Assembly (NCBI GenBank): GCA_035550055.1
Contig: DASZRO010000109.1
Coordinates: forward strand, 1 to 54,546
Direction of reading: 5' to 3'
Length of the DNA: 54,546 bases
DNA from: Mycobacteriales bacterium
GTDB lineage: Bacteria; Actinomycetota; Actinomycetes; JAFAQI01
Shown here piece by piece: positions 1 to 54,546 of this stretch; the first letter of the stretch is position 1, and every line of letters begins with the position of its first letter. The notes under the pieces were generated by a model that was not told where the DNA came from, ran no database searches, and was given only the letters and a program-made list of their open reading frames with translations. Both the position numbers and the translations under genes were made by a program.

Positions 1-66
1 GAGACATGAGCATCAGCATGTCGCGCCGGACGTCCAGACGCGACGAGATACTCAAAGGGGACGGCG

Positions 67-2136
67 ATGACACCCCCGTCAGGCGCAGCGAGTCGGCTGT
101 ACTCGCGCTCGCGGGGCCGGGCGGTTGGAGTCGGCGGCGCCGTCCTTTCAGGCTTGTTGCTCTGGATCGGCGGAAGCGCACCGACCGCTCATGCACTCGG
201 TTCGCCCGCGATTGAACACACCACGACGGTGACGGTGACCCGGCCCTCGGTTCGGCACGTCAACGTGCCGCTGGAGCCGATTCACATCACCCGGATCGCG
301 TTGCCGAAGTCAATGCACGAGGCGAGCACTCCGATCTTCACTCGCGACGGCCAGCACCTATTGTTCTTCTCCGGTCAGCACCTGTGGCGGATCAGTACAG
401 CCGGTCGTCACCTCGCCTGCCTGTCGTGCGGCGTGGCCCATCAGCCTGCCGTCACGCAGTCCGAACAGGAAGGCTTCGCGACGGAGCTTCCCGGCGGTAA
501 GCGAGTGTTCTTCGGAGCGGCGAACAGCGTCGCGATCCTGCGCTGCCTGCCCAGCGTCGACAGTTGCCACAAGCGAAGGATCTTCCCGATCGACCTCTCC
601 GGTGCACGCCCACCCGGCAACGTGATCCCACCGGGAGGCGCCGATGTGGTCCCGGCCCTCGACGAGGGCGGAGCGTCGTCACCCAAGATCTCTCCCGACG
701 GTCACTGGATCGCGTTCTCCGACGTCACCACCGACGCAGTGGAGCTGATGACCATTGCACGGCTGAACCCCGGCAAATCTGAGTACACAACCAGCGATCC
801 CCGCGTCCTGAACCCGGCCGGTCCAACCTCCCTCACCGACACCAACACGCAGGCTTGGTCGAACAGCTCCGCACTGTTCGAGTTCAAGACCTTCGGCGAC
901 GGCGGCAAGGACGCGTCGTACGCGCAGGTCGGTGGCACCGCCGGCTACAACCCGGACGTCTGGAAGGTCGACCTGCATACCGGCAAGCGCACGCGCCTCA
1001 CCGCCAGCCCTGACTGGGATGAGGACGACGCCCCGTCACCGGACGGCCGTTCGATCCTCATCGAGTCCGACCGAACGATGCACCGAGTCGACATGCTCGG
1101 CAGCCTCATGCCCGTACGCGGCTTCATCGACGCTCCCGTCATCGGCGTCGAGGCGAGCTACCACGTCGCCGGACCCATCGACCGACAGTGCGACCTGCAA
1201 CCCTGGCTGTTCCCGGCCTCTGGAGACCGCAACGCCACGTTGATGGGCCAACCGATCCAGCCCTACACCGGCGGCGACGTACACGCCGCGAACAACGTGT
1301 CGGGCTACCCGCAGTGGAGTCCGGACGGCACACGCATCGCGCTGAACACGGAGAGCTTCTCGACCAACCGGAGCGCGGACTACCTGCTCGTCGCGCACCT
1401 CATGGACCGCAAGCCGACGAAGCCCAAGCCGATCGTCAGCTCACGACCCGGGTCATGGGCACCCAGTAGCTACCACGGTGCGATCGGCGCAATCGACACC
1501 GTCGTGCTCCACGGCAGAGCATCAGGCACCGCCACCGTCAGCTACGACAACCCGGCAGGGGTCGTATCCGGTGCCGACACCGTCATCTACAACGACTACT
1601 CCGACAACGGCCGTGACGTGGTCAACGGGACAACCTCGTTGGTCAACCCGACCATCCTGACCGGACCGATCCACCTGAGCTCGCACCTCACCATGACCGG
1701 CGACAACACCGGATCCTCCGAGGTCGACCTGACCTACACCGGGATCGACACCGGCCAGGTCAAGGTGACCGGGACCGCGACCGACAGCTACGACGGCACC
1801 ACCATCTCCGGTGTTCCGCAGGTGCCAGCACACTGCCCGAGCAGCCTTCCAAGAAAGCCGGTCACCAAGATCACGGCGCGACGGGTGACCCGCCACGGAC
1901 ATGAGTACGTGCTCGCCCGCGTGACCGGTCGAATCGCGGGTGACGGCACCAACGAAGCAACGACCGAGATCGCCCCCGTCGTCGACGCCACCATACGCAT
2001 CGACAACGCGACCGCTCACACAAACCGCCACGGCGTCGCACTCATCCGCGTCCCCGCGAACCTGCAAGGACGTCACAAGGTGACGATGACCGCAGGAGAC
2101 ACCCTGCGCGCCGCCCAGACCTCGGTGACGATGTGA
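67..2136 (+). CDS. Secreted TolB-like beta-propeller (PD40) protein
   Basis: This 689-aa protein is probably exported. Residues 1-43 have an arginine-rich n-region, a hydrophobic stretch and an Ala-x-Ala site (AHA). At least three PD40/TolB-type repeats carry the SPDG signature, near residues 208 (SPDGHWIAFS), 322 (SPDGRSILIE) and 415 (SPDGTRIALN), which indicates a beta-propeller. Two cysteine pairs (about 115/118 and 159/167) could form disulfides outside the cell. The last 200 residues look beta-rich and Ig-like. ATG 67 has an AG-rich ribosome site (AAAGGGGA, 54-61). Periplasmic TolB-type propellers bind partners or glycans, but the ligand here cannot be told. The gene stands alone, upstream of the msrA-linked islands. 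Confidence 0.75.
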   Translation: MTPPSGAASRLYSRSRGRAVGVGGAVLSGLLLWIGGSAPTAHALGSPAIEHTTTVTVTRPSVRHVNVPLEPIHITRIALPKSMHEASTPIFTRDGQHLLFFSGQHLWRISTAGRHLACLSCGVAHQPAVTQSEQEGFATELPGGKRVFFGAANSVAILRCLPSVDSCHKRRIFPIDLSGARPPGNVIPPGGADVVPALDEGGASSPKISPDGHWIAFSDVTTDAVELMTIARLNPGKSEYTTSDPRVLNPAGPTSLTDTNTQAWSNSSALFEFKTFGDGGKDASYAQVGGTAGYNPDVWKVDLHTGKRTRLTASPDWDEDDAPSPDGRSILIESDRTMHRVDMLGSLMPVRGFIDAPVIGVEASYHVAGPIDRQCDLQPWLFPASGDRNATLMGQPIQPYTGGDVHAANNVSGYPQWSPDGTRIALNTESFSTNRSADYLLVAHLMDRKPTKPKPIVSSRPGSWAPSSYHGAIGAIDTVVLHGRASGTATVSYDNPAGVVSGADTVIYNDYSDNGRDVVNGTTSLVNPTILTGPIHLSSHLTMTGDNTGSSEVDLTYTGIDTGQVKVTGTATDSYDGTTISGVPQVPAHCPSSLPRKPVTKITARRVTRHGHEYVLARVTGRIAGDGTNEATTEIAPVVDATIRIDNATAHTNRHGVALIRVPANLQGRHKVTMTAGDTLRAAQTSVTM

Positions 2137-2332
2137 ACATGCGACGCGCCGGCGCGGCAGCACATCGACATCGCCACGCTTCAGCCCAGGACGTCCGCAT
2201 CGACCGCGCCGAATAGCGCCGGTCTCACCCAGCGGGCACTTCGACAATTCAAGCGCCGACAACGCTGCGGCGGCCGGATCGCAGGTCGTCCGACAATCGC
2301 GGGCAGTCGCAAGACGCGATCATTGGACTGGC

Positions 2333-2340
2333 AAGGAGGT
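2333..2340 (+). promoter_or_regulatory. Strong Shine-Dalgarno site for the kinase gene
   Basis: AAGGAGGT lies 4 nt before GTG 2345 and sets the start of the disrupted kinase gene. It is a near-perfect anti-16S match, unlike the many apparently leaderless genes in this window. Confidence 0.7.
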
Positions 2341-2344
2341 CCCT

Positions 2345-3591
2345 GTGGACGAGGAATGGATGGCGGCCTCGCGCCCGGTCGCGGGCTCGTCTGTGAGCGG
2401 CGGTCAGGGCGAGTCCCTCATCGCCGAGGACCCGAACGGTCGACGGGTGTTCGTCAAGAGACTGAAATACAACGGGCGGCAGGCTGCCCGACGTCGATTC
2501 GTCCGTGAGGTCCGTTCCTACGAGACCCTCGAGCATGCGCAGTTGCCGAAGTTGATCGAGACCAACGTTGACCATTGGCGGGATCGCAAGCGGAAGCTGT
2601 ATCTGATACTCGAGGCGATCGACGGGCCCACACTGGCCGAGCGGATCGCGAGCGAGGGACCCCTGCTGCACGCAGACGCCACAGCCCTCATCTCGACGAT
2701 TCTCGCGACCTTGGAGTACTGCCATGAGAACACGTGGTGCACCGGGACATCAAGCCCGCCAACGTCATGCTTCGAGCCGGTAGTCCCGCCGACGCGGTGA
2801 TCGTCGACTTCGGCCTGTCCTTCAATTCCAGTGATCCGGATCAATCGGACCTCACACGCATCAACGAAGAGGTCGGCAACCGGTTCTTGCGCCTTCCCGA
2901 GCACTCGACGGGTGGACGGAGCCCGATCGCGGACGTCTGCCAATCGGCAGGACTGCTCATCTACGCCCTGACTGGGCACGAGCCGCGGACGCTGATCGAC
3001 GACGAGGGCCTCAAGCCTCACCAACGAGCGGCGATTCGAGGCATCCTGGCCCAAAGCCTGTCTGCCGGCCAATACCGAAGGCTGCAGTCAGTGTTCGACC
3101 GCGCCTTTGACGTCCGAGCAGCCACGCGCTACCCAACAGCCGGCATGCTGCGGAGTGCGATCATCCACGCGATGAGAGACGAGGACCCCGAACCGGGACT
3201 TGATGCGCTGCTAGCCCAGCTCGACGATCGCATCGCCGCCGAGGACCACCAGCAGGCGTCCGAGCACGCGACCTCGCTGAAGACGTTCGCGTCACAGATC
3301 GAGACGCTCGCGATGCGGTTCGCCGCAAGTCGCCAGCTGCAATGCGCGCGTGGCCGCGGGCCCGACGACTTTCTTGCACCGATCCCCTACGGCCACGTGA
3401 ACATGGCGCTCACGCCACCGCATGCGACCGGGGCGAAGAGCCTGGTCAGCTTTCGACTGGAGCGGTCAGCCGACGAACTCGTGGTCAAGATCGACGAGGA
3501 CGTCATCTGGCGAGGTATGAGTGTTAACGACCAGCTTGAACAAATCGTCGTCGAACGACTCGCTAGCCACTACCTCCACGGCAATCAGTAG
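2345..3591 (+). pseudogene. Ser/Thr protein kinase, broken by a -1 frameshift
   Basis: Two overlapping frames together encode one Hanks-type kinase of about 415 aa. The first frame (GTG 2345 to 2800) carries the N-lobe, with the ATP lysine (VFVKRLK) and the alpha-C glutamate (REVRSYE). The second (to 3591) begins at GTG 2734 with the catalytic loop VHRDIKPANVM, followed by the DFG motif (VIVDFGLSF). Adding one G near 2734 joins them as HENTVVHRDIKPANVM. No slippery heptamer is visible, so a one-base deletion or a sequencing error is likelier than programmed frameshifting. The C-terminal 150 residues are not recognisable and have no transmembrane segment, so a restored kinase would be soluble. 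Confidence 0.8.
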
Positions 3592-3631
3592 TCGACGCTG
3601 AGCGCCAGGCGCGAAAGGTCACGCACCGGTC

Positions 3632-3646
3632 TGCCCCAGTGGGGCA
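3632..3646. repeat. Small GC hairpin beside the first msrA fragment
   Basis: TGCCCC-AGT-GGGGCA is a perfect 6-bp stem with a 3-nt loop. It lies after the kinase stop codon and next to the displaced msrA end. It may be a weak terminator; there is no clear T-run. Confidence 0.3.
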
Positions 3647-3658
3647 CTTAGACACACA

Positions 3659-3720
3659 CCCGTTCCCTTGATGCCGCAGTAGCCGTTCGGATTACGTGCC
3701 AAATACTGCTGGTGGTAGTC
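3659..3720 (-). repeat. Displaced msrA 3' end, copy A (candidate attachment site)
   Basis: On the minus strand this encodes [21 protein letters not shown] followed by VC, the tail of MsrA. Positions 3661-3720 match the intact gene's end (12618-12677) at 55 of 60 bases by eye, and the match stops abruptly at 3720. The two recycling cysteines of the tail are kept, and the frame then runs on to a different short end ([11 protein letters not shown]). I read it as the old 3' end pushed away when an element inserted in msrA. Confidence 0.75.
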
Positions 3721-3885
3721 GTTCATAGGTAGGTACACCAGCCGCGGCGAAAGAGCTCCGGGTGCGGTATCAAGATCACCCAAACGGCGTAGCGCACGAG
3801 CACGCCACCCGACGCGCGCGGCGGTGCTCTCATCAGCCCATCGGTCAAGGATTCCCGTCAGACCCGCGCGCTACGGTCCCTTGGC

Positions 3886-4644
3886 ATGCGATCCAACCCG
3901 GCCATCTATGTCCTGGTCGGCAGCCGCCCTCGCGGTCCCTACAGCTATGTCTGGCGTGTTTGGGCCAGAGGTACATCGTTCTACCTGAAGGCGCGCTACA
4001 AACCACTCACTCACTGGAAAGTCAGTCTCCACGGTCCCGATCCCCGCCACCCTGGACTCGATGGCTTCAAGCTTGCGTGCGAGGCAGCGCCAGATGCTCT
4101 GCCAACAGACGCCGGACAGCTCGTTTCACCCGGCATGGAACGCACTTGGTTCATGGGAAAGGAGATGGCCCCTGGCGTCCGCCACGTCATGCGGATTCGA
4201 ACCGACTTCACGCTCTTCCTACCCGGCGTACCGTCCGCACCGAATCCGGGCAAGATCCGCGAGGACGACCTAGGCGCCCTCATACCCCCACCTGCGCCGC
4301 TTTGCGCTGCCGATGTGGATTTCTACGTCTCAAACGGAGCGCCCTACTGGGCCGGAGGATCGAAGTCGAAGCGAGCGAACGCTCGCCTCGGACCAATCGC
4401 CAACGAGGCCGGCCAAGTATTGACAGCGGTATCGAGTCAGAGACTGATGGTTAAGTTCCCTTCGCCACCGAGCCTTGAGCAAGCACCGCGCCCGCAGGGT
4501 GCGGGCGACAGCGTGCGCGGATTTAGCGGGAGCTTCGACGAAGACCAAGTGCTCTGGATTCGAGAGATGCTCTTGTCACGCAAAGCGCTGGCGGGCGCCG
4601 GACAAGTCGACGAGATCTACACCGACGATCGGACAGCCTCATGA
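3886..4644 (+). CDS. Hypothetical protein (252 aa) on island 1
   Basis: I do not recognise this family. The protein is soluble with no signal peptide or transmembrane segment. The N-terminal third is rich in Trp, Tyr and Arg (SYVWRVWARGTSFYLKARYK), and residues 45-55 contain SLHGPDPRHPG. The C-terminal 60 residues look less ordered until a helical end with several acidic residues. ATG 3886 is the first start after copy A of the msrA end. Base composition is below that of the chromosomal genes. Its place next to an abortive-infection gene hints at an accessory role, but nothing in the sequence supports a function. Confidence 0.6.
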   Translation: MRSNPAIYVLVGSRPRGPYSYVWRVWARGTSFYLKARYKPLTHWKVSLHGPDPRHPGLDGFKLACEAAPDALPTDAGQLVSPGMERTWFMGKEMAPGVRHVMRIRTDFTLFLPGVPSAPNPGKIREDDLGALIPPPAPLCAADVDFYVSNGAPYWAGGSKSKRANARLGPIANEAGQVLTAVSSQRLMVKFPSPPSLEQAPRPQGAGDSVRGFSGSFDEDQVLWIREMLLSRKALAGAGQVDEIYTDDRTAS

Positions 4645-4709
4645 CGACACCGAGACCGACGCCAGCGTGGCCTAGCGGCGTCCATCTGCTTCACGTCACT
4701 CTGTAGACC

Positions 4710-5033
4710 ATGAGCGACTCATCAGGCCACAGTGCGGGTCAACGGAATGTTGACCTAATGACTCAGGTCGCAGTCAACGCCGGCGGCACGGTATTGGGCG
4801 GTGTGATCCTCTTCGTCCTCGGCGCGCTCGGCGGACTCGTCAAGGTTCACACAGCGGAGTGTCTTGTCATTGCGGGATGGGTCCTCGTACTGGCGACCGT
4901 CGCGGCCTGCCAGCTTCAACCTGAGAGTTCTCTCAAATGGTGGTCGAAGACGGCTCGACTCAATCGCGCCGGTCTAGTCCTGGCTATCGCCAGCGTCGTC
5001 TGTTTCGTCGTCGCTAGCCAGCTCGGAGCCTGA
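4710..5033 (+). CDS. Small three-helix membrane protein (107 aa)
   Basis: After a short polar N-terminus there are three hydrophobic segments, at about residues 20-44, 50-68 and 88-107. The first has GxxxG-type glycines (VNAGGTVLGGVILFVLGALGG). A basic loop (KWWSKTARLNR) between helices 2 and 3 should face the cytoplasm. It lies between the 252-aa gene and the apeA-like gene on the same strand. Small membrane proteins often accompany defence genes, but no link is proven here. Confidence 0.6.
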   Translation: MSDSSGHSAGQRNVDLMTQVAVNAGGTVLGGVILFVLGALGGLVKVHTAECLVIAGWVLVLATVAACQLQPESSLKWWSKTARLNRAGLVLAIASVVCFVVASQLGA

Positions 5034-5314
5034 CGCACTGAGAGCGCTTCCCTACTTAGGAAGGTGCGTGCCTGCGCCCTAGCGCAGAAGCAAGCCGTCG
5101 ACCTCGATGTGGCGCTTCTTGCTACCGATCCCACAGACCGCGTGACGTACTGCGCGGTCTATCTCCTTGACACGAAGCAAGCCCGGACGACATCCAGGTC
5201 GCCGCGAACCATCACAGACGAGTCAGTCGCGTGTCTGTGGATTGCCAAGACCAGGCAACACCAATACGCCGTATGGATCACTCCTCGTACAGAGTTCGTT
5301 GATCTACTAGCCAA

Positions 5315-6655
5315 ATGGAGCCAACAGAATCTGCCGGTATGTGGTGGCTACCTGAGACCCCGGAAGCCAAAGTTCCCGGAGTTCTCAAGATCGATGAGCG
5401 CGGGAGCGCAAATCTTGAGTTGATCGGATGCTTTAAGGACATGTTTGCTGCCCCCACATCCGCCGGCAAACCAACACCGTTGACAAGCTCCGCCTTGGCC
5501 AAGGCGGGCAACTACGGTCGCATCTGCGGACAGTCCGGAACCGATGCGTACACCCTCGACAGCTGCCACCGAGGTCGCTTGTCGAGCGCCCTCTTCAACG
5601 GAATCGCGAGCGAAGAAGTCCGCGTTGGGCGCGTGTACAAAGGACTCTGGCTCGATCGAGACGAAAGCGCTTCGTTCGATCAGGCGGATGTACGACTCCA
5701 GTGGTTGCCGTTTTGGCTCATGGAATCAGCCATCGACGAGAACTGGACGTGGGAGGGCGAAGGCTCCGCTCGTACCCACAAAATGCAGATCAACGTGAAG
5801 GGACTTGCGTCCCGATCCTGTCGCCCATGGAAGGGCTGGACTGTCAGCTTGAACCACAGTGCGGGTCTCCGTGGCGACAGCGTCACCGGACGCTCGGTCT
5901 CGCAGGAGTATTACTTCACCGCGCGCACCACGCAGCCGGAACAGGTTGAAAGGCTCCTCAACGTCCTGTCTGACGTTCAGACGTTGGTGGCCTTCGGCGT
6001 GAACAGAACTGTCGGAATAGAGCGCATGACCCTTCGACACCCCGACGTTCATCCGCCGGATCGACCGCAACGTCGATATCGGACGCCGATCGACTTCGTC
6101 GTGCCGTGGTCATACCGCGACACCGACACAGCGAAGCGACTCACCGACCACGACATGGCATTCACATTCCCCCAGATCGGCGGCATGGCCGGCGTTCGAA
6201 AGTTCCTTCACGCTGCGACGAAACACAGGAGCTCACTCACCCGTGTGATCGCCAGCAGCATGGCGAAGGACATGTTCGTGTCTGATCAGTTGCTCCACCG
6301 AGCAGCCTCGCTTGAAGCGTTCGATCGCGTACGCACGAACACACGCAAGAAGAAGATCGATTTCAAGGATCGGCTGAAGAGCTCAGTTGCCTATGTGGGA
6401 TCGCCATTCACCACTCTGGTACGCGATACGGAGAAGTGGGCAACCCGGATCACGAAGGAGCGCAATGACGCTGCGCACACGTTAGGCCTAGGCAGCGACG
6501 CGGCTGATCAATACTTCCTGGCCCGGTCCCTGTATTGGCTGTATGTCTTGAGCATTCTCCGTGAGGCCAACACCCCAAAGGCCGCCTTCGTCCACATTGG
6601 AAGAAATCCGGAGTTCGAGTACGTCGCCGAACGCCTCACTGCAATGGGCTACTGA
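5315..6655 (+). CDS. apeA: ApeA-type HEPN antiphage (abortive infection) protein
   Basis: This 446-aa protein has the ApeA layout. The N-terminal domain opens with the family-like motif GMWWLPETPEAKVPG (residues 8-22) and is beta-rich to about residue 250. A helical C-terminal HEPN domain (about 280-446) carries R-x4-H in ERNDAAH (R383, H388). HEPN proteins with this motif are usually metal-independent RNases, and ApeA proteins protect bacteria from phage by abortive infection. ATG 5315 is the only start that keeps the whole N-terminal motif. It sits alone on the strand with no obvious antitoxin, as single-gene apeA loci do. The RNase active site appears intact. The call rests on motifs and could be tested by a profile search. 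Confidence 0.75.
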   Translation: MEPTESAGMWWLPETPEAKVPGVLKIDERGSANLELIGCFKDMFAAPTSAGKPTPLTSSALAKAGNYGRICGQSGTDAYTLDSCHRGRLSSALFNGIASEEVRVGRVYKGLWLDRDESASFDQADVRLQWLPFWLMESAIDENWTWEGEGSARTHKMQINVKGLASRSCRPWKGWTVSLNHSAGLRGDSVTGRSVSQEYYFTARTTQPEQVERLLNVLSDVQTLVAFGVNRTVGIERMTLRHPDVHPPDRPQRRYRTPIDFVVPWSYRDTDTAKRLTDHDMAFTFPQIGGMAGVRKFLHAATKHRSSLTRVIASSMAKDMFVSDQLLHRAASLEAFDRVRTNTRKKKIDFKDRLKSSVAYVGSPFTTLVRDTEKWATRITKERNDAAHTLGLGSDAADQYFLARSLYWLYVLSILREANTPKAAFVHIGRNPEFEYVAERLTAMGY

Positions 6656-6911
6656 CTGCGCAGGTGTGGTCACCGGAACCGGCTTCGAAGCAGCACGAGG
6701 AGTGATCTGTCTGGGAGATGACGCAATCGCACCAGTCGCGAACCCTTTGGCGACAGCGCTCGATACCTTTCACCTCGACCTTCTCGGCCACATGCGGGCA
6801 CGTCATCGTGTTGCCGATGAGGGTTAGCCCGGTGGCATCTCCCCCAATATGGATGCCGCCACTACCGAAAACATTTCCGCACGACGGACACTTGAATGGG
6901 ACTGCTGGCAC
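6636..6911 (-). pseudogene. Remnant of a small zinc-ribbon protein
   Basis: The first 40 residues resemble short zinc-ribbon proteins: a CPSCG knuckle (residues 8-12), then GIHIGGDATGLTLIGN and a second CP. The second CxxC is broken. The frame reads CPHVAE, whereas a one-base insertion would give CPxCGRE in the next frame. The remaining sequence shows no family features and overlaps the 3' end of the apeA-like gene. It lies just inside msrA-end copy B. It is probably a decayed gene, but a diverged short protein is possible. Confidence 0.45.
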
Positions 6912-7199
6912 GGGACGACCTGACCTAAGAGGCCGTGCCGATCGCGCAAGTCACGCCTGTGCCCTTGATTCCGCAATAGCCATTTGGATTACGTGCCAGA
7001 TATTGCTGGCGAGAGCTCCGATCAAAGCAAATCCACACCTTACGAACTCCCCATATAAATAGTTGCCTGATTGGGTTCGTCTTCATGGGACGCGAATCGA
7101 GTCCGGAGATCATTGCCGACGACAAGGCAACGCCCGTTGGTCACGCAACTGGCACCGGCGGAACGAAGCGTTCATTCTCGTCCACCACAGATAGGAGAA
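6656..7199. other. Intergenic junction between islands 1 and 2
   Basis: This 544-bp stretch holds the zinc-ribbon remnant, msrA-end copy B and about 190 bp of AT-richer sequence before the ATPase gene. No intact gene is visible in it. Confidence 0.6.
6958..7009 (-). repeat. Displaced msrA 3' end, copy B (candidate attachment site)
   Basis: On the minus strand it encodes [19 protein letters not shown], then VTCAIGTAS and a TAG stop, so it keeps the full MsrA tail with both recycling cysteines. It matches 12618-12669 at 44 of 52 bases by eye. Most differences are at third codon positions, and the match ends inside the QQ codons. This suggests the copy once formed part of a working msrA, either here or in a donor strain. 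Confidence 0.75.
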
Positions 7200-9035
7200 T
7201 CAATCGTCGAGCCGTGAGGACTCGTCGGCTCTCAGGTACTCTTCGACCGACACGCCACCCTCTTCGAGCTGTCCGACCATCTCGGCACGCAATGTCTCGT
7301 ACGTAGTCGAGTTATAGTTAAACCTCCGGCCCGAGATTCGGTTTGGTCGGCCGAGTGTGCTGGCACGCTCACCGTGGTCCACGAGAAGTGCAACGCCCAG
7401 CGCCTTGGCACATTCGTCGAATGTTTCGTTTCGCAGAACGTCTGCCGGCCTGACATCCAACTCCAAGAAAGCCAGATCACGGGTCGGCTGTCGAGACTGC
7501 ATCTTGCTAAAGAGATCGATCGTCAGCTTGTCGAGTCGGGCGGCGCGCTCGGTCGCCGCCTTTCGCGTCTCGCGAATGTTCAATCCGCGATGCAAGCCCT
7601 GATGCACGTAGACAGCGCCAGACCGGGGAAGGACAAGCTCGCTGTCTTCTGACTTGAACCGAGTCGAACCAGCGTCACCGATACGGACACCAATCACGGA
7701 GTACTCGAAGAGCCTTTCTAACAGGGCCTGGATTCCAAACTGTTTGACGAGTTGCGGCGCCTTACGCTCGATCACCTTTTGCAAGTCTCGCAGCGAGTCG
7801 TAGCGATGCCGTTCTTGGCGCAGGCATTCCACCAGGGGATCGAGCTCGGGGAAAACCTTCTGAAATTCCTGCTTCAGGTCCGCGACTTTCCACCTGCTGT
7901 AACGCGCTTCGGCCGACCGAACATCGTCTTTCGTTACGGAGGTGGCACTCGGGCCGGCCTCCTGGAGACACTCGTCAAGAAACTGAAGAACCTCACGAGG
8001 TCGAAGAAAGGTCCGCCGCACGATGTAGCCAAACGGGCTGATCGATCCCCGCATTTCGCCTGACTCAAAGAGTTCGTCGATGGTCAGACCCTGTGGTAGT
8101 CGTCTGTCGACCATTTCCTTTAGTAGCTCGATGTTCCAAACGATTGTTTGCTCTGTTCGCCTGTGCTTGTCCTTATCGTCAAAGCGCAGATCGTCGTAGA
8201 TGTCGGACCGAAGGAATACCACGACGCGAATGCCTAAGCTCCGCGCATTTGGTGTATTCTGGTCGTTGATTTCCTTTGTCGCCTTTAGCAGTCCTATGAG
8301 AAGAGAGCGGCTCTCCTCCGTGCCATCCCACGAGTCATCGAGACGGTCGATTGCGACAATCAGGCCGCATTCCTCAACGAGCACTCCAAGGTTTTTGAAG
8401 AGCGCCTCTGTCGCGGCGGGTGCTAGTGCGACCTGTTTCGTTTCTTCTCTCGATAGACCGACGCCAAATCCAAAAGCAGAGAAATTGAAACTCGTCAGCC
8501 CTTTGACGATCGAAGCCGCGGTACTCAGCAGCGAGGGCTGAACGCGGCCGAAGTTGTCGGAAACAAACGTCCTTAAGATCTCAAGACTCTCTTGCGACTT
8601 CGGAAGCCAACTTCGGTCGAGGGCGAGCATTGCCCCCACCGCCTCGACCGCGAGAGTAAGTTTCCACGCATTCGTATGGGCCTGCTCGCTAAGCAAGCCT
8701 TGCTCCTTGTACTCCCGCAAAGCAGACCATGCGTACTGGTCTGGGCGGACCGCGAGCACCGCCTGATCGTCTGTTGCATGAGCCGCGGCCAACCGTGGAA
8801 GCTCACGGAAGAGCGCAGACTTTCCGCTGCCCTTTCGACCAAGGAAGAGTGTCCGTCGTCCCTGTAGCGCTGACTGGACATACGGCGTCTCAACAAAATA
8901 CGCCTCCAACCTTGGATCGCTCTCGGCATCGATACCGCCCAGGTCAATATGGGCGGTGGTGAGGTTGAGTTCGACCAAGTTCACCAGTCCATCCTCGCCC
9001 TCATGATCAGCCGTGTCACGAGTCTCGTAGAGCAT
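7200..9035 (-). CDS. P-loop ATPase, Sll1717-like (KAP/STAND-type), 611 aa
   Basis: The N-terminal half is a P-loop ATPase. Walker A is GRKGSGKS (66-73) and Walker B is LIVAIDRLDD (225-234). A sensor-like VVVFLRSDIYDD follows, then a helical domain ending near residue 400. The second half is a mixed helical domain of unknown role. The organisation matches large prokaryotic ATPases such as the Sll1717 family, often found in defence and mobile regions. The gene is alone on its strand and starts within a truncated AlbA_2 remnant, so it may have lost a partner or its original promoter. All ATPase motifs look intact. The exact family is my inference. Confidence 0.7.
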   Translation of the reverse strand: MLYETRDTADHEGEDGLVNLVELNLTTAHIDLGGIDAESDPRLEAYFVETPYVQSALQGRRTLFLGRKGSGKSALFRELPRLAAAHATDDQAVLAVRPDQYAWSALREYKEQGLLSEQAHTNAWKLTLAVEAVGAMLALDRSWLPKSQESLEILRTFVSDNFGRVQPSLLSTAASIVKGLTSFNFSAFGFGVGLSREETKQVALAPAATEALFKNLGVLVEECGLIVAIDRLDDSWDGTEESRSLLIGLLKATKEINDQNTPNARSLGIRVVVFLRSDIYDDLRFDDKDKHRRTEQTIVWNIELLKEMVDRRLPQGLTIDELFESGEMRGSISPFGYIVRRTFLRPREVLQFLDECLQEAGPSATSVTKDDVRSAEARYSRWKVADLKQEFQKVFPELDPLVECLRQERHRYDSLRDLQKVIERKAPQLVKQFGIQALLERLFEYSVIGVRIGDAGSTRFKSEDSELVLPRSGAVYVHQGLHRGLNIRETRKAATERAARLDKLTIDLFSKMQSRQPTRDLAFLELDVRPADVLRNETFDECAKALGVALLVDHGERASTLGRPNRISGRRFNYNSTTYETLRAEMVGQLEEGGVSVEEYLRADESSRLDD

Positions 9036-9253
9036 GTCTCACGCGTAGGAGCGACAAAGCGAGAAAGAGAACCACCGCGAGTGTTGGCCATTGCCGCAAC
9101 GTCCTTGCAGAACTCACGAGCGGCTTCGACTTCGGGTGTAGGAAGGTCGCGGTTCCAGTCAAGACCATCGGATTCGGGCAGTACTCGGTCGACGGCACCA
9201 TCGAGTCCTTCGAGACCAAGGTCCGCGTGTAGACGCGACCACATGATCGCCAT
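9036..9253 (-). pseudogene. Truncated Schlafen/AlbA_2 domain remnant
   Basis: From ATG 9253 the frame encodes LHADLGLEGLD, then SDGLDWNRDLPTP and FCKDVAAMANTRGG. This is the N-terminal core of an AlbA_2 (Schlafen-like, formerly AAA_4) domain, which is usually followed by a hydrophobic strand and several hundred residues. Here the similarity stops right after TRGG (about 9070), and the frame runs into the ATPase start without conserved features. A deletion or insertion junction must lie near 9070. Confidence 0.6.
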
Positions 9254-9459
9254 CGGAAGTCCCTACTGCCGGCCGGTGACATCACGTCGCAACTTCCCGG
9301 TCTCGGAAGCGAGCGAACGACCCGTCCTCGCGCGGGCCAAGGCTGGCTCGCGACGTGCGCGCACAGGAGCCGAAGACCAGAACGTAGGACGCGGTCGCGG
9401 ACTTCGTCCGTGACCAAGACTGAAGCGTCGAGTGTCAGCGCGCAGGGCCATCGTCGGGC

Positions 9460-10239
9460 ATGCTCAAACTCGTGGATGGCATTGAGCAGGGACGCTCGGT
9501 CACCCTGTTCCATGGCACAACGAGATCGGCGGCCGCGCGCATCGTCCGTGAGGGGTGGGAGCAACGCCCGGCGCTGGTGATCATCGAGCAGGTAGCTGCC
9601 GAGTGGGACGTGGACGTGTCAACACTCGGAGAGAACATTCGTGACTACGCCGGGTTTGGGCTCTTCTCGGGACGAGGGGCGACGGTGTCGTTCGACACGG
9701 ATCCCATCGCCACAGCGCACAGCTGGGCTCAGCGCAGTCCAGAGACGCGATGGGAGGCGCTGTGGGCAGTGTGGCGCCTACGGAACCCGCGGTTGGCAGA
9801 AACCTGGACCACCGAAGCGCAAGGGCGAGCCTGGGTACACCAGCAGATGAGCAATGACTTCGCTGCGATGATCACTTGGACAACGACCTACGGGGAGTTA
9901 GTTGCCTTGGGAGCTCGCCGAGGAGGGTTCGGGCGGTCTAGTGGCCTCGCGGCAGTCTGGGAGGGCGGAAGTATGGAGATCGAGGTCTCGGCACCATTCC
10001 GGCCGGAGCCCGGCGCCATTGAGACTGAACACGTCGACCGCATAGTGGACGCTCAACTTCTCTCTTATCTCCTCGGCGTTGACGTGCGCGACCTCGCCGA
10101 CCTACGAGAGTCCGGCCAGCTGCCAGCGCCCGATTCGGAAGCCTTCGAACTCCGAGTCGGCGAGCGTCGGCCTTGGTGGTGGACTTCCTCGGTTGAGCCG
10201 CTGCTCCAGGAAGCATCAGGCGGTCGTGAGGTGCACTGA
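9460..10239 (+). CDS. Possible ADP-ribosyltransferase-fold protein (259 aa)
   Basis: The N-terminus has VTLFHGTTRSAAARIVREGW (residues 14-33). This resembles the first strand and NAD-contact motif (HGT) of ADP-ribosyltransferase-fold enzymes, where a tyrosine or phenylalanine precedes the histidine and a helix ends in xxGW/GF. A later segment (GLFSGRGATVSFDTDPIATAHSW, split at about residue 70) fits the second core strand. The catalytic glutamate expected near the C-terminal part cannot be assigned; EIEVSAPF near residue 172 is one candidate. It is soluble with no signal peptide, and the end is Trp-rich (PWWWTSS). It could act in defence or as a toxin; no antitoxin is visible nearby. Function unproven. 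Confidence 0.5.
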   Translation: MLKLVDGIEQGRSVTLFHGTTRSAAARIVREGWEQRPALVIIEQVAAEWDVDVSTLGENIRDYAGFGLFSGRGATVSFDTDPIATAHSWAQRSPETRWEALWAVWRLRNPRLAETWTTEAQGRAWVHQQMSNDFAAMITWTTTYGELVALGARRGGFGRSSGLAAVWEGGSMEIEVSAPFRPEPGAIETEHVDRIVDAQLLSYLLGVDVRDLADLRESGQLPAPDSEAFELRVGERRPWWWTSSVEPLLQEASGGREVH

Positions 10240-10347
10240 CGCTGTTGAGGCACAGCGCCTGCTCACCGGGATGAGTGGATGTCGATGGTCGCAACCGTGT
10301 GTTCGAAGGTCTCGCAGCCGACGATGCCAGGACCATCTGATCAGCAG

Positions 10348-11204
10348 TCAGAACATGGTCTTTACAACCCGCTCCACGCCGCTCACTAGCTCCTCAACAT
10401 CTTCGGCCGTGGGCTCGTGGTCTCCGCTGTGGGCGCAAAGATTCCGCATGTCTGCAGGGTGCTGAACCGTCGCCACTGTGGGACGTCGTAGACCTCAGAG
10501 TCTTTGAGCGCATCGTTCAAGACCGCGAGCGTCGCCTTCCGGCGCCCTAGAGATACTGCATGTTGCTGGACAACCATGCCAAGGTCTTGTTCGAGAACAA
10601 CGCCCGCGATCGCGCCTGCGGCGCGAACGTGTTTGGCCTTGAGCACTCTCGCGCTCCGTCTATTTCCGCGTCAAAGACTCCTGCCTGCAACTCGCGAACA
10701 ATGTCGGCGAGGAGCGAGTCGAGCCTTCGTTCAGCAGTCCTGAGGATTGCGACTTGCTGCTCGAACTTGCCCAGTGCACCGGCGCGGGTATCGAACACAG
10801 GCTCTTCTGAGGTAGCCGTGGGTCACGGTGACTTTGCTGATGTAGTCGGCGATGCCGTAGGTGATGACGTCGAGGTCATCGCTCGCGCGCCGGGTCGGCT
10901 AGTACAGCGTTAGAAACTCGTCGATCCGATCCGGCAAGAGTAACCGGACCGTGGGAAGCGCAGCCGAGTACCAGTCGTTGTACTCCCTGCCGAAGTTCGG
11001 CTTCTTCTTGTCCCGCAGAGGACCAACAGGGGTCTCGAGGGCGGCATCTACCTTGGGGTCCGCCTTCTTAGCCTTGCGAGTCGGCTTGCCCTCACCTTCG
11101 AGCCCTTGCCGCCGTGATATGTGCCGGATGCTGTGGAAGTACGCCTTTAACAGACTGGCGGGGGGCCTATCGCTTGCGCGATTGATCCTTCTGCGCTGCC
11201 ACAT
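10348..11204 (-). pseudogene. Decayed HEPN-like gene (one nonsense, three frameshifts)
   Basis: Four pieces read in order on the minus strand. Piece 1 ends in PTVRLLLPDRIDEFLTLY at a TAG (10899-10901). The same frame continues as DDLDVITYGIADYISKVTV. A frameshift leads to EQQVAILRTAERRLDSLLAD and FDAEIDGARE. A one-base deletion then leads to LKAKHVRAAGAIAGVVLE and NDALKDSEVYDVPQWRR. Another leads to MRNLCAHSGDHEPTAEDVEE and a TGA at 10348-10350. The RNLCAH motif (R-x4-H) in a helical C-terminus resembles HEPN-like domains. Restored, it would be about 250-280 aa. The true start may lie after 11204 because the N-terminus overlaps a small ORF. Confidence 0.65.
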
Positions 11205-11301
11205 TGTCCCTTGGCTTGGACGCAGGAACTACCGACGGCGGCTGCTTCAGAGACCGCAGATACTGGTCCCTCTTGTCCTTGCTTGTGAATCGGACCGCCA
11301 T
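11167..11301 (-). CDS. Small basic hypothetical protein (44 aa)
   Basis: ATG 11301 opens a lysine/arginine-rich 44-aa frame (RFTSKDKRDQYLRSLKQ near the start). It overlaps the first codons of the decayed HEPN-like gene and may be its lost N-terminal partner or first cistron. There is no known domain. Confidence 0.35.
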   Translation of the reverse strand: MAVRFTSKDKRDQYLRSLKQPPSVVPASKPRDNVAAQKDQSRKR

Positions 11302-11330
11302 GGCAACCGCCTCCGTCTGAGGGACCCAGC

Positions 11331-11870
11331 CTACGCCTGTCCCCGTGTCCTTCCTGGCACCACGGGCCGTGGGACGAAGGTCGAGGCGACCCAGAACCAC
11401 CTGCGCCCGAACCAACGCGGGACACCAACGGTGAATGTCACTTGCCAGCCGAGAACATCCCGGGAAGGTGGGTCGACGAAAAAGATGGCACTGCCAACGA
11501 CAGTCTCGCCGGGCCCTACGAGATCGTCGCCTTCAAAAACGGATCGAGAAACGCCCACATCGGACGGCCCGGCACGGGTGTACTCGACGACCTCGATCGA
11601 CGGCGCGTTCTCGATCTCGTGTTCAAGTCGCAGCGCAGTAGCTCCCTGCGACGCGATCGCCGGACGCACATGCAAAATGAGCCCGCCGTCAACGGCTGAC
11701 GCAGTCGCCTCAACTGAGGTGACGCCACGGATGAGGTACCGCGCCGCAGCGATCGCGCCCCCCACGACGAGGACAGCAGAGACGACCGCCGCAATGGCAC
11801 TGACTACGGAGGTCCAGTCCGGATGTACTGGCCCAGACTCGTGGTGGACCCATGCGACCGCCGACAGCAC
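11331..11870 (-). CDS. Hypothetical single-pass membrane protein (179 aa)
   Basis: GTG 11870 starts a protein with one hydrophobic helix at about residues 20-46 (VVSAIAAVVSAVLVVGGAIA). A mainly beta-stranded domain follows to residue 160, then a basic tail. This suggests a membrane-anchored protein with a soluble domain of unknown role. It is on the same strand as the 44-aa ORF and the HEPN remnant, about 30 bp upstream, so it may once have shared their transcript. Many island-borne proteins of this size and shape are annotated only as hypothetical. Confidence 0.5.
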   Translation of the reverse strand: MLSAVAWVHHESGPVHPDWTSVVSAIAAVVSAVLVVGGAIAAARYLIRGVTSVEATASAVDGGLILHVRPAIASQGATALRLEHEIENAPSIEVVEYTRAGPSDVGVSRSVFEGDDLVGPGETVVGSAIFFVDPPSRDVLGWQVTFTVGVPRWFGRRWFWVASTFVPRPVVPGRTRGQA

Positions 11871-12005
11871 GCACGTATCTAATCGCCAACAGGCAAGGTC
11901 CGCATCGAGACGCGCCCACGCCAGCGCATGGCTGAGTCGCTCCCGGGACGGTTGGCAACGGTCGGCTTATCTCGTGACGACTGATCTCCGCGCAACCGAA
12001 AGCCA

Positions 12006-12037
12006 GTGGGCGGGCGGGACGCTTCCCGCCCGCCCAC
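12006..12037 (-). terminator. Terminator-type hairpin after the 62-aa gene
   Basis: A perfect 14-bp stem (GTGGGCGGGCGGGA with its complement) encloses a CGCT loop. It lies 10 bp downstream of the stop codon of the 62-aa gene on the minus strand, and a CTTTCGGTT stretch follows. This is good evidence for an intrinsic terminator. Confidence 0.7.
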
Positions 12038-12046
12038 ACCAGCGAA

Positions 12047-12235
12047 CTACTTGCCGGACTTGTGCTTCGTGACGTCCGGCTTGCCGTATGTCATCCCCGG
12101 CTTGGGCGTGGGCGGCAGCGGCCGTCCACCTACCGCGGTGACCTCTGTTCCCGTCTTGCCGCCCTTCGGCCCAACGACGGGATACTGACCCGAGACAGGA
12201 GCGCTGTCCCCGGGTCGCAGGTTGCCCTTAGGCAT
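12047..12235 (-). CDS. Small YjzC-like protein (62 aa)
   Basis: The sequence begins RPGDSAPVSGQYPVVGPKGG (residues 7-26) and continues with a PPTPKPG stretch and a lysine-rich end. Small RPGDxAP-SGQY proteins of about 60 aa occur in many phyla and resemble YjzC. Their role is unknown. It is probably soluble and largely extended. The start at 12235 is set by the conserved N-terminus, and a strong hairpin follows the stop codon, so this is likely a real monocistronic gene at the msrA-proximal end of island 2. Confidence 0.65.
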   Translation of the reverse strand: MPKGNLRPGDSAPVSGQYPVVGPKGGKTGTEVTAVGGRPLPPTPKPGMTYGKPDVTKHKSGK

Positions 12236-12593
12236 GGCCTGCTCCTTATCTGTCCGGACTTAGCGCGTCGGATTTGCAACGGTCACCGAACATCCGTACG
12301 GTGCCGTCTGCTGATGCAAATCGACCCGGCACGCTAAGTCGCATTCGGGCCTCGCGGTCGCGGGACCCGACGAGTAACGACTCGCACTCTCTAGGGTCCC
12401 GCCGCCGGACCTACCGTGACGTGGCGACACGCCGTGATCATCGAACACGTGTTCGGTCGCTCTCGACTGTCGTGCTAGCACGTCATCCCCTACGCGTCAG
12501 CCCTTGCCAGGGTGGCGATGACCTGTCATACGACGGCCGACCGACGTCCTTTTCGGCCCTACGTCGTCAGCGCCGCCACGAAGCTGTCGCAGC
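12236..12593. other. Gap with no recognisable gene
   Basis: The 358 bp between the 62-aa gene and msrA has open frames on both strands, but none shows family features or a convincing start. It may hold the promoter of the 62-aa gene and the island's own end sequence. Confidence 0.5.
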
Positions 12594-13244
12594 TCAGCCG
12601 ATCGTGCAGGAGACCCCGGTCCCCTTGATCCCGCAGTAGCCGTTCGGACTACGTGCCAGATACTGCTGGTGGTAGTCCTCGGCGTAGTAGAACTCCCCCG
12701 CCGGCGCGATCTCGGCGGTGATGTCGCCGTACCCGGCACCGTTGAACGCCGGCTGGTAGACCTCGCGCGAGTCAGCCGCGGCCTTCAGCTGAGGGTCAGT
12801 GGTCGTGTAGATCGTCGAGCGGTACTGCGTGCCGACGTCGTTGCCCTGGCGCATCCCCTGCGTCGGGTCGTGTGACTCCCAGAACACCTTCAGCAGCGCG
12901 TCGTAGGCGATGCGCTCCGGGTCGTAGACGACCTTGACGACCTCGGCGTGCCCGGTACGCGCCGAGCAGACCTCCTCGTAGGTCGGGTTCGGCGTGTACC
13001 CGCCCTGGTAGCCCACCGCGGTCGAGACCACGCCGTCGATCTGCCAGAACAGCCGCTCCGCCCCCCAGAAGCAACCCATGCCGAAGTACGCGACCTCGAC
13101 GGTGCCGGGGTAGGGCGGCTCGAGCGGCGTACCCAGCACGAAGTGGCGGTTGGTGATGGCGAACGGTCGAACGTCACGCCCGGGCAGCGCCTCGGTCGCG
13201 TCGACCATCTTGGTCTTGTGGCTCGTGAACAGCACGGGTCTCAT
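12594..13244 (-). CDS. msrA: Peptide methionine sulfoxide reductase A
   Basis: MsrA reduces methionine-S-sulfoxide in proteins and repairs oxidative damage. The catalytic GCFW motif is at residues 57-60 (C58), followed by GAERLFW and the VGYQGG signature. The tail [12 protein letters not shown] provides two recycling cysteines (C204, C213), as in three-cysteine MsrA enzymes. The length (216 aa) is normal. ATG 13244 has a GGAGAGG site and begins the conserved N-terminus; a much longer open frame upstream overlaps the divergent Nudix gene and is not coding. The 3' end (12618-12677) is repeated at two sites to the left, so it appears to be an integration target for islands. Confidence 0.95.
12618..12677 (-). 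repeat. msrA-end copy C, inside the intact gene
   Basis: This is the reference copy of the repeated msrA end, encoding [21 protein letters not shown]. The segment common to all three copies contains ACGTGCCA(A/G)ATA(C/T)TGCTGG. A crossover within it would regenerate msrA on integration. No inverted arm sites were identified. Confidence 0.65.
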
Positions 13245-13316
13245 CCTCTCCGGAGCCGGACACACAGCACAACGCCCGACATGACTCGAGCGTTCCCGGC
13301 GCGGGACACTGGAGGC

Positions 13317-13778
13317 ATGGCCCTGTTCCAGGACGGCGACGGCTGGACCCTGTGCCAGGCGGGTCACCAGCACTGGGGCCGCCACGGCGCCGCCGGCCTG
13401 CTGCTGCGGACGGTCGACTCGACCGGCGCCGACCATGTGCTGCTCCAGCGCCGGGCCTGGTGGACCCATCACGGCGGGACCTGGGGCGTGCCGGGTGGCG
13501 CGAAGGCGTCCTGGGAGACGCCCGAGCAGGCGGCGCTTCGCGAGCTCGGCGAAGAGGTCGAGATGGCGATCGACGGTGTGACGGTCGAACGGATCCATCA
13601 CGACGACCACGGCGGCTGGTCCTACTGGACGGTGATAGCGACGGTCGCGAGCCCCACAAAAGCCCGCCCCCGCAGCCGCGAGACCGCCGAGATCCGCTGG
13701 GTCGCAAGCGACGCAGTCGCCGCGCTCGAGCTGCATCCCGGCTTTGCGGCGACCTGGCCGATCCTCGCCGAGCGCTAG
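13317..13778 (+). CDS. Nudix hydrolase
   Basis: This 153-aa protein has a Nudix box ([20 protein letters not shown], about residues 62-81) with the REx-EE metal-binding glutamates. The glycine usually three residues after REUxEE is replaced by glutamate. Nudix enzymes hydrolyse nucleoside diphosphates linked to another group; the substrate cannot be told. ATG 13317 follows a GGAGG site, and the gene diverges from msrA across 72 bp. Its stop overlaps by 4 nt the convergent secreted hydrolase gene. Confidence 0.85.
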
Positions 13779-16333
13779 TCGAGCGAGCAGACGCTGTTCC
13801 AGCCGCCGTCGAAGTACGGCGGTCCGACCGGCTTGCGGGCGTCGGTGAAGCTCTGCTTCGGCTCGGTCACCTTGCCGCCGAGGTGGAAGAACGCACCCTT
13901 CTGGTCTTGCGCGGCACACGCCCGACGCGGGCCTTCATGCGGGTCCTGGTTGGTCGTCGTGTCCGGCTGCGGTACGTCGGACGGCGGCGGCGGGTCGGTC
14001 GTGAACTGGCCGGTCGCGCCGTCGGGGCCGCCGTCGAACAGCGCGATCGCCGAGCCGTCGTACGGATAGCTCCTGATCGGCTTCAAGTCCCAGAAGACCG
14101 ACGACGCCTTCCAGCAGTAGTTGCCGTCCGTCGGGTCGTTCGCCTTGTCGTGCTTCGGCTCGCTGCTGCACAACCGGCTGGCGAGAAGGGCATCGCCGCT
14201 GCCGATCCGGTTCGACGTAGCGGGCATCCCGACGGCGCGGGCGCCGATGGTGCGCGCCTCGTCGAACGCGGTGATGTTGGCGACCTGATGGTCGCCCCAC
14301 GCGACCTGGAGCAGGACGTGATGATCCGGCGTCGCGATCGGACAGGTCGCACCGACCTTGCTCACTGCCACGACCCCCTCGCCCGTGCAGTCGCGCAGCA
14401 GGCCGCCCTCTGACGAGGCGGTCATGTGGGTCGCGTACCCGTCGGGGTCGTCGCGGTCCCACAAGGTCGACAGCACGTCGAGGATCAGCTGCCGCTGCGC
14501 CTGGTCCGGGTAGGCGGTGTCGAGGATGTTGGAGTAGCCGATGTCGCCGTAGACCGCCGTCGGGTCGAAGCCGGCCGGGTTGGCGAGCAGCTTCTTGACC
14601 TCGCCGCCGGCGAACTGCAGCAGGTCGGTCGGCGCGATGTAGTCGACCGAGCGCGGCAGCAGCAGCGGGTAGTCCATGCCGGGCACGCCGAGGGCGCATC
14701 GGCGTACGTCGATCGAGATCGCGCAGACCGTGCCGCCGTAGATCCCACCCTGGCTGTTCCCGTCGTAGTAGACGCCGTCCTTCGTGTTGATGAAGGACTT
14801 GCCGTTGCGCTGGAAGGCCGGGCTGGCCGAGAAGCCTTTCGGGCTGATCTCCAGCCGAGCGAGATAGAGGAAGTTGAGCTCGCCCTGCTCGGTGCGGTCG
14901 GCCAGCAGCGGGAACAACGACAGGTTCGTCAACGCCAACAACGCGTTGGGTACGTCGGCATCGGCGAACCCGAACCAGTTGACCGCGCAGTACAGCATCC
15001 CCTCGCGGTCGGCCATCTCCGTCTGCGGCGAGGAGTTCACCTCGTCCTCGCTGCCGAACAGCCCGTGTCCGTACTCGACCGGCCGGTACATCCGGCCCGA
15101 GTGGAAGCCGTGGCGCCCGACGTTGCAGGTGAACGCCGCGTTGTAGGTCTGGCCGAGGACCTGGGTCGGGTCGGAGTCCGGGTCCAGCGGGTTCTGGTAT
15201 TCGAACACGCCTGGCGTCGGGCAGTCGTCGAACGGGCTCTCCGGAATGTTGGAGCACTTGATCGGGGTCGAGCAGGTGGGCGCGATGTAGCACGGCACCT
15301 GGAAGCTGCCTTTGATCTGGCGGATGACGTTCGGGTTCTCTTTCGCGGTGTACGTCGTGACCTTCGAGATCTTGAACGACGGCGCTCGCCCGACGTCCTT
15401 GCCGGCGTCGATCTGCGCCTTCGTCTCACCGAGCTGCTCGAACGCGTCGTCACGGATCGCCAGCAGCCGGCCGGTCACGCTCTGCGAGGAGGCCGTGGTG
15501 AAGTCCCACGCCAGGTAAAGGTCCTTCGGGTCGACCGAGACCTTCCAACCGGCTTCCGCCAGGTCCGCGAACACCCCGTCCATGTGGGCGACGCGCGGAT
15601 CGCTCGACGTGGAGTGATGCAGGTAGTCCTGCACGTACGCCGAGAAGCCCGCGGACTGCGCTGCGTCCTGGCCCTTGTTGGTGACCAGGTGACGCAGGCC
15701 GATGACGTAGCGATGCCCGTCGATCAGGTTCTCCGCCGGGTGGATCATCAGGTCCTGCTGGATGGGCGCGGTCGCGCCCGCCTTGATCAGCCCGGCCTCG
15801 GATGTGTAGTGGTCGATCTCGACCCATACCGGCCACCGTTTGCCCGTCGTCGCGTCGATCAGCACGACCCCGAGGTTCGGCTCACCGTTGGCGGCGAGGT
15901 TGACGTCCGTCGGCAGCCGAGACTTGGCGAGGTCGGCGTTGTGTGTCATACCGGGTACGACGGTGAGGATCTCCGAGCCGGCGCTGAAGCCGTCGCTGGC
16001 GTTCCATGCCGTCGGGTCGATGGGCAGGCCGGCGATGTTCTTCGGCATCGCGAGCTCGTTGAGGTCGAGCCGGCGCCCGGTCGCGCTCGTCGGGTCGGCC
16101 TTGGTGAACCAGTCGTTCGGGTACGGCAGCAGGCACTGCGCCGGGTCGATCGGATCGCAGCCCTGTGGGTTGGTCAGCGCGGTCGTGCCTCCCTCACCGG
16201 ACCAGCCACCCCACGCGTCCGCGTCGTGATTAGTCCAGTGCCTGGTGGTCGACTTCGCTGCGCTCGCCTGGGCGGTCCAGGCGACCGCGGGCAGCATCAG
16301 GACAGCGAGCAGCAGCGAGAGGGTCCGGCGCAT
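13775..16333 (-). CDS. Large secreted serine-hydrolase-like protein (852 aa)
   Basis: A signal peptide (residues 1-26, ending AQASA) precedes a large exported protein. Near residue 525 [10 protein letters not shown] fits the GxSxG nucleophile elbow of an alpha/beta hydrolase, followed by the strand [14 protein letters not shown]. Several cysteines (CDPIDPAQC near the start, [20 protein letters not shown] in the middle) could form disulfides. An aspartate and histidine would lie in the last third; [11 protein letters not shown] near residue 680 is a good candidate for the Asp-to-His region. The family resembles secreted lipase/esterase-like proteins. Exact substrate unknown. A long frame on the opposite strand is a GC-rich shadow. 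Confidence 0.75.
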
Positions 16334-16371
16334 GCGGGTGGACTTCGTCGCGGGCGGACGGGACTCCTGCC

Positions 16372-16704
16372 CTATAGATACAGACCGGGTGCGCTCTCGC
16401 CGTCATCGAGACGTTCCGCGGCAACCGCATGGACGTCACGCTCGCGCAGCAGCACGTACGCCGCGCCGTGCAGCTCGACTTCGGAGCGGTCCTCCGGGTC
16501 GAACAGCACCCGGTCGCCGACCTCCATCGTGCGGACGGTACGTCCGATCGCGACCACTTCGGCCCACGCCAGCCGGTGGCCCATCTTGGCGGTAGCCGGG
16601 ATGACGATGCCGCCGTTGGAGCGGCGCTCGCCAGCGTCTGGGTCGATGCTCACGAGGACGCGGTCGTGCAACATCTTGATCGGCAGCTTGTCCGGCACGG
16701 TCAC
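16372..16704 (-). CDS. GroES-like co-chaperonin homologue
   Basis: The 110-aa product aligns with the 10-kDa chaperonin fold: IKMLHDRVLVSID at the start, GGIVIPATAK for the mobile loop region, and VGDRVLFDP for the second strand set. GroES caps GroEL. It is not next to groEL, and it has an extra C-terminal tail, so it is probably a paralogue rather than the main GroES. GTG 16704 starts the conserved N-terminus. The rraA-like stop lies 11 bp upstream, so the two may be co-transcribed. Confidence 0.8.
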   Translation of the reverse strand: MTVPDKLPIKMLHDRVLVSIDPDAGERRSNGGIVIPATAKMGHRLAWAEVVAIGRTVRTMEVGDRVLFDPEDRSEVELHGAAYVLLRERDVHAVAAERLDDGESAPGLYL

Positions 16705-16715
16705 GACGCTACTTC

Positions 16716-17285
16716 CTAGCGAGCGGTCAGCTTCGCCAACCGCTCGGCGTCTGCGCGCTGCTTCGCCTCGGCCTTCTCGAGCAGCACGCCTACCTCGGCC
16801 TGTGGCCAGACCACCACGCCGTCCGCGTCGGCCACCACGATGTCGCCGTCGGACACCCTCACCCCGCCGATCTCGACGCTGCCGCCGACGGAGCCGGGCC
16901 CGTTCTTCGACGACTTCGTCGGTGTGCTCTTTCGTGCCCACACCGCGAGACCGAGCTCGGCGACCGCCCGCGAGTCCCGAATCGGCGCGTCCGTGACGAC
17001 CGCGGTCACACCGGCCGCCAGCAGCTCACGAGCCACCAGGTCGCCGAGTACGGCGGTGCGTGACTCGTGGCCGCCCGCGACGACCAGCACCATGCCCGGC
17101 CCAGCGACAGCGGCCGGCACGTCCGCCATGGCGACGTTGTCGTCGCGCGACACCTTGACGACCAAGGCCGGACCGACCACGGTCCGCTCCGGAGAGAACG
17201 CGATGAGGTCGGTGTCGATCACGCCGCGGCCCTCGGTCGCGTCCGACGCCACGGTGCTCGCCAGCCAGTCAGGAAGCTCCTTCAC
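16716..17285 (-). CDS. RraA-like / aldolase-family protein
   Basis: This 189-aa protein has the RraA/4-hydroxy-4-methyl-2-oxoglutarate aldolase fold. SDATEGRGVIDTDL is at the start; GGHESRTAVLGDLVA (about 71-85) is the conserved glycine/metal region; TDAPIRDSRAVAELGL follows; and DGDIVVADADGVVVWP is near the end. Typical aldolase-active members have G-x20-R-D; here RD is present in PIRDSR. It could be an aldolase or an RNase E inhibitor type; actinobacterial members are mostly uncharacterised. GTG 17285 lies only 18 bp from the divergent YkgJ-like gene. Confidence 0.8.
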   Translation of the reverse strand: MKELPDWLASTVASDATEGRGVIDTDLIAFSPERTVVGPALVVKVSRDDNVAMADVPAAVAGPGMVLVVAGGHESRTAVLGDLVARELLAAGVTAVVTDAPIRDSRAVAELGLAVWARKSTPTKSSKNGPGSVGGSVEIGGVRVSDGDIVVADADGVVVWPQAEVGVLLEKAEAKQRADAERLAKLTAR

Positions 17286-17290
17286 GCACC

Positions 17291-17298
17291 TATCCTGC
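17291..17298. promoter_or_regulatory. Likely two-way leaderless promoter (rraA-like/ykgJ-like)
   Basis: On the plus strand TATCCT (17291-17296) lies 7 nt before GTG 17304. On the minus strand CAGGAT (17298-17293) lies 6 nt before GTG 17285. The whole gap is only 18 bp, so both -10 elements must overlap. Confidence 0.5.
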
Positions 17299-17303
17299 AC
17301 GTT

Positions 17304-17591
17304 GTGCTCGGAGCGTGCAGCGCGTGCGGCGACTGCTGCGATCCGGTCTGGTATCCACTCGGGCCGGCCGACATCCGACAGTCGGCGAACACGACCGGTT
17401 CGCTCGACCTCAGCTTCGCCGCCGCGCACTGGTCTGCGACCGGCGACCGGAGCGAGGAGATGTACGCCTACCGGTGCGATCGGTTCGACGCGGTCACGCG
17501 GTTGTGCACCGCGCACGACTCCCGGCCGCCGATCTGCCGTGCCTACCCGATCGCGGTCAACCTGCTTCCGGCACGCTGCACCGTCCGCTGA
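17304..17591 (+). CDS. YkgJ-like cysteine-cluster protein
   Basis: This short protein (95 aa) has the YkgJ-type metal-binding pattern: CSACGDCC near the start, then single cysteines in YRCDRF, RLCTAHDSRPPICRAYP and ARCTV. Such proteins probably bind iron or zinc; their function is unknown. The length is near the lower end of the family but complete. GTG 17304 is 7 nt after a TATCCT -10 element, so the mRNA is probably leaderless. Confidence 0.75.
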   Translation: MLGACSACGDCCDPVWYPLGPADIRQSANTTGSLDLSFAAAHWSATGDRSEEMYAYRCDRFDAVTRLCTAHDSRPPICRAYPIAVNLLPARCTVR

Positions 17592-17595
17592 CCGC

Positions 17596-18210
17596 TCAGC
17601 CGTAGCGGCGTACCCATTCGAACATCGCAATCCCCGACGCCACTCCTGCGTTGATGGAGCGGGTCGACCCTTCCTGCGGGATGTGCAGCACCGTGCCGCA
17701 GGCCTCCCGGGCCGCCGGCGAGAGCCCGGGACCTTCCTGCCCGAAGACCATCACGCAACGCTTCGGCAGGTCGGCGTCGACGATGCTGACCGACCCGGGC
17801 AGCAGATCCACGCCGATGAGCGGCAGACCCTCGCCCGCCGCCCACCCGGCGAGGTCGTGGAACTGCGCGTGGTGGCGGACTTCGACGTACCGGTCGGTCA
17901 CCATCGCGCCGCGCCGGTTCCAGCGCCGGTTGCCGACGACGTGGACGGCGGCGGCACAGAAGGCGTTGGCGTTGCGAACGACCGTGCCGATGTTGAAGTC
18001 GTGCTGCCAGTTCTCGATCGCCACATGGAAGCCGCGTCGCCGCTCGGCGAGGTCCGCCATGATCGCGTCGCTGCGCCAGTAGCGGTAGCGGTCGACGACG
18101 TTGCGCCGGTCCCCGTGCTCGAGCAGCTCCGGGTCGAGCCGGGCGTCCTGCGGCCAGGGCCGCGGGTGCGGCCCGACACCCACCTGCTCAGTCTCCCCGT
18201 CAGGTCCCAC
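17596..18210 (-). CDS. SpoU/TrmH-family RNA methyltransferase
   Basis: This 204-aa enzyme has the SPOUT motifs that bind S-adenosylmethionine in a knotted fold. Motif 1 is NWQHDFNIGTVVRNANAF (residues about 67-84), motif 2 is VMVFGQEGPGLS (about 153-164), and motif 3 is IPQEGSTRSINAGVASGIAM. It should 2'-O-methylate ribose in a tRNA or rRNA. The SpoU arginine after the first asparagine is present (VVRNAN). GTG 18210 is 8 nt from TACCGT, forming one side of a divergent pair with the carboxypeptidase gene. Confidence 0.85.
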   Translation of the reverse strand: MGPDGETEQVGVGPHPRPWPQDARLDPELLEHGDRRNVVDRYRYWRSDAIMADLAERRRGFHVAIENWQHDFNIGTVVRNANAFCAAAVHVVGNRRWNRRGAMVTDRYVEVRHHAQFHDLAGWAAGEGLPLIGVDLLPGSVSIVDADLPKRCVMVFGQEGPGLSPAAREACGTVLHIPQEGSTRSINAGVASGIAMFEWVRRYG

Positions 18211-18217
18211 GACGCCA

Positions 18218-18224
18218 TACGGTA
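18218..18224. promoter_or_regulatory. Overlapping divergent -10 elements (spoU-like/dacB)
   Basis: The plus strand has TACGGT (18218-18223) 8 nt before ATG 18232. The minus strand has TACCGT (18224-18219) 8 nt before GTG 18210. The two hexamers share five base pairs in a 21-bp gap. Both transcripts would be leaderless. Confidence 0.55.
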
Positions 18225-18231
18225 GGGCGCT

Positions 18232-19548
18232 ATGGCCTCCCCCAGACTGGCCCGGACCCTGATCGCAGCAGCGCTGGTCACCTCGACGGCGCTCACGCTC
18301 ACCTCCGCGGCGGCCGCTCCACCCACACCCGCCCCTGGGTCGCCGTCTGCTTCACCGACGGCCTCGCCCACCCCGACCGCGAGCCCGTCCGCCACGACGT
18401 CGCCCGCGGCGCTCGCTCGGCTCGCCTCGCGCGTCCGCGCGGCGATGCGCGGCGCCACCGCCGCCCACGTCGACTACCAGATCCAGGTGCAAGGGGTCGG
18501 CACGATCATGCAGAACGCGTCGACGGTGAGCGCTCCGGCGAGCAACGAGAAGCTGCTGACGTCGCTGACCCTGCTCAACCTCGTCGGGCCCAGCTTCCGG
18601 TACGACACGACGGTCTCCGGCACCTCCGACCTCGGCAGCGACGGCACGCTCGACGGTGACCTGGTGCTGACCGGCTCCGGCGACCCGACCCTCACCCGAC
18701 GAGACCTCGCCGCGATGGCCCACTCACTGGCGAACGCCGGCCTCGCCCACGTCACCGGACGGCTCGTCGTGGACGACACCCGGTACTCCCACACCACACT
18801 TGCGCCCGGCTGGAAGCGGGACTTCGTGCCCGAAGAGTCCGGCACCGTCGACGCGTTCACCGTCAACAACAACGACTGGCGCTCCGGGACCGCCTTCGAC
18901 GCCGACCCGACGCGCGACAACGCGGGGTTGTGGCGTACCGCGCTTCACAACGCGGGAATCACCGTCGCCGGGCCGACGGTCGTCGGCGCCTCACCGGCCA
19001 CCCTCGTCCCGCTGTGGTCGCACCACTCGCGCCCGCTGTCGGCCATCGTCGAGATGACGCTGAACGAGTCGATCAACTTCTACGCCGAGATGATGCTGCG
19101 AGAGGCGGGCTATCAGCGCTCCGGTCACGGCAGCCTGACGACCGGGACCGCCGCGGTGCGCGCCCAGGCGGCCGCCCTTCACATCCCGATCGGGGTCGTG
19201 CGGGACGGGTCCGGGTTGTCCTACGCCGACCGGCAGTCCCCCGCGACCTTCACCGCGCTGCTGGACGAGCTGCCGACACAGCCGAAGGCCTACCAGACGA
19301 TCTACGACGGACTGCCCCGGTCCTGCACGCCGCCGGGCACCCTGGAGTACCGGCTGTGCGGCTTCAAAGGTTTGGTGCGCGCCAAGACCGGCACCCTCGA
19401 CCGGATCAGCAGCCTGTCCGGCTACACCATCACCAACAACGACCGCGGCGTGGTGTTCTCGTTCCTGCTCAGCGGCATCGGCAACGTGAGCGCCGCGAAC
19501 GACCGGATCGACGCCACGATCCGAGCGGTGATCAACAGCAACGCCTAG
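18232..19548 (+). CDS. dacB: D-alanyl-D-alanine carboxypeptidase (PBP4/S13)
   Basis: This 438-aa exported peptidase has a signal peptide (residues 1-32), then a Pro/Ser/Thr-rich linker. Motif 1 is SNEK (S of SxxK, in SAPASNEKLLTSL, about residue 103). Motif 2 is SIN (NESINFYAEMMLRE, about residue 280). Motif 3 is KTG (VRAKTGTLDRISSLSGY, about residue 386). These define an S13 penicillin-binding protein that trims or cleaves peptidoglycan peptides outside the membrane. The LVLTGSGDPTL signature of DacB is also present. All catalytic residues are intact. Confidence 0.92.
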   Translation: MASPRLARTLIAAALVTSTALTLTSAAAAPPTPAPGSPSASPTASPTPTASPSATTSPAALARLASRVRAAMRGATAAHVDYQIQVQGVGTIMQNASTVSAPASNEKLLTSLTLLNLVGPSFRYDTTVSGTSDLGSDGTLDGDLVLTGSGDPTLTRRDLAAMAHSLANAGLAHVTGRLVVDDTRYSHTTLAPGWKRDFVPEESGTVDAFTVNNNDWRSGTAFDADPTRDNAGLWRTALHNAGITVAGPTVVGASPATLVPLWSHHSRPLSAIVEMTLNESINFYAEMMLREAGYQRSGHGSLTTGTAAVRAQAAALHIPIGVVRDGSGLSYADRQSPATFTALLDELPTQPKAYQTIYDGLPRSCTPPGTLEYRLCGFKGLVRAKTGTLDRISSLSGYTITNNDRGVVFSFLLSGIGNVSAANDRIDATIRAVINSNA

Positions 19549-19583
19549 GCTTCGGCGTCGTTCCCCGCTCGATCGGAGTTGCC

Positions 19584-20264
19584 GTGCCCACCCGCCGCGC
19601 CACCACGCCTCCCCCGCTCACCGACGACGACGTGGACTCGTTGCGCGCCAAGGTCGCCAACGGCGAGAAGCCACGAGTGGTGGTGCGTGCCGCCTCCGCG
19701 TCCGTCGCCGCGGGCACGCGCGGCAACGTGATTCGGATGGGGGATCCCAAGGAGAGCGAGTACATCGTCGTGCGGCTCGGCAAGGACGAGGTGCCGTTCG
19801 CCCCTGCCGAGCTCGGCATGCCGGGACGGACGGCACCCCAACCCGAAGCCCGTACCGCTGCGCGGCCGGCGACTGCGCGGCCGGCGACGGATCGGCCGGC
19901 ATCTACCCCACCGGCGGCCGCCCGCCCCGCCGCTGCCAGACCAGCCGCGACCCGCCGCGGCGCAGCGCGTACCGCCACGAAGCGGGTCCCGCCGCTGTCG
20001 GTGACGTTGCGCTTCTCGGGCGGAGCCTGGACCGTGGAGGCGCAACGCGGCGCACGGCGGCTGGCCCGACCGACCGCGTTGCGGCCTGGCGCGGTGACCG
20101 CGCTGGCCGACCACCTCGACGACGACTCACTCCGCGACGCCCTCGTCGAAGCCGTCGAGTCCTGCCGTTCGGTCGTCGAGGCACAGCGCGCCGAGCTGCG
20201 CGCAAAGCTCGAAGCCGCCGAGGCGGCGCTTCGCGACTACGACGCGAAGCCTCGTCGCCGGTGA
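19584..20264 (+). CDS. Hypothetical Ala/Pro/Arg-rich protein (226 aa)
   Basis: Residues 1-80 form a small domain that begins TRRATTPPPLTDDDVDSL and includes EYIVVRLGKDEVPF. A low-complexity Ala-Arg-Pro linker (about 90-140; many ARPA repeats) follows, then a domain with SVTLRFSGGAWTVEAQRGAR and a helical end with charged repeats. I do not recognise the family. GTG 19584 is the first start after dacB, and the stop overlaps the next gene's GTG by 4 nt, so the two are translationally coupled. It is probably cytoplasmic; no signal or transmembrane segment. Confidence 0.65.
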   Translation: MPTRRATTPPPLTDDDVDSLRAKVANGEKPRVVVRAASASVAAGTRGNVIRMGDPKESEYIVVRLGKDEVPFAPAELGMPGRTAPQPEARTAARPATARPATDRPASTPPAAARPAAARPAATRRGAARTATKRVPPLSVTLRFSGGAWTVEAQRGARRLARPTALRPGAVTALADHLDDDSLRDALVEAVESCRSVVEAQRAELRAKLEAAEAALRDYDAKPRRR

Positions 20265-20950
20265 CGTTCGGCCCGTACGACGAACCGCCGGCTGATCCGG
20301 CGGGTGACGTCGTGCTGGCGCTGGTGCCACTTGCCGACGCGCTTCCGATCGCCTGGGACCGCTATTTGCGCAACCGGCTCCGCCACCCGTACCCGAAGTG
20401 GCTCGAAGCGGTGTTCGCCGACCCGCCCGAGCCGTGGCCGACGGTCCGCTCGTTCTGGCAGCACCACCACTACGACGCCCTCGCCGAACGATGGCGAGCC
20501 GCCGTCGGCGAACGCCTCGTGGTCAGCGTGGTCAGCGTGGCCGCGGCACCGGCGACAACTCGCCCGCCGCTGCCGGCCGCGGCGGCCGAGGTGGTGCGGC
20601 GCGTCAACGCCGCGTTCCACCACCGTGACTGGCCGGTGGACCGCTACGACCAAGTGGTACGACGCGGGCTGCTGCCGGCGCTGGCCGCACCCGCCGCGAC
20701 CGCGACCGCGACGACCACGCCGGCCTGGGCGATCGAGCACGCCAACGAGATCGCCGCCGCCGACGCCGCGCGCATCGCGTCGTCGGGGATCCGGGTCGCC
20801 GGTGACCTCGCCGCACTCAGCGGCGTACCCGTGCCGGCCGGCACCGCGCACGACGGCCCGCCCGAGGCGCCGCACGCGTTGCCCGTCGACGCAGCGGCCG
20901 AGGCCGTCGTCGCGACGGTGACAGCGGTCGCGGCTACTTGGCCGCGCTAG
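20261..20950 (+). CDS. Hypothetical protein coupled to the previous gene (229 aa)
   Basis: This protein has no known motif. Residues 1-80 contain LPIAWDRYLRNRLRHPYPKW and SFWQHHHYDALAERW, with many Trp/His/Arg, and residues 90-180 are alanine-rich helices. GTG 20261 overlaps the upstream stop by 4 nt, so translation is coupled. The end overlaps the convergent channel-like gene by 17 nt. It could work with the upstream 226-aa protein, but its role is unknown. Confidence 0.6.
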   Translation: MTFGPYDEPPADPAGDVVLALVPLADALPIAWDRYLRNRLRHPYPKWLEAVFADPPEPWPTVRSFWQHHHYDALAERWRAAVGERLVVSVVSVAAAPATTRPPLPAAAAEVVRRVNAAFHHRDWPVDRYDQVVRRGLLPALAAPAATATATTTPAWAIEHANEIAAADAARIASSGIRVAGDLAALSGVPVPAGTAHDGPPEAPHALPVDAAAEAVVATVTAVAATWPR

Positions 20951-22037
20951 GCGCACGGTTCGCCGGGCGCACCGGCGGCGTCGGCTCGTGAGGCCAGCGA
21001 CGCGGGCCGGACCACAGCGCGGGCACCGCGTCGGTCTTGCAGGCGAGCTCGTAGGCGAGCCGCTCGTAGTTGACCCGCCAGCCGCGGAACTGCGGCCACG
21101 CCTGCTCGGCGGTGCGTTCGGTCTCGAAGCCGACCTCACGCAGCCGCTGTACTCCGGCGGCGAACTCCTCGAACGTCAGCTGGATCGACGCGTCCGGGTC
21201 CGGGTCGTCGTCGACGGCCAACCCGACCGCGCGTCCCATCTGCCTGAGGGCGGTGAAGCCCATCCGCAGACACAACCTCGGCTCGATCCGCTCCCGGCTC
21301 GGCGCCAGCGACAGCAACAGCGCCGCGGAGTCCATCACCGCGAGCAGACCGACGAGCCACGAGGACAGTGGCTGCGGCGAGCGGAACCGCATGAGCACCG
21401 GGTAGTTCGAGTGGCTCTCCGCGACGTCGGCCGCCCACCGTTCCCACCCGGCGTAGAACGCCGGCAGGTCGTCGCCGTCGCGGCCGATGCCGTACCTCGT
21501 CCGGGCCAGCAACTCCGGACCCCACGGCGGCGTCCCCGCACGCGAGCCGAGCAACGTCACCTCGGTCTCGCGGCGGTTGAACGCGCCGTAGAGCGTCGGC
21601 AGGTAGCCGATCTGGGCTGCGACCACGAACAGCCCGGAGGCGGCGGCGAGCACGTCCACCGCAACCGCGCCGTTGTCGTCCGGCGCGACGAAGCCGAGCG
21701 TGAACATCGATGACGCGATCTCGCGCAGCGCCTGGCCGAAGTCCTCGGTGAACGGCCAGACCAGCAGCGCATAGCCGACCAGGAAGCCGAGCAGCCAGAC
21801 CGCGAGCAACGAGACCAGGTACACCGCCGCCTGCGCGGCGAGGATCGTGTCACGGTCCTCATAGCTGGACACCCGGCCAGCCGCGACCCGGAACACCCAG
21901 TCGACGCCCCGATCGACCGTGCGCCCGATCGGGCCGAGGCTCGCCCGCGGGATCACCAGCGTGCGCAGGACGCTGATGCCCGTGAACACCACCAAGAAGG
22001 CGCCGACGACCGCGACGACGTCCCTGAGCGCCTGCAC
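20934..22037 (-). CDS. Channel-like membrane protein (367 aa)
   Basis: Three or four transmembrane helices lie in the first 160 residues: 7-27, 70-100, and a pair around 108-150 (SSMFTLGFVAP flanked by hydrophobic helices). TLGF resembles the pore loop of two-helix ion channels (TxGx), but the classic TVGYG filter is missing. The C-terminal two thirds are soluble and helical. It may be a potassium-channel relative or a pore-domain protein of altered specificity. The start is the first in-frame codon with a hydrophobic segment. The 3' end overlaps the convergent hypothetical gene. Confidence 0.55.
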   Translation of the reverse strand: MQALRDVVAVVGAFLVVFTGISVLRTLVIPRASLGPIGRTVDRGVDWVFRVAAGRVSSYEDRDTILAAQAAVYLVSLLAVWLLGFLVGYALLVWPFTEDFGQALREIASSMFTLGFVAPDDNGAVAVDVLAAASGLFVVAAQIGYLPTLYGAFNRRETEVTLLGSRAGTPPWGPELLARTRYGIGRDGDDLPAFYAGWERWAADVAESHSNYPVLMRFRSPQPLSSWLVGLLAVMDSAALLLSLAPSRERIEPRLCLRMGFTALRQMGRAVGLAVDDDPDPDASIQLTFEEFAAGVQRLREVGFETERTAEQAWPQFRGWRVNYERLAYELACKTDAVPALWSGPRRWPHEPTPPVRPANRAPSAAK

Positions 22038-22055
22038 GGTGTCAGCCCCCTGAGG

Positions 22056-22961
22056 TCAGCCCCCGAGTACGCCGAGCAGCGCGCCGAGCTCGTCCTGGAT
22101 CGACGTCGGGACGATGTAGCCGTCCTGCTTCTCGATCTGGTCGAGGTTGTCCAGCACGTCCTCGGCGGTCGGGGTGTGTCCCTTGCCGCCGTACCAGCCC
22201 TGCGCCAGGCCGATGAAGACTCGCGCGTAGCGGCCACCGGCCGCCGAGAACGTCTCGTGGGTGAGCTCGCACGCCTCCGAGGCCAGGAAGGTCACGAGCG
22301 GGGTCACCGTCTCGGCCTGCAAAGCGGAGGCGGCGTCGCCGAGCAGCTCCATCGTCATCCGCGTGGCGGCGACGGGGCACACGACGTTGGACTTGATGCC
22401 GGCTTTCGCGCCCTCGATCGCCAGGACGTTCGACAGCCCCACGAGACCCATCTTCGCCGCGGCGTAGTTGGCCTGGCCGAAGTTCCCGAACACCCCGGCG
22501 TTGGACGAGGTGAAGACGAACCGGCCGTAGCCGTTCTCCTTCATCACCTTGAACGCCGGCTGCGACACGTAGAACGCGCCCTTCAGGTGCACGTCGAGGA
22601 CCGCGTCGAGGTCGGCCCACTCCAGTTTCGCGAAGGACTTGTCACGCAGGATGCCGGCGTTGTTGATCACGACGTCGACCTTGCCGAACGCGTCCACGGC
22701 GGTCTTGACGATGTTCTCGCCGCCCTCGGGCGTCGACACGGAGTCATAGCTCGGGACGGCTTCGCCACCGGCGGCCTTGATCTCGTCGACGACCTTCTGT
22801 GCCGCGGTGTCGTCGCCACCCGTGCCGTCGACCGACCCGCCGAGGTCGTTGACCACGACCTTCGCGCCACGCCGGGCCATCTCGAGGGCGTAGGTCCGCC
22901 CGAGTCCGCCACCGGCGCCGGTGACAACCGCTACTCGTCCGTCAAAAGTGATCTCAGCCAT
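22056..22961 (-). CDS. SDR-family 3-hydroxyacyl-CoA dehydrogenase-like
   Basis: This 301-aa short-chain dehydrogenase resembles the dehydrogenase unit of peroxisomal multifunctional enzyme type 2. It has the TGAGGGLGRTYAL nucleotide motif (about 13-25), NNAG (about 95-98), the active-site serine region SSNAGVFG, and YAAAK (Y and K of YxxxK). Its C-terminal extension (after residue 230) is unlike a plain FabG. It likely acts in beta-oxidation-like or side-chain degradation. ATG 22961 is chosen over an upstream codon because a TAGGGT -10 box is 6 nt before it. Confidence 0.85.
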   Translation of the reverse strand: MAEITFDGRVAVVTGAGGGLGRTYALEMARRGAKVVVNDLGGSVDGTGGDDTAAQKVVDEIKAAGGEAVPSYDSVSTPEGGENIVKTAVDAFGKVDVVINNAGILRDKSFAKLEWADLDAVLDVHLKGAFYVSQPAFKVMKENGYGRFVFTSSNAGVFGNFGQANYAAAKMGLVGLSNVLAIEGAKAGIKSNVVCPVAATRMTMELLGDAASALQAETVTPLVTFLASEACELTHETFSAAGGRYARVFIGLAQGWYGGKGHTPTAEDVLDNLDQIEKQDGYIVPTSIQDELGALLGVLGG

Positions 22962-22967
22962 TCGCAC

Positions 22968-22973
22968 ACCCTA
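22968..22973 (-). promoter_or_regulatory. Leaderless -10 for the SDR gene
   Basis: On the minus strand TAGGGT precedes ATG 22961 by 6 nt. It overlaps an imperfect inverted repeat (ACCCT-ATAG-AGGGT, 22968-22981). A leaderless transcript is likely. Confidence 0.5.
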
Positions 22974-22998
22974 TAGAGGGTGGTGTTGACTCGGACAC

Positions 22999-23493
22999 GT
23001 GCCGTCCAGCCGGAACATTCGCGCGCTCGGACTAGCCGGCTCGCTCGGCGGGATCACGACCACCGCCGGCACCGGCGCGGTGCTGATCGCTGCCAGCCGT
23101 CCCTGGTACGACAGTCTCGACAAGCCTCGCTGGGCGAGTCCCACGATCGCGTTCGCGCCCGCCTGGTCGGTCGTCGCGGCGAGCCAGGCGGTCGGCGCGT
23201 GGCTCGCGTGGCGCGCCGACGACGACCGCGACGCCCTCGACGTACCGGCGGTCTCCTCCTACGCCGTCCAGCTCTGGCTGAGCCTGGCGTGGCTGCTGCT
23301 GTTCTTCGGCTTCCGCAGGCCCGGCGTCGCGCTGCTCGAGGTGGCCGTGCTCTGGGTCGCGCTGGCTTTGACGGTCGCCGAGTTCGGGCGGCGTCACCGG
23401 ATCGCGGCCGCGCTCATGGTCCCGTCGCTGCTGGCCGTCACCTACCTCGGCCTGCTCAACCTCGCCGTCTGGCGCCGCAACCGCAGCGAGTAG
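22999..23493 (+). CDS. tspO: TspO/MBR-family membrane protein
   Basis: Five hydrophobic helices fill this 164-aa protein. The TspO signature is present: WYDSLDKPRWASP after the first helix, then the aromatic LWLSLAWLLLFFGFRRPG and a final helix with TYLGLLNLAVW. TspO proteins bind porphyrins and affect tetrapyrrole traffic and stress responses. The short GTG start follows directly after the divergent SDR gene. It is the only gene between the SDR and the convergent nitrilase. Confidence 0.85.
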   Translation: MPSSRNIRALGLAGSLGGITTTAGTGAVLIAASRPWYDSLDKPRWASPTIAFAPAWSVVAASQAVGAWLAWRADDDRDALDVPAVSSYAVQLWLSLAWLLLFFGFRRPGVALLEVAVLWVALALTVAEFGRRHRIAAALMVPSLLAVTYLGLLNLAVWRRNRSE

Positions 23494-23500
23494 CTCGACG

Positions 23501-24292
23501 TCAGCGGGGTTCGACCTTCCAGCGCCGGTTGGCGAGGCTCGGCATCTTCTGCCGGCACTCGGCGACGCGGGCCGGGTCGACGTCGGCGACGGCGATCCCG
23601 TCCTGCTCGTCGAGCGAGGCGAGTACGTCGCCCCACGGGTCGACGACGATGCTGCCGCCGGTGTACGACGGCGGGGTCTGTACGGCGCCCGCGATGTAAC
23701 AGACGTTCTCGATCGCCCGCGCGGTGGTCAACGCTCGCCACTGGGCGAGCTTGCTCGGTCCGGCCACCCACGCCGACGGGATCGCGACCAACTCGGCGCC
23801 GTCGTCGGCGAGCGCACGGGCCAGTTCGGGAAACCGGACGTCGTAGCAGGTCATGACGCCGACCGACATCCCGGCGCAGTCGAAGGTCAGCCGATCGTTC
23901 GGCTCGCCCGGCAGCAGCCGGTCGGACTCCATCCAGCCCAGCGCGTCGAACAGATGCTGCTTGCGGTAACTGCCGATCAGCGTGCCCGACCCGTCCACGG
24001 CGACGACCGTGTTGTAGACGCGATCCTCCCCGGCTGTCTCGAACATTCCCGCCACGACGGTGACTCCTCGTCGCTTCGCGACCTCGGCGAGCGCCGCCAC
24101 GAAGGGACCGTCCAGCGGCTCGGCGACAGGCCCCAACGCGAGGTCGCGGTCGCCGAAGTCGTGCATCGACGCCTCAGGGGTGATGATCAGGTGCGCACCG
24201 TGATCGGCGGCGGCGTCGACGCTCGCCACGACGCGGGTCCGGTTCGCCTCCTTGTCCAGGTCGGCGGCGAACTGCGCGACGGCGATCCTCAC
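23501..24292 (-). CDS. Carbon-nitrogen hydrolase (nitrilase superfamily)
   Basis: The family's Glu-Lys-Cys triad is present: ITPEASM (E, near residue 40), YRKQHLFD (K, about 110) and VMTCYDVRFPELAR (C, about 145). The product (263 aa) is the usual size of a branch of omega-amidase-like or deaminated-glutathione amidase (Nit1-like) enzymes, which cleave small amides. GTG 24292 begins the conserved RIAVAQF, with TTGGAT 6 nt upstream as a likely -10; a codon 12 nt earlier is less probable. It diverges from an SDR gene across 26 bp. Confidence 0.85.
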   Translation of the reverse strand: MRIAVAQFAADLDKEANRTRVVASVDAAADHGAHLIITPEASMHDFGDRDLALGPVAEPLDGPFVAALAEVAKRRGVTVVAGMFETAGEDRVYNTVVAVDGSGTLIGSYRKQHLFDALGWMESDRLLPGEPNDRLTFDCAGMSVGVMTCYDVRFPELARALADDGAELVAIPSAWVAGPSKLAQWRALTTARAIENVCYIAGAVQTPPSYTGGSIVVDPWGDVLASLDEQDGIAVADVDPARVAECRQKMPSLANRRWKVEPR

Positions 24293-24298
24293 GAGCCC

Positions 24299-24311
24299 AT
24301 CCAACTACGCT
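24299..24311. promoter_or_regulatory. Adjacent divergent -10 elements (nitrilase/SDR)
   Basis: Plus strand TACGCT (24306-24311) lies 7 nt before ATG 24319. Minus strand TTGGAT (24304-24299) lies 6 nt before GTG 24292. Both fit leaderless starts in a 26-bp gap. Confidence 0.45.
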
Positions 24312-24318
24312 TCGCGAC

Positions 24319-25149
24319 ATGAGTCGTGGAACGATCTTCGTCACAGGCGCGAGCACCGGAATCGGCCGCGCGACAGCGATCCGCCTCGCCGATGCCGGCT
24401 TCACCGTGATCCCGGGGTTGCGTCGCAACGAACCGCTGCCGGCGCCGGTCGCCGCCCCGGTCCTTCTCGACCTCGCCGACCCGGACTCGATCGCCCCCGC
24501 GTGCGAGGAGGTCCTCGCCCGCGCCGGCGGCAGCCTGGTCGGCATCGTCAACAACGCCGGCGTGAACGTCAGCGGAGTCTTCGAGGTGCTGCCGGTCGCC
24601 GAATGGCGGATGCAGTTCGAGGTGAACCTGTTCGGCCACCTTTCCGTCACCCAGGCCCTCCTGCCGGCTCTCATCGCCAGTCGCGGGCGCGTCGTGACCG
24701 TCGGCTCGATCGGCGGCCGGTTGTCGCTGCCGTACCTCGCGCCGTACTCCGCCTCGAAGTTCGCAGTCCGCGCGTGGATGGACGCGCTGCGTTGCGAGCT
24801 CACACCGCAGGGCGTGCGCGCCATCCTCATCGAGCCCGGCTCGATCGCGACCCCGATCTGGGAGAAGGGCACGTCGGCGGCGAGCGCCCACATCGACGAC
24901 ATGCCAGAGGACATCCAGGCGAGATACCGCCGGCACATGAACGGCGCGCTGAAGACGGCCGCCCTTGCGGCACGGCACGCGATTCCCGCCGATCGCTGCG
25001 CGAAGGTGATCGAACGCGCGTTGACCGCCAAGCACCCGAAGGGCCGCTACCTGGTCGGTCCGGACGCGCGCGTGGAGGCCGTGATCTCGATCATGCCGAC
25101 CCGCGTTCTCGACGGGATCGCAGCGGCGATGATGCGACCGAGCGACTAG
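24319..25149 (+). CDS. Short-chain dehydrogenase/reductase
   Basis: This 276-aa SDR has TGASTGIGRATAI (about 9-21), NNAG (about 78-81), the catalytic serine in VTVGSIGGR and YSASK. The C-terminal half (IWEKGTSAASAHI) has a longer loop than FabG, as in retinol-dehydrogenase-like SDRs. Substrate unknown. It is followed directly (0 bp) by an aminotransferase gene on the same strand, so the pair may form an operon. Confidence 0.85.
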   Translation: MSRGTIFVTGASTGIGRATAIRLADAGFTVIPGLRRNEPLPAPVAAPVLLDLADPDSIAPACEEVLARAGGSLVGIVNNAGVNVSGVFEVLPVAEWRMQFEVNLFGHLSVTQALLPALIASRGRVVTVGSIGGRLSLPYLAPYSASKFAVRAWMDALRCELTPQGVRAILIEPGSIATPIWEKGTSAASAHIDDMPEDIQARYRRHMNGALKTAALAARHAIPADRCAKVIERALTAKHPKGRYLVGPDARVEAVISIMPTRVLDGIAAAMMRPSD

Positions 25150-26316
25150 ATGGTCCTGCGCGGCTTCGGTACGACGATCTTCGCCGAGATGTCGGCGCTC
25201 GCGACCGCGACCGGCGCGATCAATCTCGGCCAGGGGTTCCCGGACACCGACGGACCGCCTGCGATGCTCGACCGAGCCGTTCATGGTCTGCGCAACGGTG
25301 AGAACCAGTACCCGCCGGGACCCGGCGTCCCGGCGCTGCGCGATGCGATCGCCGCGCACCGCGAGCTGCACTACCGACTTTCCTACGACCCGGCGAGCGA
25401 GGTCCTCGTCACCGTCGGGGCAACCGAGGCAGTCGCCGCCGCCATGCTCGGGTTGTGCGATCCCGGCGACGAGGTCGTCCTGTTCGAGCCGTACTACGAC
25501 TCCTACGCCGCCGCCATCGAGCTCGCCGGCGCCAGACGGGTGCCCGTGGCGCTGCGTCCCGACTCGTCCGGACGGTTCGGTTTCGATCCCGACGAGCTGC
25601 GTGCCGCCATCACCCCGCGCACGCGGCTGCTACTGATCAACTCCCCCCACAACCCGACCGGAACCGTGCTGACCGGCGACGAGCTTGCCGTCATCGCTGC
25701 CTTGTGCCGTGACCACGACCTGTTGGTCGTCACCGACGAGGTGTACGAGCACCTCACCTACGACGGCACAGCGCACGTACCGATCGCGACCCTGCCGGGG
25801 ATGCGCGAGCGGTGCCTGGCGATCTCGAGCGCGGGCAAGACGTTCAGCGTCACCGGCTGGAAGATCGGGTGGGTCTGCGGCCCCGAACCGCTGCTGCGCC
25901 AGGTCAACACCGTCAAGCAGTTCCTGACCTTCACCCACAACCCGGCGATGCAGCACGCCGTCGCCTACGCACTGGGCAACGAGCTCGGGTGGGTGGCCGA
26001 CCTGCGTTCCTCGCTCGCTCGTGCGCGCGACCTGCTCGCCGACGGCCTGGAGCGAGTCGGCATGGCTGTCACGCGCCCAGAGGGGACGTACTTCATCCAG
26101 GCCGACATCCGCCCGCTCGGGACCAGCGACGGCAACGCCTTCGCCCGCCAGCTCCCGCACGCCGCTGGGGTGGTCGGCGTCCCGACTGCGGTGTTCTGCG
26201 ACTCGACCGCCGGCGACCCGTTCGTCAGGTTCGCCTTCTGCAAGCGGCCGGAGGTGATCGACGAGGCAGTTCAGCGGCTGGCGAGGTTCGCGGCAACCGT
26301 CGCGCCGAGCTCGTAG
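25150..26316 (+). CDS. PLP-dependent aminotransferase (class I/II)
   Basis: This 388-aa enzyme has NLGQGFPDTDGP near the start, VTVGATEAVAAAMLG for cofactor binding, SPHNPTGTV, and the PLP lysine in SSAGKTFSVTGWKIGW (about residue 235). It belongs to the group with methionine and kynurenine aminotransferases and DapC. Its substrate cannot be told. ATG 25150 abuts the SDR stop, and the last 46 nt overlap the convergent flavodoxin-like gene. Confidence 0.88.
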   Translation: MVLRGFGTTIFAEMSALATATGAINLGQGFPDTDGPPAMLDRAVHGLRNGENQYPPGPGVPALRDAIAAHRELHYRLSYDPASEVLVTVGATEAVAAAMLGLCDPGDEVVLFEPYYDSYAAAIELAGARRVPVALRPDSSGRFGFDPDELRAAITPRTRLLLINSPHNPTGTVLTGDELAVIAALCRDHDLLVVTDEVYEHLTYDGTAHVPIATLPGMRERCLAISSAGKTFSVTGWKIGWVCGPEPLLRQVNTVKQFLTFTHNPAMQHAVAYALGNELGWVADLRSSLARARDLLADGLERVGMAVTRPEGTYFIQADIRPLGTSDGNAFARQLPHAAGVVGVPTAVFCDSTAGDPFVRFAFCKRPEVIDEAVQRLARFAATVAPSS

Positions 26317-26726
26317 AGCGCCTCGCGGTCGCCTCGCGTCGGCGCACCCGTCACCGACAACGGCTTCGCCACCGCCACCCACCCCAGACCTGTCGTGATG
26401 GTCTCGATGGAGCCGAGCGCGCCCTCCGTGCCGAGGTTGCCGTGCACGTACGCCGCGTACGGCCGACCCTTGGTCGCCTCGAGCACCGGGTAGTAGACGG
26501 TGTCGAAGAAGTGCTTGAGGGCCCCTGACATGTAGCCGATGTTCGCCGGCGTACCGAGCAGGTAGCCGTCGGCGCCGAGGACGTCGACCGGCCCTGCGAC
26601 CAAGGCGGGCACAACCACGACCTCGACGTCCTCGATCGCGTCGTCGCGGGCGCCGGACACGACCGCTTCGAGCATCTCCTGCATCGCGGGCGAAGGCGTG
26701 TGATGCACGACCAGGAGTCTCGACAC
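26271..26726 (-). CDS. Flavodoxin-fold NAD(P)H-dependent oxidoreductase
   Basis: The 151-aa protein begins LLVVHHTPSPAMQEMLEAV, a flavodoxin-type phosphate loop in which threonine/serine residues bind FMN. It continues with YLLGTPANIGYMSGALKHFFD, the usual ring-binding loop. It likely reduces flavin or quinone-type substrates. GTG 26726 is the first codon of the conserved strand. It diverges from the FAD disulfide oxidoreductase gene. Confidence 0.75.
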   Translation of the reverse strand: MSRLLVVHHTPSPAMQEMLEAVVSGARDDAIEDVEVVVVPALVAGPVDVLGADGYLLGTPANIGYMSGALKHFFDTVYYPVLEATKGRPYAAYVHGNLGTEGALGSIETITTGLGWVAVAKPLSVTGAPTRGDREALYELGATVAANLASR

Positions 26727-26732
26727 GCGCTC

Positions 26733-26745
26733 ATTGTGGTACGAC
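26733..26745. promoter_or_regulatory. Divergent -10-like elements (flavodoxin/FAD enzyme)
   Basis: CACAAT (minus, 26738-26733) lies 6 nt before GTG 26726. TACGAC (plus, 26740-26745) lies 6 nt before ATG 26752. Both match the hexamer loosely. The gap is 25 bp. Confidence 0.35.
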
Positions 26746-26751
26746 ACGACC

Positions 26752-28170
26752 ATGACCGATGCCGAGCAGGACACCTTCGACGTCATCGTGATCGGTGGCG
26801 GCCCGCCCGGCGAGAACGCCGCCGACTACGCCCACCGCGGCGGGCTGAGCGCCGCGCTCGTGGAGTCCGAGCTGGTCGGCGGCGAATGCTCTTACTGGGC
26901 GTGCATGCCGAGCAAGGCGCTGTTGCGACCGGTCGAGGTCGCGGCCGCCGCCCGGGCACTGCCCGGGATCCGGGTCGGCGACGCGCTCGACGCCGACCAG
27001 GTGCTCGCCCGCCGTGACGAGTTCACCAGCCACCACGACGACAGCGGCCAGGTGAAGTGGGCGGAAGGCGCGGGCATCACCGTGGTCCGCGGCCACGGCC
27101 GGCTTGCCGGGGTACGCCGGGTCGCGGTCACCGGCCCCGACGGCACGGTGCGGGACCTGACCGCCCGCCACGCGGTAGTGCTCGCCACCGGCACCGCCGC
27201 CGCCGTCCCGCCGATCCCGGGCCTGCGCGAGGCGCGGCCATGGACCTCCCGCGAGGTCACCAACATGAAGTCGGTCCCCGACCGGATCGTGGTGATCGGC
27301 GGCGGCGTGGTCGGCTGCGAGGCCGCCGTCTGGCTCAACGGGCTCGGCGCCAAGGTGACACTCGCAGCGCGAGACGAACGCCTGCTCACCCGCAACGAGC
27401 CGTTCGCCGGCGACCTGCTCGCCGACGCGCTGCGCGAGTCGGGCGTCGACGTTCGACTCTCGGCGGACGTGAGCGACGTACGCCGGTCCGGGGCCTCGGT
27501 CACCGCGACCATCGACGGTGAGGCGGTGACCGCCGGCGAAGTGCTCATCGCCGCCGGTCGCACGCCCCGCACCGCCGACCTCGGGCTGTCCGCGGTCGGG
27601 CTCCCTGACGGCGGCTTCCTCACGACCGACGACAGCATGCTTGTCGAGGGTGTGGCCGGTGAGTGGCTCTATGCGGTCGGCGACATCGCCGGCCGCGCGA
27701 TGCTGACCCACATGGGCAAGTACCAGGCGCGCGTCGCAGGAGACGTCATCGCCGCGCGCGCGAAGGGCGAGGTCCCGGAAGGCAAGCGCTACGCGGCTTC
27801 GAGCGACCACGCTGCGGTGCCGCAGGTCACGTTCACCGACCCGCAGGTCGCCTCCGTGGGCCTCACCGAGGCCGACGCGCGCAGCGCGGGCCGCAACGTC
27901 CGCACGGTCGAGTACGACATCGGTCACGTGGCCGGGGCGTCGTTGCTACGCGACGGCTACACCGGTCGCGCCAAGCTGGTCATCGACGGCGACGACCACA
28001 CGCTGCTCGGTGCCACGTTCGTGGGCCCCGAGGTCGGCGAGCTGCTGCACTCGGCCACAGTCGCCCTGGTCGGGAAGGTGCCGATGGAGACGCTCTGGCA
28101 CGCCGTCCCGTCCTACCCCACCGTCAGCGAGGTCTGGCTGCGCCTGCTCGAGGCGTACCGGTCTGAGTGA
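26752..28170 (+). CDS. Pyridine nucleotide-disulfide oxidoreductase
   Basis: This FAD/NAD(P) enzyme of 472 aa resembles dihydrolipoamide dehydrogenase and mercuric reductase. The FAD motif GGGPPGENAA is followed by the redox pair in GGECSYWACMPSK (C-x4-C). The second dinucleotide motif is VVIGGGVVGCEAAVWL, then the ATGD-like YAVGDIAG. The C-terminal dimer domain has HAVPSYPTVSEVW with the active-site His. The first dinucleotide motif reads GPPG rather than the usual GSGG or GPAG. No lipoyl partner genes are nearby. ATG 26752 is preferred because an upstream extension of 6 residues would overlap the promoter. Confidence 0.88.
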   Translation: MTDAEQDTFDVIVIGGGPPGENAADYAHRGGLSAALVESELVGGECSYWACMPSKALLRPVEVAAAARALPGIRVGDALDADQVLARRDEFTSHHDDSGQVKWAEGAGITVVRGHGRLAGVRRVAVTGPDGTVRDLTARHAVVLATGTAAAVPPIPGLREARPWTSREVTNMKSVPDRIVVIGGGVVGCEAAVWLNGLGAKVTLAARDERLLTRNEPFAGDLLADALRESGVDVRLSADVSDVRRSGASVTATIDGEAVTAGEVLIAAGRTPRTADLGLSAVGLPDGGFLTTDDSMLVEGVAGEWLYAVGDIAGRAMLTHMGKYQARVAGDVIAARAKGEVPEGKRYAASSDHAAVPQVTFTDPQVASVGLTEADARSAGRNVRTVEYDIGHVAGASLLRDGYTGRAKLVIDGDDHTLLGATFVGPEVGELLHSATVALVGKVPMETLWHAVPSYPTVSEVWLRLLEAYRSE

Positions 28171-30272
28171 GGTCCTCCGCGTCGCTGAGGCGGGCGATCG
28201 CGGCAGCGCTCGCCATCGACTCGACCGGCTTCGCCCCGCTGGTCGCGTTGCGGGGCGCGATCGGGGTGGCGATCCCGGTGAGCATCGGGCTGGCCACCAA
28301 CCACCCGGCTGAAGGAGCGATTGCCGCCGCCGGTGCGCTGCCTGCCGGTGCGGCTGCGCTGGGCAACCGGCAGCTGGCCGGCCATCGGATCATCGCGGCG
28401 ACCGCGGTCGGCATGGCGCTCAGCACGTTCGCCGGCGGCCTGGTCGCCGGCCATCTGGTCGCCACCTTGCTGGTGCTCGCCGGCTGGGGGTTCGCCGCCG
28501 GGCTGACCGTCGTCCTGGGCAGGGACGCGACTGTCGTCGGCATCCAGGCTGTGATCGGCGTGGTGGTCTTCGGTCGCTTTCCCGGCAGCGTCTCGTCATG
28601 CGCCCTCCATGCCGGATGGGTGCTTGCCGGCGCCGGCCTGCAAGGAGTCCTTGCCGCTGTGCTGCGCTCCCCGATGCGTTTCGCGGCGGAGCGACGCATC
28701 CTTGCCTCGGTCTACGACCAGCTCGCGAGCATCGCGAGGGACCCGGACCACACCGGGACCGTGGCCGCGTCGCAGACAGCGGCCGCCAGCGCGATGCTCG
28801 ACCGCCGCAGCCCCGACGACGACGTCGCGCTGGTCCGCGGCATCGCCGACGAAGCCGAGCGGATCCGCATCGAGCTGCAGTCGCTGGCGACGGCGAAGCA
28901 GGTCGACGAGCTGCCCGCGATCAGCGCGGCCGTGACGAGCTGGCTGCAGCGGCTCGCCGGGTCCATCCGGGACGGGTCGGCGGCGCCGGGCGAGCCGGAC
29001 GGTCTCGACGACGCGGTCCGCCGGTTGCACGATGCGCGGGTCGCCGCGCCCGCCGGACGCCGCGGCACCGCGGTGCGGTACGCCGAGGCCCGCGTGTCGG
29101 CGCTGCTCGGGCAGCTGCGCGCGGTCGATCGCATGGTCGACGCGCTCGCCGGCATCCGTCGGATCGCACTGCCGCATCGCCCCAACGCCCCGACGCAGCT
29201 GGCGCTCGCGCTGCCCCGGCAGACCGCCACGGCCGCTCAGCGGTTGCGCGACGCCGCCGTCGACACCCGATCCTCGGCGTTCCGCCACGCAGTGCGGCTC
29301 GCCGTGCTGCTGCCCGCTGCCGAAGCGCTCAGTCACGCGCTGCCGTGGCAGCGCGGCTACTGGGTGACGTTGACCGCCCTACTCGTCCTCAAGCCGGACT
29401 ACGCAGCAACCTCCCAGCGCGGCATCGCCAGAATCGCCGGGACCGCGATAGGCGTGCTGGCTGCGGGCGGCTTCGTCGTCGAGGTCCACCCCGGCACCGC
29501 TTTGCTCGTCACGCTGATCGCGGTGACGAGCTGGGCGGCCTACACCTGCTTCGCCGCCTCGTACGCGATCTACACCGTCCTGATCACCGCGCTCGTGGTG
29601 CTGCTGCTGTCCCCGATCGGGGGCGCCGAGCTGTCGACGGTCGCCGACCGCGGGCTCGACACGTTGATCGGCGGCGCGATCGCGCTGGCCGGTTACCTGG
29701 TGTGGCCGACCTGGGAGAAGCGATCACTCGAGGCGTCGGTGGACGGCGTCCTCGCCGCTCTCGCGACGTACGCCGATACGGTGCTGTCGCGCTACGTCGA
29801 TCCCGACAGCGCCGATCCCGCTGCCGCCGGCCACGCGGCTGTCGCGGCGAGGCGAGCACGGATGGTGGCCGTCGAGTCCCTCGAACGCGCCACCGGCGAG
29901 CCGCGTCGTGGCGGCGCCGATGTCGCCGACGCGGCACGGCGGCTCGCGGCGGCACGTCGGATCGTGATCAGCCTCCACGCACTTCGCGCCACGGTCGACG
30001 ACGCGGCCGAGCACGTTTCGGTCCCGGAGCTCGCGCCCCTGCGTGACGCCATGGTGGAGGCGCTGAAGGCGGTCTCGCGACGACAACGTGCGCAGGTGAG
30101 CGAGCTGCGCTCGATGCAGGAGAACCTCGACGCCGACGTCGCCGGTGACCTCCACGGCCTGCACGCCCGGCGGCTGGCCCTGCTCGCGGCGCAGCTCGAC
30201 CCGCTGGTCGACAGCATCGACACCCTGGCCCACGTCAGCGGTGACGCGTCAGCGCAGCCGCCGCACGTTTGA
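28167..30272 (+). CDS. FUSC-family membrane protein
   Basis: This 701-aa protein has two clusters of transmembrane helices (about residues 60-150 and 370-520), each followed by a helical cytoplasmic domain. This duplicated layout is that of FUSC/aromatic-acid-exporter proteins. The motif LPWQRGYWVTLTALLVLKPD at the start of the second cluster is typical. It may export aromatic acids or act as a pore; the substrate is unknown. GTG 28167 overlaps the oxidoreductase stop by 4 nt, so the genes are translationally coupled. The 3' end overlaps the convergent gene by 24 nt. Confidence 0.8.
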   Translation: MRSSASLRRAIAAALAIDSTGFAPLVALRGAIGVAIPVSIGLATNHPAEGAIAAAGALPAGAAALGNRQLAGHRIIAATAVGMALSTFAGGLVAGHLVATLLVLAGWGFAAGLTVVLGRDATVVGIQAVIGVVVFGRFPGSVSSCALHAGWVLAGAGLQGVLAAVLRSPMRFAAERRILASVYDQLASIARDPDHTGTVAASQTAAASAMLDRRSPDDDVALVRGIADEAERIRIELQSLATAKQVDELPAISAAVTSWLQRLAGSIRDGSAAPGEPDGLDDAVRRLHDARVAAPAGRRGTAVRYAEARVSALLGQLRAVDRMVDALAGIRRIALPHRPNAPTQLALALPRQTATAAQRLRDAAVDTRSSAFRHAVRLAVLLPAAEALSHALPWQRGYWVTLTALLVLKPDYAATSQRGIARIAGTAIGVLAAGGFVVEVHPGTALLVTLIAVTSWAAYTCFAASYAIYTVLITALVVLLLSPIGGAELSTVADRGLDTLIGGAIALAGYLVWPTWEKRSLEASVDGVLAALATYADTVLSRYVDPDSADPAAAGHAAVAARRARMVAVESLERATGEPRRGGADVADAARRLAAARRIVISLHALRATVDDAAEHVSVPELAPLRDAMVEALKAVSRRQRAQVSELRSMQENLDADVAGDLHGLHARRLALLAAQLDPLVDSIDTLAHVSGDASAQPPHV

Positions 30273-31043
30273 CTCACCGGACGGCGGGAGCTGGCTCTCG
30301 TCGTAGGCGGCCGGGGTGGCGCCGACGAACGCGTCGAGCTCGCCGTCGGCCATCACCCGGGCACGAAGCACGCCTCCGGCCGCAAACCGCGCCAGGTCGG
30401 AGCGGTCGAGCGCGAGGTCGCTGGCGGCGAGCACCAGGTTGCCCGACCGCCGGCCGCGCAGCACGGCGGGCTCCACCAACAAGACGACGTCGGCGAAGAC
30501 CGTTCGCAACGTCGCGACCACCGTCTTCGCCAACGCGAACGGCGTTGCATCGGAGATGTTGCAGACGTAGAGACCCTCGTCCTGGAGCGCGGCGCGCGCC
30601 GCAGCCAGGGAGACGTGCGGGTACACCGACATCACGGTGTCCGGGCCGGTGTAGACGTCGCTGACCAACAGGTCCAGCGTGCCCGCCGGGGTCTCGTCGA
30701 GCGCGGTCAGAGCGTCGATGACGTCCAGCTCGAACTTCGGTTGCGGGTCGATCGAGAGGGCAAGGCCCGCGATCTCCGCCGAGGCCTCGGCTACCCGCTG
30801 CGGCGATCCGGGATAGCGCTCGGCCACCCACCGAGGGACGGTGCATAGCCCGCCGCCGAGATGCAGCGCGGCGAGCGGCTCGTCCTGCGGGAACGCCGTC
30901 TCGATCGCGTACCTCATGAGCTGGACGTACTCGAACTCCAGATGACAAGGGTCGTCGAGATCGACGAACGACTGCTCGGACGCACCGACCATCAGCCACC
31001 AGCCGGCCGGGCGTTCCGCGTCGCGCAGAAGCTCGACTCTCAC
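30249..31043 (-). CDS. Spermidine-synthase-like methyltransferase-fold protein
   Basis: This protein of 264 aa has the spermidine synthase fold. LAALHLGGGLCTVPRWVAERYP is the nucleotide-binding region (split at residues 57-75), then an acidic segment (VSDVYTGPDTV) where polyamine synthases bind the amine. Catalytic residues of true spermidine synthases (Asp in GGGDG, then YDVI-D) are only partly kept, so the substrate may differ. GTG 31043 overlaps the stop of the upstream EamA gene (GTGA), so the two are coupled. Confidence 0.75.
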   Translation of the reverse strand: MRVELLRDAERPAGWWLMVGASEQSFVDLDDPCHLEFEYVQLMRYAIETAFPQDEPLAALHLGGGLCTVPRWVAERYPGSPQRVAEASAEIAGLALSIDPQPKFELDVIDALTALDETPAGTLDLLVSDVYTGPDTVMSVYPHVSLAAARAALQDEGLYVCNISDATPFALAKTVVATLRTVFADVVLLVEPAVLRGRRSGNLVLAASDLALDRSDLARFAAGGVLRARVMADGELDAFVGATPAAYDESQLPPSGESNVRRLR

Positions 31044-31924
31044 CCTTCGATCATCTCGGCCGGCAGCCGCGTCCGTGCCGCGGCGGTCGCCCCGACCGAC
31101 GCGATCACCACACAGCCGAGTGCGAGCCACTCCCGGTCGCGAAGGTGCTGCCCGAGGAAGACCAGGCCGGACAGGGCCGCCATCGCCGGCTCGAGCGACA
31201 TGAGCACTCCGAAGATCGCCGCCCGCATCCGCCGCAGCGCCAGCAGCTCGAGCGAGTAGGGCACGACCGAGGACAGCAGCGCGACCGCGAGCCCCTTGCC
31301 GAGCACCGCAGGCCGCGTCAGCGCCTTCCCGCCGGCGACCAACCCGTACGGCGCGGTCAGCACGGCGCCGACGACGAGCGCGACGGCGAGGCCGCTGAGC
31401 CCCGGCACCACCTGTCCGACCCGCTGCGAGAGCAGGATGTAGCCCGCCCAGCAGACAGCCGCCACCGCTGCGCAGACCACCCCGGTCGCGGACAGCTGCC
31501 CGCCGCCGCCGCCCAGCAGGACGACCCCGGCGGCGGCGAGCACCACCCACACCCCGTCGACCATCCGCCGAGACCCACCGATGGCCACCGCCAGCGGGCC
31601 GAGGAACTCGATCGTCACCGCGACACCGAGCGGGATCCGGTCCAAGGCGAGATAGAACGACGCGTTCATCGCCGCCAGCACCACCCCGAACCCGACGGTC
31701 AGGCCGAGGTCGGTCCGCGAGAACGCACGGACCGGAGGTCGGACCACGCCGCAGAGGATCACGGCCGCGATCGCAAGCCGCAGCAGCACCGCCCCGCCCG
31801 CGCCGACGGCGGGGAACAGCTTGATCGCCACCGCGGCGCCGCTCTGCACGCTCGCGATCGCGGCGACCACCAACACCGGCGCGGGGACCACGTCGGTGTT
31901 GCGCACCCGCTCAGTGTTGTCCAC
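31040..31924 (-). CDS. EamA/DMT-family transporter
   Basis: This 294-aa protein has ten hydrophobic helices in two five-helix repeats, as expected for EamA-type transporters of small metabolites. The first repeat contains the LLRLAIAAVILCG helix, and the second ends in VFLGQHLRDREWLALGC, a typical helix 9/10 boundary. GTG 31924 opens a short polar N-terminus. The stop overlaps the polyamine-synthase-like start by 4 nt; the pair might export a compound made by that enzyme, which is inference. Confidence 0.82.
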   Translation of the reverse strand: MDNTERVRNTDVVPAPVLVVAAIASVQSGAAVAIKLFPAVGAGGAVLLRLAIAAVILCGVVRPPVRAFSRTDLGLTVGFGVVLAAMNASFYLALDRIPLGVAVTIEFLGPLAVAIGGSRRMVDGVWVVLAAAGVVLLGGGGGQLSATGVVCAAVAAVCWAGYILLSQRVGQVVPGLSGLAVALVVGAVLTAPYGLVAGGKALTRPAVLGKGLAVALLSSVVPYSLELLALRRMRAAIFGVLMSLEPAMAALSGLVFLGQHLRDREWLALGCVVIASVGATAAARTRLPAEMIEG

Positions 31925-31976
31925 ATCGCACAGTTCGCGATGGCGCGGATCCGCGGCCCTCGTCGACGCTCGTTCG

Positions 31977-32417
31977 ATGCCGATCCGAATGCCGAGCCTC
32001 GCCGCGATCCGCCGGGTCTGCCAGGACGATTCGATGCCCGACGGTCAGCTGCGCCTGCTGTTCGTCCGAGACGGCGCGCGGGTCGGACTCGTGCAGCGAG
32101 CGAGCGAGAGCGCCAACAACGCCGACCAGTTCCTCGCTCGCTATCTGGTGGACATGATCAACGACGTTGCTGCGCCCGGCGTCGTCGTCGCGGTCAGCCG
32201 CCACGACGGGCGGGCGACCCACTCCGACCGTCAGCTGTGGTCGATGCTCGGGGAGCTGCTGGCGCCCACGACGACGACGCTGCTCGACGTCGTCGCGATC
32301 GGCTCGAAGCGGGTCTGGTCGGTACGCCGGGCCCGTCCGCTCAACGCCCCGCGGCGCGCCCGCGCCGGCCAGCATCGCGCGGGACGTAGATCGGCATCCC
32401 GCGCAGCGGCTCGCTGA
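31977..32417 (+). CDS. RadC-like (JAB-fold) protein without metal site
   Basis: This protein of about 146 aa contains LRLLFVRDGARVGLVQR, then VVVAVSRHDGRATHSDRQLW, then LLDVVAIGSKRVWSVRR. The order resembles the JAB fold of RadC, which has HxHPSGDxxPSxxD and then LLDHxIVG. Here the HxH and SGDP motif has become SRHDGRATHSD, so the metal-binding histidines are mostly lost. It would be a non-catalytic relative. ATG 31977 is chosen because earlier starts would overlap the divergent EamA gene. The tail overlaps the convergent beta-propeller gene. Family assignment is tentative. Confidence 0.45.
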   Translation: MPIRMPSLAAIRRVCQDDSMPDGQLRLLFVRDGARVGLVQRASESANNADQFLARYLVDMINDVAAPGVVVAVSRHDGRATHSDRQLWSMLGELLAPTTTTLLDVVAIGSKRVWSVRRARPLNAPRRARAGQHRAGRRSASRAAAR

Positions 32418-33486
32418 CCTGGAAGATCACCCAGTGCGATGCGACGTCGGTGAAGTAGGACTGGTTGGTCACGAGAATGCTGCGGCCGAGGAACTGCACG
32501 CTCGTCGGGGTGTCCCACGGGACCGGCGAGCCTCCGAACCCGGCCAGACACGACGGGAGCTCCCCGAGCTCGTGCCAACCGCCGGCGTAGCGCGCCAGCT
32601 CGACCACGCAGTTGGCCGCCGGGCCTGCCATGGCCACGAAGATGTGCCGCCGGTCGGCTGAGACCGCGAAACCGTCCGGCGCCTGCGCGGCCTTGCTCGA
32701 CCACAGCGTGGTGATCGCGCCGGCGCGGTCGTGGCGCGTGACGGCGATTCGGTAGAGCCGGCCCCGCGCGGTGTTGTCGGCGAGGTCGAGCGTCGTCAGC
32801 CCACCGGTCGCCGCGGTCACCAGCACGCTGTGATGACCGGGCATCAGCACGATTCCGGCCGGCCCGAACAGCTCCCCGTCGAATCGCTTGTCGTTGAGCC
32901 ACACGCTCGCCTTCCCGCCACCGGGCGGGACTCGCCAGATCAGCTCCTGCGCGTAGTCGGTGACGAGCAGTGCCCCGTCGGGCAGCCAGGCGGCGTAGTC
33001 GGGTTCCGGTGCGTTGTCGAGCACGGTGTTGCTGCAGCCGGTCGAGCGGTGCGCGGCCGAACACGTCGGCACGTCGGCGAAGGTGGCATACGTGTGCTGC
33101 GCGCCGGTGCGAGGGTTGAGCACGAGCACGCGCGCCGGGTCCTGATCGAGCAGGTAGAGGCGGCCGCCGCGGTCGCGTGCGGCGACTTGTACGCCGTGCG
33201 TCTTGTTGGGGGCCTGACCCTTGACGGTGAAGGTGCGCAGCAACGCGCCGGCGGCGTCGTACTCGAACACCTTCGACGGCGAGCTGTCCGTGCCCGCCAG
33301 GTCCTCGAACGTGCCGACGAACACCCGGCGGTCAGGTGTCACCAGCGTCAGGGACGGTTCGCCGGGCGCCCTGACGTGAGCGAAGACCTTGATGCCGGCG
33401 GCGGCCACTGGCGCGCCCGCGTTCGCCATCACGGGCGCGGCGACCGAGGCCAGCCCGATCGCGACGCCGAGCAGGCGTCGGATCAC
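32341..33486 (-). CDS. Secreted SMP-30-like beta-propeller protein
   Basis: A signal peptide (residues 1-28) precedes a 381-aa beta-propeller with repeated short strands, for example VFEYDAAGALLRTFTV, VLVLNPRTGAQHTYATF and AWLPDGALLVTDYAQELIWR. It resembles SMP-30/gluconolactonase or NHL-type propellers that bind or hydrolyse small substrates. Four cysteines suggest disulfides. GTG 33486 overlaps the amine oxidase stop (GTGA). It is last in the flavoenzyme operon, so it may help recognise the same substrate outside the cell. Confidence 0.7.
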   Translation of the reverse strand: MIRRLLGVAIGLASVAAPVMANAGAPVAAAGIKVFAHVRAPGEPSLTLVTPDRRVFVGTFEDLAGTDSSPSKVFEYDAAGALLRTFTVKGQAPNKTHGVQVAARDRGGRLYLLDQDPARVLVLNPRTGAQHTYATFADVPTCSAAHRSTGCSNTVLDNAPEPDYAAWLPDGALLVTDYAQELIWRVPPGGGKASVWLNDKRFDGELFGPAGIVLMPGHHSVLVTAATGGLTTLDLADNTARGRLYRIAVTRHDRAGAITTLWSSKAAQAPDGFAVSADRRHIFVAMAGPAANCVVELARYAGGWHELGELPSCLAGFGGSPVPWDTPTSVQFLGRSILVTNQSYFTDVASHWVIFQVSEPLRGMPIYVPRDAGRRGRAAGR

Positions 33487-34985
33487 AGCTTGGACCTGAC
33501 CTCGTCCGCCGCTCGGTAGCCGGAGCGGACCGCGCCGTCCATGTAGCCGTGCCAGTACGTCGCGGTCTCGGTCCCGGCCCAGTGGATGCGCCCGATCGGC
33601 TTGGCCAGATGCGGGCCGTACTCGCTGATCGTGCCTGGCGCCGCGATGGCGACCGGACAGCCTCGGGTCCACTGCTCACGCGTCCAGTCCATGAGCTCGA
33701 CGGAGGTGGGCTTCGGGATCGGCTTGCCCTTGTTGAAGAAGGTCGAGAAGTTCGACAGCACGGCGTGTTTGAGCGCCTCCGGGCGGCCGCTGAACCGGCG
33801 CGCCTCGTCGCCACCGACGAACCCGAGCAGGCCGCCGATCTTGCCGTCCTGCGGGGAGACGTCGAACGTCGTCTTCGCCGGCCCGAGCACGCTGACCGCG
33901 GCACCGGACAACCCGTTGTCGCGCCACCACGGCCGGTCGAAGAACGCCTCGACCTTGATCAACTGACCCTGCGGGCTGCGCTGGGTCAGCGCGTCGCGGG
34001 CCGAGGGAAGCAGCGGGTGGTACTCGATCCGGCCGGCCAGCGTCGGCGGGATCGCGACGATGACGTACTTCGCGCGGTACGTCGTGTCCTCCGTCGCCAC
34101 CTCGACTCCGGCGCCGTCCTGGGTGATCTTGTAGACCGCGCTGTTGAGCCGGACCCGACCTGGACCGAGCCGCTTCGCCAGCCGGATCGAGATGACCTGT
34201 GAGCCCTCGACGAAGCGTTGAGCCTGCGCGCCGCCTCGAGTGTCGATGAGCCGCTCGAACGTGCCCGGGCTGGAGCCGTCGGTCGCCGTCGACACGTAGG
34301 CGAGGGCGTCGAGCAGGGACACCTCGCGCGGCTCGGCGCCGACCAGCGCCTCGAACGCGGCGGACACGACACCCATGAACTTGTCGGTCGCGCCGACGGC
34401 GACGCCTCGCAGCCAGGTGTCGAGGGTCTCCCGGTCGTATGGCCCGGCGTTCACCGCCTCCCAGGGCGCCTCGACTGGGATGGTCGTCGCGAGCTGGTCG
34501 ATCAACGGGATGACGGCGAGGACGTCCGGCAGGATCGTCGGGTCCGGCGGCGCGGTGCCGAGCAGCGGGGTCTTGTCGCTGTAGGTGATGACGCCGCCGT
34601 CGTAGAAGACCTGGTCACCGTCGTCGGGCTGGTCGAAGGCGTGCACTCCCATTTCCTTGGCGAGCTTGGCGATCTCGGTCTGCGTCGGACCGATCCAGGT
34701 CCCGCCCATGTCCCCGTGATAGCCGTTGGGCAGCGGATGGTTGAGCGTCCGGCCGCCGACCCGGTCTCGCGCTTCGAGCACGACCACGGAGTGACCGTGC
34801 TGCTGGAGCTCTCGCGCGGCCGACAGCCCGGCGAGGCCCGCACCCACCACGACCACGTCGACGTGGCGGGGTCGGCGCTTCGTCGACGGCGCCGCGTCCG
34901 CACGAGCCGCGGTCGCCGCCGCGCCTGCCAACGACGCGGCGACGCCGCCCTGCAACAGCCCTCGACGGGTGATGGTTCCGCTCAT
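33483..34985 (-). CDS. Tat-exported flavin amine oxidase
   Basis: This 500-aa FAD enzyme starts with a twin-arginine signal (ITRRGLLQGGVAASLAGAA) and ends in an AxA cleavage region near residue 32. The FAD motif GAGLAGLSAARELQQHGHSV is followed by VVLEARDRVGGR, the arginine-glycine signature of monoamine oxidase-like enzymes. LKHAVLSNFSTFF and GTETATYWHGYMDGAVRSG are near the end. Such enzymes oxidise amines, putting out aldehyde, ammonia and peroxide. Tat export means it acts outside the membrane with FAD bound before export. It is coupled to the upstream flavin monooxygenase (ATGA, 34982-34985) and the downstream propeller. Confidence 0.88.
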   Translation of the reverse strand: MSGTITRRGLLQGGVAASLAGAAATAARADAAPSTKRRPRHVDVVVVGAGLAGLSAARELQQHGHSVVVLEARDRVGGRTLNHPLPNGYHGDMGGTWIGPTQTEIAKLAKEMGVHAFDQPDDGDQVFYDGGVITYSDKTPLLGTAPPDPTILPDVLAVIPLIDQLATTIPVEAPWEAVNAGPYDRETLDTWLRGVAVGATDKFMGVVSAAFEALVGAEPREVSLLDALAYVSTATDGSSPGTFERLIDTRGGAQAQRFVEGSQVISIRLAKRLGPGRVRLNSAVYKITQDGAGVEVATEDTTYRAKYVIVAIPPTLAGRIEYHPLLPSARDALTQRSPQGQLIKVEAFFDRPWWRDNGLSGAAVSVLGPAKTTFDVSPQDGKIGGLLGFVGGDEARRFSGRPEALKHAVLSNFSTFFNKGKPIPKPTSVELMDWTREQWTRGCPVAIAAPGTISEYGPHLAKPIGRIHWAGTETATYWHGYMDGAVRSGYRAADEVRSKL

Positions 34986-36115
34986 CGGCGAGCCGGCTCC
35001 TTCCGAGTGATCGCGCGAGCGATCCGGCGGGCGTCGATCGCCAGCTCGCGAAACATCCCGCTCATCGGGTTAGTGAACCCGGTGAACCACAGGCCGGGTG
35101 CGTCAGGGTGACACCGGGCGCCGTGAACCTTCGGTCGCCCGTCGCCACGCAGCACGCCGAGATGCCCGACCAGCGGCTCGAGCCCGCGGCGGTAGCCCGT
35201 CGCAGCGATAACCACCTGCGGTTCGATGACCGCCCCGTCGGCCAGGCGCACCTGTCGGCCGGCAAACTCCACCGGCGCGGCCACGACCTCGATCCGGCCC
35301 GCCTTGACCAGGTCGACGAAACCGATGTCGAGCATCGGGATGGCGTCGTCCCGCCTGACCCGCTCGTAGAGCCCGTCGGCCGGGGCGGGCAGGCCGTACG
35401 GCGTCAGGTCGCCGAGCGTCAGGCGGCGCATCACCCGAGCGATCGGATCGAACACCGCGTTGGGCGCGTAACGGAAGACCACCCCGAGCAGCTGGTTCGG
35501 GATTCCGTTCAGCTCGCGATACACGATGTGCGGCGGGTTCCGGATCGCGATCCGGACCCGCTGCGCGCCGGTCTCGACCAGGTCGATCGCGATCTCGGCG
35601 CCGGTGTTGCCGGCTCCGACGACCAGCACATCCTTGCCGACGTAGGGCGTGGCGTTGCGGTACCGGCTCGCGTGGAGCAGCTCGCCGTCGAAGTCGGCGA
35701 CGCCGGGCCAGTCCGGCACGACCGGCGTGTGGTTGTAGCCGGTGGCGACCACCACGTGCGCAGCCGTCCGGTCACCCTGATCGCTTCGCAGCACCCACCC
35801 GTCGCCGTCGCGGTCGATGCGGTCGATAGCGGTGTTGAAGGTGGGCCGAATGCCGTGATGGGCGGCGTAGGCCTCCAGGTAGCGCACCACGTCGCCGCGG
35901 GCGACCCAGTTGCCGTACTCGCGCGGGATCGGGTAGCCGGGCAGGCTCGACAGCCAGCGAACGGTGTGCAGATGCAGTCGCTCGTAGTGGCCGCGCCAGG
36001 TGGAGGCCACCGCATCGGCGCGATCGACGACCTCGGTGTCGACGCCGCGGCCGCGAAGCGTCGCGGCTACCGCCAACCCCCCGGGGCCGGCGCCGATCAC
36101 CACCGCGTCGGACAT
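34982..36115 (-). CDS. Flavin-containing monooxygenase-like oxidoreductase
   Basis: This 377-aa protein has the FAD motif GAGPGGLAVAATLRGRG and the NADP motif VVGAGNTGAEIAIDLVETG, with HLHTVRWLSSLPGYPIP between. This is the CzcO/Trk-type or class B FMO pattern that oxygenates ketones, amines or sulfur compounds. The FxGxxxH motif of Baeyer-Villiger enzymes appears only as FDGELLHAS. The stop overlaps the amine oxidase start by 4 nt (ATGA). ATG 36115 is 5 bp after the upstream DUF4192 stop, so a four-gene transcript is likely. Confidence 0.85.
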   Translation of the reverse strand: MSDAVVIGAGPGGLAVAATLRGRGVDTEVVDRADAVASTWRGHYERLHLHTVRWLSSLPGYPIPREYGNWVARGDVVRYLEAYAAHHGIRPTFNTAIDRIDRDGDGWVLRSDQGDRTAAHVVVATGYNHTPVVPDWPGVADFDGELLHASRYRNATPYVGKDVLVVGAGNTGAEIAIDLVETGAQRVRIAIRNPPHIVYRELNGIPNQLLGVVFRYAPNAVFDPIARVMRRLTLGDLTPYGLPAPADGLYERVRRDDAIPMLDIGFVDLVKAGRIEVVAAPVEFAGRQVRLADGAVIEPQVVIAATGYRRGLEPLVGHLGVLRGDGRPKVHGARCHPDAPGLWFTGFTNPMSGMFRELAIDARRIARAITRKEPARR

Positions 36116-36119
36116 CCAT

Positions 36120-37145
36120 TCAGCCTGCCGCATCCCGGGCGGCGATGTCCCGCGCCGCCCCGTCGACCACCTCCTGGATCATGCGCGGTGGCAGCTGGTG
36201 ATCGAGCCCGGCCTCGATGAGCTGCGCCAGCGAGTACGTCGGGTCCGAGCTCAGCGCCCGATCGAGGGCGATGTTGGCAAGGGTGCCGTCGCCGCTGGCG
36301 TAGGCGAACCAGGCGAGCACCGTGCAGATCGCAGCGTCGTGTGGCGGCGGCACGCGGCGTACGACGGTTCGCAGCAGCGAGAGCAGCTCTGCCAGCCGCT
36401 GCGGCGAACCGGCCGCGAGCAACAGGTCGTCTCGCGCGCCGATGTCCCCGCACAGGGCGGCGAACAACGCGGCTTCGGCGTCGCGCACCTCGCCGCGCGG
36501 GTCCTGGCGGCGTCTGGTGAGGCGGTCGGTGAGCTGGTCGAGCTCGCGGCGGCGGCGATCCGGCGCCATCTCCGCGACCCGGGCCCGTGCTCGTGACATC
36601 CGCCGTCGTTGGGCCGGCGAGTCGGCGGTGGGCTCCACGGCTACGGAGGCGACCAGCTCGCTGCGATCGGCGAGCACCGCGCTCCCCGACAACACGAGGG
36701 AGGACTCGAGAGCGGTCAGGCCCTCCGTGGTGCCTGCCAGCGGAACCCCGTCGGCAGGGCAGCAGCCCGCGCCGCTACACAGGTAGGACCACAACCGACC
36801 GTGATGGATCAGCAGGGCGTCGCTCACCCACAGGTCCGGGTGGTCGAACAGCTCGGCGACCAGCTCGGTGAAGGGCAGCTCACCGGCTGCGAAGCCACAG
36901 TCGGTGTAGACGGCGACCAGGACCGCGTCAGCGTCGGCCCTCACTGCCCTGGCCGCGATCTCCTCGACGGCGACGCTGAGCGGCCCGAGGCTGTTGAGGT
37001 CGAATCGCAGGGTGAGGCCGAGTGCGGCCTGCCCACCCTGTAGGCAGGCGACCACCAGGCTCTCGGTCGGTTGGTAGCCCAGCAGCATCGGCAGGGCGCG
37101 GGCAAGTTCGTGAGGGGTGCGCAGTCGCACGGCAGGTCCGGACAT
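36120..37145 (-). CDS. DUF4192 protein
   Basis: The N-terminus (RLRTPHELARALPMLLGYQP then TESLVVACLQGG) is the hallmark of actinobacterial DUF4192 proteins, about 340-400 aa, function unknown. It continues with ALGLTLRFDL and AVYTDCGFAAGELPF, and a cysteine-containing segment (YLCSGAGCCPADGVPLAGT) in the usual position. The C-terminal 100 residues are helical. It precedes the FMO gene by a few base pairs. The start is the ATG before the conserved motif. Confidence 0.82.
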   Translation of the reverse strand: MSGPAVRLRTPHELARALPMLLGYQPTESLVVACLQGGQAALGLTLRFDLNSLGPLSVAVEEIAARAVRADADAVLVAVYTDCGFAAGELPFTELVAELFDHPDLWVSDALLIHHGRLWSYLCSGAGCCPADGVPLAGTTEGLTALESSLVLSGSAVLADRSELVASVAVEPTADSPAQRRRMSRARARVAEMAPDRRRRELDQLTDRLTRRRQDPRGEVRDAEAALFAALCGDIGARDDLLLAAGSPQRLAELLSLLRTVVRRVPPPHDAAICTVLAWFAYASGDGTLANIALDRALSSDPTYSLAQLIEAGLDHQLPPRMIQEVVDGAARDIAARDAAG

Positions 37146-37208
37146 CCCGCGACGGTGCGTCGCACCGATGGCCGATCAGCGTGCTCACCGCCATCCAGTG
37201 GACGCGCG

Positions 37209-37709
37209 TCAGCCGTCCACAGCACAGATCTGCGCTCGGACGTAGCGAAGCAGCCCGGCGCAGCCCGCCTCGACCATCGCCAGCACCCGTTCGAACCCGT
37301 CGCCGTTGTCGTAGTACGGATCAGGGACGTCGAGGTCGCCGCCACGGCTCGCCGGATCGAACGACCGCAGGCGCACGATCTTGTCGACGGCCTCCGGCGG
37401 CGCGAGCCAGCGCAGCGACTGCAGGTTCTTCCCGTCCATCGCCACGATGAGGTCGCGCTCGGCGAACCAGCCGGTCTGGAACTGGCGCGCGACGTGTCCG
37501 AGCTCGTCGTACCCATGGGCGCGCAACGTCGCGATCGTGCGCGGATCGGCGGGTCCGCCGGCGTGCCAGTCGCCGGTGCCGGCGCTGTCCACCGTGATCC
37601 GGTCGCCGAGACCCGCCTCCGCCACCTTCGACCGCATGACGACCTCGGCGATCGGCGAACGGCAGATGTTGCCCATGCACACGAAACAGATCCGGTACGG
37701 CGCTTGCAC
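37209..37709 (-). CDS. Low-molecular-weight protein tyrosine phosphatase
   Basis: This 166-aa enzyme has the phosphate loop CMGNICRSPIAE (C-x5-R-S; about residues 10-21) near the N-terminus and DPYYDNGDGFERV near the C-terminus with the general-acid Asp of the DPYY motif. LMW-PTPs remove phosphate from protein tyrosines, often acting on capsule or kinase systems. GTG 37709 is the only start near the loop. GATAAT lies 6 nt upstream. The gene is separate from the nearby DUF4192 gene. Confidence 0.9.
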   Translation of the reverse strand: MQAPYRICFVCMGNICRSPIAEVVMRSKVAEAGLGDRITVDSAGTGDWHAGGPADPRTIATLRAHGYDELGHVARQFQTGWFAERDLIVAMDGKNLQSLRWLAPPEAVDKIVRLRSFDPASRGGDLDVPDPYYDNGDGFERVLAMVEAGCAGLLRYVRAQICAVDG

Positions 37710-37715
37710 TACGCC

Positions 37716-37721
37716 ATTATC
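37716..37721 (-). promoter_or_regulatory. Leaderless -10 for the tyrosine phosphatase gene
   Basis: GATAAT on the minus strand lies 6 nt before GTG 37709, closer to the TATAAT consensus than the neighbours. Confidence 0.5.
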
Positions 37722-37783
37722 TGGCCCGCCCACCCGCCGAGCCGGCCCTCGCCGGCCGGCCCCGGTTGGGGAAGGATGGCGAC

Positions 37784-38701
37784 ATGCTCATCGGATTCGG
37801 CGCCCCCGTCTCGGGATCGTGGGCGACACCCGCCACCCAGGTCGAGATCGCCCACCGCGCTGAGGAGCTGGGCTACGCCTCACTGTGGACGTTCTCCCGG
37901 CTGATCTACTCGGACTGGCCGCCGGAGCAGCGGTTGGCGCCGCCCTACCGCAGCGTCCACGACCCGATCGTCATCGCGGCCTTCTTGGCCGGCGTGACCA
38001 CCCGCATCCGCCTCGGCCTCGCCGTGGTGAACGCGCCGTTCTACCCGCCGATCGCGCTCGCGAAGGCGCTCACCAGCCTCGACATCGTGTCGGCCGGCCG
38101 GCTCGACGCGGGCCTCGGCATCGGCTGGTCGCCCGACGAGTACGAGGCGACGGGCACCGACATGTCGCGGCGTGGCGCCCGGATGGACGAGTACCTCGCC
38201 TGCCTCGAGGAGATCTGGACGGGTGACCCGGCGGAGTTCTCCGGCGAGTTCTACCGGGTGCCCCGAGGCTGGGTCGACCCCAAGCCGGTGCAGACCCCGC
38301 ACCCGCCGGTACTGCTCGGCGGGACTGCGGACAGCGCGCTTCGCCGCGCCGGTGCGCTCGCGGACGGATGGATCTCGTCGAGCCGGGTCGGGCCCGACAC
38401 ACTCCCGCACGCGATCGACCAGGTGCGCGCCGGCGCGTCCGACGCCGGCCGCGACCCGGGAGCGATGCGGATCGTGATTCGCGGTGTTGCCCGGCTGCGT
38501 GACGAGCCGGACCCGGCGGCAGGCCCGCTCACCGGACCGATCGACGTGATCCGCGAAGGGCTGGCGCACTACGCCGAGCTCGGCGCCACCGAGGTCTTCC
38601 TCGATCTGAACTTCGACGAGCTGATCGGCACCCCCGACGCGGACCCGGCACGATCGGTCGACATCGCCCACCGGATGCTGGAGGAGCTCGCCCCGGCGTA
38701 G
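37784..38701 (+). CDS. LLM-class F420-dependent oxidoreductase
   Basis: This 305-aa protein shows the luciferase-like monooxygenase barrel. TPATQVEIAHRAEELGYASLW is at the start, then TRIRLGLAVVNAPFYPPIAL, SAGRLDAGLGIGWSPDEYEA and HPPVLLGGTADSALRRAGAL. The pattern fits actinobacterial F420-dependent reductases or oxidoreductases rather than bacterial luciferase; the cofactor is inferred from the family. ATG 37784 begins the conserved first strand. Substrate unknown. Confidence 0.85.
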   Translation: MLIGFGAPVSGSWATPATQVEIAHRAEELGYASLWTFSRLIYSDWPPEQRLAPPYRSVHDPIVIAAFLAGVTTRIRLGLAVVNAPFYPPIALAKALTSLDIVSAGRLDAGLGIGWSPDEYEATGTDMSRRGARMDEYLACLEEIWTGDPAEFSGEFYRVPRGWVDPKPVQTPHPPVLLGGTADSALRRAGALADGWISSSRVGPDTLPHAIDQVRAGASDAGRDPGAMRIVIRGVARLRDEPDPAAGPLTGPIDVIREGLAHYAELGATEVFLDLNFDELIGTPDADPARSVDIAHRMLEELAPA

Positions 38702-38757
38702 CGTCGTTGGACAGCGCCGGACCAGCCGGCACCGCTATCGGATGCCGGGAGGTGGAC

Positions 38758-39102
38758 GTGACCGAGCGCACGCCGCGGCTACGGCCGATCGCCCCCGGGA
38801 CGATCGCCGACAACGTCCGCGCACCCGAAGGGCTCGACGACACCGAGCTGATCGCCCGCCTCTACGACGCGCTGGCGCTGCTGCCGCTCGCCGAGCGCGC
38901 CGCGGCGGTCGTGGCCATCGGGTTCGCCGAAGGCCCAGCGGGCGTCGCCGTCGAGCTCGACCTCGACCCGGCGGATGCGGACGCGCTCACCCGCAACGCG
39001 TTGCAGCTGCTTCGCGGTGCTCTTGCCGACGTCGACCTCGACGAGCCGGCGTACTTCGGGCGGCTGGAACGACGCAGACATACGAAAACCTCGGAGGGAT
39101 GA
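38758..39102 (+). CDS. Small sigma-region-4-like protein (114 aa)
   Basis: Residues 30-100 resemble sigma factor region 4 in layout: LYDALALLPLAERAAAVVAI, then GVAVELDLDPADADALTRNA and LQLLRGALAD. In sigma factors this pattern reads LPxxER, then a helix-turn-helix, then RALxxLR. There is no region 2, so it cannot be a complete sigma factor. GTG 38758 follows a GGGAGG site by 5 nt; another GTG 6 nt earlier is less favoured. A perfect 9-bp hairpin surrounds the stop codon. The role is unknown; it could be a DNA-binding regulator or an anti-sigma partner. Confidence 0.5.
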   Translation: MTERTPRLRPIAPGTIADNVRAPEGLDDTELIARLYDALALLPLAERAAAVVAIGFAEGPAGVAVELDLDPADADALTRNALQLLRGALADVDLDEPAYFGRLERRRHTKTSEG

Positions 39103-39111
39103 CTCCGAGGT
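39088..39111. terminator. Hairpin around the stop codon of the 114-aa gene
   Basis: ACCTCGGAG pairs perfectly with CTCCGAGGT across GGATGA; the TGA stop is in the loop. On the plus strand no T-run follows, while on the minus strand TTTT follows. It may stop transcription or affect translation. Confidence 0.45.
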
Positions 39112-39248
39112 CTCCGTAAAGCCCGACTCGCCAGGTCTGCCTCTCGGCAAAGGTTCGCTCGAAGCGACAAAGGTTAGGACCGGGGGCCATGAAACGAGCC
39201 GGACGGACACCTTGCGGCGTCCGTGTGCGTAACGTACCGCACGGCTCC

Positions 39249-39254
39249 TAGCAT
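39249..39254 (+). promoter_or_regulatory. Leaderless -10 for the SDR gene at 39261
   Basis: TAGCAT is 6 nt before ATG 39261, the spacing expected for a leaderless start. Confidence 0.5.
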
Positions 39255-39260
39255 TCCCGC

Positions 39261-40190
39261 ATGGCGAGATGGAAAGCCTCCGACATTCCCGACCAGTCCG
39301 GCAAGGTAGCGGTCGTCACCGGAGCCAACAGCGGACTGGGCTATCACACGGCGCTCGAGCTCGCGCGAAACGGCGCCCGGGTCGTTGTCGCCTCGCGCAG
39401 CGACGTGCGCGGCAAGGAGGCGGTCGCTCGCATCGTTGCCGCCGTCCCCGATGCCGACCTCGACCTGCGCGGCCTCGATCTCGCCGACCTCTCGAACATC
39501 CGGGCGTTCGCCGACGGGCTGCGCTCGTCGTACCCGACGATCGACCTGCTGATCAACAACGCCGGCGTCATGGCGATCCCGCGAAGCCTCACCGCGGACG
39601 GCTTCGAGATGCAGTTCGGGACCAACCATCTCGGTCACTTCGCATTGACCGGCCTGCTGCTGCCGAGCCTGCTCGCCGCGCCCGCGGCGCGGGTCGTGAC
39701 GGTGAGCAGCACCGCGCACAAGCCAGGGCACATCGACTTCGACGATCTGATGGCCGAGCGGCGCTACCGCAGATGGAACGTGTACTCCAACAGCAAGCTG
39801 GCCAACCTGCTGTTCACCTACGAGCTGCAGCGCAAGCTCGTCGCCGCCGGCTCGGCCGCGATCGCGGTCGCGGCGCATCCGGGCACGTCCGCCACGAACC
39901 TGGTCACCGTCAGCGCGCAGGACAGCCTGATCAAGCGCATCGTGATGCCGGCGGGGGCGCGGCTGATCAGCCAGTCCGCGGCGAAGGGCGCCCTACCGCA
40001 GCTGTACGCCGCTACCGCGCCGGACGTGAAGGGCGGCGAGTACTTCGGCCCGAACGGCATCGCCGAGTCGTTCGGCTATCCGAAACGGGTGGACTCGATC
40101 CCGGAGTCCAAGGATCCCGACGTCGCCTCGCGACTGTGGTCGGTGTCGCAAACGCTGACCGGCGTCAGCTACGACTCGTTGCGCGACTGA
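39261..40190 (+). CDS. Short-chain dehydrogenase (retinol-dehydrogenase-like)
   Basis: This 309-aa SDR has TGANSGLGYHTALELARNG near the N-terminus, NNAGVM, the serine in VTVSSTAHKPG, and the YSNSKLAN motif (Y and K). NSGLGxxTA and NNAGVM are typical of retinol-dehydrogenase-like and WW-domain oxidoreductase-type SDRs in actinobacteria. The substrate is unknown. The end overlaps the convergent YbjQ-operon gene by 22 nt. Confidence 0.85.
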   Translation: MARWKASDIPDQSGKVAVVTGANSGLGYHTALELARNGARVVVASRSDVRGKEAVARIVAAVPDADLDLRGLDLADLSNIRAFADGLRSSYPTIDLLINNAGVMAIPRSLTADGFEMQFGTNHLGHFALTGLLLPSLLAAPAARVVTVSSTAHKPGHIDFDDLMAERRYRRWNVYSNSKLANLLFTYELQRKLVAAGSAAIAVAAHPGTSATNLVTVSAQDSLIKRIVMPAGARLISQSAAKGALPQLYAATAPDVKGGEYFGPNGIAESFGYPKRVDSIPESKDPDVASRLWSVSQTLTGVSYDSLRD

Positions 40191-40582
40191 CCCAGCAGGC
40201 CCGCCAGCGCGTCACGCGCCGCGGTCGACTCTCGGGCCCGCTCCGCCAACGCGTCAGCGAGCAGCCGGCTCCACTCGGCGAGGTCGACCTCCCGGTTGGC
40301 GATGGTGACGCCACGCACTCGGCGAACGACTCTTGCGGTCGGCAGATGCTTCGCCGCCTCGAGCTCGAGCGTGGTCTCACCGAGCAGAATCCGGATGCCG
40401 ATGACCTTGCCCGGGCGGCCGGCGATCCGGTCCCGCATCGACTGGTCGTGCTCGACCTCGAGCATCTCCGGCGGCAGCGCCTCGGCCAGCGACGTGCTCA
40501 GCACCCGCGAGTACACGTCCAGGTCGACCGCGTCCGCGCGTAGCGAGGCGGCGAGCAGGTCGATGTCGTCGGGGGACGTCAT
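40169..40582 (-). CDS. Hypothetical protein, last in the YbjQ operon (137 aa)
   Basis: No known motif is visible. The N-terminal half has DIDLLAASLRADAVDLD and EVEHDQSMRDRIAGRPGKVI, and the rest is helical. ATG 40582 overlaps the upstream stop by 4 nt (ATGA), so it is translated with the YbjQ-type gene. A related role is likely but undefined. Confidence 0.6.
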   Translation of the reverse strand: MTSPDDIDLLAASLRADAVDLDVYSRVLSTSLAEALPPEMLEVEHDQSMRDRIAGRPGKVIGIRILLGETTLELEAAKHLPTARVVRRVRGVTIANREVDLAEWSRLLADALAERARESTAARDALAGLLGQSRNES

Positions 40583-41406
40583 CGGTCGGTGAGCGGCAGG
40601 ACCAGCTGCGGCTGGCCGATCTCGTGGTCCTCGCGCAGCGGCCGAACCGCCGTGCCGATCGCGAAGAACTCCGTCGTGTGGCCGCCCCACTTGTGTGGCA
40701 ACGACAGGAGCTGGACGCCGACGATGCCCTCGGCCTCGAGCGCTTCGGCCTCGGCCTGCATTCGCGCCATCGCGAGCTCGCGGGCGTCGTACAACGCTTC
40801 GGTGAACTGCGGGATCTCGGCATTGCGCCCGTAGTTGCCCATCGCCTTCATCATCCGCTGATGCGCGATGTGGTAGACGCACGAGCCCATGACCATGCCG
40901 AGCGGGGCGTACCCGGCTTCGAGCAGCGTCCAGAAGTCTTGGCCCGACAGGTCGGAGGTGAACGGCTTGTCGGTGTTGTTGCGCCAGGTGCCGCCCGTGG
41001 CGGGTGGCGCGTCCGCCTTGACGGCGGTGCCGACCGCGATGAACTCCGCCATATCGCTGCCGAAGTCCTTGAACTCGATGTCGAGCCGGACGCCGACGAT
41101 CCCGTCGGCGCCGAGGAGATCGGCCTCCGCCTCCATCCGGGTCATCGCGAGCTCGCGCGCGTGGTACATCGCCTGCGTCAGCGTCTCCAGCTCCTGGTTC
41201 TTGCTCCACTGCCGGAACTGGAACCCGACGTGGTAGATCGAGGAGCCGAGGACCAGGCGGAGCGGCCGAAACCCCGCCTCCCGCACCAGCAGGAACTCGT
41301 TGACCGAGAGGTCGGAGGTGAACAGCGAGCCGGTCTTCCCCGGCTTCATGTCCGCGAGGCGGCGCATCGCGTCCTCGGGAACCCCCAGCGCCTTCGGATC
41401 GCTCAC
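40579..41406 (-). CDS. Tandem YbjQ-like (DUF74) protein
   Basis: This 275-aa protein has two copies of a YbjQ-type domain. Each has a LFTSDLS or PFTSDLS strand, a VLGSSIYHVG or VMGSCVYHI segment, a long helix (MYHARELAMTRMEAEADLLG, LYDARELAMARMQAEAEALE) and a GIVGVRL or GIVGVQL strand, ending in a GTAV strand. YbjQ proteins form pentameric rings and are called heavy-metal-binding by homology only. A cysteine occurs in the second copy alone. The N-terminal 25 residues are unrelated. It is flanked by two coupled genes. Confidence 0.75.
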   Translation of the reverse strand: MSDPKALGVPEDAMRRLADMKPGKTGSLFTSDLSVNEFLLVREAGFRPLRLVLGSSIYHVGFQFRQWSKNQELETLTQAMYHARELAMTRMEAEADLLGADGIVGVRLDIEFKDFGSDMAEFIAVGTAVKADAPPATGGTWRNNTDKPFTSDLSGQDFWTLLEAGYAPLGMVMGSCVYHIAHQRMMKAMGNYGRNAEIPQFTEALYDARELAMARMQAEAEALEAEGIVGVQLLSLPHKWGGHTTEFFAIGTAVRPLREDHEIGQPQLVLPLTDR

Positions 41407-42344
41407 TGCTTTTCCCTTGGCTTCCTCAGCGGCATCACGGTGATGCTGTCAGTTCGCGCTTGCGTGCCCGCGTGGAACTTCGCCAGGCCGGTGCCGACGA
41501 TGACCGCTTCGGCCACGTGGTCGTGCTGGCCGCCCGAGCGGCACTCCATCCCCCACACCTGCAAGGACATGCCGCTGACGATGGCGCTGTCGGCGCCGTA
41601 CTTCGCCACCTTGTTCTCGAGCTGATGACGCGCGTCGGCTCGGGTGTGGAGGACGAGGTCGGTGTAGCCGGGAACCTCGATGTTCTGGTTCGTCCACGGC
41701 CGGCTGGCCATGCGCGTTGCGTAGTCGTCATGGCGGATCGCCACGGAGATGCCCCACATCAGCGACACCGGCGCCCAGCCGGCGTGCATGAGCTTCGCGA
41801 CGTCAGCGCCGGACAGGTCGGTCGAGAACAGGTGTGTGGGGCGCTGCCGTGACCTCGCCCGCACCGCCGTTCCACGCACGACGTACTCCCACGCGGCGCC
41901 GTCGCCGAGGCGTTCGCGGGTCACGGTGATCCCGACGATGCCGTCCGCCTCGAGCGCCTGCGCCTCGAGCAACGCCCGATGCAGCGCGGTCTCGTAACCC
42001 TTGTAGAGGGCGTTGACGTACGGCGCGAACCCGCGCCACTGCCCGCTCTGCCCGGAGGTCACGGGGGTGGGCGGGATGCCGAAGCCGCCGTACCTGCTGC
42101 CGTAGGTGCTGTAGCCGCCCGCCATGCGGCCGTAGTTCGAGACGAACCCGCAACCGCCCCAGCCCGCCCAGCCGAGCTGGTTGACGATCGAGCCCATGAC
42201 CTCGCCGACCGGGTCGAGACCGGCACTTTGCAACGCCGCGTCGCCGCGGACGCTGAGCAGCGACGACCGCATGTGGCCGGCGGCCGCGCGGTCGATCCGC
42301 GCCTGCGCCGCGGGCGGCAGGCCCGTCCCGTCCCAGTCGGCCAC
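41403..42344 (-). CDS. Second tandem YbjQ-like protein
   Basis: This 313-aa protein has two YbjQ-type copies, with a glycine-rich loop in the first (GWAGWGGCGFVSNYGRMAGG). Helices such as YETALHRALLEAQALEADGIV and VLHTRADARHQLENKVAKYG match the long YbjQ helix. A cysteine occurs in each half, one in VWGMECRSGGQHDHV. It is coupled by ATGA (41403-41406) to the downstream YbjQ gene. Together the two genes encode four YbjQ-like units. Confidence 0.7.
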   Translation of the reverse strand: MADWDGTGLPPAAQARIDRAAAGHMRSSLLSVRGDAALQSAGLDPVGEVMGSIVNQLGWAGWGGCGFVSNYGRMAGGYSTYGSRYGGFGIPPTPVTSGQSGQWRGFAPYVNALYKGYETALHRALLEAQALEADGIVGITVTRERLGDGAAWEYVVRGTAVRARSRQRPTHLFSTDLSGADVAKLMHAGWAPVSLMWGISVAIRHDDYATRMASRPWTNQNIEVPGYTDLVLHTRADARHQLENKVAKYGADSAIVSGMSLQVWGMECRSGGQHDHVAEAVIVGTGLAKFHAGTQARTDSITVMPLRKPREKQ

Positions 42345-42366
42345 CTGGCGACCGTATCGCTGCCGG

Positions 42367-43179
42367 CTACCGGCCGATCGCGTCCCAGTCGACCGCGACG
42401 AGCTGCGGGTTGCCGGGATTGACCTTGACCGGCAACAGGTTGCCCGGGGTCAGCGAGGTCAGCTTGTCGTTGGGCACCGCGTAGACGTTCTGGACCTGGT
42501 ACGGCGGCCTGCCGTCGATCAGCACGTTGAACATCAGGCCGACCCCGGTGCGCCCCTCCTTCACCACCGGTGCCGGTGGCGGGAAGGTGCCGAGCAGGGT
42601 GGCGTGGCCGGCCAGACCGCTGGCCAGGATCTCGGCGTTGCTGACCGTCGGCAAGGTCGGCACGGCGCCCGCCTGCTGCATCCCGGGCGTGGAGCCCGCC
42701 ACCGCCATTGCGGCCTGGACGAGGTTGTTCAAGTCGGTTCCGCGCTGACCGGTCATCGAGCTCAGGTCGACCGGTTGGCCGTTGAGCATGACCGTCGTCG
42801 AGGTCGTCGCTCCCGGCATGCCCGCGACCGGCGGGATGCCCGTCGACTCACCTCGCATCTGGGCGGCGAGCTGCTGCGCCATCTGCTGCGCGGTCTGCTG
42901 CCCGGTGGGGAGCTCCTTCCAGTGCACGACGAGCCGCTCCGGCTTGGCCCGGTCGACCGTCACCGGCAGCTCGTCGCCGGGCGACGGCCAGCGACTCGTC
43001 GAGGTCATGCCGTGATGGACCACCGGGGTCGGCAGCAGGCCGTCGGCGGACACGACGCCGTCCAAGCGATAGTTGGCGCTGGTCGCGGTCGGGTCCGGCA
43101 TCGTGATCCCGGTGACCCGCAGGACCCCCTCGGCGGGGTCCTTCATCCGCATCTCCGACAGCTTGCCGATCAAGCCCAT
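42367..43179 (-). CDS. Hypothetical protein with a repeated beta domain (270 aa)
   Basis: Two segments share a layout. The first has VLRVTGITMPDP, LDGVVSADGLLPTPVVH and LPVTVDRAKPERLVVHWKEL. The second has HATLLGTFPPPAP, FNVLIDGRPPYQVQNVYAVP and LLPVKVNPGNPQLVAVDWDAI. Between lies a glutamine- and alanine-rich linker (QQTAQQMAQQLAAQM). Each segment looks like a small barrel with the closing strand VxVDxxxPxxLxVxW. I do not recognise the family. A GGGGGAG ribosome site precedes ATG 43179. It lies 22 bp upstream of the YbjQ genes on the same strand and is likely part of their operon. Confidence 0.6.
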   Translation of the reverse strand: MGLIGKLSEMRMKDPAEGVLRVTGITMPDPTATSANYRLDGVVSADGLLPTPVVHHGMTSTSRWPSPGDELPVTVDRAKPERLVVHWKELPTGQQTAQQMAQQLAAQMRGESTGIPPVAGMPGATTSTTVMLNGQPVDLSSMTGQRGTDLNNLVQAAMAVAGSTPGMQQAGAVPTLPTVSNAEILASGLAGHATLLGTFPPPAPVVKEGRTGVGLMFNVLIDGRPPYQVQNVYAVPNDKLTSLTPGNLLPVKVNPGNPQLVAVDWDAIGR

Positions 43180-43210
43180 GGCCGCATCTCCCCCTCGGTT
43201 GGCCGCTGCG

Positions 43211-45061
43211 CTAGTTGCTCCGGCGCTTAGCCTCTCGGTAACGAGTGGCGGCGTCCAGCGTCACCTTGCGGATCCGCACGGTGGTCGGAGTCACCTCGAC
43301 GCACTCGTCCTCCCGGCAGAACTCGAGGCACTGCTCGAGACTGAGCACCTTGTGCGGGATCAGCGGCACGAGCACGTCGCCGGAGCTCTGCCGCATGTTG
43401 GTGAGCTTCTTCTCCTTCGTCGGGTTGACGTCGATGTCGTCCGATCGGGAGTTCTCGCCGACGATCATTCCTTCGTACACGTCCGTGCCCGGGCCGACGA
43501 ACATCGTGCCGCGGTCCTGCAGGTTGGCCAGGGCGAAGGCGGTGGTCGATCCTGAGCGGTCGGCGACGAGCGAACCGGTCGGCCGGGTCCGCAGCTCGCC
43601 GAACCACGGCTCGTGCCCCTCGTGCACGTGGTGGAGCAGGCCGGTGCCCCGCGTCTCGGTCAGGAACTCGGTACGGAAGCCGATCAAGCCGCGGGCGGGC
43701 ACGAGGTACTCCATGCGGACCCAGCCGGTCCCGTGGTCGACCATCTGCTCGAGCCGGCCCTTACGCAGCGCCATCAGCTGGATCAGCACGCCCTGGTACT
43801 CACTCGGCGAGTCGATGGTGAGCCGCTCGACGGGCTCGTGCAGCCTGCCGTCGATCTCGCGGGCAACGACCTGCGGCTTGCCGACGGTGAGCTCGAACCC
43901 TTCTCGTCGCATCAGCTCGACGAGGATCGCGAGTTGCAGCTCGCCTCGTCCCTGCACCTCCCAGGTGTCCGGCCGATCCGTCGGCAGCACCCGGATCGAC
44001 ACGTTGCCGACCAGCTCGGCGTCCAGCCGGTTCTTCACCAGCCGCGCGGTCAGCTTCTTGCCGCTCTGGCCGGCGAGGGGCGAGGTGTTGATGCCGATGG
44101 TCATCGAGATGTTCGGCTCGTCGATCGTGATGACCGGCAGCGGGAGCGGGTCGGCGGGGTCCGCGAGCGTCTCGCCGATGGTGATGTCGGGGATCCCGGC
44201 GATGGCAACGATGTCGCCCGGGCCCGCGGAGTCGATGGGCACCCGCTCGAGCGCCACGGTGCCGAGAAGCTCGGTGAGGCGCACCTGCTCGATCGAGCCG
44301 TCAGCCTTGCACCACGCGACCGACTGCCCCTTCTTCATCTCGCCGTTGTGGATCCGGATGAGGGCCAGCCGGCCGAGATAGGGCGAGGCGTCCAGGTTGG
44401 TCACGTGGGCTTGCAGCGGCGCGGTCTCGTCGTAGGTCGGGGCGGGAATCGTGTCGCGCAGCACCTGGAACAGCGGCTCGAGGTCCGGGCTGTCCGGGCT
44501 GGCGCCGTCCGCCGGCCGGTTCAGCGACGCCTGGCCGGTCTTCGCCTGGCAGTAGACGATGGGGAAGTCGATCTGGCGCTCGTCAGCGTCGAGGTCGAGG
44601 AACAGCTCGTAGGTCTCGTCGACCACCTCGGCGATCCGGGCGTCCGAGCGATCGACCTTGTTGATGATCAGTACGACGGGAAGGTCCGCGGCGAGGGCTT
44701 TGCGCAGCACGAACCGGGTCTGCGGAAGCGGGCCTTCGCTGGCGTCGACCAGCAGGGCAACGCCGTCGACCATCGACAGCGCTCGCTCGACCTCACCGCC
44801 GAAGTCCGCGTGACCAGGCGTGTCGACGATGTTGATGGTCAGGTCGCCGTGACGGACCGCCGTGTTCTTGGCGAGGATCGTGATGCCCTTCTCACGCTCC
44901 AGGTCCATCGAGTCCATGACCCGCTCGTTGACGCTGCCCTCGTCGGCCTGGTGCGCCGAGAAGGCGCCGGACTGCCAGAGCATCGCGTCGACGAGGGTCG
45001 TCTTGCCGTGGTCGACGTGCGCGATGATCGCCACGTTCCGGAGGTCGCTGCGTTGTGCCAC
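43211..45061 (-). CDS. bipA: Ribosome-associated GTPase BipA/TypA
   Basis: This 616-aa translational GTPase has G1 [10 protein letters not shown], switch I with EREKGITI, G3 [15 protein letters not shown]4 NKVD and the SAxTG-like AKTG. The C-terminal half has [20 protein letters not shown], typical of EF-G/BipA domain III, and [16 protein letters not shown], the BipA signature. BipA binds 70S ribosomes and helps growth under stress and ribosome assembly. GTG 45061 starts the conserved [24 protein letters not shown] lies 8 nt upstream on the minus strand. Confidence 0.95.
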
Positions 45062-45069
45062 GACATTCC

Positions 45070-45075
45070 AGGCTA
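45070..45075 (-). promoter_or_regulatory. Leaderless -10 for bipA
   Basis: TAGCCT (minus strand) is 8 nt before GTG 45061. The nearby ATG in GGAATGTC is out of frame. Confidence 0.4.
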
Positions 45076-45092
45076 CTGACGACGGCCGTGTC

Positions 45093-46130
45093 TCAGGTCG
45101 CTACGGACGCCGGAGGCACGGACACCTCGGTGAGCCAGCGGTCGATGTCGGCGACTGCGGCCTGGGCGAGGTCGGGCGGCATGGCCGAGTGGGTGATCGA
45201 GGCCTTCGCGAGCCGGGCGAGGTCGGCCCGCGAGTAGCCGAGCGCGTCGCGCACGGCGACGTACTGCTCGACCAGTGACGCGCCGAACAGCAGCGGGTCG
45301 TCAGCCGCGATCACGACCGGTACGCCGGCGGCCTCCAGTCGGCTGACCGGAAGGTCCGCGGCCTCGGCGAACACGCCCAGCGCCAGGTTGGAGGCCGGAC
45401 AGACCTCACACGCGATCCCGCGATCAGCCAGCAGCGCCATCACGTCGGCGTCTTCGACCGCTCGCACACCGTGACCGATCCGGACCGGCTCGAGCGCCCG
45501 GATGGTCCGCTCGACCGAGTCGGCTCCGAGCAGCTCACCCGCGTGCGGCATCGCGCGAAGCCCACCGTCGCGCGCGATCCGAAACGCCTTCGCGAAGGTC
45601 TCCGGCGACCCCTGCCGCTCGTCGTTGGACAGGCCGAACCCGATCACGCCGTCCGCCGCGAAGCGGACAGCGAGGCGGGCGAGCGTCTCGGCCTCCCACG
45701 GCGGCCGGGTCCGGTTGCCCGCGACGATGAGGCGTACGCCGACACCACTGGCCGCTTGCGCCGCGGCTGCCGCGGCGCAGAACACCTCCATCGCGGTGAC
45801 GAGGTCGCCGAGTCGCGCGGCGTAGCCGGTCGGCGTGATCTGTAGCTCGAGCCAGCGCGAGCCGTTGGCGGCCTCGTCCTCGGCGATCTCGCGGATCAGC
45901 CGCTCGATGTCGGCCGGGCTGCGCAGCACGCCGCGGGCGAGGTCGTACAGCCGTTGGAACCGCGGCCAGCCGAGCAGCCGCCAGTCGTCGGAGACCTCGT
46001 CGACCAAGCGTTCCGGGAGGCGGATGCCGTATCGCTCGGCGAGGTCGATGAGGGTGGTGTGGCGCATGCCGCCGGTCAGGTGCAGATGCAGGTGCGCCTT
46101 CGGCAGCGCGACCAGGTCCGCCTCCGTCAT
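45093..46130 (-). CDS. Adenosine-deaminase-like metallohydrolase
   Basis: This 345-aa enzyme has LPKAHLHLHLTGGM at the N-terminus (HxH zinc ligands), then MPHAGELLGADSVE (His ligand and Glu), RIGHGVRAVED and IAADDPLLFGASL (Asp ligand). These are the adenosine/AMP deaminase motifs. The usual HLHLEG(S/A) reads HLHLTGG, and SDDP reads ADDP, so the substrate may differ (adenine, aminodeoxyfutalosine or another purine). ATG 46130 is chosen because TATGGT lies 6 nt before it. It diverges from exonuclease III. Confidence 0.8.
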   Translation of the reverse strand: MTEADLVALPKAHLHLHLTGGMRHTTLIDLAERYGIRLPERLVDEVSDDWRLLGWPRFQRLYDLARGVLRSPADIERLIREIAEDEAANGSRWLELQITPTGYAARLGDLVTAMEVFCAAAAAAQAASGVGVRLIVAGNRTRPPWEAETLARLAVRFAADGVIGFGLSNDERQGSPETFAKAFRIARDGGLRAMPHAGELLGADSVERTIRALEPVRIGHGVRAVEDADVMALLADRGIACEVCPASNLALGVFAEAADLPVSRLEAAGVPVVIAADDPLLFGASLVEQYVAVRDALGYSRADLARLAKASITHSAMPPDLAQAAVADIDRWLTEVSVPPASVAT

Positions 46131-46136
46131 CGCCCG

Positions 46137-46146
46137 ACCATAAGGT
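46137..46146. promoter_or_regulatory. Overlapping divergent -10 elements (deaminase/xthA)
   Basis: The plus strand has TAAGGT (46141-46146) 6 nt before ATG 46153. The minus strand has TATGGT (46142-46137) 6 nt before ATG 46130. Both fit TANNNT exactly and share two base pairs in the 22-bp gap. This is the clearest example in the window. Confidence 0.6.
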
Positions 46147-46152
46147 GACGGG

Positions 46153-46971
46153 ATGCGGATCGCGACGTGGAACGTGAACTCCGTCGGCGCCCGGCTGCCG
46201 CGGCTCAACGAGTGGCTCGAGCTCGCCCAGCCGGACGTCTTGTGCCTTCAGGAGATCAAGTGCGCCAGCGACGCGTTCCCGGGCGAGCGGGCCCAGGAGC
46301 TCGGTTACGAAGTCGCTGCGCATGGCGAGGGGCGCTGGAACGGCGTCGCGATCCTGTCCCGGGTCGGCCTCGACGACGTCACCCGCGACTTCCCCGGCCA
46401 GCCGGCGTACGCCCCACCGCCCGACGAGGACGACCCGGCGCTGATCGGCACCCCGCCGAAGGTGGAGGCGCGCGCGGTCGGCGCGACGTGCGACGGCGTG
46501 CGGGTGTGGTCGCTGTACGTCCCCAACGGGCGGACGCTGGAGAGCCCTCACTATGCCTACAAGCTCGAATGGCTCGCCTCGCTGCGCACCGCGGTCAGCG
46601 CGGAGATCGCTGCGAACGACCGCTTCGTGATCACCGGCGACTTCAACATCATCCCGACCGACGACGACGTGTGGGACATCACCAAGTTCGCCGACTCCAC
46701 CCACGTCACGAAGCCGGAGCGCGACGCGTTGCAGGCGCTGCGAGACCTGGGCCTGCACGACGTCGTCCCGCGTGCGATGAAGTACGACACGCCCTACACC
46801 TACTGGGACTACCGCGCCGGGATGTTCCACAAGAACCAGGGCATGCGCATCGACTTGTTCTACGCGACGGCTGCGCTCGCCGGCGAGGTCAAGGACGCGT
46901 ACGTCGATCGCGACGCGCGCAAAGGCACCGGCCCGTCAGACCACGCGCCGGTCGTCGTCGACCTCGGCTGA
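46153..46971 (+). CDS. xthA: Exodeoxyribonuclease III
   Basis: This 272-aa nuclease of the exonuclease III family repairs abasic sites. It has RIATWNVNSVGARL, then LCLQEIKC (catalytic Glu), WSLYVPNGR, the Asn pair of ITGDFNIIP, and GPSDHAPVVVDL with the catalytic DH at the end. KNQGMRIDLFYAT before the last motif is typical of the ExoIII/AP endonuclease fold. Length is normal and all catalytic residues are present. Its leaderless -10 is shared with the deaminase. Confidence 0.93.
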   Translation: MRIATWNVNSVGARLPRLNEWLELAQPDVLCLQEIKCASDAFPGERAQELGYEVAAHGEGRWNGVAILSRVGLDDVTRDFPGQPAYAPPPDEDDPALIGTPPKVEARAVGATCDGVRVWSLYVPNGRTLESPHYAYKLEWLASLRTAVSAEIAANDRFVITGDFNIIPTDDDVWDITKFADSTHVTKPERDALQALRDLGLHDVVPRAMKYDTPYTYWDYRAGMFHKNQGMRIDLFYATAALAGEVKDAYVDRDARKGTGPSDHAPVVVDLG

Positions 46972-47154
46972 GCGCCGCATCCGGCTGATGACGCCGCCGA
47001 AGATCGCGACGCCTGCCACGATGAGCGCCGCCGGTACGACGAGCAGCCAGTGCAGGTGCACGCTCGTCGTGTGCGTCAGCAGGTAGCTGCCGGCGACGCA
47101 CAGGAAGCCGACTCCGGACACGAGGGACCACGGGTCGAGCTCATGCGAGCGCAT
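46936..47154 (-). CDS. Small membrane protein (72 aa) after PspC gene
   Basis: Two hydrophobic helices (about 10-27 and 34-56) with a basic C-terminus (ISRMRRS) form a small membrane protein. ATG 47154 lies within the last codons of the upstream PspC-domain gene, so it is translationally coupled. Its 3' end overlaps xthA by 36 nt. Function unknown; perhaps a partner of the PspC protein. Confidence 0.5.
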   Translation of the reverse strand: MRSHELDPWSLVSGVGFLCVAGSYLLTHTTSVHLHWLLVVPAALIVAGVAIFGGVISRMRRSAEVDDDRRVV

Positions 47155-48265
47155 CACGTACCTCCAGATCGCCGAAACCGTCTTGCAGTTGCAGGGTCAA
47201 GGTGCCGTCGTGAGCCGTCGGTGAGGCTGAGACGTGCTCGTCGAGCCCGGTGCCGTCCTGCTCGTGCCCGAACAGGTAGACGCGGCCGGCGCCGACCTTC
47301 GCCTCGACGACCACGCCCATCCCTCGCGGCACCGTCACGATGAGCCGGCCGGCGCCGAGGCGTGCGTCGACGGTGGCCGAGGTCGTGGGGTCGAGTCGGG
47401 TGAGGTCGAGGTCGGCCTTTCCGGCGCCGAGGACGTACGACGACGCCAGGTCGCCCGACACCGGCGCCCAGTCGCGGGTGCCCGCACTCCAGGTGAGGTT
47501 GCGAGGCAGGGCGTTCGCGATCCCGAGCATCGCCACGAGCAGCAGACCGATCGGGATCATCGCCCGCGCCCGGCCGACGAAGGCGCCGATGACCAGGCCC
47601 AACCCGGCAACGGCGACACACACCGCGAGCACGTCGGCGGGCTGCGGATGCGCAGCCCCCGAGCTTGCGACGAGAGCGAGTACGCCGACGGCGAGGACGA
47701 CCGCGGCGAACGTCAGCCACCCGAGCCACGCCCGCTCGCGAGGCCGGATCGGGGCGCTGGGTGCGGCCACCCACTCGACCGGCGGGGTTGCGGACGCCGT
47801 CATGGTGGGCGCTGACGGCGCCGGCGCGGCCTGCCGCGGCGGGAACAGTCCGTGACCGTGCTGGCGCCCGATCAGCTCGGTCAGCAGCAGAGCCGCGATG
47901 ACCGCGACGGCGGCCGCGCCGTACTCGTGGCCGAAGATGTGCGCCGTCGCCAGGAAGATCACGACACAGACCGCGATCAGCGCCAGGAGGATTACTTGGC
48001 GGAGGTCGACCCGCCCGCCTGTCGTGAACCAGCGTTCGAGCCGCGTCTCGGGCGAGGCCTCGTCGGGGATGAGGGCCCAGGCGACGACGTAGATGATCAC
48101 ACCCGCGCCCCCGAAGACGGTCAGCGCGGCGAGCACGATCCGGAAGATGACGGGATCGATGTCGAAGTAGCGAGCCGCCCCTTGGCAGACGCCGGCGACG
48201 ACTCTCCCGTCGTGGGCGCGGGTGAGCCTTCGCCGCTCGCCCGCGGGCATGTCAGCTGTGGTCAT
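47141..48265 (-). CDS. PspC-domain membrane protein
   Basis: This 374-aa protein has an N-terminal PspC domain: LTRAHDGRVVAGVCQGAARYF, then the hydrophobic VFGGAGVIIYVVAWALIP. Four or more helices follow (residues 75-250), then a beta-rich C-terminal domain (LGAGKADLDLTRL, LGAGRLIVTVPRGM, VGAGRVYLFG), of the repeated adhesin-like type found in LiaF-like proteins. PspC domains sense membrane stress. ATG 48265 is used because it follows GAGGAC; a longer start would extend into the divergent kinase region. It faces the PspC histidine kinase across 114 bp. Confidence 0.78.
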   Translation of the reverse strand: MTTADMPAGERRRLTRAHDGRVVAGVCQGAARYFDIDPVIFRIVLAALTVFGGAGVIIYVVAWALIPDEASPETRLERWFTTGGRVDLRQVILLALIAVCVVIFLATAHIFGHEYGAAAVAVIAALLLTELIGRQHGHGLFPPRQAAPAPSAPTMTASATPPVEWVAAPSAPIRPRERAWLGWLTFAAVVLAVGVLALVASSGAAHPQPADVLAVCVAVAGLGLVIGAFVGRARAMIPIGLLLVAMLGIANALPRNLTWSAGTRDWAPVSGDLASSYVLGAGKADLDLTRLDPTTSATVDARLGAGRLIVTVPRGMGVVVEAKVGAGRVYLFGHEQDGTGLDEHVSASPTAHDGTLTLQLQDGFGDLEVRDALA

Positions 48266-48379
48266 GTCCTCGATCGTGCTGCGGCCGGGTCGGCGTGCCA
48301 TCAGGGATCAACCCTGAGATCGACCCTGAACTTGCCCGCTGCCCGGTTGGCAGCGCCCAGCCCGTGTGACGATCTGGGT

Positions 48380-49591
48380 ATGGGCGCGTCGGAACCGGTG
48401 GCGCCGGTGCGACGGCTGTACCGGCAACGCAGCGGGCGGCTGGTCGCCGGAGTCGCCACCGGGCTGTCGGACCACCTCGGCGTCTCGGTCCTCTTCCTGC
48501 GGATCGGCTTCGTCGTCTCCATCGTCCTCGGTGGGCTCGGCGTCCTGCTCTACGCCGCATTCTGGGTCGTGGTGCCCGAGGCGGTCGAGGACGGCGGGCG
48601 TCCCGACCCGCAGGACTCCTCGCTTCAGCTGCTCGGATTCGCGGCTCTCGGCGCCGCCGTACTGCTGGTCGGGCAGCTGTTCGGCATCGGCGCCGAGCTG
48701 TTGTGGCCGGCGGCGGCCACCGTCACCGGCGCGGCCATCCTGTGGCGCCAGGCCGACGAGGCCAGCCGCAACCGCTGGCGAAGCGTCGCCGACCGGCAGC
48801 GCGCGGTCCTGTCCGGCGCCCGCGGGCGAACTGCGCTCCGCTACCTCGCCGGCGGCGGCCTCGTCCTGGCGGGAATGGGCTCGTTCCTGGCCACGCAGAA
48901 CGCCTTCCCGGTGGCTCGCCGGGCGGCGCTCCCGGTCGTCGTCGTCACCCTCGGCCTGCTCCTGGTGCTCGGTCCGTGGTTGCTGCGCTACTGGCGCGAG
49001 GCCGCCGAGGAGCGGACCGCGCGCATCCGCGAGCACGAGCGGGTCGAGCTGGCCGGTCGGGTGCACGACTCGATGCTCCAGACGCTCACGTTGATCAACC
49101 GGCGCGCGGACGACCCGGAGCAGGTACGCCGTCTGGTCCGGCACTCCGAACGCGAGCTGCGCGGCTGGCTCTATCGCCCGCAGCCGGCCGCCGCATCGTT
49201 CCAAGCGTTGGTCAGCGCCGCGTGCGCCGAGGTGGAGGACGAGTACGACGTGGTCATCGACGTCGTCGCGGTCGGCGACCTGGCCGCCGGCACGACCACC
49301 GAGCCGATCCTGGCCGCGATGCGGGAAGCGGTCGTCAACGCCGCGAAGCATTCCGGTGAACGCACGATCTCGGTCTACGCCGAGGTCGGCGAGCAGGACG
49401 TCACCGTCTACGTACGCGACCGCGGCAAGGGCTTCAACGTGAAGGCTGTGCCGGCCGACCGGTTCGGCGTACGCGAGTCGGTCGTGCACCGCATGGAACG
49501 CCACGGCGGATCAGCGACCATCCGCTCGACTCCCAAGTCCGGCACCGAGGTGCAGCTGCGCCTGCCCCTACCGTCGAAGGCTGCGATCTAG
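48380..49591 (+). CDS. PspC-type sensor histidine kinase
   Basis: This 403-aa protein has an N-terminal PspC domain (LYRQRSGRLVAGVATGLSDH then LGVSVLFLRIGFV), two further helices (about 90-110 and 155-200) and a cytoplasmic kinase core. The phospho-acceptor is in ELAGRVHDSMLQTLTLI (H near 233), followed by an ATPase domain with an N-box (MREAVVNAAKHS) and the RDRGKGFN glycine motif. This is the NarL/DesK-type HisKA_3 layout. ATG 48380 is the first codon of a polar N-terminus. Its stop overlaps the response regulator start by one base. Confidence 0.85.
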   Translation: MGASEPVAPVRRLYRQRSGRLVAGVATGLSDHLGVSVLFLRIGFVVSIVLGGLGVLLYAAFWVVVPEAVEDGGRPDPQDSSLQLLGFAALGAAVLLVGQLFGIGAELLWPAAATVTGAAILWRQADEASRNRWRSVADRQRAVLSGARGRTALRYLAGGGLVLAGMGSFLATQNAFPVARRAALPVVVVTLGLLLVLGPWLLRYWREAAEERTARIREHERVELAGRVHDSMLQTLTLINRRADDPEQVRRLVRHSERELRGWLYRPQPAAASFQALVSAACAEVEDEYDVVIDVVAVGDLAAGTTTEPILAAMREAVVNAAKHSGERTISVYAEVGEQDVTVYVRDRGKGFNVKAVPADRFGVRESVVHRMERHGGSATIRSTPKSGTEVQLRLPLPSKAAI

Positions 49592-50235
49592 TGCCGCGGC
49601 CTCGCGTCGTGCTGGTCGACGACCACTCGCTGGTCCGCTCCGGGGTCCGCTCCGAGCTCGGCGACCGGCTCGACGTCGTCGGTGAGGCGGCGGACATCGC
49701 CGAGGCGATCGAGTGCATCCGCCGGACCGATCCCGACGTCGTCCTGCTGGATGTGCACCTGCCCAGCGGCACGGGCGATCACGTGATCAGCGCGGTGCAC
49801 GCCGACCACCCGAAGCCGAGGTTCCTCGCGCTGTCGGTCTCCGACTCCCCTGACGACGTGATCCGGGTGATCCGGGCCGGAGCTCGCGGGTATGTCACCA
49901 AGAGCATCAGCGGCGACGACCTCGCCGCCGCGGTCGAGCGGGTCGCGGCCGGCGACGCCGTGTTCTCACCTCGGCTGGCCGGGTTCGTGCTCGACGCCTT
50001 CGCGGCGGGTGCGCCCGCGGCACCGGATCCGGAAGAGCTCAACGTGTTGACGCCGCGCGAGCGCGACGTGCTGCGGCTGATCGCGCGCGGCTACTCCTAC
50101 CGCGAGGCGGCCGAGGAGCTGTTCTTGTCCGTGAAGACGATCGAGACCCACGTGTCCGCGGTCTTGCGCAAGCTGCAGCTGTCCAACCGCCGCGAGCTGG
50201 CACGTTGGGCGAACGATCGCAGGCTGCTGCCCTAG
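49591..50235 (+). CDS. LuxR/NarL-type response regulator
   Basis: This 214-aa regulator has a receiver domain with the acidic pair DDHS near residue 9 and the phosphorylated Asp in DVVLLDVHLPSGTG (about 52), the switch lysine in YVTKSISGDDL, and a C-terminal LuxR HTH (LTPRERDVLRLIARGYSYRE then FLSVKTIETHVSAVLRKL). It is coupled to the PspC kinase gene (TAGTG) and probably controls the divergent PspC membrane operon, which is an inference. Confidence 0.9.
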   Translation: MPRPRVVLVDDHSLVRSGVRSELGDRLDVVGEAADIAEAIECIRRTDPDVVLLDVHLPSGTGDHVISAVHADHPKPRFLALSVSDSPDDVIRVIRAGARGYVTKSISGDDLAAAVERVAAGDAVFSPRLAGFVLDAFAAGAPAAPDPEELNVLTPRERDVLRLIARGYSYREAAEELFLSVKTIETHVSAVLRKLQLSNRRELARWANDRRLLP

Positions 50236-50250
50236 CCGGGCGAGCTGCCG

Positions 50251-50949
50251 CTAGTGCAGATGCTCCTCGAAGTACGCGTATGCCCGACGCCAACCGTCGG
50301 TGTGAGCGCTGTCGACGTAGCGAAGTCCGGGCACGTGTTCGGCGAGGGCCCAGGCGCCGGTGTGCTTGACCATGAAGCCGTGCCCGGCCTCGGCGTACTC
50401 CTTGACGTCGTGTTCGACCCCGCAGGCGACCAGCGCCTTCTCGAGCCTCGCGGCGGCACCGCGATACATCCAGTCCTGCTTGCCGTACGACGCGACCACC
50501 GGGCAGGCGCCTGACAGCACTGCTTCGGCGTTTCGCGGGACCTGGCCGTAGTTCGGTGCGGCGACGTCGAATCCGCGACTCGCCGCGAGGATCGCGAAGC
50601 CGCCACCCATGCAGAACCCGATGATCCCGACCTTGCCCGTGCAGTCGTCGCGGGCGAGCAGGAACTGGCGCGCCGCGTCGATGTCCTCGAGGGCCCTACC
50701 GCCGCTGCCGCGCAGCAGGGTGCACATCGTCGCGAGCAGGCACTGCGGCGCGAAGCCGTAGGAGTAGAGGTCGGGGGCGAACGCGAGGTAGCCATGAGCG
50801 GCGACGGCGTCCGCCGTACGCCGGATGTCGTCGGTCAACCCGTACGCCTCGTGGATGAGCACGATGCCGGGTCGCGGTTCGGCTCCCTCGGGTGTCGCCA
50901 GGTACCCGCGAAGCCGTCCGTTGGGGGTGTCGTAGTGCGTGTCCGCCAT
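50251..50949 (-). CDS. Dienelactone hydrolase-family protein
   Basis: This 232-aa alpha/beta hydrolase has the family's cysteine nucleophile in GIIGFCMGGGF (about 118-128), the oxyanion strand PGIVLIHEAYGL at the start and the GHGFMV histidine near the end. These are the Cys-Asp-His triad of dienelactone hydrolase. It could open dienelactones or related esters. ATG 50949 is the first codon of a polar start. It faces the response regulator convergently. Confidence 0.85.
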   Translation of the reverse strand: MADTHYDTPNGRLRGYLATPEGAEPRPGIVLIHEAYGLTDDIRRTADAVAAHGYLAFAPDLYSYGFAPQCLLATMCTLLRGSGGRALEDIDAARQFLLARDDCTGKVGIIGFCMGGGFAILAASRGFDVAAPNYGQVPRNAEAVLSGACPVVASYGKQDWMYRGAAARLEKALVACGVEHDVKEYAEAGHGFMVKHTGAWALAEHVPGLRYVDSAHTDGWRRAYAYFEEHLH

Positions 50950-50959
50950 CGCCGGCCGT

Positions 50960-51661
50960 TCAGGCCATCGGCTGCGGCGCGGTCGACAGCGCTTCCTCGA
51001 GGTGGGTCGTGTCGTTGAAGCGGCGTACGGTCCACTCCTCGCCAAGCACGACGATCTCGGAGATCGACCCGTTGTCCGCGCCGATCATTCCGAACGGTCG
51101 GCAGCCGGTCGCGATGGACATCGTCATGCCGATCACACCACCGTGTACGAAGGCGGCGACGCGCTGGTTCGGATGCGCGGCGTGGATGCGGCCGAAGCCC
51201 GCGCGCAGCCGCGCGGCGAACTCGCTGTTCGACTCGGCGCCGGGAATCGCGTCCCAGCGCTGTTCGGTGAACATCTGGATCGCGATCGGGTCGTGGGCCG
51301 CGGTCAGCTTGCGGAACTTCCAGCCCTCCCACTCCCCGAGGCCGACCTCGTGGATGTCGGGATCCACCTTCGGCTCGATGCCGAGCTTCGCGGCGAGGGG
51401 CGCGGCGGTCTGCTGGGTGCGCTGCAGCTTGCTCACGTAGATCGCGTCGAGCGGCTCGTGCTGGAGCCGCTCGGCCACCTTCAGCGCTTGACCCTCGCCG
51501 ACCGGGTCCAGCGGGGGGTCGGTGTGCCCGTCGCACATCGGGCCCTCGACGCCCTCGACGGCCGGCGCGGACTCGCCGTGGCGGACCAGCAGGATCACGG
51601 TGCCGCCGGGCGGCGGGGCGTATCGGTACTGGCGGTATTGCGGAGCGTCGGCCTCGGTCAC
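50960..51661 (-). CDS. Histidine phosphatase (phosphoglycerate mutase-like)
   Basis: The 233-aa protein contains ILLVRHGESAP with the catalytic RHG motif (about 26-28), DPPLDPVGEGQA, YVSKLQRTQQTA and the second His in AAFVHGGVIGMTMSI. This is a broad-specificity histidine phosphatase. GTG 51661 precedes a tyrosine-rich N-terminus. The hydrolase gene starts 10 bp after its stop, so the two genes may be co-transcribed. Confidence 0.85.
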   Translation of the reverse strand: MTEADAPQYRQYRYAPPPGGTVILLVRHGESAPAVEGVEGPMCDGHTDPPLDPVGEGQALKVAERLQHEPLDAIYVSKLQRTQQTAAPLAAKLGIEPKVDPDIHEVGLGEWEGWKFRKLTAAHDPIAIQMFTEQRWDAIPGAESNSEFAARLRAGFGRIHAAHPNQRVAAFVHGGVIGMTMSIATGCRPFGMIGADNGSISEIVVLGEEWTVRRFNDTTHLEEALSTAPQPMA

Positions 51662-51961
51662 CCTGTCACGGTATGCGGACGACTGTGGCGGATCGTCACC
51701 GCCGTCCGGGGCAACCACCGCTGTTCGCCGAACCTTCACGTTTCAACGTCAGATCTGCCCGCGCCACCTTGATTCGTGCAGGTTTGGTGCAGGTCGACCG
51801 CGTACCGCAGTTCCGTGAGCACCGCATCGCCACGATCGTCTGCCTTCATGGCTCCGTCGGCCCGCCAGCCGCCCGAATGCCGACCGGCGCCGCCACGCGC
51901 CGACCGTACGCCAAGTCGACTCGAGGGGCACCCCGGTTTGTTGAGCGCGACCGGCAGCGGG
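51662..51961. other. Gap with a 23-bp duplicate of the alkB-like 3' end
   Basis: Open frames exist on both strands, but none has a recognisable domain or start. Positions 51681-51703 exactly repeat 51997-52019, part of the neighbouring AlkB gene. The rest shows no clear structure; it may hold the promoter of the histidine phosphatase. Confidence 0.5.
51681..51703 (+). repeat. 23-bp direct repeat with the alkB end, copy 1
   Basis: It matches the alkB-internal copy at 51997-52019 exactly (begins GACTGTGGCGGATC). It is noncoding here. Confidence 0.7.
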
Positions 51962-52606
51962 CTACTCCGGTGTCTCCACGCTTCGCCGGTGCGGCTGACT
52001 GTGGCGGATCGTCACCGCCATCCGCGCCCCGACGGCGCGCGCGGTCTTGGGCACCGTGTGCTCCCACTCCTGCTGGCAGGCGCCGCCCATCACGACGAGA
52101 TCCCCGGCGCCCGGCGCCAGCTCGTGGGCGATCCGGCTGCTGCCGCGCCGACGCAGCAGGAAGCGCCGCCGCGCGCCGAGCGAGACCGTCGCGACCATCG
52201 GTTCGTCCATCACCAGCCGGTTGCGGTCGCCGTGCCACGCGACGCTGTCACGACCGTCGCGGTAGAGGTTGACCCACACGCTGTCGAAACCCACGTCGTA
52301 CCGCTGCGAGAGCAGCCGGCAGATCTCGGCGAGCAGCGGCGGCACGTGCGCGGCGTCGGTGGACCAGCCGGCGGTCAGTCGCGGCTCGAGCACCTGCTTG
52401 TCCCACATCGTGACCGTCCGCTGCTGCCAGCGCGCCTCACGAGCGAGGACCTCGAACACCGAGTCGGAGCCGGCCAGCCACCCGGGGCAGTAGTCCACCC
52501 ACGATCGGGCGTCGAGCTCGATCCGGCGCAACCCGTCGTACGACACGTCGATCCGCGGCTCACCCCCGTCGAGCAGTGACGGCTGCCACGCGACGTCCGG
52601 CGTCAT
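51962..52606 (-). CDS. alkB: AlkB-like 2-oxoglutarate/Fe(II) dioxygenase
   Basis: This 214-aa enzyme repairs alkylated DNA bases or RNA by oxidative demethylation. It has SVAWHGDRNRLV with the iron ligands H and D of HxD, WEHTVPK with the distal histidine, and GARMAVTIRHSQ with the oxoglutarate-binding arginines near the end. YDVGFDSVWVNLYRDG precedes HxD as in AlkB. Length is normal. ATG 52606 is preferred over GTG 52615. Its C-terminal codons are duplicated downstream. Confidence 0.88.
   Translation of the reverse strand: MTPDVAWQPSLLDGGEPRIDVSYDGLRRIELDARSWVDYCPGWLAGSDSVFEVLAREARWQQRTVTMWDKQVLEPRLTAGWSTDAAHVPPLLAEICRLLSQRYDVGFDSVWVNLYRDGRDSVAWHGDRNRLVMDEPMVATVSLGARRRFLLRRRGSSRIAHELAPGAGDLVVMGGACQQEWEHTVPKTARAVGARMAVTIRHSQPHRRSVETPE
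51997..52019 (-). repeat. 23-bp direct repeat inside alkB, copy 2
   Basis: Codes for AVTIRHSQ at the AlkB C-terminus. The other copy is 316 bp to the left. Confidence 0.7.
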
Positions 52607-52614
52607 GACAATCA

Positions 52615-54147
52615 CTAGGCGACGAGCCCGGTGACGCGGGCCTCGTCGTAATGGCGGTCACACCACTGCCGGAACGTCTCACCGAACGCGTCGAGCAGAT
52701 CGACGGCACGCGCCATCTCCTCGTACTCGGCATCAGTGAGCGCAGGTGGCGCCGGCAACGGCTCGTCAGGATCGGGCGGATCCGGATCGGCGAACAGCGG
52801 CAGCCCGTCGGCGATCTCCTCGGGAGGTTCCGGCTCGACCACCAACGGCTCCGGAACCGGGAACCAGGTCGGATGCTTCGTGTAGCGATGACCGAGGAAG
52901 CTGATCCAGGTTTCCGTCCCGTCCGGGTTGACGTCGACGTGCCAGAGCTTCTTGGTCTTCAGGTCGTGGTGCAGCTTGCACTTCGGGCCGAGGTTGTCGC
53001 GGTCGGTCCGCCCCGGATCGGTACGCCGGTCGTACTCGCGGCGGTGATCGATCTCGCAGTCGATCGACGGACGCGAACACCCGGGCATCCCGCAGGTCGG
53101 CTTGTCCGCGACGATCAGGCGGCGGAGAGCGGCCGACGGCCGGTAGGAGCGGCGACCGAGGTCGAGGGTGTCGCCGGTGAGCGGGTCGAACACCAGCCGG
53201 CGCAGCATCGTGTCCGCGGCGATCCGCCGCGCTGTCTGCGCCGTGATCGGTCCGTACCCGACGAGCTCACCCGGGCGGTCGTCCTGCCCGAGCATCGTCG
53301 TGAGATCGACCCGCACGTGAGTCTCACCGCGGGGCACGGGCCGTCCGTCGGCGATGCCCGCTCCCGGCTCGTTCAAGACCAGGTCGGCCAGAGCGTGGAA
53401 TCGGCGGACGCCGACGTTGCGGTCGTCACCCGCGCGAGCCATCGCCTCCGCCAACTCGTCGACCGCGTCCGCCATCCGGCGAGCGAGAACGGCGTCTCCG
53501 GTCGCGACCAAGGTCGCGGTCTCGTCCGGGAGCGGATAGAACCGCACGTCGGCGCAGTCCTTTGCTGCCGCGGCCCGGTCCACAGCGCCATCCGGGTCCA
53601 TCGCGATCACGAGCCGGCGGGCGGCGCGCGCGGTCTCGCCGGGTGTCCAGCCACGCTCCACCGCCAGGGCGACCACCTGGCAATCGACGGCCTCGGCCAC
53701 TCGCGGTGAGCAGTTGGTCGTCGCCTTCTCTACCGCCTTGACGTGCGCGAGTGAGATCTCGCCGCGCGCCATCGCCTCCCACGACGCAGGCAGGCACTCC
53801 GCGATCCGCTCGACGAGCGCCACCTGCGACATCGCGGTCGGGTAGGCGACGTGTGTCTCGCAGGCCAGCTCCTGAGCGGTCAGCATCAGACCTTCATGGC
53901 GGGGGTCGAGATTCAGCGCGCCTCGAATCCCGTGAAGCGCCTCGTACGTCGGAACCATCTGCTGCGCGCTCACCCAAGCAGCGACCTTGGCCCACAGCGC
54001 CGCCACCGTCACCGCGGTCTCGGCGGTCATCGGTTCGGTGTTGAGCCGGCTCAGCTCGGCGACGAGCGCAGGCCCCACCTTCATGCTCGCGGCGACCTCG
54101 ACCCGCTCCGCAGTCTTGCGGTGGAGCCGGTTGAGCTGCGCCTGCAT
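52615..54147 (-). CDS. DUF222/HNH endonuclease-type protein
   Basis: This 510-aa protein has a DUF222 region (TAQELACETHVAYPTAMSQV and ISLAHVKAVEKATTN) followed by an HNH motif (CGMPGCSRPSIDCEIDHRRE then NLGPKCKLHHDLKT; four cysteines for zinc). It resembles the REP13E12 family of actinobacteria, present in many copies and often near mobile sequences. Biochemical activity is not established. ATG 54147 is the first codon of a basic helical N-terminus. The tail (about 430-510) is acidic and proline-rich. Confidence 0.87.
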   Translation of the reverse strand: MQAQLNRLHRKTAERVEVAASMKVGPALVAELSRLNTEPMTAETAVTVAALWAKVAAWVSAQQMVPTYEALHGIRGALNLDPRHEGLMLTAQELACETHVAYPTAMSQVALVERIAECLPASWEAMARGEISLAHVKAVEKATTNCSPRVAEAVDCQVVALAVERGWTPGETARAARRLVIAMDPDGAVDRAAAAKDCADVRFYPLPDETATLVATGDAVLARRMADAVDELAEAMARAGDDRNVGVRRFHALADLVLNEPGAGIADGRPVPRGETHVRVDLTTMLGQDDRPGELVGYGPITAQTARRIAADTMLRRLVFDPLTGDTLDLGRRSYRPSAALRRLIVADKPTCGMPGCSRPSIDCEIDHRREYDRRTDPGRTDRDNLGPKCKLHHDLKTKKLWHVDVNPDGTETWISFLGHRYTKHPTWFPVPEPLVVEPEPPEEIADGLPLFADPDPPDPDEPLPAPPALTDAEYEEMARAVDLLDAFGETFRQWCDRHYDEARVTGLVA

Positions 54148-54252
54148 GTATCGAACATACGTTCGATCATGGGTCAGGTCAAGAGCAAAAGCGCTTTATT
54201 TTCAACGATTTTCTTCCACAGGCTTCGCGCCCCCGCACCATCCCTTCGACGG

Positions 54253-54546
54253 CTACGAACGCGGCGGCGAGTCGCCGTACGTCGTCTGCAGACCGCCGGA
54301 CTGGATGTAGCGGCCGCCGGCAGCGACGCCCACCGGCGCGATCGCGTCGAGCCGGGCCAAGTCTTCCGCCGCGAGCGTGACGTCGCAGGCGCCGACGTTC
54401 TCTTCGAGGTAAGCGCGGCGTTTGGTGCCGGGGATCGGTACGACGTCCTCGCCCTGCGCCATCACCCAGGCGAGCGCGAGCTGCCCCGGCGTACAGCCCT
54501 TGTCGGCGGCCATCGAGCGCACCGCATCGACGAGCTCGAGGTTCTT
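54253..54546 (-). CDS. Aldo/keto reductase, C-terminal part
   Basis: The visible 97 residues continue off the right edge. The motif [20 protein letters not shown] then [16 protein letters not shown] is the C-terminal end of an aldo/keto reductase, followed by [14 protein letters not shown]-type sequence and a short variable end. These enzymes reduce aldehydes or ketones with NADPH. Its start and catalytic tyrosine are outside the window. Confidence 0.85.

Follow-up and report, generated by a model that had tools for sequence, protein, structure and literature searches.

We analysed the gene at 9460-10239 in a window of 54,546 nucleotides, positions 1 to 54,546 of an actinobacterial contig. 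The left part of this window is a lower-GC island, with a GC content of 0.55 to 0.63 over ~3.5-11.5 kb compared with 0.66 to 0.75 over 12.5-24 kb, and the gene lies within it, among the following features:

2345-2797 and 2734-3591, plus strand: PD-T4-6-like kinase in two overlapping frames, as by a frameshift (PADLOC E 1.7e-35 and 2.5e-70)
5315-6655, plus strand: ApeA/HEPN protein (ApeA_NTD1, Pfam E 2.6e-25; HEPN just below the cut-off, E 9.8e-5)
7200-9035, minus strand: Sll1717-family P-loop ATPase (NCBIfam E 3.4e-84; phrog_13260 E 2.1e-32)
8981-9253, minus strand: short ORF with FCKDVAAMANTRGG (Pfam matches below the cut-off: VGCC_alpha2 E 0.0092, SLFN_AlbA_2 E 0.074)
9460-10239, plus strand: coding sequence of a putative H-class ADP-ribosyltransferase (ART)-like protein of a rare, unnamed family, 259 amino acids (homologue; best of six frames)
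10351-11204, minus strand: one decayed gene with pieces in several frames, read by eye

The gene for the Sll1717-family ATPase starts 425 bases from the gene under study and is divergent from it; its product matches an anti-phage protein model only weakly (E 3e-8, far below the cut-off). By eye, the short ORF at 8981-9253 looks like the remnant of a Schlafen AlbA_2 domain gene. The piece at 10902-11204, part of the decayed gene on the right, gave no Pfam match. The original prediction had placed the gene between defence genes with no known partner. The first part of this description holds on the left, where the PD-T4-6-like kinase, the ApeA/HEPN protein and the Sll1717-family ATPase lie, and fails on the right, where the flank reads as decayed; on the left, too, the immediate flank holds the remnant-like ORF. 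The second part stands, the gene being without a co-directional neighbour.

The reading frame itself runs as had been predicted, from an ATG at 9460 to a stop codon ending at 10239 on the plus strand, giving 259 codons plus stop and a protein of 259 amino acids with LFHGTTRSAAARIVREGW at residues 16-33. On length alone the open frame of 271 codons is not rare and proves little, since frames of at least 271 codons appeared in 10.6% of 1000 Markov simulations (2.5 kb, local composition). The frame ranked above the other five under two codon models trained on the window's own genes, by a modest margin. We accept the ORF as a real gene because residues 8-169 are homologous to a mycobacterial protein from genome G408 (38% identity, E 8e-24), and to judge from this alignment it encodes a real protein of a rare, unnamed family. 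The parts of the gene on which the remaining analysis turns are:

9481-9966, plus strand: part common to the mycobacterial relatives, residues 8-169 (38% identity, alignment)
9505-9558, plus strand: candidate ART motif I, LFHGTTRSAAARIVREGW, residues 16-33, with the His18 codon at 9511-9513 (alignments, profile comparisons)
9682-9729, plus strand: tentative ART motif II, TVSFDTDPIATAHSWA, residues 75-90 (by eye only, without profile support)
9721-9777, plus strand: best conserved family block, S88 to R106, SWA.R.PE..WEALWAV.R (invariant columns)
9976-9984, plus strand: E173 and E175 (MEIEV), hypothetical catalytic glutamates (position only)

Searches of family libraries with the window protein returned no match in Pfam or in PADLOC 2.0.0 (5027 models) at E up to 1, and none in PHROGs at E up to 5. 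Its sole NCBIfam match up to E 5 was KptA, over residues 9-33, at a non-significant E of 0.14. Four members of the family, searched against Pfam, NCBIfam, PADLOC and PHROG at E up to 10, reached only E 0.056 at best. PF01885 (KptA/Tpt1) was matched neither in the search with the window protein nor in that with four members, and PF12120 (Arr-ms) was likewise absent, the limit being E 1 in the first search and E 10 in the second. Matches to cyclodextrin glycosyltransferase in the PDB (E 0.34-0.71) were taken as chance. As the family is missing from four libraries, automatic annotation would probably call its members hypothetical. A narrow search of the literature on ARTs in defence, and on type ISP or mycobacterial settings, returned no description of the family.

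The family is rare. Among 396 phylum genomes the single strong foreign match was in G408; at E up to 0.1 as many as 41 of the 396 gave matches, the window's own genome and G408 included, and the weak ones among them (E 6.8e-4 and worse, which covers every foreign match other than G408) were left out of the count of relatives. No match at E up to 0.01 was present in the 98 other genomes nearest to that of the window. When the G408 protein served as the query, three of 248 genomes of its genus, G408 included, matched at E up to 1e-4. A pattern scan derived from a three-sequence alignment, over one genome from each of 84,980 species, yielded 204 candidate stretches, three of which encode relatives: locus L026 in [Mycobacterium] fortunisiensis, L027 in Mycobacterium sp. 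OTB74 and L028 in Mycolicibacterium austroafricanum. The copy at L026 and that of G408 are taken to be one and the same. A further copy, split by a frameshift, lies in G593 (locus L040), a genome of the same genus as G408. With E up to 0.001 as the limit, profile searches of 393 class genomes retrieved only that of the window and G408, and those of 397 genomes of the order of G408 retrieved only G408 itself; these searches score six candidates per genome, few enough that distant members may be missed. No relatives were added by 21 genomes around G408, by genome contigs scanned with the window protein alone, or by phages, plasmids and viral contigs.

One partial match stands apart. At L025 1501-1650, in genome G511, 49 residues resemble the C-terminal part of the family at 47% identity (E 6.1e-7), a second match that is perhaps a remnant and that we left out of the count of relatives.

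The mycobacterial copies are under purifying selection: dN/dS ranges from 0.22 to 0.48 across their six pairs, three of which use the N-terminal piece of the frameshifted G593 copy. In pairs that include the window gene, silent sites are saturated (dS 1.9 to 2.3).

We then compared the N-terminal motif with established ARTs. The window protein has His18, and so does each of the four mycobacterial copies seen: the residue is invariant in the four-member alignment and found also in the copy from G593. The family profile was compared by hhalign with the NAD lobe of seven KptA proteins of the same class, selected by a filter that required HGT and that all seven loci passed. This comparison scored 26.8 (P 0.0017, hhalign probability 15.3%) over 23 columns, in which V.VFHGT..S.A..I...GF.P of the family lies in register with LYHGT.......I...GL.PM. 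None of 200 column-permuted controls, which probe motif order and not common descent, reached 26.8 (maximum 21.7); a reversed template scored 11.5, and full-length KptA gave P 0.0039. The second template comprised eight Arr proteins (of the 16 matches listed, 11 loci were processed and eight passed the motif filter), an alignment chosen to hold motif I because its filter likewise required HGT. Here the family profile scored 25.6 (P 0.004, hhalign probability 8.5%) over 13 columns, and again none of 200 column-permuted controls was as high (maximum 21.1). As a yardstick we used KptA against Arr, two accepted ART families, which scored 18.4 (P 0.02, probability 2.3%); the family profile exceeds this value with both KptA and Arr.

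With the window protein left out, the three mycobacterial members scored 24.9 (P 0.0034) against KptA and 26.7 (P 0.0024) against Arr; the window protein alone scored 22.7 (P 0.0061) against KptA and was weak against Arr (16.7, P 0.085). Singly, among 184 ORFs from the window and four loci, the five members occupied ranks 2 to 6 against KptA (22.7, 22.2, 20.9, 19.7 and 19.4, the lowest score being shared with an unrelated ORF), in each case through FHGT. Rank 1 fell to an unrelated ORF that scored 25.7 against another part of KptA, above every single family member, and single scores of this size therefore occur by chance. Against Arr, one member came first of the 184 (29.3) and another ninth (18.1), the other three, the window protein included, lying outside the top ten. 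These comparisons, in which the signal is carried by only 13 to 23 columns, support the proposal of an N-terminal motif that resembles motif I of the H-class enzymes. The original prediction that the N-terminus resembles the NAD-binding start of ARTs is thus borne out at the level of the in-register match to both KptA and Arr.

Our searches also brought up a PARP-like protein of 154 amino acids in a phylum genome (L005 1261-1725, plus strand; Pfam PARP E 2.6e-6), which carries an FHGT motif similar to the one in the window protein; a weak match of the FHGT stretch in the phylum genome search (E 0.0016) falls within it. Searching with this protein found nothing, and searches for additional ART profiles with ART-PolyVal and DUF3990 gave matches in one of 149 and none of 80 genomes, respectively.

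Beyond motif I the resemblance ends. The family profile scored 11.9 against the rest of KptA after motif I, a value equalled by 46 of 150 controls and hence noise. The second motif was placed by eye, and tentatively puts F78 where H-Y-E enzymes have a tyrosine. The block SWA.R.PE..WEALWAV.R is common to the four aligned members and differs at one position in the G593 copy (WETLWAV); no counterpart could be placed in ARTs. AlphaFold2, run with four sequences, gave a mean pLDDT of 44.3 and a pTM of 0.41 for the window protein, and 38.6 and 0.30 for the L027 protein, both models containing helices only and no strands. The residues with the best scores are helical in both models; in that of the window protein they form the stretch 41-60 (block means 76 and 78). 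Both models are too poor to be informative on the fold, and we did not use them in a fold search because low-confidence models give meaningless matches.

These observations bear on whether the protein is an ART at all. It could instead be a small protein, largely helical and of unknown fold, whose FHGT is a chance resemblance, as the strandless models, the confinement of the signal to motif I, the low hhalign probabilities and the unrelated ORF at 25.7 would all allow. Against this, the KptA and Arr profiles pick out the same stretch in register, with none of 200 controls reaching either score, all five members hold places 2 to 6 among the 184 ORFs against KptA, and models of this quality favour no fold. 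We consider the chance resemblance somewhat unlikely, and an ART-type enzyme the probable identity of the protein, as far as sequence comparison can indicate.

The C-terminal part of the protein is unlike that of its relatives. Local alignments of the last ~90 residues with the relatives gave p values of 0.06 to 0.74, and 198 of 300 shuffles scored as well in a C-terminal profile scan, so no conserved catalytic glutamate can be named. In this the original prediction, which had left that residue unassigned, agrees with the outcome of MAFFT, local alignment and the C-terminal profile scan, all of which failed to place it. An alignment of MEIEV with PEWLV is attractive by eye, but with these three methods failing on the C-terminal part we do not claim it. 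We also considered whether a frameshift could explain why this part diverges; this was not supported, the three plus-strand frames of 9900-10420 holding no recognisable mycobacterial-type part.

The divergent C-terminus raises the question of whether the window copy is decaying or inactive cargo that keeps the shared part and has lost its functional C-terminal part. Such a history would fit the ~90 residues that do not match the relatives, the decayed look of both flanks by eye and the frameshift in the G593 copy. It sits poorly with a frame that is open over 271 codons, with the lack of any recognisable mycobacterial-type C-terminal part in the plus-strand frames of 9900-10420, and with purifying selection on the mycobacterial copies. 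We regard decay as very unlikely.

We also examined the loci of the relatives. Four of the five loci (the window, L027, L028 and L040) have defence or restriction genes no more than 10 kb away, a figure that is a description and not a test against background. At L027 the end of a type ISP restriction enzyme gene lies 2.5 kb upstream of the family gene (Type_ISP_C E 2.5e-98), and at L028 the upstream genes include HsdM at ~4 kb and a YhcG nuclease at ~7 kb. At L040 the C-terminal part of a type ISP enzyme lies ~1.5 kb upstream (E 1.5e-89) and an ApeA/HEPN protein ~5 kb upstream (E 3.2e-14). At L026, where the contig ends 45 bases before the gene, there is only a weak defence-like ATPase ~7 kb off (E 1.4e-6). 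Of the four mycobacterial copies, three have a polymorphic toxin gene at a distance of 7 kb or less, and these loci may therefore simply be variable regions:

L026 2370-3812, minus strand: GH-E polymorphic toxin gene
L027 10332-12368, plus strand: GH-E polymorphic toxin gene
L040 1193-3481, plus strand: Tox-REase-5 polymorphic toxin gene

A neighbour gene conserved in other genomes, raised in the original prediction, did not emerge: the genes upstream of the family gene in L027, L028 and L040 are unlike one another by eye. At L027 the family gene overlaps the end of an ORF of 158 amino acids that has no Pfam match at E up to 0.01; at L028 use of the first start gives an overlap of a few bases with a short ORF, which has no PADLOC match. 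By eye, no shared antitoxin is visible at the window, L027, L028 or L040, the fifth locus, L026, being truncated by the end of its contig. Immediately upstream of the G593 copy, at L040 9783 to ~10607 on the minus strand, lies a gene with WYHSSTRADWPP and HLGT that appears ART- or RES-like by eye; it has no significant Pfam match, the best being DUF6699 at E 0.095.

The mixed content of these loci is relevant to a further explanation, in which the protein is an ART-fold enzyme outside defence: it would act on a small molecule, in the way that Arr acts on rifampin, or on a cellular target, and its place in variable islands would be incidental. Its motif I does resemble that of Arr, which the available portion of PMC7827354 describes as a drug-modifying ART, and islands gather unrelated cargo, as the polymorphic toxin genes near three mycobacterial copies illustrate. 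Set against this, no member matches Arr-ms (PF12120), and defence genes occur within 10 kb in four of the five loci. We think a role outside defence quite unlikely.

We favour, at about even chances, the reading in which the window gene encodes a single-gene, H-class ART-like defence or conflict effector that is kept in defence islands. In such an enzyme His18 would hold NAD+ as in H-Y-E enzymes, and a C-terminal glutamate, E173 or E175 in the window protein and the glutamate of PEWLV in the mycobacterial proteins, would cleave it. The ADP-ribose might then pass to protein, nucleic acid or a small molecule, or NAD+ might simply be spent; the likely role would be that of a defence or conflict effector. 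As no adjacent antitoxin is seen, the protein would need to be kept inactive until a trigger arrives, or else to act on something foreign.

DarG is a macrodomain antitoxin. Among the Pfam-scanned neighbours there is no macrodomain gene, in which our candidate differs from DarTG; the likeness, an ART in bacterial defence, is a works-like comparison only, made by description and not by sequence (accessible text of PMC11543638 and PMC9967889). The same holds for CmdT of CmdTAC, an ART that serves as an anti-phage effector: compared by description and not by sequence, it works like our candidate, and according to the text available from PMC11618068 the system has an antitoxin and a chaperone, whereas the window gene lacks a co-directional neighbour. 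KptA/Tpt1, the RNA 2'-phosphotransferase (PF01885), has the same motif I: 23 columns align in register, with [FY]HGT ahead of I...G.[P]. It differs in having ~100 residues before HGT, compared with 17 in the window protein, in showing no similarity after motif I, and in its Pfam family, which the window protein does not match. In KptA the N-terminal RNA lobe carries the first residues (Arg, His) of the essential Arg-His-Arg-Arg tetrad, as given in the accessible part of PMC6333775; with only 17 residues before HGT, the window protein has no room for this lobe. Arr, the rifampin ADP-ribosyltransferase (PF12120), shares motif I with its FHGT; the window protein is about twice as long, aligns over 13 columns and has no PF12120 match.

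We also put forward, tentatively and as an unlikely proposal in its full form, that the family represents a new class of solitary defence effector of the H-class ART type. Its motifs I and II would be separated by ~40 residues of helical insert, its C-terminal part would change fast, and it would be kept in the defence islands of actinobacteria (two cases near ApeA and two near type ISP restriction) under antitoxin-free control.

ART effectors in defence are already known (CmdT, PMC11618068; DarT, PMC11543638 and PMC9967889), and as described in the available portions of these papers, the ARTs of phage defence that we met in the literature come with antitoxins. If our reading is correct, mycobacteria and another actinobacterial lineage keep in their defence islands an ART family that stands alone; this would be an added type of effector, and would raise the question of how such an effector is kept silent.
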